33,841 nt of DNA, taken from an uncultured Opitutaceae bacterium (GTDB lineage Bacteria > Verrucomicrobiota > Verrucomicrobiia > Opitutales > Opitutaceae). How positions within the stretch are numbered: position 1 is the stretch's first letter; each line of letters begins with the position of its first letter. The notes beneath the pieces are model-generated. The model was not told the origin of the DNA and ran no database searches. It was given only the letters and a program-made list of their open reading frames with translations. Shown here piece by piece: positions 1 through 33,841 of the stretch. The stretch spans positions 1 to 33,841 of the forward strand of contig CAISPT010000305.1 of the NCBI GenBank assembly GCA_903887455.1, read 5' to 3'. The position numbers and the translations under genes are program-made.

Positions 1-406
1 ACTTCCTGCGGCTTCGGACGCCTAGCTGGGCCACCGCAAAACGAACCATTCCCTCGAGCCGCTCCACCTCCGCCGGATCAAGGGCCTCCTTGGTCCTGAG
101 GGCGTCCTGGGCGCGCTTCATCGCATTCTCGACCGCGTTCACGTCGATCTTCTCCTCCTCGATCGCGCTGTCGGCGAGGATGGAAACCTTCTCCCCGGTC
201 ACCTGTGCGAATCCGCCCCCGACCACCAGGAGTTGGGTCACGCTGCCCTTGGTCGCGCGGAGCTCTCCCGCCCCGACCTGGGCGACAAGCGGGATGTGCC
301 CCGGAAGGATGCCGACCTCACCCTCGACGGTCGGGATGACGACGGTGTCCACCGTCTCCGAATAGACCCGGGCCTCTGGGGTGACGATCTCGAGGATGAG
401 CGGCAT
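1..406 (-). CDS. atpC: ATP synthase epsilon subunit (C-terminus cut by window edge)
   Basis: This is the F1 central-stalk epsilon subunit, which binds gamma and the c-ring and can inhibit ATP hydrolysis. The ATG at 406 lies four bases after the atpD stop and opens MPLILEIVTPEARVYSE, the usual start of the N-terminal beta-sandwich. The segment VEGEVGILPGHIPLVAQVG is the typical epsilon signature. A helical C-terminal part follows (EEEKIDVNAVENAMKRAQ). About 135 codons are visible with no stop, close to the usual length of about 135-140, so little is missing. It is the last gene of the atp operon and probably translationally coupled to atpD. Identification is secure; only the C-terminal end is unseen. 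Confidence 0.95.
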   Translation of the reverse strand, partial: MPLILEIVTPEARVYSETVDTVVIPTVEGEVGILPGHIPLVAQVGAGELRATKGSVTQLLVVGGGFAQVTGEKVSILADSAIEEEKIDVNAVENAMKRAQDALRTKEALDPAEVERLEGMVRFAVAQLGVRSRRK

Positions 407-410
407 CGGA

Positions 411-1868
<1,458 letters not shown>

Positions 1869-2738
1869 CTAGGCGGCGCTGAACTGCGCGGCGGCGATCT
1901 CAAGGATCTCCTGGGTGATCGCGGCCTGGCGGGCCTTGTTGTACTCGAGGGTCAGGTCGCCCAGGAGCTCGGTGGCGTTGTCCTTGGCCGTCTTCATTGC
2001 GACCATCCGCGCGCTGTGCTCAGAGGCCTTGGCCGAGAGGGCGATCTGGTGGATCTGGTGGTCGACGTAGAAGGGAAGCAGCGCGTTTAGGACCTCGCTC
2101 ACGTTAGGCTCGAACAGGATCTCGCGGTCGTCGTCGTCCTTCGCCGCCTCGGGCTTGCGGAACTGGTCGAGGAACTCCTTCAGGCTCTTCAGCGGCAGGA
2201 TCGGGCGGACGATGGACTCCTGGACGAGCGTGTTCTTAAACCTCGGGTAGATCACCTCGATCGTGTCGATCGCCCCCTCCAAGTACTCCTTCACCATGAA
2301 CTGCGAGGCGACCTTGACCTCGTTGAAGGGCACGCGGTCGTGGACCTGGAAGTCGGCCACCATCGTGCGCTTGGTTCGCGCCAGGAATTGCGTCCCCTTG
2401 CGGCCGATCGAGTAGAACTTGGCCGGCGTCTTCACCTCGGTCACGAGCTTGAAGAGGTTGGCGTTGAGCGGGCCGCAGAGGCCCTTGTCCGTCGTGATGA
2501 GGAGTATCCCGCGGTTCTTCACCTCGCGCTGGACGAGGAACGGGTGGGCCGACTCCTCGATCCCGCGGGAGATCGCGGCCAGGACGTTTGCCATCAGGGC
2601 CGCGTAGGGCGCGCCGCCGAGAGCGACCTGCTGCGCCTTCTTCATCTTCGAGGCCGCAACAAGCTCCATCGCCTTCGTGATCTGGCGGGTGTTCTTGACC
2701 GACTTGATGCGTCGGCGGATGTCGCGGGTGCTGGCCAT
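1869..2738 (-). CDS. atpG: ATP synthase F1 gamma subunit
   Basis: This is the rotor shaft of F1, linking catalysis in the alpha3-beta3 ring to c-ring rotation. It has 289 residues, the normal size. The N-terminal helix starts MASTRDIRRRIKSVKNTRQITKAMELVAASKM, the gamma signature, and the C-terminal helix contains ALSAKASEHSARMVAMKTAKDNA with the conserved M-x-A-M-x-x-A pattern, followed by LTLEYNKARQAAITQEILEI. The middle holds LLITTDKGLCGPLNANL. An acidic stretch near residue 200 (KDDDDREILFEP) lies in the less conserved globular domain. It sits between atpA (29-base gap) and atpD in the operon. The ATG at 2738 is supported by the family N-terminus. Confidence 0.97.
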   Translation of the reverse strand: MASTRDIRRRIKSVKNTRQITKAMELVAASKMKKAQQVALGGAPYAALMANVLAAISRGIEESAHPFLVQREVKNRGILLITTDKGLCGPLNANLFKLVTEVKTPAKFYSIGRKGTQFLARTKRTMVADFQVHDRVPFNEVKVASQFMVKEYLEGAIDTIEVIYPRFKNTLVQESIVRPILPLKSLKEFLDQFRKPEAAKDDDDREILFEPNVSEVLNALLPFYVDHQIHQIALSAKASEHSARMVAMKTAKDNATELLGDLTLEYNKARQAAITQEILEIAAAQFSAA

Positions 2739-2767
2739 CGTGGGGGGTTCTTAGGGGACCTGAAACG

Positions 2768-4294
<1,527 letters not shown>

Positions 4295-4320
4295 GGAGCG
4301 GTGATCGGGAGTTGAGAGAC

Positions 4321-4339
4321 GGGTTTTGTTTTGAAGGGG
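4321..4339 (-). promoter_or_regulatory. Recurrent atp leader element upstream of atpA
   Basis: On the mRNA strand this reads CCCCTTCAAAACAAAACCC, 26 bases before the atpA ATG. It differs from the atpD leader element at only three of 19 positions. As with atpD, no clear Shine-Dalgarno sequence lies between it and the start codon. The function is not known; a shared translational leader is inferred from the repetition within one operon. Confidence 0.4.
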
Positions 4340-4351
4340 GTCTTTTGGAAA

Positions 4352-4747
4352 TCAGACGGAGGCGCCGAGCGCCGCGAGCTGGCCGGCGACCGAGGACTCG
4401 TAGGTGTCGTCGCCGACGTGGACGCGCATGCCGGCGAGAAGCGCCGGGTTGGACTCGGCCCTGGCCTTCACGGCGCGGCCGTACTTCTTGCTCATCGCTG
4501 ACTCGATCGCGGCCAGGGTGGCGGCGCTGATCTCTCCCGCGTGCTCGACGACGGCGACGCCCTTGGCGAGCTCGATCGAGACCAGGCGCTCGTAGGCCTT
4601 CAGCACCATCACCGGGTTCGGGACATTGTGCTTCTCCACGTACTCGAGGACGCCGGCAACGCGGTCGGCCGAGACGGTGCCGTCCACCACGCTCATGGCG
4701 AAGAGCTGCCTGGCGAACTTCTGGGCTACCTTAGCGTGCGAGGCCAT
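4352..4747 (-). CDS. atpH: ATP synthase delta subunit, compact form
   Basis: Delta joins the top of F1 to the b-subunit stator. Only 131 residues are encoded, against about 175-180 in Escherichia coli. The start (AKVAQKFARQLFAMS) matches the usual ARxYAxALFxxA opening. The C-terminal domain is recognisable in AAIESAMSKKYGRAVK followed by NPALLAGMRVHVGDDTYESSVAGQL, equivalent to the KxxxVAGVxIRxGDxVxDGSVxGRL signature. Roughly 45 residues of the usual N-terminal helical bundle seem to be absent. No frameshift is needed, and its place between atpF (21-base gap) and atpA fits delta exactly. The call is firm; whether the short form is typical for the lineage cannot be told from this window. Confidence 0.93.
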   Translation of the reverse strand: MASHAKVAQKFARQLFAMSVVDGTVSADRVAGVLEYVEKHNVPNPVMVLKAYERLVSIELAKGVAVVEHAGEISAATLAAIESAMSKKYGRAVKARAESNPALLAGMRVHVGDDTYESSVAGQLAALGASV

Positions 4748-4768
4748 GGATCAGTGGTGGTGCGGCCC

Positions 4769-5335
4769 TCAGACGTTCGTGAGCTCGCGGGCGGCGGACT
4801 CGTTGTAGCGGCTCCGGTCGGCCTCGGTCAGCTCCTTGGCGAGGACGCGCTGCGTCGTGGCGACAACCAGCTGGGCGATCTCGGTGCGGGCCTCGGCGAG
4901 CATCTTCTTCTTCTCGAGCTCGATCACCTGCTGGGCCTTGGCGAGGATCTCGCCGGCCTTGACGGAGGCCTCCTGCGACTGCTTGTCGAGGAACTCCTTC
5001 GCGGCCTTGCGGGCCTCCTCGATGACCTTGGTCGCCTCGGCCTGCGCCTTCTTGGCGGTGGCGACGCTCTCCTGCTGGACGGCCTCGAGCTTGGCCTTCA
5101 TCTCCTCGGCGTACTTGAGCCCGTCGGCGATCTTGCGCTGGCGCTCGTCAAGCGTGGCGAGCACCGGCTTGAAGGCGAACTTCCAGAGGATGAAGCCGAC
5201 GATCGAGAAGTTGAGGACCTGCGCGAGGAAGAACGGCCAGCTGATGCCGAAGTCCTGGATGATCTTTGAGACGCCGCTAGCGGCCTCGGCATGGGGTGCC
5301 TCGGCCTGTGCCAGGATGATCAGGTGGGAGAGCAT
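4769..5335 (-). CDS. atpF: ATP synthase Fo b subunit
   Basis: This is the peripheral stalk subunit b (188 residues). A single membrane helix is seen near residues 31-53 (SWPFFLAQVLNFSIVGFILWKFAF), followed by the hallmark KPVLATLDERQRKIADGL and a long charged coiled coil rich in Ala, Lys and Glu (AKKAQAEATKVIEEARKAAKEFL). A 30-residue hydrophobic/acidic N-terminal segment precedes the helix. It sits between atpE and atpH, and only one b-type gene is present. The ATG at 5335 is preceded by the repeated atp leader element and by an 11-bp GC hairpin, not by a Shine-Dalgarno sequence. Confidence 0.96.
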   Translation of the reverse strand: MLSHLIILAQAEAPHAEAASGVSKIIQDFGISWPFFLAQVLNFSIVGFILWKFAFKPVLATLDERQRKIADGLKYAEEMKAKLEAVQQESVATAKKAQAEATKVIEEARKAAKEFLDKQSQEASVKAGEILAKAQQVIELEKKKMLAEARTEIAQLVVATTQRVLAKELTEADRSRYNESAARELTNV

Positions 5336-5348
5336 GACGTGGTTCTGG

Positions 5349-5360
5349 TTCTTTGAAAGT
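5349..5360 (-). promoter_or_regulatory. Recurrent atp leader element upstream of atpF
   Basis: The mRNA strand reads ACTTTCAAAGAA, 13 bases before the atpF ATG. It shares CTTTCAAAGAA with the atpD leader. It immediately follows the GC hairpin at 5363-5387, so an accessible A-rich site would lie just after the stem. Confidence 0.35.
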
Positions 5361-5362
5361 GG

Positions 5363-5387
5363 CCGGGCCGGCGGGTCGCCGGCCCGG
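5363..5387 (-). promoter_or_regulatory. Strong intercistronic hairpin between atpE and atpF
   Basis: The sequence CCGGGCCGGCG - GGT - CGCCGGCCCGG forms a perfect 11-bp GC-only stem with a three-base loop. It lies in the spacer just after the atpE stop and before atpF in transcript order. No T-run follows, so it is not a typical intrinsic terminator. A likely role is 3'-end protection or partial attenuation that raises c-subunit mRNA over downstream subunits; this is inferred from position and from the need for about 10 c subunits per enzyme. Confidence 0.65.
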
Positions 5388-5404
5388 GAATGGTCTAGAC
5401 CTGA

Positions 5405-5614
5405 TTACTTGCCGAGGAAGAGCGCGTAGAACGCGACGGCTTCCGCGAGGGCCATGCCGATGATGCCCTGGACGAGGATCTTCGTGGCGGCGCCCGGGTT
5501 GCGGCCGACCGCTTCCGCGGCCTTGAAGCCGACGAGGCCCACGCCGATGGCGGCGCCGAGGCAGCCGAGACCGCCCTGGATGCTACCTGTCATTTCAGCG
5601 AATACTTGGATCAT
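5405..5614 (-). CDS. atpE: ATP synthase Fo c subunit
   Basis: This is the c-ring proteolipid (69 residues) that carries ions through Fo. It forms two membrane helices joined by the polar loop GRNPGAATKI (R38, N39, P40). The ion-binding carboxylate is E58 in GMALAEAVAFYAL. Na+-binding c subunits have a Gln in helix 1 and Ser after the Glu; here these positions appear as V25 and A59, so proton coupling is the better inference. The glycine-rich helix 1 (GCLGAAIGVGLVG) is normal. The leader of the ATG at 5614 lacks a Shine-Dalgarno sequence and reads CAAAGAAAACACACACCACA. Inverted repeats lie on both sides of the gene. Confidence 0.97.
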   Translation of the reverse strand: MIQVFAEMTGSIQGGLGCLGAAIGVGLVGFKAAEAVGRNPGAATKILVQGIIGMALAEAVAFYALFLGK

Positions 5615-5627
5615 TGTGGTGTGTGTT

Positions 5628-5640
5628 TTCTTTGTTGGTG
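5628..5640 (-). promoter_or_regulatory. A-rich atpE leader element
   Basis: The mRNA strand reads CACCAACAAAGAA and is followed by an A/C-only run up to the atpE ATG, 13 bases away. The CAAAGAA core matches the atpD and atpF leaders, and the 13-base spacing equals that of atpF. A role as an open leader for the highly needed c subunit is inferred. Confidence 0.35.
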
Positions 5641-5690
5641 GATCTCCGGCGCCCGCACGCTTGGCACGGTCCCGCCGGTAAAGTGTGGGC

Positions 5691-6569
5691 CTAGTGTCCT
5701 GCCTCCCCGTGCTCCTCGTGGTGCTCGTCGCCGTGGTTGCAGATCAGGCCGATGTAGACGCTCACGAGCAGCGTGAACACGAAGGCCTGCACGAAGCCGA
5801 TCAGAAGTTCCAGGAAGTAGAACGGGGCGGGAAGGCCCCATTTCTCGATGCCGCTCATCGCGTGCATCAGGTTCTCACCGCCGAAGATGTTTCCAAAGAG
5901 TCGGAACGAGAGCGAAACCGGGCGGAAAGCGATCGAGATCACCTCGATCAGGCCCGCGGCGAAAAAGATGATGTAGAGGGGGTAGTAGATGACGGCCGGC
6001 GTCTCCTTCTTGTCGGCCTTGTTCCCGAAGATGTCCTTCAGGACAAACGCGGGGCCGGCGTAGCGCATGATGAAGTAGAACCAGCCGAGGAAGGCCACGG
6101 CGGCGAGCGCCAGGGTCGCGTTCATGTCGGCGTTGCCGGGCCGGATGAGCTCCATCCACTCGCCGCTCTTGTGGTCGGTCATGTAGATCGTCCCGACGCC
6201 GGGGAATAGCCCGCTCCAGTTCTGGATCAAGATGAAGGTGAAGAGGGCGATCAGGAGCGGGAAGGTCGGCTTGGCGACCTTGGGGCCGACGATCGGGGCA
6301 GTCAGGTCGAGGATTCCCTGGACCAGGTTCTCGACCACCGCCTGGGCGCGGGTCGGCACGAGCCTCGCCTTGCCGATCGCCAGGCGGATCACGACGATCA
6401 GCACCAGCGCGACCACCCAGCTGGTGACCATGCTGTTGGTCACCGGCAGCGGCCCGATGCCGAAGATCGGCATGGCCTTGCTCTCAACGCCCGCGCTCTC
6501 GGCGGCAAACGCCGGAACCGAGGTCATGAGGGAGGCAAAGGTGAGGGCGAGCTTGGTGACTCGGGACAT
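5691..6569 (-). CDS. atpB: ATP synthase Fo a subunit
   Basis: This is the membrane stator subunit a, which forms the half-channels for ion flow. The essential arginine is in PVSLSFRLFGNIFGGEN (equivalent to R210 of Escherichia coli). Several membrane helices are visible, including FPLLIALFTFILIQNWSGLFPG and FVQAFVFTLLVSVYIGLI. The ATG at 6569 is preferred to an in-frame TTG at 6617, because it gives a signal-peptide-like start (SRVTKLALTFASLMTSVPAFA) and because a candidate promoter at 6607-6636 would start transcription between the two codons. The C-terminus is rich in His and Glu (HGDEHHEEHGEAGH). It is the first gene of the operon; no atpI or atpZ precedes it. Confidence 0.96.
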   Translation of the reverse strand: MSRVTKLALTFASLMTSVPAFAAESAGVESKAMPIFGIGPLPVTNSMVTSWVVALVLIVVIRLAIGKARLVPTRAQAVVENLVQGILDLTAPIVGPKVAKPTFPLLIALFTFILIQNWSGLFPGVGTIYMTDHKSGEWMELIRPGNADMNATLALAAVAFLGWFYFIMRYAGPAFVLKDIFGNKADKKETPAVIYYPLYIIFFAAGLIEVISIAFRPVSLSFRLFGNIFGGENLMHAMSGIEKWGLPAPFYFLELLIGFVQAFVFTLLVSVYIGLICNHGDEHHEEHGEAGH

Positions 6570-6606
6570 GGATCGGGAGGGCAGTGGCGGTATCCTGAAA
6601 CGTTTA

Positions 6607-6636
6607 GTCGTAGGCAATGGCCCCTTGCTCCGTCAA
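6607..6636 (-). promoter_or_regulatory. Candidate atp operon promoter
   Basis: On the minus strand a -35-like TTGACG (6631-6636) and a -10-like TACGAC (6607-6612) are 18 bases apart. Transcription would begin near 6600, about 30 bases before the preferred atpB ATG. The -35 matches well but the -10 matches the sigma-70 consensus in only three positions. Confidence 0.35.
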
Positions 6637-6690
6637 CAACCGAAACCTAAAATTAGAGGGCTAGGAAGGCCTGTAATGGCCCCATGAAGC

Positions 6691-7605
6691 CTAGGTTGCG
6701 GCACGGTTACGGCCGATCGTGATAATCGCCACAGCCCCGATGATGACGCAGGACGCCAACAGGATGCGAAAATTCATCGGTTCTCCAAGGATGAGCCAGC
6801 CAAGGAACACCGCGACCACCGGGTTCACATAGGCGTAGGTGGACACGCGGGAGGGGGTGCTGTGCTCCAGGAGCCAGACGTAGACCGGAAAGGCGACGAT
6901 CCCCCCGGCGATCACCAGGTAAGCGAAGGCTGCCCACGATTGGGGGCTGATAGCCGAAAAATTGAGGCTGCTACCCTCCCCTAAGCAGAAGCCCACCAAC
7001 AACATGGCGGTGCTTCCGCAGAGCATCTGCATCGCCGAGGCCATCAGGAGCGGCGTGTCGGACTTGAGGTGCTTGCTGTACAGCGATCCCGTCCACCACG
7101 ACACGCTGGAGAAGACCAAGGCCGCGATGCCAAGGGCCGGCGGCCTCTCCCCCGCGGGGATCGCGCCCGGCCCAAGCAGCAGGACTATCCCCAAGATTCC
7201 GACCAGCGCCCCAATCAGCATCCCGGGGCTCGGCCTCCTTCCGCCCGGCCTCATCCAGTCCATCGTAACCATGATCAGCGGCGAGGCGCCCTGGATGAGC
7301 GAGGTGACCCCCGACTGGACCGTCTGTTCGGCCCACGACACCACTGCATTGCCGCCCAGCAGTAGGAAGATCCCTATCACCGCCTGACTCTTCCACTGCG
7401 GGAGCGTGGGCCAAGCCGCGCCCTTGGCCTTGAGAACGGCGAACACGACGATCCCAGAGATCAGGAACCTCATGCCCGCCATCAGCAGGGGCGGCATTGT
7501 CGCAACGGCCACACGGATACCGAGATAGGTGCTGCCCCAGATCACATAGATCGCGGCAAAAGCCAGGATCAGGGCGGTTCGGGAGGGCGTGGGATGCGGG
7601 GTCAT
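6691..7605 (-). CDS. EamA-family (DMT superfamily) transporter
   Basis: This is a 304-residue inner-membrane protein with about ten hydrophobic helices arranged as two EamA repeats (about residues 12-145 and 165-300). The N-terminal AAIYVIWGSTYLGIRVAVATMPPLLMAGMRF is typical of the RhaT/YedA-like branch of the drug/metabolite transporter superfamily. The second repeat contains PVYVWLLEHSTPSRVSTYAYVNPVVAVFLGWLILGE, the family signature. Members export metabolites or amino acids; the substrate here is unknown. It is the last of a minus-strand series trmB - DJ-1 - EamA, 63 bases after the DJ-1 gene, and probably shares that transcript. The ATG at 7605 gives the expected cytoplasmic N-terminus. 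Confidence 0.9.
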   Translation of the reverse strand: MTPHPTPSRTALILAFAAIYVIWGSTYLGIRVAVATMPPLLMAGMRFLISGIVVFAVLKAKGAAWPTLPQWKSQAVIGIFLLLGGNAVVSWAEQTVQSGVTSLIQGASPLIMVTMDWMRPGGRRPSPGMLIGALVGILGIVLLLGPGAIPAGERPPALGIAALVFSSVSWWTGSLYSKHLKSDTPLLMASAMQMLCGSTAMLLVGFCLGEGSSLNFSAISPQSWAAFAYLVIAGGIVAFPVYVWLLEHSTPSRVSTYAYVNPVVAVFLGWLILGEPMNFRILLASCVIIGAVAIITIGRNRAAT

Positions 7606-7668
7606 CGGGCGGCCTCCATAAAAGCGCCCTCCCTAGGCCCCGGTGGCAATCACGATCGGGGCCCGAAT

Positions 7669-8253
7669 TCAGCGGCCGGGGCCATATTCCATGTACGTGG
7701 CCACGGCGGAGGCCGCCCCCTCCCCCAGGATCCGGCCGACAAGGTGGAGGCTAGCGTCGATTCCCGCTGAGATGCCTGCGGAGGTGACGATTCTTCCGTT
7801 GTCGCGGAACCTCGCTGCGGGGTCCACGACCGCGGTTGGCGCCATCTCACCGAGGAGCGCAAGGAGGTCGTGATGGGTCGTGACGCGCAGGCCGTCGAGC
7901 AGGCCAGCCTTGGCGAGCAGGAGGGCCCCCGTGCACACGCTCAGAGTGACCTCGGCGGACTTCGCCGTCCTTTGTATCCATTCAACGGTTACCAAGTCGC
8001 GGATGAGCGCCCGGGTCCCGAACCCCCCGGGGACAACGAGGACCTGGACGGGCGGGCACGAGGTGGTGGTGTGATCTGGAACGACGCAGAGTCCGTTGCG
8101 CGCCCGGACCGGGCCCGGCCCCGGGGCCACGGTAAAGACGTTGAAATCAGCATGGCCCCGGAGCTCGTCGGCAACCGCGAAAACCTCGAACGGCCCAGCG
8201 AAGTCGAGGACCTCGACGTCGTCGAAAACCAGGATGGCGATGTTCCTCCGCAT
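7669..8253 (-). CDS. DJ-1/PfpI family protein (GlxA/isonitrile hydratase-like domain)
   Basis: This is a single class I glutamine-amidotransferase-like domain of 194 residues. It starts MRRNIAILVFDDVEVLDFAGPFEVF, as in the PfpI branch that forms the N-terminal half of GlxA-type AraC regulators and isonitrile hydratases. The nucleophile elbow is LSVCTGALLLAKAGLLDG with C107, and the conserved acid is likely E23. ITSAGISAGIDASLHLV, reading VTSAGISAGIDASL here, is the GlxA-type C-terminal motif. There is no DNA-binding HTH extension, so it is a stand-alone enzyme or stress protein. It lies 15 bases after trmB on the same strand and before an EamA exporter. The substrate is unknown. Confidence 0.88.
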   Translation of the reverse strand: MRRNIAILVFDDVEVLDFAGPFEVFAVADELRGHADFNVFTVAPGPGPVRARNGLCVVPDHTTTSCPPVQVLVVPGGFGTRALIRDLVTVEWIQRTAKSAEVTLSVCTGALLLAKAGLLDGLRVTTHHDLLALLGEMAPTAVVDPAARFRDNGRIVTSAGISAGIDASLHLVGRILGEGAASAVATYMEYGPGR

Positions 8254-8268
8254 GGCCGGTTTCTCAGG

Positions 8269-8862
8269 CTAGCGGCGCCTCGCCTCGAGAGAAAAATGGC
8301 GTGCCGCGCGCTTTTCGAACACGGTCTCCTCCTCGAACGGCCACCCCTGCGCCTCGGGGATTACCCAGTCGGGATGGGAACCGAGGAGTGTTCGCACCTC
8401 GCGGAAATAGGGCTCGTGGTCCGTCCTGAAGAACAGCCCAGCGCCGGCCTGGGCCTTGGCTGCGAGGGCGGTCAGGAAGGGCGCGTTCACGACACGGTTC
8501 TTGTGGTGGCGGCGCTTGGGCCAGGGGTCAGGAAACAGGATGAAGATCGTTGAGAACGGACAGCCCGCGGGGGTCGAGTCGAGGAAGTCCTCAGCGTCCG
8601 CCCGGATGAAGTGGAGGTTCCGGATCTGCCCGCGCTCGCGCTTCCTCTCGGCCCGGCCGATGCGCTCGGAGGCGATGTCGATGCCGACGCACAGCTCGTC
8701 GGGATGCGCCCTGGCGTACGCGGCGAGGAAGTGACCATGGCCCGAGCCGATCTCCCAGACAAAGGGCGCTCCGGCGGGCAGCAGCTCGCCGAGGAGGCCT
8801 CGCAATGCCTGCCGCCGCTCTTGGACCAGCGACAGGCGCTCCGGAAGGCGATTTGCCCTCAG
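8269..8862 (-). CDS. trmB: tRNA (guanine-46-N7)-methyltransferase
   Basis: TrmB places m7G at position 46 of the tRNA variable loop using S-adenosylmethionine. The SAM-binding motif is [16 protein letters not shown], and the family signature is [23 protein letters not shown]. The reading frame has no ATG or GTG before the SAM motif. The first plausible start is CTG at 8862, which overlaps the mnmG stop as CTGA and has GGGGAG eight bases upstream. It yields 197 residues including the family-like N-terminal [24 protein letters not shown] at 8805 would give 178 residues but loses this part and has a poorer ribosome site. The gene is probably translationally coupled to mnmG. Confidence 0.92.
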
Positions 8863-10733
8863 ACTGATGGCTCCCCTTCCCTTCCCGCCTCGATCGCCAC
8901 CATCAGGAGGCTGATGTCTGTCGGGTTGACCCCGCTCATGCGGCTCGCCTGGCCCAACGTAAGAGGCCTGATTTTTGCCAACTTAAGTGCACTTTCCTTT
9001 CGAAGGCCCGGGATAGACATGAAATCCAATGTGCTCGGGATGCGGATCTTTTCCGCATCCTTCAGGCGCTCCACCTGACGGAGCTCACGTTCTAGATACC
9101 CTTGATATGTAACCTTATACAAAACCTCGTCCCGAACTTGCGGCGTCTCCCTCACAAAATCGTCCGGAAGCGGACTCCCCTGCCCTGTCTTTCGGACATG
9201 ACCGGCCCAAGTCGTTCCCTGAAAGCGGTTTGCCTCGAATAATGCGACCCAGTCGTTGATGCGCCTTGCCTTGTCGTCAATTCGCTGCAACCTACTTTGG
9301 GTTAGAAGCTTGTGGGTTTCGGCATGGTGCGCCAACCTGAGTTCGGCGCTTCCATGGTTGAGCAGCAGTCGATGTTCTGCCCGGCTCGTGAACATCCTGT
9401 AGGGCTCGTCGGTCCCCTTGGTCACCAGGTCATCGATGAGTACCCCGATGTACGATTCGTGCCTGCCCAGAATGAGCGGGGCCACTCCCCTAGCCTTGTT
9501 CGCCGCATTCACCCCGGCGACCAGTCCCTGTCCCGCGGCCTCCTCGTATCCTGACGTGCCATTGATCTGACCCGCCAGGAAGAGGTTCTTGGCCAACTTG
9601 GATTCCAGCGAAGGATAAAGTTGGGTCGGCGGCGCAAAGTCGTATTCGACGGCATAGGCCGGCCTCAGGAGCTCCGCGGACTCCAGGCCCGGAATGCTGT
9701 GAACCATTTCGAGCTGCACGTCGAAAGGCAGCGAGGTTGAGAGCCCGTTCACATAGTACTCATTTGTGGAGCGGCCCTCAGGCTCCAGAAAGAGCAGATG
9801 CCGCGGCTTGTCGGCAAAGCGCACAAACTTGTCCTCGATGCTGGGGCAATACCTCGGCCCGACGCCCTCAATCTCGCCGCTGTACATCGCTGACTTGTGC
9901 AGATTCGTGCGGACGATCCGAGCGGTCTCGTCGGTCGTGTGGGTCATCCAACAGGAAATCTGCTCGGTTCCCGGCTTCCAACCCAGGCGCTTCTCGCCGG
10001 ATTGTTCCACGTGGAACAAATCCTCAGGGTCCCGGGTGTCATGGAAGGCGAACAGCGTGGGCTCGACGTCTCCCTTTTGCTCCTGGGTCTTCGAGAAATC
10101 GATGGAACGGCCAAGGATGCGGGGTGGGGTGCCCGTCTTTAGCCTCCGAAGCTCAATTCCCAGATCCATCAGGCTGGCTGATAATGTCTTGGAGCTAAAA
10201 TCCCCGAGGCGCCCGCCTTCGTTCTTGTTCTGGCCGATGTGCATCAGGCCTCGAAGGAAGGTGCCGGTGGTCACCACCACGCAGTGCCCCATGAAGTCGA
10301 TGTCCAGGTTAGTCCGGCAACCGACGACCACGTCTCCCTCAAAGAGTAGCCCTGTCACGGTGGCCTGGAAGAGGGTGAGGTTGGGCTGAAGTTCCAGCGT
10401 ATGCTTCAAACGAAACTGGTAAGCCTTTTTGTCGCATTGCGCCCTTGGGGACTGGACCGCTGGACCCTTGGATTCATTTAGCAGCCTGAATTGAATTCCG
10501 GTAACGTCGGTATTGATTGCCATCTCGCCGCCCAAGGCATCGATTTCGCGAACGATCTGTCCTTTTGCCTGTCCACCAATGGCCGGGTTGCAGCTCATCT
10601 GGGCTACCGTATCAATGTTCCCCGAGAGCAGGAGGGTGGTGGACCCCATCCTAGCTGCGGCAAGCGCTGCCTCAACGCCGGCATGTCCGGCGCCACAAAC
10701 GATCACATCAAACCTTTTCTTGTTGATATACAA
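8859..10733 (-). CDS. mnmG: tRNA uridine-34 5-carboxymethylaminomethyl synthesis enzyme MnmG
   Basis: MnmG (GidA) is the FAD enzyme that, with MnmE, builds cmnm5U at the tRNA wobble position. The FAD motif GAGHAG is at residues 14-19, and [40 protein letters not shown] and [13 protein letters not shown] are family signatures. The start is taken as TTG at 10733 ([16 protein letters not shown]), giving 624 residues against 629 in Escherichia coli; longer in-frame extensions run into the mnmE spacer and look non-coding. Between TLFAF and CWMTHT there are about 18 more residues than in Escherichia coli, and this insertion encodes the parS-like site. Sampled lines are 55-58% GC while the flanking genes are mostly 62-80%. 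It follows mnmE and overlaps trmB. Confidence 0.96.
10002..10019. promoter_or_regulatory. parS: parS-like ParB binding site within mnmG
   Basis: The 18-bp perfect palindrome TTGTTCCACGTGGAACAA contains the 16-bp core TGTTCCACGTGGAACA, which matches the chromosomal parS form known from Pseudomonas and differs by one symmetric base pair from the Bacillus consensus. It lies in frame in mnmG and encodes LFHVEQ (residues 239-244). A ParB/Spo0J-centred segregation role is inferred; no parA or parB gene lies in the window. Confidence 0.8.
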
Positions 10734-10754
10734 TGGGTTATTTATCTCCCATTG
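10731..10754 (-). promoter_or_regulatory. Hairpin covering the mnmG start codon
   Basis: On the mRNA strand CAATGGG and CCCATTG form a perfect 7-bp stem around the 10-base loop AGATAAATAA. The TTG at the 3' end of the stem is the proposed mnmG start, and the GGGAG ribosome-binding candidate begins in the 5' arm. Folding would hide both. No T-run follows. The structure is seen directly; regulation is inferred. Confidence 0.5.
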
Positions 10755-10800
10755 CCCCGGAAGCGAGGAGGACCGCAGGCCGAACGGCCCACCGCCTCCG

Positions 10801-12162
10801 CTACTTGCCGATGCAGAAGGATGCGAACAGTTGATCGAGCATACGCTCGTTGTCCACCTTGCCGGAGATCTCCCCCAGGGCCGCCAAGGCTCCCCTAAGG
10901 TCGCTGGCCACAAGCTCCGAGGGTCCGCTTTGCTCGATCTTGGCAAGCGCCTCGCCGAGGCAGGAGCGGGCCTCGGCAAGGAAGTGCGCGTGCCGGACGT
11001 TGATGGCTATCTGCTCCTCGCCGACCGTGGTCTGCAGGCCGCCGGCAAGGCGCGAGAGCTCGGAGAGAAGGGACGAAAGGCCGGCGCCCGTGAGCGCCGA
11101 CACCGACACCGCCGCGATCCCGGAGGGGAGGCGGGCCGCGGGCGTTGCTCCGGCGGGAACCAGGTCCGCCTTGTTGAGGACGCCGAGCGTAGTTGAAGGC
11201 GTGATACGGGCGAGGATCCCGTGAGGGAGCGCCGGGGCGGGGCGGGTCGAATCCAGGACAAGCACGAGGATATCCGCCTGGTCCGCCTGCTCGAGCGTCT
11301 TCGCGATCCCGAGGCCCTCGACACCCGAGGCTCCGGGGTTTAGCCCGGCCGTGTCCACGATGCGCAGCCCGTGGGGGCCAACCTCGACCCTCTCCTCGAT
11401 GAAATCGCGCGTGGTGCCGGGCTCGGGGCTCACGATCGCCCTGTCGGAGCCCACGATGCGGTTCAGGAGGGAGCTCTTCCCGGCGTTCGTCTCCCCTATG
11501 ATGACGGTCCGAATGCCCTCCCTGAGGAGGGATCCCGTCCTCTCGGTCGCCAGGAGGCGCTCCGCGCCCGCCAGAACCCCGCGGACGAGCGCCGCCAGCC
11601 TTGAGCGGTCCTCCGCCGGCAGGTCCTCGTCCGGGAAGTCGATGTAGGCCTCGACCGTGGCGAGAGCCGAGAGGACCCCCGCCACGAGCCCCTCCATGTG
11701 CCGCCCGAGGGCGCCGCGGAGGACCTGCCTGGCGGCCGAAAGCGAGCGTTCGCTCCGGGCGTTGATCAGGTCCATCACAGCCTCGGCCTGGCTCAGATCC
11801 ATCCGTCCGTTCAGGAAGGCCCTCATCGTGAACTCCCCTGGGCCCGCGGGCCTGCAGCCGCGGGAGAGGAGGTCTGCCAGTATCTTGCGTGCGATGAAGG
11901 GGCTCCCGTGGCAGGAGATCTCAAGGCTGTCCTCGCCCGTGTAGGAGTTGGGACCGGCGTAGAGGGTCGCCACGACGTCGTCGACCACGCCGCCAGCGGC
12001 GTCCCTGTAGTCGCCGTGGGTGGCGCAGCGGGGTGGGGGAGCGGCGCCGAGCGACTCCTCCGCCAGGCGATTCGTATCCGGTCCGCTGATACGAAGGACC
12101 GCGAGCGCCGACGTCCCCACAGGGGTCGCTAGGGCGGCAATGGTGTCCGTGTGGCGCGCCAT
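10801..12162 (-). CDS. mnmE: tRNA modification GTPase MnmE
   Basis: MnmE (TrmE) is the GTPase and tetrahydrofolate-binding partner of MnmG in wobble-uridine modification. It has 453 residues, the normal length. The N-terminal folate-binding domain starts [22 protein letters not shown] and includes [16 protein letters not shown]. The G domain has G1 GETNAGKS (residues 223-230), the threonine loop PGTTRDF, DTAG at 270-273 and NKAD. The C-terminal FCIGK carries the functional cysteine C450. The ATG at 12162 matches the family start. mnmG follows 67 bases downstream on the same strand, so the two partner proteins are likely made from one transcript. The spacer contains a small GGCCG/CGGCC palindrome (10778-10789). 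Confidence 0.97.
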
Positions 12163-12214
12163 GGGGTCCCACCCAACCCGCGCGCGGCCGCGGACTCAAG
12201 CGCCGAAGGCGCCG

Positions 12215-12937
12215 CTACCGGAACTCCATCCAGTCCGGCGAGGAGTACTGCTCGACCAGGGCCTCGAGTTCCTCGTCGCTGAAGTCGGGCCACGGGGTCT
12301 GCACGGCCTCCGCCGCGAGCGCGGCGGAGATCCTCTCCCTAAAGGCGTCCCCGAACGCGTCCCAGTCCACCCGGTCGCCGCCCGCCGCGGGCCGCCAGAC
12401 GGATCCCTGGAAGAGGAGCCCGCGCTTGTTGCGCTTCTGGGCCCCCCCGGCGATCTTGTCCCCGCTGGAGGCGTGAACGACGTCGAAGATCTCGGCCCTC
12501 TGGAAGCAGACCCCCGCGGGGCCGCCGGGCTCCCCGCCAGGAGCGGGCTCGGCCACGGGCTTTAGGATCACAGGCACGCCCGAGGCGGCAAGGGCCCCTG
12601 CGAGCGCCTCATGGACGGCGCGGTAACTCTGGGTGGCGCGCTCCTCCTCAAGGGGGTGGCCGCGCGGGATCACGAGACTGTAGGTCCAGTCGTCGCGGTG
12701 GTCGACGACGCCACCGCCGGTGGGACGGCGGCAGAGGTCGAAGGACTCGCCGGGGGGCAGCTGTTCCCTGACAAAGGTGACCTTCTGGCTGTAGCCGAAC
12801 GTGAACGCCTGCGAGCGCCAGCCGTAGTGGCGGAAGCGGGCGACCTTCTCGCGCGGGTAGCGCTGCAGCAGCATGAAGTCGGTGGCCATGTTCTCGGCGG
12901 CCCCGCCGATCCGCTCGGGCAGGATCTCCAGGATCAT
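12215..12937 (-). CDS. Lipoate-protein ligase A / LipM-like octanoyltransferase family protein
   Basis: This is a 240-residue protein of the biotin/lipoate A/B ligase fold. The motif RRPTGGGVVDH (residues 70-80) is the lipoate-ligase glycine loop, and GDKIAGGAQKRNK places the conserved lysine at K161. A Cys in AGVCFQRAEIFDVV (C144) aligns with the acyl-carrying cysteine of LipM octanoyltransferases, so transfer of octanoyl from acyl-carrier protein is as likely as lipoate ligation. The ATG at 12937 overlaps the stop of the sixA-like gene as ATGA, which argues for translational coupling and against longer in-frame starts, whose extra sequence looks non-coding. It ends 52 bases before mnmE. The exact reaction is undecided. 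Confidence 0.85.
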   Translation of the reverse strand: MILEILPERIGGAAENMATDFMLLQRYPREKVARFRHYGWRSQAFTFGYSQKVTFVREQLPPGESFDLCRRPTGGGVVDHRDDWTYSLVIPRGHPLEEERATQSYRAVHEALAGALAASGVPVILKPVAEPAPGGEPGGPAGVCFQRAEIFDVVHASSGDKIAGGAQKRNKRGLLFQGSVWRPAAGGDRVDWDAFGDAFRERISAALAAEAVQTPWPDFSDEELEALVEQYSSPDWMEFR

Positions 12938-13389
12938 GGCGCTCGGATGATCCACTGCGCCGTCCACCCCTCGGAGCTGCGGGAGAGAGCAAGGAGACCG
13001 GCCTTCGAGAAGGGAAAGAGCACGCCACGGCTCTTGGGCCCGTGGACGATCATCGACGCGAGGACGCCGAGGTGGGGCTCGTGGCCCACGACGGCAATGT
13101 CCCGGGTCTCGGCCACCAGGTCGGCCGCCACCGGGCCCGGGTCGTCGTCGGGGGTGAGCCCTTCCCTGAGGACCAGCGTCGAGGTGATTCCGAGTCCCTG
13201 GAGCAGGAGCTCGGCCGTCTCCAGCGACCGGGCGAGCGGGCTGTGCCATACCTCCGCGGGCGCGAAGCCCGGGGTCTTGGACAGGACAAGGCACACCCTG
13301 GAAACCTGGTCGCGGCCCCGGGCGCTCAGTGGCCGCTCGGGGTCCACTTCGTCGGACACCGCGTCGGCATGCCTCATCAGGTAGATCAT
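12934..13389 (-). CDS. sixA: SixA-like histidine phosphatase
   Basis: This is a 151-residue member of the histidine phosphatase (phosphoglycerate mutase-like) superfamily. The catalytic RH is R6-H7 in MIYLMRHADA, a second arginine is R54 in SPLARSLETAELL, and the second histidine is H103 in AVVGHEPHLG. The short length and the order of motifs match SixA, which removes phosphate from phosphohistidine in signalling or phosphotransferase proteins. The actual target in this organism is unknown. It lies 22 bases after pdxH and overlaps the lipoate-ligase-like gene by four bases (ATGA). The start ATG at 13389 fits the family, whose catalytic RH motif lies at the extreme N-terminus. Confidence 0.88.
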   Translation of the reverse strand: MIYLMRHADAVSDEVDPERPLSARGRDQVSRVCLVLSKTPGFAPAEVWHSPLARSLETAELLLQGLGITSTLVLREGLTPDDDPGPVAADLVAETRDIAVVGHEPHLGVLASMIVHGPKSRGVLFPFSKAGLLALSRSSEGWTAQWIIRAP

Positions 13390-13411
13390 CGGCGCGTGCC
13401 CCGGGCCGGGG

Positions 13412-14050
13412 CTAGGGCGAGAGGCGCTCGACCGTCCAGGAGCCGTTCGCCTCGCGGCGGTAGCGCAGGCGGTCGTGGAGGCGGCTGCGGCGGCCCTGCC
13501 AGAACTCGACGGTCTCCGGGCTGATCCTGAAACCTCCCCAGTGGGGGGGCAGGGGAGCCTCGACCCCGCTGAACTTCTTCTCGGTGGCCTTCATCGACTC
13601 CTCGAGCGCCCCGCGGCCGGAGATGATCGAGCTCTGGGAGGAGGCCCAGGCCGCCAGCTGGCTGGCCCGCGGGCGGACGTGGAAGTAGGCCTCGCTCTCC
13701 TCGCGCGTGGTCCGGGTCACCGGTCCCTCAACGATCACCTGCCGCTCGAGGGCCACCCAGGGGAACATGAAGGAGACGCGCGGGTTGGACTCGATTTCCA
13801 TGCCCTTGCGGCTGCTGTAGTTGGTGTAGAAGACGAAGCCGCGGCCATCGATGCCTTTCAGCAGCACCATGCGCGAGGAGGGCCTTCCGTCCTTTGTCGC
13901 CGTCGACAGCACGGCGGCGTTGGGTTCGTGGATCTTCGCCGCCTCGGCCTCCTGGAACCATTTCTCGAACTGCCGGAAAGGGTCCTTGGCCAGGTCCTTC
14001 TCCGTGAGTCCGGCTAGGGAGTATTCCTTTCGTAGGTCGGCCAGGGTCAT
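13412..14050 (-). CDS. pdxH: Pyridoxamine 5'-phosphate oxidase
   Basis: PdxH oxidises pyridoxine or pyridoxamine phosphate to pyridoxal phosphate with FMN and oxygen. It has 212 residues, typical of the family. The start MTLADLRKEYSLAGLTEKDLAKDPF and the motif SSRMVLLKGIDGRGFVFYTNYSSRKG form the FMN and substrate site, and YFHVRPRASQLAAWASSQSS is the conserved central region. The C-terminus EFWQGRRSRLHDRLRYRR is the PdxH signature for substrate binding. It leads the pdxH - sixA - lipoate-ligase series on the minus strand. Its product is the cofactor of the two dehydratases encoded elsewhere in the window, though no regulatory link is seen. Confidence 0.96.
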   Translation of the reverse strand: MTLADLRKEYSLAGLTEKDLAKDPFRQFEKWFQEAEAAKIHEPNAAVLSTATKDGRPSSRMVLLKGIDGRGFVFYTNYSSRKGMEIESNPRVSFMFPWVALERQVIVEGPVTRTTREESEAYFHVRPRASQLAAWASSQSSIISGRGALEESMKATEKKFSGVEAPLPPHWGGFRISPETVEFWQGRRSRLHDRLRYRREANGSWTVERLSP

Positions 14051-14085
14051 CGTGGGGCACGCTGTCCCTGCGCCCCCCCCAAGTC

Positions 14086-14113
14086 AAAAAACATCTGCGC
14101 CTGCCCGGGGCGC
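14086..14113 (-). terminator. Candidate intrinsic terminator after the DUF985 gene
   Basis: On the minus strand GCGCC and GGCGC form a 5-bp GC stem with a seven-base loop, followed after AGATG by six T residues. It lies just past the stop of the DUF985 gene and before pdxH. The stem is short and the T-run is offset, so termination may be weak. Confidence 0.35.
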
Positions 14114-14118
14114 GGCCT

Positions 14119-14610
14119 TTACCGGGTGAGGGCGCGGATGATCGCCGTCTTCGAGGGGAACTGCCGCGAGAGCGGCCCCCCCTCGCCCAGCTCGAACTCG
14201 CGCTCATCCCAGCCAGGGGAGAGCGTGCACGAGAAGAGGGTCCAGCCGCGCCCGGCGGGCCTCGGGGCTATCCTTGCCCCCTGCCAGACCCCCGCCGGGG
14301 CAAGGGCGAAGGGCCGGTGGGCGCTGGCGACATCGGGCCCCAGGAGCACGCTCTGGCTTGTCCCCGTCCGCGGGTCCAGGAGCGCGAGCTCGGCCGGGTC
14401 TCCGGAGTGGTAGAACCAGAGTTCGTCGGTCCCGAGCCGGTGGAGGGCCGAGAAACCCTCCTCGGTGATCAGGAAGAGGATCGCGGAGCCCAAGGGACGC
14501 CCCTCGGGGGTCGTGTCCCTCGAGGTCCAGGTGGACCGGAAGAATCCCCCCTCGCGGGGCAGGGGGGCGAGCCCGAGCGCTGAAATCAATTCGGCGGCCT
14601 CAGTGTTCAT
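14119..14610 (-). CDS. DUF985 cupin family protein
   Basis: This is a 163-residue protein of the DUF985/cupin_5 family. The motifs match: LAPLPREGGFFRSTW, GSAILFLITEEGFSALHRLGTDELWFYHSGDPAELALLD, and the C-terminal AGRGWTLFSCTLSPGWDEREFELG. The cupin barrel positions with His in SALHRL and Glu in DELWFYHSG are consistent with metal binding. The family has no firmly assigned general reaction; some relatives resemble epimerases by fold only. The ATG at 14610 is chosen over an in-frame TTG six codons upstream. It is divergent from the M20 peptidase gene across 84 bases and upstream of pdxH, with a candidate weak terminator between. Confidence 0.85.
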   Translation of the reverse strand: MNTEAAELISALGLAPLPREGGFFRSTWTSRDTTPEGRPLGSAILFLITEEGFSALHRLGTDELWFYHSGDPAELALLDPRTGTSQSVLLGPDVASAHRPFALAPAGVWQGARIAPRPAGRGWTLFSCTLSPGWDEREFELGEGGPLSRQFPSKTAIIRALTR

Positions 14611-14694
14611 GGACAAGGGGATAGACAATCAACTGGGCGTTTGCACGCCATTCCGGGCTTCCCGTCAGCCGGGGTTCGGCAGATGCTCTGAGGC

Positions 14695-15939
14695 ATGGAC
14701 CGGCTCTCCTCCTTCATCGACCGAAGCACACCCGACCTCCTGGGGCGGCTAAAGCGCCTCGTCGGCTTCCCGACCGTGAACCCGCCCGGCCGTGACTACG
14801 AGGCGATCACCGGCTACCTGACGCGCGAGCTTGCCCGGGTGGGCCTGTCGGCCAAGCGCCACCCGATCCCCCGGGCCATGCTCAAGCGGGCGCTCCCCGC
14901 AGAACAGCACGGCTTCCCGCGCTACAACGTGATAGGGAAGCTAAGGGTCCCCGGGGCCAAAAAGACCGTTCACTTCAACGCCCACTACGACGTGGTCCCC
15001 GTCTCGGGGACCTGGCGCCACGGCAGCCCCTTCAGCGGGGCCGTCGAGAAGGGCCTGATCTACGGGCGCGGCACGGCCGACATGAAGGGCTCGATCGCGA
15101 GCCTCCTGACGGCGCTCGACGCGATCCGCCAGACCCGGGTTAAGCCCCTCATGAACGTTGAGGTGTCCTTCACCGCCGACGAGGAGACCGATTCCGTCCT
15201 AGGGTCGGAGTGGGTGGTCGACCACGGGCCGGTCAAGCCCGACTACGCGATCGTCATGGAGGGCGCCGAGGGCGACCAGGTGTGCTGCGGGCACAACGGG
15301 ACGCTCTGGATGGAGGTCACCGTGCACGGGCGGGCCGCGCACGGATCAACGCCTGAGGAGGGGGTGAACGCGCTCGAGAAAATGGCGGCCCTCGTCCGGG
15401 AGCTCGAGAAGTACAAGAAGGTGATCGCCAAGAGAAAGTTCGTCACTCCGGACGGGACCACGATGCGGCCGACGATCAACGTCGGGGGGACGTTCTCATC
15501 GGGGGAGGGCGGCAAGATCAACACCGTCCCCGCTAAGGCGGTCTTCTCGATCGACCGGCGCGTGCTCGCGGTGGAGGACCACAAGGAGGCCGAGCGCGAC
15601 CTGCGCGCCTTCCTCGCGGCGGCCGCCCGCAGGATACCGGGCTGCAGGATCACGGTGACGAAGGTCTCGGAGAACTTCTCGTGCTTCACGAAGCCGTCCC
15701 ACCCGTTCTTCAAGGCAGTCGCCCGGAGCGTCGGCGCCGTCAGGAACCGGCCGACCTCGTTCCGCGTGTCGACGGGGTTCAACGACGTTCACTTCTTCGC
15801 CCACCACCTGAAGATCCCGTCCCTCGGGTACGGCCCGGGCGGCGACGACATCCATGCCGTGGACGAGAAGGCCCGCGTGGGGGACCTCGTCTCCGCCGCG
15901 AAGATCTACGCCAACCTGCTGACGACCTTCGCCGGCTAG
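14695..15939 (+). CDS. M20 family metallopeptidase (ArgE/DapE/ACY1 type)
   Basis: This is a 414-residue zinc peptidase or deacylase of the M20 family. Metal ligands are visible as H97 in FNAHYDVVP, the bridging D129 in GRGTADMKG, the catalytic pair E163-E164 in TADEET, E189 in VMEGAEG, and a late His in GGDDIHAVDEKA. The central lid domain contains the usual GRAAHGSTPEEGVNAL. Family members hydrolyse N-acyl amino acids, succinyl-diaminopimelate or small peptides; the substrate cannot be chosen from sequence. No signal peptide is seen, so it is cytoplasmic. It converges with marC, leaving only seven bases between their stops. Confidence 0.92.
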   Translation: MDRLSSFIDRSTPDLLGRLKRLVGFPTVNPPGRDYEAITGYLTRELARVGLSAKRHPIPRAMLKRALPAEQHGFPRYNVIGKLRVPGAKKTVHFNAHYDVVPVSGTWRHGSPFSGAVEKGLIYGRGTADMKGSIASLLTALDAIRQTRVKPLMNVEVSFTADEETDSVLGSEWVVDHGPVKPDYAIVMEGAEGDQVCCGHNGTLWMEVTVHGRAAHGSTPEEGVNALEKMAALVRELEKYKKVIAKRKFVTPDGTTMRPTINVGGTFSSGEGGKINTVPAKAVFSIDRRVLAVEDHKEAERDLRAFLAAAARRIPGCRITVTKVSENFSCFTKPSHPFFKAVARSVGAVRNRPTSFRVSTGFNDVHFFAHHLKIPSLGYGPGGDDIHAVDEKARVGDLVSAAKIYANLLTTFAG

Positions 15940-15946
15940 CCCGGCG

Positions 15947-16531
15947 CTAGGGGCTCAGGAAGCCGCGGCGCACGATGTGCACCGCGATCGCGGCGAGGAG
16001 GAGCGCGATGATCTTGGAGACGGCCCTAAGGCCCGTCTGGCCGACCATGCGCTCGAGCCGCTCGCTCTGGGCGAAGGCGAGGGCGACGAGCGCCAGGTTC
16101 GCCGCCAGGGCGACCAGGGTCATCGCGAGCCCGAAGCTCTGCGAGATGACCAGGAGCGTCGTGATCGTGGCCGGGCCGGCAATGAGCGGCATCCCCAGCG
16201 GGACGACGCCGAAGTCGTCCGGCAGGTTGCTTTTCTTGTCCTGGGACGAGGAGAGGACGAGCTCGCGGCCGGCCAGGATGAAGAGGATGAGGCCGCCGGC
16301 GATCTCGAAGTCCCCTTGGCCGATGCCGATCGCGATGAAGATACTCCGGCCGAGGAAGAGGAAGAAGAGCGCGACAATCCCGCCGGTCCAGGTGGCCTGG
16401 TTCGCGATGCGCTTCCTCTTGAGCACCGGCACGTCCCGGCTGAGCGCCAGGAAGATCGCCGCCAGCCCCGCGGGGTCGATCGTCACGAAGAGCGGGATGA
16501 AGCACTCGAGGAATCTCCGGGCGAGGTCCAT
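15947..16531 (-). CDS. MarC family (UPF0056) membrane protein
   Basis: This is a 194-residue integral membrane protein with about six hydrophobic helices. The start FLECFIPLFVTIDPAGLAAIFLAL and the later PLGMPLIAGPATITTLLVIS are the two MarC signatures, each carrying the conserved proline/glycine turn. Family members were once linked to multiple antibiotic resistance, but this was later questioned and their role is unknown. The ATG at 16531 is used; an upstream TTG would add a non-hydrophobic stretch. It is divergent from rlmN, whose proposed start lies 81 bases away, and convergent with the M20 peptidase. Confidence 0.9.
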   Translation of the reverse strand: MDLARRFLECFIPLFVTIDPAGLAAIFLALSRDVPVLKRKRIANQATWTGGIVALFFLFLGRSIFIAIGIGQGDFEIAGGLILFILAGRELVLSSSQDKKSNLPDDFGVVPLGMPLIAGPATITTLLVISQSFGLAMTLVALAANLALVALAFAQSERLERMVGQTGLRAVSKIIALLLAAIAVHIVRRGFLSP

Positions 16532-16612
16532 GACCCCGGATCGTGCGCCCGCCCGCGGGAAAGGCAATCCACCTTGCGCCGCGCGGGGGCCGGCCCTTCA
16601 TTTGCGGCCTCC

Positions 16613-17673
<1,061 letters not shown>

Positions 17674-17677
<4 letters not shown>

Positions 17678-18552
17678 TCGTACCGGGCCGAGCGCCCCAG
17701 GTAGTTGAGCGTCCAGATTTCCTTCCAGACCCGGTAGCGGCCCTCGTTGGAGATCTTCCCGTGGTCCTCGCGGACGGCCTGGGGATTGAGGAACCCGAGC
17801 TCGGTGTTCACGCGGTCGAGCTCGCGCTGGGCGTCATTGAGGTCAGCCATGGGCTCGACCATGAAGGGCGTCAGCGCCCGTCCCACCGCGGCGGTCCTCC
17901 TGCGGTGCAGCGCGAGAAGGCGCGGCAGGGAGCGCGTGCAGGGGCGGCGGTCCACGAACCAGTTCTCGGGATAAAACCCCCCGAAGGGGATGTAGAGGTT
18001 GTCGGTCACGTAGCGCGCACCGTCGAGCGTGAGCGAGGTCAGGGAGTAGCAGACATCGATCGCCCCGTTGTTCTGCGGGAGGAAGGTCACCTGCACCCGG
18101 AGCAGCGCGGCCTCGTCCTGGTACACCGAGACCCTCAGGTAGATGTCGCCCCCGACCTCGGCCTTGAGCGCCTGAACCTGGCGGAAGCCCTGGGAGCGGA
18201 GCCACTCGCGGATCTTCAGGAACCTCGGCTGGACCGGCCACTCCTCACCGCTCGTGTTGAGCGCGTAGCGCGGGAAGAGCGGGAACGGGCTCACGCTGAG
18301 CGCCGCGATCGCGAGCCAGTTGTAGAGCGTCTCCACCAGGAACCACAGCAGGAAGCCCGCGACCGCGAGCACCCACATCGGCCGGTCGATCAGGTCAAAG
18401 TCCCGGCACAGCCACGCGCCGACGACCGGGAAAATGATCCACCTTAGCCACCGGTCCGCGATCGCCACGACCGGCGAGGCGAGCCTCTGGTTGATGTGCA
18501 CCAGCGCGAACGAGACGATAATCGCGACGACGATGGCGTAGCGCAGCTCCAT
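17674..18552 (-). CDS. Unrecognised membrane protein
   Basis: I do not recognise this 292-residue protein. Three hydrophobic segments are visible near residues 4-20, 36-52 and 59-86, followed by a soluble region of about 190 residues. That part contains a basic stretch WPVQPRFLKIREWLRSQGF, a beta-rich block (GGDIYLRVSVYQDEAALLRVQVTFL), and a helical, charged end with NDAQRELDRVNTELGF. There are no metal, nucleotide or catalytic motifs I can name. It probably sits in the inner membrane with a cytoplasmic domain. It is immediately downstream of dnaN in transcription direction (27-base gap), so it may be co-transcribed with dnaN. Composition and continuity support a real gene. Confidence 0.8.
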
Positions 18553-18579
18553 AGGTGGGCCTGGGGGCCTTCCGGCGCC

Positions 18580-19704
18580 CTAGCTCTGCCTCATCGGCAT
18601 GATGACGCAGATGAAGTTGTCTAGGGTCTTGAAGACGCCCGGGCTCACCTCGTCCTTAAGCTCGAGGAAGACCTCGTCCTTGGAGAGCGCCCGCAGCGGG
18701 TCGATCACGAAGGCGGGGTTAAAGGCGACCTGGAGGTCCGGGCCGCTGTAGCCTATCGCCATGGACTCGTGGGCCTCGCCGAAGTCCGGGCTCTGGGCCG
18801 TGATCTCCAGCAGGTTGCTCGTGAGCTTCATGCGGACCGAGTTGGACTTCTCGGAGCAGACGAGAGCGGCGCGGTGCACGCACTGCAGCAGGAGCTCGCG
18901 CTCAAGCTTGATCCTCTGGTGCGTCTCCTTGGGAATCACCTGCTGGTAGTTCGGGTAGCTCCCCTCGACGACCTTGGAGTAGAGGTAAACGCTGTCCACG
19001 AGCCCGCTGCCGTCCTTGTCGGTCCCGATCTGGAACGCGCAGCGGCGGTCGTTGAAGTTGATCTTCACCTTGTCCCCCTTGTCGAGGATCCGCGCCAGTT
19101 CGCTCACGGTCTTGGCCGGCAGGATGATGGCGCCCGTGCCCGCGGCCGGGATCACCATCTCCTTGGAGATCAGCGCCAGACGGCGGCCGTCGGTGGCCAC
19201 CAGGGAGAGGCTGCCCTCCTTGAAGTTGAAATAGACGCCGTTGAGCGTGTAGCGGGTCTCGTCCTGCGACTGGGCATAGGCGACACTCTTGAGCATCGCG
19301 GCCAGCTCATCCTGCTGGAGCGTGTGGGCCTTCTCGTCCCCGAACTCGGGCAGGGGAGGGAACTCGTCCTTGGCCATGCCCATGATCCGGAAGGTGGACC
19401 CGCCGGAGGAGATCTTCACCTGGTGGTTCGGCGAGGCGTCCACCGTCACGTCGGCGTTCGGAAGCTCGCGCACGATGCTGGCGAGCCTCTTCACCGGGAG
19501 CGTCACCGACCCCGTCTCCTTGACGTCTGCCTTAATCTTGCAGCGGATCCCGAGGTCCAGGTTCGTGGTCGTGAGCGAAAGCTGGTCCTTCTCGGCCTCG
19601 ATCAGCACGTTGCTGAGGATCGGCATGGTCGCCTTCGAGCCCACGACATTTAGGACCTGGGAGAGGCCATTGGCAAAGTGATCGCGGTTCGTCTTGAATT
19701 TCAT
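18580..19704 (-). CDS. dnaN: DNA polymerase III beta subunit (sliding clamp)
   Basis: This is the ring-shaped processivity clamp (374 residues, standard length), made of three similar domains. The N-terminal [32 protein letters not shown] is the family start. Further signatures are [12 protein letters not shown], the domain-two [28 protein letters not shown], and the C-terminal [13 protein letters not shown]. The last residues form the usual hydrophobic peptide-binding pocket (VIMPMR). The ATG at 19704 matches the family N-terminus. Unlike the common dnaA-dnaN order, the gene upstream on the same strand is pssA and no dnaA is seen. The 263-base upstream spacer contains an unusually AT-rich stretch. 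Confidence 0.98.
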
Positions 19705-19738
19705 GTGTCCGGGGGTGATCCCGGTTGGAATGCGGGAT

Positions 19739-19800
19739 AAACTAACAAAGTTTAAATGACTGAGGGTTCAATAATGAATTAAAGCAGTAGTCGTATAAGG
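19739..19800. promoter_or_regulatory. AT-rich island upstream of dnaN
   Basis: By direct count this 62-base stretch is about 31% GC, the lowest I noticed in a window where most lines exceed 60%. It lies between dnaN and pssA. The surrounding spacer (19705-19967) also has an 8-bp inverted repeat AATGTCGG/CCGACATT (19875-19882 and 19937-19944) and one near DnaA box, TTATTCGCA at 19894-19902. A dnaN promoter is the simplest reading; a minus-strand TTGCTG - 17 bases - TACGAC pair is one weak candidate. An unwinding element is possible but unproven. Confidence 0.4.
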
Positions 19801-19967
19801 GGCTCGAAACACCAGCAACTCCAGCCTTTCGCTCGTAAAACGGGACTTTCCTGGCCGTGAGCAATTCCGGGCGCAATGTCGGTAACTGGCAGGTTATTCG
19901 CAGGGTTGGGGTTGCTCGGAAACGGCCGACACGTTCCCGACATTTTGTTCGTAGGCGATTCTGGGGC

Positions 19968-20861
19968 TCATTGGGGGGCCGCTTTTGGGGACCGTGAGCG
20001 CTTCCAATGCCTGAAAAGGCCGAAGAAGATGTACCCGAGGCAGAGGCTCATGAACGCGACCTCCTTGTAGACGAATACCAGGCCTAGGATCAGCACCAGG
20101 ACGACGAAGGTCCTCAGGCGGGTCTGGGTCTGCAGGTCCACGTTCTTGCCGCTAGGATACCTCACCGTGCTCATCATCAGGAAGGCGATGAGTAGCATGA
20201 GGAACGGGAGCCCGAGGGCGAACTTGTTGAGGGTCTTGTCCGTCTCCGCGAGCTTGAGAAGGAAGAGGACGAGGGACGCGACGGTCATCGCGGCCGCCGG
20301 GACGGGAAGCCCGATGAAATCCTTGCCCGAGTCCTTTGTCCCCCGGTGGAGCAGGGGATTGGTGATCACGTTGAAGCGGGCCAGGCGCATCGCCGCGAAC
20401 AGGAGGTAGAAGAAGCCGACAAACCCGCCGATGTCCCTGAACCACGGAAAACCCTGGGAGGGGGAAAGGATCAGGAAAAACATAAGGAAGGCGGGGGCCA
20501 TCCCGAACGAGACGACGTCGGCCAGGGAGTCGAACTCGGCGCCAAAGAGGGACTCTCGGCCGCCCATCCGGGCGAGCCTTCCGTCCAGCATGTCGAACAC
20601 GGCCGCGCCGAAGATGAAGTAAACGGCGTAGCGGTAATGGTCGGGGGCCGTGGCCGCCAGGTAGAGCCCGTCGTCGGAGGTGCCGGCCAACTTCGCCCGG
20701 ACGCAGCTAAGGACGGCCATGAAGCCGCACAGCAAGTTGCCCGCCGTCATCAGGTTGGGGAGGATGTAGATCCGGCTCGCCTGGGAGACGTTGTACGGGT
20801 CCTCGCGCGACGCCAGGTCGTCGTCTGCCTGCGGGTCGCGCCTGCGCCTTTGGAAGATCAT
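19968..20861 (-). CDS. pssA: CDP-diacylglycerol-serine O-phosphatidyltransferase
   Basis: PssA makes phosphatidylserine from CDP-diacylglycerol and serine, the first step to phosphatidylethanolamine. The CDP-alcohol phosphotransferase motif is complete in residues 90-115: D90, D93-G94, A97-R98, G107, D111 and D115 in MLDGRLARMGG and FGAEFDSLADVVSFG. Several membrane helices surround it. The ATG at 20861 overlaps the stop of the RelE-like gene as ATGA; longer in-frame starts run through that gene in the wrong frame. The protein has 297 residues with a charged N-terminus (FQRRRRDPQADDD). It ends 263 bases before dnaN. The type II (Bacillus-like) PssA family is the best match. Confidence 0.95.
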   Translation of the reverse strand: MIFQRRRRDPQADDDLASREDPYNVSQASRIYILPNLMTAGNLLCGFMAVLSCVRAKLAGTSDDGLYLAATAPDHYRYAVYFIFGAAVFDMLDGRLARMGGRESLFGAEFDSLADVVSFGMAPAFLMFFLILSPSQGFPWFRDIGGFVGFFYLLFAAMRLARFNVITNPLLHRGTKDSGKDFIGLPVPAAAMTVASLVLFLLKLAETDKTLNKFALGLPFLMLLIAFLMMSTVRYPSGKNVDLQTQTRLRTFVVLVLILGLVFVYKEVAFMSLCLGYIFFGLFRHWKRSRSPKAAPQ

Positions 20862-21208
20862 TTGGTGAGGCTTTCCAGGTATTTCCAGAACTTGGAGTGC
20901 TGCTCGACCAGCTGCTGCTCCGACACCGGCAGCCTGTTTCTCAGTAGGAAATCCTCGAGCGAATTCTTGTGGAGGATGTAGATCACGTGGAGCGTGTCCC
21001 CGTCCACGTCGAAGTAGAACCGGTGCTCGCCAGCCCTCAGCCGGAAGAAGGTCTTGCCGTCCCTGTGGAACCGTCCCAGCGGCTCGCGCGGGTGCTCCAA
21101 GTCCGAGGACTTTACGCTGCTGATGGGTTCGACAACCTCGAGCTGCGCCAGCGTCTCGAGCTTGTTCAGTTCCCGCATGGCTTGCTCTGAAAAGGTAACC
21201 TGATACAT
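20858..21208 (-). CDS. RelE/ParE-fold protein translationally coupled to pssA
   Basis: This is a 116-residue protein with the RelE/ParE toxin fold pattern: MYQVTFSEQAMRELNKLETLAQLEVVEPIS, then LGRFHRDGKTFFRLRAGEHRFYFDVDGDTLHVIYILHKNSLEDFL. The RLRAGEHRFYF strand and the IYILHKNSLEDF end are typical of RelE-like RNases, though the longer tail (about 25 residues after DFLL) is less usual. No antitoxin gene adjoins it: upstream is a divergent threonine deaminase, downstream is pssA, whose ATG overlaps its stop. It may have been adopted for a household role linked to membrane lipid synthesis, or act through a distant partner. Toxicity cannot be judged. Confidence 0.75.
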   Translation of the reverse strand: MYQVTFSEQAMRELNKLETLAQLEVVEPISSVKSSDLEHPREPLGRFHRDGKTFFRLRAGEHRFYFDVDGDTLHVIYILHKNSLEDFLLRNRLPVSEQQLVEQHSKFWKYLESLTK

Positions 21209-21225
21209 CGGTTCGTCTGGGGTCT

Positions 21226-21240
21226 AAACCCGTACGGTTT
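21226..21240. promoter_or_regulatory. Near-palindrome in a divergent promoter region
   Basis: AAACCCGTACGGTTT would be a perfect palindrome but for one extra C. It lies in the 59-base spacer between the RelE-like gene (leftward) and the threonine deaminase gene (rightward). An operator, possibly shared, is inferred only from symmetry and position. Confidence 0.3.
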
Positions 21241-21267
21241 ACCCGCAACGCTATTCCATGCAAAACG

Positions 21268-22479
21268 ATGGCAGAAAAGCCCGTAACTCTCGCTGACATC
21301 CGGGCTGCCCGCCGCCGCATAAGGGGCGGGGTCATCCTGACGCCCTGCCCCGAATCGATCCCGCTGAGCGAGATCACCGGGGCCAGGATCGTCTGCAAGC
21401 TGGATAACTTCCAAAGGACGGGCTCATTCAAGGAACGCGGCGCCAGGAACGCGCTCCTAAGGCTGCCCCGTAGCATCCGGGCCCGCGGCGTCGTGGCCGC
21501 CTCGGCCGGCAACCATGCGCTGGGGCTCGCCTACCACGGCCGTCTTCTCGGCATCCCGGTCACGGTCGTGATGCCGGAGTTCGCCCCGCTAATAAAGATC
21601 GCCACCTGCCGGCGGCTCGGGGCCCGGGTGGTCCTCCACGGCGGCGACTTTGCCGAGGCCAGGGCCGAGGCCGAGCGTCTGGTCTCGTCCGAGGGGCTCG
21701 CCTACATCCACGGATTCGACGATCCGGACATCATCGCCGGGCAGGGGACACTGGGCCTAGAGATCCTCGAGCAGGTGCCCGACGTGGACGCGATCCTGTG
21801 CCCGGTCGGGGGCGGCGGGCTCCTGGCGGGCGTGGCGACGGCGGTGAAGGCCCTTCGCCCGAGGGTGAGGGTGATCGCGGTCGAAAGCGTCGCCACCGGC
21901 AACCTCACGGCAGCGCTAAAGGCGGGCCGTCCCGCCCGGGTTTCCCGGCGCGCGACCTTGGCGGACGGCCTGGCGACCCTCTCGGTCGGTGAAAGGGCGT
22001 TTCGGCAGATCCGGGGCCGCGTGGACAGCGTCGTCCGGGTCGAGGAGAAGTGGATCTCGCTGGCGATCCTGAGGATGCTCGAGCTTGAGAAGACGGTGGT
22101 GGAGGGCGCGGCGGCTGTCCCGCTGGCCGCGATGATGTCCGGCGCCGTCCGGGGCCTTCGCGGCAAGCGGGTGGCGCTCGTGGTGTGCGGCGGCAACATC
22201 GACCCGGTGGTCCTGGGTCGGGTGATCGAGAAGGGGCTGGTCCACGACGGCCGACTCACGCGTTTCACGGTCAGGATCTCGGACCGGCCGGGAGGCCTGG
22301 CGGAGCTCTGCCGCGTGATCGCCTCCTGCGGGGCGAGTGTCAACCAGGTCGACCATGACAGGGCCTTCAGTGGGCCGGACGTGACGGCGACGCACGTGGT
22401 CTGCACCGTTGAGACCCGCGACCGGAACCACGCGTCCGAGCTGCGGAGGGCCCTCAAGAAGGCCGGCTTCCACGCGTGA
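21268..22479 (+). CDS. ilvA: Threonine ammonia-lyase with C-terminal ACT domain
   Basis: This is a pyridoxal-phosphate fold-type II dehydratase converting threonine to 2-oxobutanoate and ammonia. The PLP lysine is K55 in TGSFKERGA; ASAGNHALGLAYH binds the substrate, and the phosphate loop GGGGLLAG is at residues 181-188. A single ACT domain occupies about residues 328-403 (RFTVRISDRPGGLAELCRVIA), as in catabolic-length threonine deaminases of about 400 residues, not the two-ACT biosynthetic type. The ATG at 21268 has no clear Shine-Dalgarno sequence. Its TGA overlaps the GTG start of the transporter fusion gene (GTGA). ilvA is the closest symbol; tdcB-like regulation cannot be excluded. Confidence 0.92.
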   Translation: MAEKPVTLADIRAARRRIRGGVILTPCPESIPLSEITGARIVCKLDNFQRTGSFKERGARNALLRLPRSIRARGVVAASAGNHALGLAYHGRLLGIPVTVVMPEFAPLIKIATCRRLGARVVLHGGDFAEARAEAERLVSSEGLAYIHGFDDPDIIAGQGTLGLEILEQVPDVDAILCPVGGGGLLAGVATAVKALRPRVRVIAVESVATGNLTAALKAGRPARVSRRATLADGLATLSVGERAFRQIRGRVDSVVRVEEKWISLAILRMLELEKTVVEGAAAVPLAAMMSGAVRGLRGKRVALVVCGGNIDPVVLGRVIEKGLVHDGRLTRFTVRISDRPGGLAELCRVIASCGASVNQVDHDRAFSGPDVTATHVVCTVETRDRNHASELRRALKKAGFHA

Positions 22480-24785
22480 GGGCCCGTTTCACCGCCAGGC
22501 TTCTCGCGGCGGGACTGCTGGCGGTCCTGGTCGCCCGGGCCTCGGAACCCGTTGAACTCGATGTGCCCGTGTTCGAGGGCGGCTACGGCCTCGGGTTCTA
22601 TCGGGACACGGCCAGAGAGTTCGAGAGGGTGACGCCCGGCGTCAGGGTGCACATCTACGGAAGCCCCCGCGTCCAGGACCAGGTGAGGGTCCGCATCATC
22701 GACGGGAATCCCCCGGACGCGGCGTCTGTGCCTTACATCCTTTGGACGACCCTGGTCCGAAGCGGAAAGATGGTCGACCTGCGCCCCTACCTTGAGGGAA
22801 GGAACTGGGAGGGCGACGCGAGGTGGGCCGATACGTTCAGCCCGGGGACGCTCGACTCGTGGAGGATCGACGGGGGCGTGTACGGGCTGCCCATGGTGTA
22901 CTCGTGCTGGACGATCTTCTACAACCGGAGCCTCTTCCGGGAGCACGGATGGGCGGTGCCAGGGACCTGGGATGAGTTCTTCGCGCTCTGCGCAAGGGCG
23001 CGGGCCGCGGGCCTTGCGCCGGTCAGCCTCCCCGGGACCCGCTGGCTCTACGGGGATGCGTTCTTCCGCGCGGCCTACCACAACCTGGCGGGCCCCGAGG
23101 GCTGGGACGCCATCAACGAACTAAAGCCGGGCGCCTGGCTGGACCCGAGGCTTGTGCGCTCGGCCGGCATCCTCGCGCGGGTGACCCGCGACTGCGCGCA
23201 GCCGGGGTGGGAGGGCGAGACGGCGCAGGGGGCCGAGCTCTACTTCCTGGAGGGGCGCTCCGCGATGACCGTGTCGGGGTCCTGGTTCTTCACCGAGATG
23301 GCCGGCCGGATACCCGACGGCATGGACGTCGGGACGATGAACTTCCCGGTGTTCTCGGACGGGGCTGCGGACCCCACAACGGTACAGGGCGGGAGCGACT
23401 GCTTCTTCGTCTTTCGGACCGGGAGTGCGGCGAGGCAGCGGGCGACGATCGACTTCCTCAGGTTCATGACGTCGCGCGCGAGGGCCGAGGCGATGGTCCG
23501 CATGACGGACGCCCCGGTCGCCGTCCGTGGGGTTCCCGCGGCGGCCTATTCGACGCGGATGAGGGACACGGCCGCGCTGATTGCGGGCGCGGGGGCGTCG
23601 TTCAACATGCCGCAGACCATGATGCTTCCTCCGGTGATCCGACAGGCGCGGGTCGACGAGACGCGGGCCCTGATGTCCGGAAGGATCACACCGGAGCAAT
23701 TTGCGTCTGCCCTGGAGTCCGCTGCCATTTCGGACAGGAGGCGCAGGACGGAACCCGACCGCGTCGAGTACCGCCACCCGGTGGCCGGGACTGCGCTCAT
23801 CCTCGCCGTTGTCATCGCCGCCGCGGCCATCCTTTTCGGGCGCCTGGCGGCCCTCAGGAAGGGGAGGGCGGGAGAGCCGGAGGCTTTCGGGCCCCTGCGC
23901 GCGGCGATGGGCGTGGGTTTCGTCGGTCCGGCCCTTGGACTCTATGGGGCCTTCATGGTCGCACCTGCGCTCACGGCATTCCTCTGGGCGTTCACCCACT
24001 GGGACGGCATCGGGGCGCGAACATGGGCCGGGCTCTACAACTTCAAGTCGCTACTCTACGACGGGGACGCGCTATGGACCGCCCTCGGCAACAACCTCTT
24101 CCTGATGGTGGTGCCGGCGCTTATTGTCGTGCCCCTGGCGCTTCTCTTCGCCCTCCTCATCCACCGCGGCGTCTGGGGCGCGGGCGCCTTCCGGATGATC
24201 CTGCTCTTCCCGAACCTGCTTGGGGGGATCGCGGCCACGCTCATCTGGCTGAGCGCCTACCAGCCGCACGGGGGCCTGGTGAACGCAGGCCTCTCGGGTT
24301 TGGGGCGCCTTGTCGGATCGGAATGGCTCCGCTCCTTTGCGGATTACCCGTGGCTCGCCGAGGAGCACCTCTACGCGGCCCTGATCCCGATCTACATCTG
24401 GATGGCCTGCGGTTTCAACCTGATCCTGTACCTGGCGGCGATGGAGGGGATCGACCCGCAGCTCTACGAGGCGGCCGAGATCGACGGGGCGCCCGGCTGG
24501 ATGCAGTTCCTGCGGATCACGCTGCCGATGATCCGGGGCGTGATCGCGATCTCGGCCGTGTTCCTGGTCATTGCGGGTCTGAACGCCTTCGAGATGGTGT
24601 GGCTTCTCACCTCCCAGGACCCCTCGGCGTCGGTGAGCACGCTCGGGACGTTGCTGGTGACTACGATGTTCAAGGACTTTGACATCGGGCGTGCCGCGGC
24701 GCTCGCCGTGATCCTCTTCTCGCTCGTCCTCCTCGGGAGCGCGGCCGTCCTGCGCGTGTTCAGGGCGGAGGACGTCGACGCCTAG
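22476..24785 (+). CDS. ABC transporter solute-binding protein fused to MalF-type permease
   Basis: This 769-residue protein joins two usually separate parts of a carbohydrate-type ABC importer. Residues 1-22 resemble a signal sequence; 25-430 form a family 1 solute-binding protein (IYNRSLF-like FYNRSLFREHGW, VPGTWDEFFALC, FLEGRSAMTVSGSWFF). A membrane segment at 437-459 tethers it. Residues 470-769 form a MalF-like permease with several helices and the EAA loop YEAAEIDGAPGWMQFLRITLP (664-683), which contacts the ATPase. Translation starts at GTG overlapping the threonine deaminase stop. No stop or frameshift separates the halves. No ATPase gene lies nearby. The substrate is unknown; sugars are usual for the family. 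Confidence 0.9.
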   Translation: MRARFTARLLAAGLLAVLVARASEPVELDVPVFEGGYGLGFYRDTAREFERVTPGVRVHIYGSPRVQDQVRVRIIDGNPPDAASVPYILWTTLVRSGKMVDLRPYLEGRNWEGDARWADTFSPGTLDSWRIDGGVYGLPMVYSCWTIFYNRSLFREHGWAVPGTWDEFFALCARARAAGLAPVSLPGTRWLYGDAFFRAAYHNLAGPEGWDAINELKPGAWLDPRLVRSAGILARVTRDCAQPGWEGETAQGAELYFLEGRSAMTVSGSWFFTEMAGRIPDGMDVGTMNFPVFSDGAADPTTVQGGSDCFFVFRTGSAARQRATIDFLRFMTSRARAEAMVRMTDAPVAVRGVPAAAYSTRMRDTAALIAGAGASFNMPQTMMLPPVIRQARVDETRALMSGRITPEQFASALESAAISDRRRRTEPDRVEYRHPVAGTALILAVVIAAAAILFGRLAALRKGRAGEPEAFGPLRAAMGVGFVGPALGLYGAFMVAPALTAFLWAFTHWDGIGARTWAGLYNFKSLLYDGDALWTALGNNLFLMVVPALIVVPLALLFALLIHRGVWGAGAFRMILLFPNLLGGIAATLIWLSAYQPHGGLVNAGLSGLGRLVGSEWLRSFADYPWLAEEHLYAALIPIYIWMACGFNLILYLAAMEGIDPQLYEAAEIDGAPGWMQFLRITLPMIRGVIAISAVFLVIAGLNAFEMVWLLTSQDPSASVSTLGTLLVTTMFKDFDIGRAAALAVILFSLVLLGSAAVLRVFRAEDVDA

Positions 24786-24789
24786 CACC

Positions 24790-25650
24790 ATGGACCCCCA
24801 CAACACACGGAGGAAGTTCTCAAGGCGGGTGGCGCTGGCCGCACTCCTCGGGTACGCGGCCTGGCTCGTCTTCCCGATGGTCTGGGTCGTGTACTCCTCG
24901 CTCAAGGCCGACGACGCCATCTTCAGGGACACGTTTTCGCCGCCGTCCCTGGGGGACCTCCACACGGAGAACTACACGAGGGCCTGGAGCGGGGCCCACT
25001 TTGGGGAGTACTTCCTCAATTCGGTTCTGGTGACCGGCGCCTCGGTGGCGCTCATCGTGGCGCTCGGCTCCCTGGCCGCCTATGCGCTTGCGAGGTTCAC
25101 GCACCCGCTCGGGCGCCTCGCCTTCGCCCTCATCATCGCGGGTCTCACGATCCCCTCGCAGCTCGCTGTGATCCCGCTGTTCTTTGAGATGAGGGCCATG
25201 GGGCTCCTCAACTCGAGGGTGGGGCTCATCCTTGCCTACACGGCCAACGGCCTGCCCTTTGCGGTGTTTGTGCTGGCGGGATTCTTCCGGCTGCTCCCGA
25301 GGTCCCTGTACGAGGCCGCTGTCGTCGACGGTTGCGGGGAGTTCGCCGCGTTCTGGCGGGTCCTCCTGCCGCTGGCGCGACCCGGCCTGGTCACGGTGGC
25401 CATCTTCCAGTTCATCGGTGTTTGGAAGGAATACTTCTACGCCTTCATGCTGGTGAGCGGCGATGCCGAGGGCTCGGCGCGGACCCTTCCTCTCGGTCTT
25501 GCAAACCTGTCGATAGCGGCCGAGTACCGCAGCGAGTACGGCATGCTCTTTGCCGGGATCATCCTGGTGACGCTCCCGATCCTGATCGTCTACGCCGTGC
25601 TGCAGCGGCAGATCGTCCGAGGAATCGCGGCGGGTGCCCTGAAGGGATGA
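24790..25650 (+). CDS. MalG-type ABC transporter permease
   Basis: This is the second permease of the importer (286 residues). About six helices are visible, starting VALAALLGYAAWLVFPMVWVVYSSLK. The segment NYTRAWSGAHFGEYFLNSVLVTG and the EAA loop YEAAVVDGCGEFAAFWRVLLPLARPGLV are typical of the MalG/UgpE family. It starts four bases after the fusion gene and should pair with that gene's permease half to form the channel. The ATP-hydrolysing subunit is missing from the window, so a shared MsmX/UgpC-type ATPase encoded elsewhere is expected. The next gene (S53 peptidase) starts 104 bases later without a clear terminator between. Confidence 0.92.
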   Translation: MDPHNTRRKFSRRVALAALLGYAAWLVFPMVWVVYSSLKADDAIFRDTFSPPSLGDLHTENYTRAWSGAHFGEYFLNSVLVTGASVALIVALGSLAAYALARFTHPLGRLAFALIIAGLTIPSQLAVIPLFFEMRAMGLLNSRVGLILAYTANGLPFAVFVLAGFFRLLPRSLYEAAVVDGCGEFAAFWRVLLPLARPGLVTVAIFQFIGVWKEYFYAFMLVSGDAEGSARTLPLGLANLSIAAEYRSEYGMLFAGIILVTLPILIVYAVLQRQIVRGIAAGALKG

Positions 25651-25754
25651 AGTGAAAGGGCGCCAGGCTCGGGAATCGGGCTGATATTGCCTAACCTCAT
25701 ATTCTCCCCGAACTTCCCCTCTCCGCCTCGGTCGTATGGTCGAGACCCCAGCCC

Positions 25755-28700
25755 GTGAACCGAATCCTCACTCAAACTCTCGCGCTGATCGCGCTTGTTG
25801 CGGTTCCCTCGCTTTGCTGGGGGGCAACGCAGGCGGCAGACAGGATGGCCTTCCCCGACAGCATCCGGGAGGTTGCGGCCCAGGCGTCGGGAACGAACAC
25901 CGGGGCGGTCATCTCCAGGACGGTGCTGACGCCTGGCGAGAGGTCCTCCCCGATGGCCTTCGAGGTCGGACTGCGCATGAGGAATTTCGACGAAATGCAG
26001 GCGAGGATCGCCCGGGGCGAAAGGATCTCAGACCAGGAGAAGCAGGACAGGTATTATCCGCTCCAGGCGGACCACCAGAGGGTTGTTGAGTGGCTCAAGG
26101 CCCAGGGGCTGGAGGTCACCCGGACGGACCCTAACCACCTTGGGATCTTTGGCCGGGGCTCGGTCGACGCGCTGGCTTCCTCTTTCGGGGTGGCGTTCGC
26201 GAGGGTCCGCAGCCGGGGAGCCGAGTACACCTCCGCCGTCTCGGCACCGAGCCTGCCCTCGGGGATAGCCCCGCTAGTCCTTGGAGTCCACGGGCTTCAG
26301 CCGCATATCCAAAGACATCCGCTGTCTACCCCACGCATCCTGCGTCCTGATGCGCAGCAGGTGAACCTCTCCGGCTACCTTCCCTCGCAGGTGGCGAAGG
26401 CCTATAACGCCGACGGTCTTACGGAGACTGGCGCCGGCCAGACGATTGCGATCTACGGGCTGGCTTACCCTCAGACCAGCGACCTCACGGCGTTCTGGAG
26501 TGCGGCGGGGGTCAGCCAATCGCTCAGCAACGTGACCATGGTCGACGTTGCCGGGGGGCCCTCCGCCTCGCCGAGCGACAGCTCCCTTGAGGAGGCGGCC
26601 CTCGACGTCGAGTGGGCGACGGCGCTTGCACCGGGATGCAAAGTGCGGATCTACGGGGCGAGCGAGACGAACCCCGCGGAGAACGACGAGATCCTCCAGC
26701 AGGTTTACGCGGACCTGCCGAGCCAGCCTGGGATGCGCATCCTTTCGATCTCCGTGGGTGGAAACGAGCTCGACGTTCCTAAGGACTACCTGGTGATCGA
26801 GGCCCAGTACATGGCCAACCTGGCAAGCGCCGGCGTGACGATACTCGTGGCCTCCGGCGACACCGGCGCCACGGCAAACGGTGAGGTGCAGGCGACCTAC
26901 CCGACGTCCGATCCGGACGTGACGGGGGTCGGCGGCACGACGCTCACGCTCGACGCGTCGGGCGCGGTGACAAGCGAGTCCGGCTGGTCGCGGAGCGGCG
27001 GCGGCATTAGCGCGGTCTTCGGCCGGCCTTCCTGGCAGAAGGGGACCGGGGTTCCCTCGGGGTCGATGCGCCTTGTCCCCGACGTCGCGTCCGCGGCGGA
27101 CCCGGCCGAACCAGCGGTGGTTTTTTTCAAGGGGTCGCAGGCGCTCGTTGGAGGGACAAGCTGGTCGGCTCCCACCTGGGCCGCCTTCTGCGCGCTCATC
27201 AACCAGAAGCGCGCCTCGCCTCTTGGGCTCCTTAACCCCGCCGTCTACCCCCTGATCGGAACCTCGGCGCTGCGTGACATCACTACCGGAAACAACGGGG
27301 TCTACAGTGCGGGAGTGGGCTACGACCTGGTGACCGGGGTGGGTGTGCCGGATGTGGCCGCGCTGCTCTCCACAGCGCTTGGCTCAGGCGCCTCCCTCTC
27401 GGTCGCCGGCCAGCTCGGGGACCAGACCGTGACCCTTGGCCAGCCCGCGACGTTCTTCGTCGCGGCAAGCGGTACGCCGCTCACCTACTCGTGGCAGCGC
27501 CTGCCTGCGGGCACCACTGGCTGGGCTGCGCTTTCGGAAGGCGCGACCTACTCGGGCACCGCGACGGCCACCCTGGTCGTGGAAGGGGTCACGTCCCCGA
27601 TGTCCGGCGACCAGTTCAGGTGCGTTGTGTCGTCGGGTTCCTCAAGCGTGACCTCGGCTGCGGAGACCCTGACCGTCAAGGCCGTGGGGGTGACGACCTT
27701 CGCCGGATGGCCGGGCGCTTCAGGGTCGGCAGATGGAGCCGGACGCAGGGCGAGGTTCTCCTATCCCGGGGGCGTGAGGACGGATTCGGCGGGCAACCTC
27801 TTCGTCGCCGACTCGAGCAACTACACGATCCGCAAAATTGCGCCCAACGGCGTCGCGAGCACCGTGGCGGGCACCCCGGGCAAGAGCGGTACAGCCGACG
27901 GACCGGCGTCGTCGGCACAGTTCGCCGGGATCGGCGGCGTCGCCGTGGATTCGGCGGGCAACCTCTTCGTCGCGGATTCTGGCAACTATGCCATCCGGAA
28001 GATCACCCCTGCGGGGGTCGTCTCGACGTTCGCGGGACTGGCGGGCACGCGAGGGGACGTCGACGGCACGGGAACGGCGGCCAGGCTCTACGACCCGCAG
28101 AACCTGGCGATAGACGCATTCGACAACATCTATGTGCCCGACGGGGCCGGCAACGTGGTGCGGAAGATCACGCCCGCGGGCGTCGTGACCACGATCGCGG
28201 GCTCGGGGGCGACAGGATCGGCCGACGGGACCGGGATAGCGGCGCAGTTCAACGATCCCACGGGAATTGCAGTCGACGCGTTCGGGAACCTCTACGTTGC
28301 CGACAACGGCAACAACACCGTGCGCAAGATCCTTCCCGGTGGGATCGTGACCACGCTCGCCGGAACCCCGCAGGTCTCGGGAAGCGCCGACGGAAACGGA
28401 ACCGCGGCGAGGTTCAAAGCACCTGCCGGGGTCGGTGTCGACGGGTCCGGCAACATCTACGTGGCCGATTCCGGAAACAACACGATCCGCGAGATCTCGC
28501 CGTCCGGCTTCGTGACGACGGTGGCTGGGCTCGCAGGCGAATCCGACAGTGTCGATGGCCTGGCCAGCAGCGCCCGGTTTAATTCCCCCGGGGATGTCAC
28601 CATTGACACGAGCGGGGTCGTGTATGTCGCCGACGCCCTCAACAGCACGATTAGGCGCATCATCCCCGGCTCGGACTCGGCCCCGTTCCTCACCACGCAG

Positions 28701-30005
28701 CCCTCGGACTTGTCGGTCAGCCTCGGCGCCAGGGCCGTCCTTTCCTTCGGCTTTCAGGGCACGGCCCCTCTCTCGTTCCAGTGGTACCTTAACAATTCGC
28801 CCATAGCAGGGGCCACGGGGCCCGTCTACGTGGTGGCCCAGGCACAGCAGTCCGATGCAGGCGCCTACACGGTGAAGGTGTCGAACCTGGAAGGCTCCGC
28901 CTCCAGCCAGGCCGCCACGCTCTCCGTCGTGCTCCCCGCCGGCTATCCGGACATCACGTCGCAGCCCTCTGGGGCGGTCATGCCCCCCGGCGGGACGGTC
29001 CCGCTTTCTGTCGCCGTCTCGGGCCCGGGGCCGTTCACCTACCAGTGGCTCTACAACGGATCGCCGATCACAGGTGCGACGGCGTCTACCTACACGGCGG
29101 CGAGGCCCGGAAGCTATTCCGTCTCGATCACCAACGCCGTGGCGACCTCGGTCAGCAGCCCCGCCTTCGTGAGCGCGGGCGCGCGGCTTGTGAACCTCTC
29201 GGCGAGGGCCGAGGTCGGGACCGGCGGGTCCATAACGATCGCTGGGTTCGTGATCGAGGGACCGGCCGGCGTCGCGAAAAGGGTCCTGATCCGCGGCGTG
29301 GGGCCGGCGCTCTCCGCGTTCGGCGTCTCCGGCGTCCTCCAGAATCCCTCGATCGCGCTCTACAACTCGACAACGGGCGCGGCAGTTGCCTCGAACACGG
29401 GATGGGGCTCCGGCCCCGACCCGGCCGGTGTCGCGGCGGCGACGGCCCAGGTGGGAGCCTTCGCGCTCCCCGCGCAGAGCGCCGACAGCGCCCTCCTCGA
29501 GAACCTCACACCCGGACCCTATTCCGTTCAGCTTACCGGAGCCAACGCGACAACCGGCGTCGGGCTCGTCGAGGTCTATGAGACCGACACAGCCGAGCCG
29601 TCGCTGCTCGGCAACATCTCTACGCGGGCCCAGGTCGGCACCTCGGGCAACATCCTGATCTCGGGCTTTGTCGTGACGGGCACCCAGGCGGCGAGGGTCC
29701 TGGTGCGCGCGGTGGGGCCGGGTCTCGCGCAGTTCGGGGTCACCGGCGTCCTCCCTACGCCCGTCCTCACGATCTACGACCATTCCGGCAACCCCGTTGC
29801 GACCAACACGGGATGGCAGAGCGCGGCGAACGCCGCGGATATCGCCAATGTATCAGTCCAGGTCGGGGCCTTCTCCCTCCAGTCGGGCAGCGCCGACAGC
29901 GCCCTCCTCATATCTCTACCACCCGGAAGCTACACGGCGCAGGCGGTGGGAAGCGGCAGCTCGACCGGCATCGCGCTGATCGAGGTCTACCAAGCGGCTC
30001 CCTGA
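25755..30005 (+). CDS. Secreted S53 (sedolisin/kumamolisin) peptidase with Ig-like and NHL repeats
   Basis: This is a 1416-residue exported protein. Residues 1-24 form a signal peptide after a GTG start. Residues 50-190 form the pro-kumamolisin activation domain. The S53 catalytic domain (about 205-545) has E280 and D284 in EEAALDVEW, the oxyanion D369 in ASGDTGA, nucleophile S469 in GGTSWSAP, and calcium ligands D508 and D524. Ig-like sequence follows (about 550-640), then six NHL-type repeats of about 55 residues (645-970; VDxxGNLYVADxxNxxIRKI), two more Ig-like domains (980-1140), and two copies of a beta-rich unit (1146-1275 and 1286-1413). The catalytic set is complete, so an active acid-type protease is likely. 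The long tail suggests surface or polymer binding. Confidence 0.93.
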   Translation: MNRILTQTLALIALVAVPSLCWGATQAADRMAFPDSIREVAAQASGTNTGAVISRTVLTPGERSSPMAFEVGLRMRNFDEMQARIARGERISDQEKQDRYYPLQADHQRVVEWLKAQGLEVTRTDPNHLGIFGRGSVDALASSFGVAFARVRSRGAEYTSAVSAPSLPSGIAPLVLGVHGLQPHIQRHPLSTPRILRPDAQQVNLSGYLPSQVAKAYNADGLTETGAGQTIAIYGLAYPQTSDLTAFWSAAGVSQSLSNVTMVDVAGGPSASPSDSSLEEAALDVEWATALAPGCKVRIYGASETNPAENDEILQQVYADLPSQPGMRILSISVGGNELDVPKDYLVIEAQYMANLASAGVTILVASGDTGATANGEVQATYPTSDPDVTGVGGTTLTLDASGAVTSESGWSRSGGGISAVFGRPSWQKGTGVPSGSMRLVPDVASAADPAEPAVVFFKGSQALVGGTSWSAPTWAAFCALINQKRASPLGLLNPAVYPLIGTSALRDITTGNNGVYSAGVGYDLVTGVGVPDVAALLSTALGSGASLSVAGQLGDQTVTLGQPATFFVAASGTPLTYSWQRLPAGTTGWAALSEGATYSGTATATLVVEGVTSPMSGDQFRCVVSSGSSSVTSAAETLTVKAVGVTTFAGWPGASGSADGAGRRARFSYPGGVRTDSAGNLFVADSSNYTIRKIAPNGVASTVAGTPGKSGTADGPASSAQFAGIGGVAVDSAGNLFVADSGNYAIRKITPAGVVSTFAGLAGTRGDVDGTGTAARLYDPQNLAIDAFDNIYVPDGAGNVVRKITPAGVVTTIAGSGATGSADGTGIAAQFNDPTGIAVDAFGNLYVADNGNNTVRKILPGGIVTTLAGTPQVSGSADGNGTAARFKAPAGVGVDGSGNIYVADSGNNTIREISPSGFVTTVAGLAGESDSVDGLASSARFNSPGDVTIDTSGVVYVADALNSTIRRIIPGSDSAPFLTTQPSDLSVSLGARAVLSFGFQGTAPLSFQWYLNNSPIAGATGPVYVVAQAQQSDAGAYTVKVSNLEGSASSQAATLSVVLPAGYPDITSQPSGAVMPPGGTVPLSVAVSGPGPFTYQWLYNGSPITGATASTYTAARPGSYSVSITNAVATSVSSPAFVSAGARLVNLSARAEVGTGGSITIAGFVIEGPAGVAKRVLIRGVGPALSAFGVSGVLQNPSIALYNSTTGAAVASNTGWGSGPDPAGVAAATAQVGAFALPAQSADSALLENLTPGPYSVQLTGANATTGVGLVEVYETDTAEPSLLGNISTRAQVGTSGNILISGFVVTGTQAARVLVRAVGPGLAQFGVTGVLPTPVLTIYDHSGNPVATNTGWQSAANAADIANVSVQVGAFSLQSGSADSALLISLPPGSYTAQAVGSGSSTGIALIEVYQAAP

Positions 30006-30011
30006 TCACGC

Positions 30012-30968
30012 ATGGACGAGAACAATAGCACCCCAACGTTGCGCGACATCCGGGAGGCGCATGCGCGCATCCGCTCGTTGATCCGCAGGACGCCGGTCCT
30101 CACGAGCTCGGTGCTGAGCGAGATGGCGGGTGCCGAGCTCCACTTCAAGTGCGAGACCTTCCAGAAGACGGGCGCCTTCAAGGCGCGCGGGGCGGCAAAC
30201 GCCGTCCTTTCGCTTTCGGACGAGGAGGCTGGCCGCGGCGTGGCCACGCATTCGTCCGGCAACCACGCCGCCGCCCTCGCCTGGGCGGCGGGACGGCGCG
30301 GCATCACCGCCACGGTCGTCATGCCGCGGACCGCGAGCCGGGTGAAGATCGCCTCGGTCGAACGTTACGGTGGCAGGATTGTCTTCTGCGAACCCAACCA
30401 CAGGGCGCGTGAGGAGGCCGCCGAGCGGATAGTCCGGGAGACCGGCGCGACGCTCGTGCACCCCTACAATGACTCAAGGGTGATCGCGGGCCAGGGCACC
30501 GTGGCGCTCGAGCTCATGGAGGACGTGCCCGGACTCGGCGCGATCATCTGCCCGGTGGGGGGAGGCGGACTCCTCGCGGGGACCGCGATCGTCGCCGGGT
30601 CCTGCGGACGGCCTGTCCGCGTCTTCGCGGGAGAGCCGGAGGGCGCGGCGGACGCGAGCCTTTCGCTGGCGTCGGGCTTAAGGCGCCCCGTCGAGAACCC
30701 CTCGAGTATCGCGGACGGGCTCCTGGCCTTCGTGGGCGACAAGACCTTTCCCATCATCCAGGCGGGGGTTGAGCGGATCGCCACGGTCTCCGACAGCGAG
30801 ATCCTGGACGCGGTAAGGAGGCTCCTCGGTATACTCAAGGTCGCCGTCGAACCCTCCGGCGCCGTGGGTTACGCCGCGGTCGCGTCGGGCAGGCTGCCGG
30901 TCACGGGCCTCAAGGTCGGCGTGATTCTCTCGGGCGGCAACCTGGACCTCGAGCGCGTGCTTGGTTAG
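30012..30968 (+). CDS. PLP-dependent threonine/serine dehydratase (no ACT domain)
   Basis: This is a 318-residue fold-type II PLP enzyme of the serine racemase / threo-3-hydroxyaspartate dehydratase / threonine dehydratase group. The PLP lysine is K57 in TGAFKARGA, the substrate loop is THSSGNHAAALAWAA, and the phosphate loop reads CPVGGGGLLAG. It ends GVILSGGNLDLERVLG and lacks the ACT domain seen in the other dehydratase of the window, so it is unlikely to share its allosteric control. The SSGNH form and length fit the racemase/hydroxyaspartate branch best, but substrate cannot be assigned. It starts six bases after the S53 peptidase stop and lies 30 bases before the NADH dehydrogenase gene. 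Confidence 0.9.
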   Translation: MDENNSTPTLRDIREAHARIRSLIRRTPVLTSSVLSEMAGAELHFKCETFQKTGAFKARGAANAVLSLSDEEAGRGVATHSSGNHAAALAWAAGRRGITATVVMPRTASRVKIASVERYGGRIVFCEPNHRAREEAAERIVRETGATLVHPYNDSRVIAGQGTVALELMEDVPGLGAIICPVGGGGLLAGTAIVAGSCGRPVRVFAGEPEGAADASLSLASGLRRPVENPSSIADGLLAFVGDKTFPIIQAGVERIATVSDSEILDAVRRLLGILKVAVEPSGAVGYAAVASGRLPVTGLKVGVILSGGNLDLERVLG

Positions 30969-30998
30969 CCCCGGAAGTTCGCCCAGATTCCCTGCACC

Positions 30999-32561
30999 AT
31001 GGAATTCGACGTCGTTATCGCGGGCGGGGGGTTCGCGGGCGCGTACTGCGCCAGGGCCCTGGGCCGGGCGCTCGGAAGGGAAGGCGAGCGCAGGGTGGCG
31101 CTCGTCGCCGAGCGCAACGTGCTCGTCTTCCAGCCGATGCTCGCCGAGGTGGCGGGTTCGTCGCTCGCCCCGGTGGATGTCGTGAACCCGCTCAGGCAGT
31201 TCTGCCGCGGCGTCAATGTGCTCCAGGGGACCATCCAGAAGATCGACTGGGCCTCCAAGACGTTGAGCTTGGACGGGGGCCGGTTCACGCGCGACCACCG
31301 GGTAGGCTTCAAGCACCTGGTCCTCGCGCTCGGGAGCGTGACGGACCTCGGAGCCGTCCCGGGGATGCCTGAGTACGGCTGGCCGATGAAGAACGTGGCG
31401 GACGCGCTCAGGCTGAGGGCCGCCCTCATCAACCGGCTGGAGGAGGCTAACCTGGTCGAGGATCCTGAGACCCGCTCCAGGCTCCTCACGTTCGTCGTCG
31501 TGGGAGGAGGCTACACGGGGGTCGAGACCGCAGGCCAGATGCTCGATTTCATCCGCCAGGCCCACCGGTTTTACGTGAACCTCAGGATGGAGAGACCGCG
31601 GGTGATCCTGGTCCACAGCCGCGACGAGCTTCTCGGGGAGATCGGGCCGGAGCTCGGCGCCTACGCCCGCGGCGTCCTAGAGAAGCGGGGCGTGGAGGTG
31701 CTGCTGAAGTCCCGGGTCTCAGCGGTCACGGCGCGCAAGGTTTTCCTGGCCGATGGGAGCTCGATCGACGCGAATACGGTGGTGACGACGATCGGAAGCG
31801 GGCCGAACCCTGTCGCGATGGACCTCTGTCGCCAGATTGGGATCAGCGCCGAGAAGGGCCGCATCCAGACCGATGCGCAGCTGAGGGTGCCCGGGGTGGA
31901 GAACCTGTGGGCCGCGGGCGACGGCGCCTCGGTGCCGTGGGACGACAAGGGTGTCCTAAAGGTCTCGCCGCCGACGGCGCAGTTCGCGCTCAGGCAGGGG
32001 ACCCTCCTGGGCCGCAACCTGGCGGCCGTGCTCCGGGGTGGCACGCCCGAGGCGTTTCGCTACCGCTACATGTGGCAGCTCGCGACGATCGGGGAGCGGG
32101 CCGCCGTCGCAGAGGTCTTCGGGTTCCATTTCAAGGGCTTCCTCGCCTGGTGGATGTGGAGGACGATCTACCTGGCAAAGTTGCCGGGGACGATGCGCAA
32201 GCTCAGGGTCATGGTGGACTGGACCTTCGACCTGGTTTTTCCCAGGGACATCAGCCAGCTGCTGCCGCCTCCCGATGACGTGGTGCGCTCGATCCACCTG
32301 GAGAAGGGCGAGACGCTTTTCGTTCAGGGCACGCCCTGCAGGAGCTTCTTCTTCGTGAGGCAGGGATCTCTCGAGATGGGCTCGGCCGGACTCCCGGCGA
32401 GGGTGGTCGCGTCGGGCAGCGTGATCGACCAGATGGAGCTCGACAGCTCGAACCTCTGGGAGTCCACGGGGACCGCGCTCGAGCCGACGGACCTGGTGGT
32501 GTTCAGGGGCCGCCTCCTGGAGTACCTCCGGCGCGACCTCAGGATCACGAAGCGGGACTAG
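30999..32561 (+). CDS. Type II NADH dehydrogenase with C-terminal CRP-like domain
   Basis: This 520-residue FAD enzyme is of the NDH-2 kind, passing electrons from NADH to quinone without pumping protons. The FAD motif GGGFAG is at 9-14, NFQPML-like VFQPMLAEVAGSSLAP at 43-58, the NADH motif GGGYTG at 169-174 and the second FAD motif AAGDGA at 305-310. Residues 378-415 give the amphipathic membrane-binding part (FLAWWMWRTIYLAKLPG). The last 90 residues (427-515) resemble a cyclic-nucleotide-binding (CAP_ED) barrel: EKGETLFVQGTPCRSFFFVRQGSLEM. The phosphate-binding cassette GExAxxxxxxR is not seen, so cyclic-nucleotide binding is doubtful. It converges with DUF4202, overlapping by 17 bases. Confidence 0.88.
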   Translation: MEFDVVIAGGGFAGAYCARALGRALGREGERRVALVAERNVLVFQPMLAEVAGSSLAPVDVVNPLRQFCRGVNVLQGTIQKIDWASKTLSLDGGRFTRDHRVGFKHLVLALGSVTDLGAVPGMPEYGWPMKNVADALRLRAALINRLEEANLVEDPETRSRLLTFVVVGGGYTGVETAGQMLDFIRQAHRFYVNLRMERPRVILVHSRDELLGEIGPELGAYARGVLEKRGVEVLLKSRVSAVTARKVFLADGSSIDANTVVTTIGSGPNPVAMDLCRQIGISAEKGRIQTDAQLRVPGVENLWAAGDGASVPWDDKGVLKVSPPTAQFALRQGTLLGRNLAAVLRGGTPEAFRYRYMWQLATIGERAAVAEVFGFHFKGFLAWWMWRTIYLAKLPGTMRKLRVMVDWTFDLVFPRDISQLLPPPDDVVRSIHLEKGETLFVQGTPCRSFFFVRQGSLEMGSAGLPARVVASGSVIDQMELDSSNLWESTGTALEPTDLVVFRGRLLEYLRRDLRITKRD

Positions 32562-33138
32562 GGGCCAGGGCCTCCCGCACGAGGGAGGCGACGGCCTCGG
32601 GCAGCTCCATGCCCCGCGCAAGGTCCTGTGCCCTTGGGCTCATCTTCCGCCAGGTCTTCCTGAGGATATCCACGAACTTCGCCCGAGGGTAGTCGGCATG
32701 CTGGCCGTGGAAGCGCAGGATCTCGCTTTCCAGGAAGACGAGGACGGCCGCGTCCTCCAGGGTCTGCGTCCCGGGGTTGGACTTGAGGCCCGTCTTCGAC
32801 ACCCATGTCGCGGCGTCATCGGCCTCGGCGGGCGAGACGCCCGCCTCGAGCAGGATCTGACGCGCGCGTTCGGCCTGCTTCACGTAGAGCGAGCGCCTCC
32901 AGGCGAGGTAGCCCGGCTTGCCCTCAGGGAAGAGGCTCCGGGGGGTCAGCCACCGCTCCAGGTGCTGGCACCGCGCCGCGAGCCGCAGGACGGGGTCGGC
33001 CTCGGGGGAGATCGCGACCACCCACCTCTCGACGGCGTCGGCGTACGCGAGCTCCGCAGGCCTCCCGTCGGGGGTTCGCCCCGGATCGGCGCCATGGGCT
33101 GCGTCCACGAGCTCCCGGGCCCGCTGGTAGGCGTCCAT
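32545..33138 (-). CDS. DUF4202 family protein
   Basis: This is a 197-residue soluble protein that I match to DUF4202. The core motif is LAARCQHLERWLTPRSLFPEGKPGYLAWRRSLYVKQAERARQIL, with a His/Arg-Trp pattern reminiscent of helical HD-like proteins, followed by EDAAVLVFLESEILRF and FVDILRKTWRKMSPRAQDLA. The biochemical role is not established; a hydrolase activity would be a guess. It lies 13 bases downstream of the glycyl-tRNA synthetase gene on the same strand, so it is likely co-transcribed with it, and its 3' end overlaps the NDH-2 gene tail to tail. The ATG at 33138 gives the expected helical N-terminus. Confidence 0.85.
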   Translation of the reverse strand: MDAYQRARELVDAAHGADPGRTPDGRPAELAYADAVERWVVAISPEADPVLRLAARCQHLERWLTPRSLFPEGKPGYLAWRRSLYVKQAERARQILLEAGVSPAEADDAATWVSKTGLKSNPGTQTLEDAAVLVFLESEILRFHGQHADYPRAKFVDILRKTWRKMSPRAQDLARGMELPEAVASLVREALAPSPAS

Positions 33139-33151
33139 GGCGGGCCGCCTT

Positions 33152-33841
33152 CTAGTAGACCTTCTCCTCGAGGAGGGCGAAGAGCTCCGCCTCCTGGATC
33201 CGCCTCTGCTGCATCGAGTCGCGCTCGCGCAGCGTGAACGAGCCGTCCTTCTCGATCGTCTCGAAGTCGATCGTCACGCACCAAGGGGTGCCGATCTCGT
33301 CCTGGCGGCGGTAGCGACGGCCGATGGCGCCCGACTCGTCGTAGAACACGGCGTAGCGGCGCTGGAGCTTCTTGTAGAGGGCCTGGGCCCGGGCCACGAG
33401 CTCGGGCTTGTTCTTGAGGAGCGGCAGGACGGCCACCTTAACGGGGGCGATGCGGGGGCTCAACCTGAGAACCGTGCGCTTCTCGACATTGCCCTTGTCG
33501 TCCTTGACCTCCTCCTCGGCGTAGCCTGCGCACAGGACTGCCAGGAAGATGCGGTCGACGCCGACGGCCGGTTCGATGACGTGCGGGATGAACTTCTTCT
33601 TCGTGGCCTCGTCGAAGAGGGCCTGCGGGACGCCGCTTGCCTTCTCGTGCTGGCCCAGGTCGTAGGCGCCGCGGGCCGCGATCCCCCAGAGCTCCTGCAC
33701 GCCGAAGGGATAGCGGAACATGATGTCCGTCGTGCCCCTGGAATAGAACGCGAGCTTCTCCTTGGGGTGGTTGTACTCCGAGAGAAAAGATTCCGGCAGG
33801 CCGATCGAGATCAGCCAGTCCTTGCACCAGTTGATCCACTG
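33152..33841 (-). CDS. glyQS: Glycyl-tRNA synthetase, one-chain type (5' part beyond window)
   Basis: This is the catalytic core and anticodon-binding domain of a class II glycyl-tRNA synthetase, about 230 residues visible. It reads [15 protein letters not shown] at the window edge, then [52 protein letters not shown] (class II motif 3) and [11 protein letters not shown], leading into the anticodon-binding domain with [19 protein letters not shown]. This is the dimeric single-chain type found in Gram-positive bacteria, archaea and eukaryotes, not the alpha2-beta2 type of Escherichia coli. The start is outside the window; an internal ATG at 33721 is not the true start because family-conserved sequence continues upstream. 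Confidence 0.96.

Follow-up and report, generated by a model that had tools for sequence, protein, structure and literature searches.

The window analysed here, a stretch of 33,841 nucleotides from an uncultured Opitutaceae bacterium, carries on its reverse strand a RelE-fold gene followed by pssA and, after pssA, dnaN, with a divergent gene for a PLP-dependent enzyme on the other side (Table 1). The stop codon TGA of the RelE-fold gene (20858–20860) and the start codon ATG of pssA (20859–20861) share the letters ATGA, and the identity of pssA is given by its match to TIGR00473, which scores 114 bits against a cut-off of 107 in the profile search. The preliminary description of this DNA had reported the overlapping ORF, a RelE/ParE fold for its product, a divergent other neighbour and the lack of an adjacent antitoxin, and all of these are borne out, the fold by an AlphaFold2 model together with structural and profile matches. 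No cognate antitoxin ORF lies beside the gene, as only 59 bp are free upstream before the start of the PLP-enzyme gene and pssA occupies the downstream side; additionally, no recurring small gene upstream of the RelE-fold gene appears in the neighbour tables of the order and class loci, which cover ORFs of at least 60 aa. The near-palindrome upstream of the gene, which had been put forward as its operator, does exist, yet shuffling the region gives its equal in 16 of 200 cases, so that it does not exceed chance, and an inverted repeat at its place is kept in only 4 of 9 congeners, so that the operator reading finds no support.

Table 1. Features of the RelE-fold locus and their positions in the window.
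Feature	Position	Strand	Remark
RelE-fold gene, 116 aa	20858..21208	-	class-wide single-copy orthologue, no antitoxin
pssA, CDP-diacylglycerol-serine O-phosphatidyltransferase	19968..20861	-	neighbour translationally coupled via 4-nt ATGA overlap
dnaN, DNA polymerase III sliding clamp	18580..19704	-	third in conserved order relE-pssA-dnaN
Divergent intergenic stretch, 59 bp	21209..21267	.	too short for an antitoxin gene
Near-palindrome, earlier operator candidate	21226..21240	.	unsupported by shuffles or conservation
Divergent PLP-dependent enzyme, threonine dehydratase-like	21268..22479	+	PF00291
Conserved C-terminal tail codons, residues 91-116 (F107, W108)	20861..20938	-	modelled as low-confidence helices

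Three further genes of the window are recorded in passing. A second PLP-dependent, threonine dehydratase-like gene (PF00291; 30012–30968, +) lies 7.5 kb from the one in Table 1. Directly downstream of dnaN, a 292-aa protein without a Pfam match (17674–18552, −) is encoded, which recurs near dnaN in 21 loci of the order. The 1416-aa product of 25755–30005 (+) is presumably a secreted peptidase of the sedolisin type that also contains repeat and Ig-like parts.

The AlphaFold2 model of the RelE-fold protein, built from a 59-row alignment, reaches a pLDDT of 87.4 and a pTM of 0.79. Its best match among solved structures is Thermus thermophilus RelE (2khe; Foldseek E 2.4e-5), to which VIA-align superposes 83 residues with a Z of 10.2 and an rmsd of 2.5. 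In line with this, a profile of 47 class-wide relatives matches Methanocaldococcus jannaschii RelE3 (3bpq) at E 1.3e-6 in hmmsearch. Against the Pfam family ParE_toxin (PF05016) the window protein scores 17 bits, below the gathering cut-off of 23, whereas 29 of the 47 relatives match this family at E 0.1 or better, the best at 2.5e-6; the profile search of the window protein against NCBIfam returned no match. Of the marks of a type II toxin, the protein thus bears the RelE/ParE fold, while an adjacent antitoxin and a PF05016 score above the gathering cut-off are both missing. With the RelE toxins (E. coli RelE, 2khe and 3bpq) the family shares the fold over residues 1–90 and the arginines of the central sheet; unlike them, it has no antitoxin, carries a phenylalanine where they have the C-terminal tyrosine, and differs further in its acidic helices, a conserved tail of about 26 additional residues and a core distribution.

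Across the 47 class-wide rows, F6, R56, R63, Y65, D86, R90 and W108 are invariant, and R58 (44/47) and F107 (46/47) nearly so. By the numbering of E. coli RelE, we take the tyrosine at position 87 and an arginine near position 81 to be the RelE catalytic positions; both were matched via the 3bpq alignment only, as hhalign follows E. coli RelE no further than residue 78. At position 87, which aligns with the C-terminal tyrosine of the RelE toxins, the family has phenylalanine in 46 rows and tryptophan in one, and at position 81, which aligns with an arginine, it has lysine in 22 rows, arginine in 10, glutamine in 8 and other residues in 7. The RelE-type catalytic positions are therefore not retained, which counts against RelE-type chemistry only. 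HRSTVY is the C-terminal end of ordinary RelE toxins from two relatives within the order. The charge of the family differs as well: its median pI is 6.29, with 46 of 63 members below 7 and the highest at 9.55, whereas E. coli RelE and four other toxins lie at 9.7–9.9. Specifically, the helical region 8–38 has a median net charge of −3 in the family (63 rows, one of them at +2 or more), compared with +3 in E. coli RelE and +1 and +3 in two control toxins, and thus lacks the basic character of rRNA-contacting helices. In ribosome-dependent RelE toxins, basic helices contact 16S rRNA, according to passages of PMC7180214, which also describe that RelE-family active sites vary from toxin to toxin, and therefore one lost tyrosine is no proof of lost cleavage. 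Because the tyrosine position is phenylalanine and the helices are acidic, RelE-like cleavage in the ribosomal A site is unlikely for this family, and another RNA chemistry would be possible.

The C-terminal tail, residues 91–116, is strongly conserved and holds F107 and W108; its E102 occurs in every one of the 59 rows of the order and in 30 of the 47 class-wide rows. In two AlphaFold2 runs the tail is modelled as low-confidence helices, with block means of 62–73 and 56–66, and the structural aligner barely covers it. A tail that is conserved yet poorly modelled is what would be expected of a docking peptide, although a packed helix that is badly predicted would give the same picture.

The genome from which the window comes holds one copy of the RelE-fold gene. 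A full-length orthologue is present in 92 of 95 near relatives, at 33–96% identity (the misses are G020, G065 and G085), and the ORF is for this reason not a chance one. In the class sample, a class-wide profile finds the gene in 366 of 384 genomes, in 323 of the 332 that are near-complete and in 169 of 172 genera, nearly always as a single match. In a sample of 387 genomes from the phylum, where matches of full or nearly full length with an E of 1e-20 or better were counted from the rows as positives, the gene occurs in 37/37 genomes of the family, 25/26 from elsewhere in the order and 62/63 from elsewhere in the class. The 261 genomes beyond these counts gave 16 weak matches, the best at E 4.3e-6 and nearly all confined to residues of about 2–82, with the 227 misses not individually named taken as lying outside the class. 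The gene is absent from 18 of the 384 class genomes, nine of them near-complete, and is therefore not strictly indispensable; a renewed search for degenerate copies at a loose threshold, in 21 genomes scored as misses, returned nothing in 15 and partial, generic matches in six. Genomes of 0.9 Mb retain it, both in the order (G066, G084 and G088) and in the class (G127 and G146). In genus g288 (family f121), 6 of 21 sampled genomes are without the gene; most of these are incomplete and one, G506, is 96% complete, which makes the genus a candidate for lineage-specific loss.

Toxins of toxin–antitoxin systems are usually patchy in distribution and mobile. The genome of the window encodes five PF05016 toxins above the cut-off; the surrounding ORFs were tabulated for all five, and three of them, the ParE/RelE-type toxins L173, L175 and L176, each have an antitoxin-like small ORF directly upstream, the antitoxin type of which is our own presumptive assignment. 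Within the same 95 relatives, L175 is matched in 17 and L173 in 22 at E 1e-5, the latter mostly below 40% identity. Plasmid and phage records contain no match to the window protein at E 0.01, and the idea of mobile copies was dropped. A defence system was likewise discarded, as PADLOC gives no match for the window protein and none for L171; one weak match (E 0.021) was returned for L168. Two substitution roles were also considered and dropped: HPF/RaiA is present in 9/9 genomes, as is the omega subunit (rpoZ; six above the cut-off), so that the protein stands in for neither.

Among eight congeners, the dN/dS of the RelE-fold gene is 0.072–0.145, that is, the gene is under strong purifying selection; the corresponding values are 0.059–0.165 for pssA, 0.077–0.154 for the PLP-enzyme gene and 0.015–0.056 for dnaN. 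In all eight, the amino-acid identity of the RelE-fold protein exceeds that of PssA. Over 94 loci, its pairwise distances correlate with those of dnaN at 0.935 and with those of pssA at 0.827, compared with 0.818 between pssA and dnaN, and none of 500 permutations gave so high a correlation. In a tree of 68 rows, the 63 family members stand apart from five toxins (99/95), and the 20 rows that do not belong to the order form one clade (100/100). The toxin outgroup places the root inside Opitutales, with long branches flagged and bootstrap values not settled, and the tree therefore backs one family but not an exact root. Near-universal, single-copy and vertically inherited, the gene belongs to the core of its lineage.

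The linkage of the gene to pssA and dnaN is confined to the order of the window. In Opitutaceae, a same-strand pssA lies within 300 nt in 80/80 loci, 43 of which have a start codon that gives the four-nucleotide overlap. Among 32 loci elsewhere in the order, pssA lies within 300 nt in 19, at 433 nt in one and is missing from 12; in these 12, dnaN follows at 237–586 nt in seven, and neither gene is found in five. In 20 loci from other families of the class, the gene has no pssA and no dnaN close by, among ORFs of at least 60 aa. Its immediate neighbours there are, among others, alanine racemase (confirmed by Pfam in L155 and L166), a class-V aminotransferase (L162 and L169) and a flavoprotein gene (L171). 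The orthologue stands directly after the alanine racemase gene in L153, L155 and L166, so that coupling to a housekeeping enzyme recurs with different partners.

A search for pssA in 19 genomes besides that of the window gave matches at E 1e-20 or better in 12, and none better than 1e-9 in G063, G077, G084, G089, G093, G127 and G146, from which a very divergent pssA could escape the search. All seven carry the RelE-fold gene, and two of them are single-contig genomes of 0.9 Mb; pssA is thus not associated with the gene in every genome that has the gene. Of the two ideas in the preliminary description, that of something other than a standard toxin–antitoxin pair stands, given the missing adjacent antitoxin and the core single-copy distribution. 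The other, a regulatory function linked to the phospholipid enzyme, does not: the pair is conserved throughout Opitutaceae and in most other loci of the order, but it is absent from the 20 loci of other families of the class. As pssA is unlinked outside the order and seven carriers are without a convincing pssA, the tie to phospholipid synthesis comes down to an accident of operon structure at the level of the order, or is a local adaptation at most. The right oddity had been noticed, and the wrong neighbour blamed.

These results bear on several readings of the gene. That its product regulates PssA or phospholipid synthesis draws on the ATGA overlap and on the invariable adjacency of pssA in Opitutaceae; the lack of linkage outside the order and the seven carriers without a convincing pssA, two of them with single-contig genomes of 0.9 Mb, leave this reading highly improbable. 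Just as improbable would be an ordinary type II toxin with its antitoxin gene at another place in the genome, a reading that takes up the RelE fold but has against it the core single-copy spread, so unlike the patchy control toxins with their adjacent antitoxin-like ORFs, as well as the acidic character of the family and the missing plasmid and phage copies.

An active RNase in housekeeping use, which would serve in general mRNA decay or in stress by cutting mRNA, whether or not on the ribosome, and would be kept at a low level with no need of an antitoxin, is unlikely, though less so than the two readings above. The arginines of the groove are retained in all or nearly all members, and the structural matches include Cami1, a CRISPR-associated CARF-RelE ribonuclease (8phb and 8phj) with a Foldseek TMq of 0.58, the highest among the matches listed. 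The RelE domain of Cami1 works without an antitoxin; however, Cami1 is larger and its structure was determined in complex with cA4 and the 70S ribosome, whereas the window protein has a single domain and no defence match. Ribosome-independent RelE-fold RNases are also known from passages of PMC7180214. What weighs against an RNase is the phenylalanine at the tyrosine position, the variable position 81 and the acidic helices 8–38. About equally improbable is a ParE-like protein that modulates gyrase or the replication machinery, which would fit the place of the gene before dnaN in Opitutales: the order relE-pssA-dnaN is conserved there, with dnaN following in place of the missing pssA in 7/32 loci, and ParE toxins, which belong to the Pfam family that ours matches at weak scores, likewise have no RelE catalytic residues (passages of PMC7180214). 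On the other hand, the nearest solved sequences are RelE and not ParE, the window protein falls below the Pfam cut-off and has no ParD partner, and dnaN is not adjacent in the 20 loci of the other families of the class.

A comparable case may exist in another phylum. A YokU-like protein of the “RelE fold family” in the Paenibacillus group, a putative antitoxin, is part of the lineage core in 66/66 according to a passage of PMC9425974; it is likened to our family by description, not by sequence. Among the papers listed by our literature search, none describes the RelE-fold family of the class. The passages of PMC3444138 on toxins, plasmid stabilisation and signature proteins do not mention such a protein, and none of the three toxin–antitoxin components named for Methylacidiphilum in the relevant part of PMC2474590 could be matched to the gene.

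We conclude that the RelE-fold gene very probably encodes a domesticated RelE, a core protein outside any toxin–antitoxin pair. Counterpoints that leave some room for doubt are the lysine or arginine still found at position 81 in 32 of 47 rows, the few basic members and a possible antitoxin elsewhere. With moderate confidence, we favour a fuller account in which a RelE-type toxin, at the class root or earlier, would have parted with both its antitoxin and its toxic chemistry to become a stand-alone, vertically inherited, single-copy core protein. The cutting of mRNA in the ribosomal A site would have gone as the tyrosine position turned to phenylalanine and the rRNA-binding helices became acidic. 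How the protein works can be proposed only tentatively, at somewhat less than an even chance: the kept arginine groove (R56, R58, R63, R49 and R90) may bind RNA or an acidic partner, and the conserved acidic tail with its invariant tryptophan may dock on a second core component, so that the protein would constitutively regulate, or serve as an adaptor in, a basic process, for example RNA turnover. Its link with pssA and dnaN in Opitutales would be no more than co-expression. It is about an even call, in our judgement, whether a single domestication at the class root gave rise to a near-universal and probably fitness-critical housekeeping factor of new activity, kept even in reduced 0.9-Mb genomes, with an arginine groove for RNA or a partner and a lineage-specific, tryptophan-bearing docking tail.

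A RelE-fold gene in the core of a whole class shows how cell physiology can take over such a toxin. The family is an unstudied conserved protein that is likely annotated as a toxin in genomes of the class, and the question of what chromosomal toxin–antitoxin folds are good for becomes directly testable in this class.
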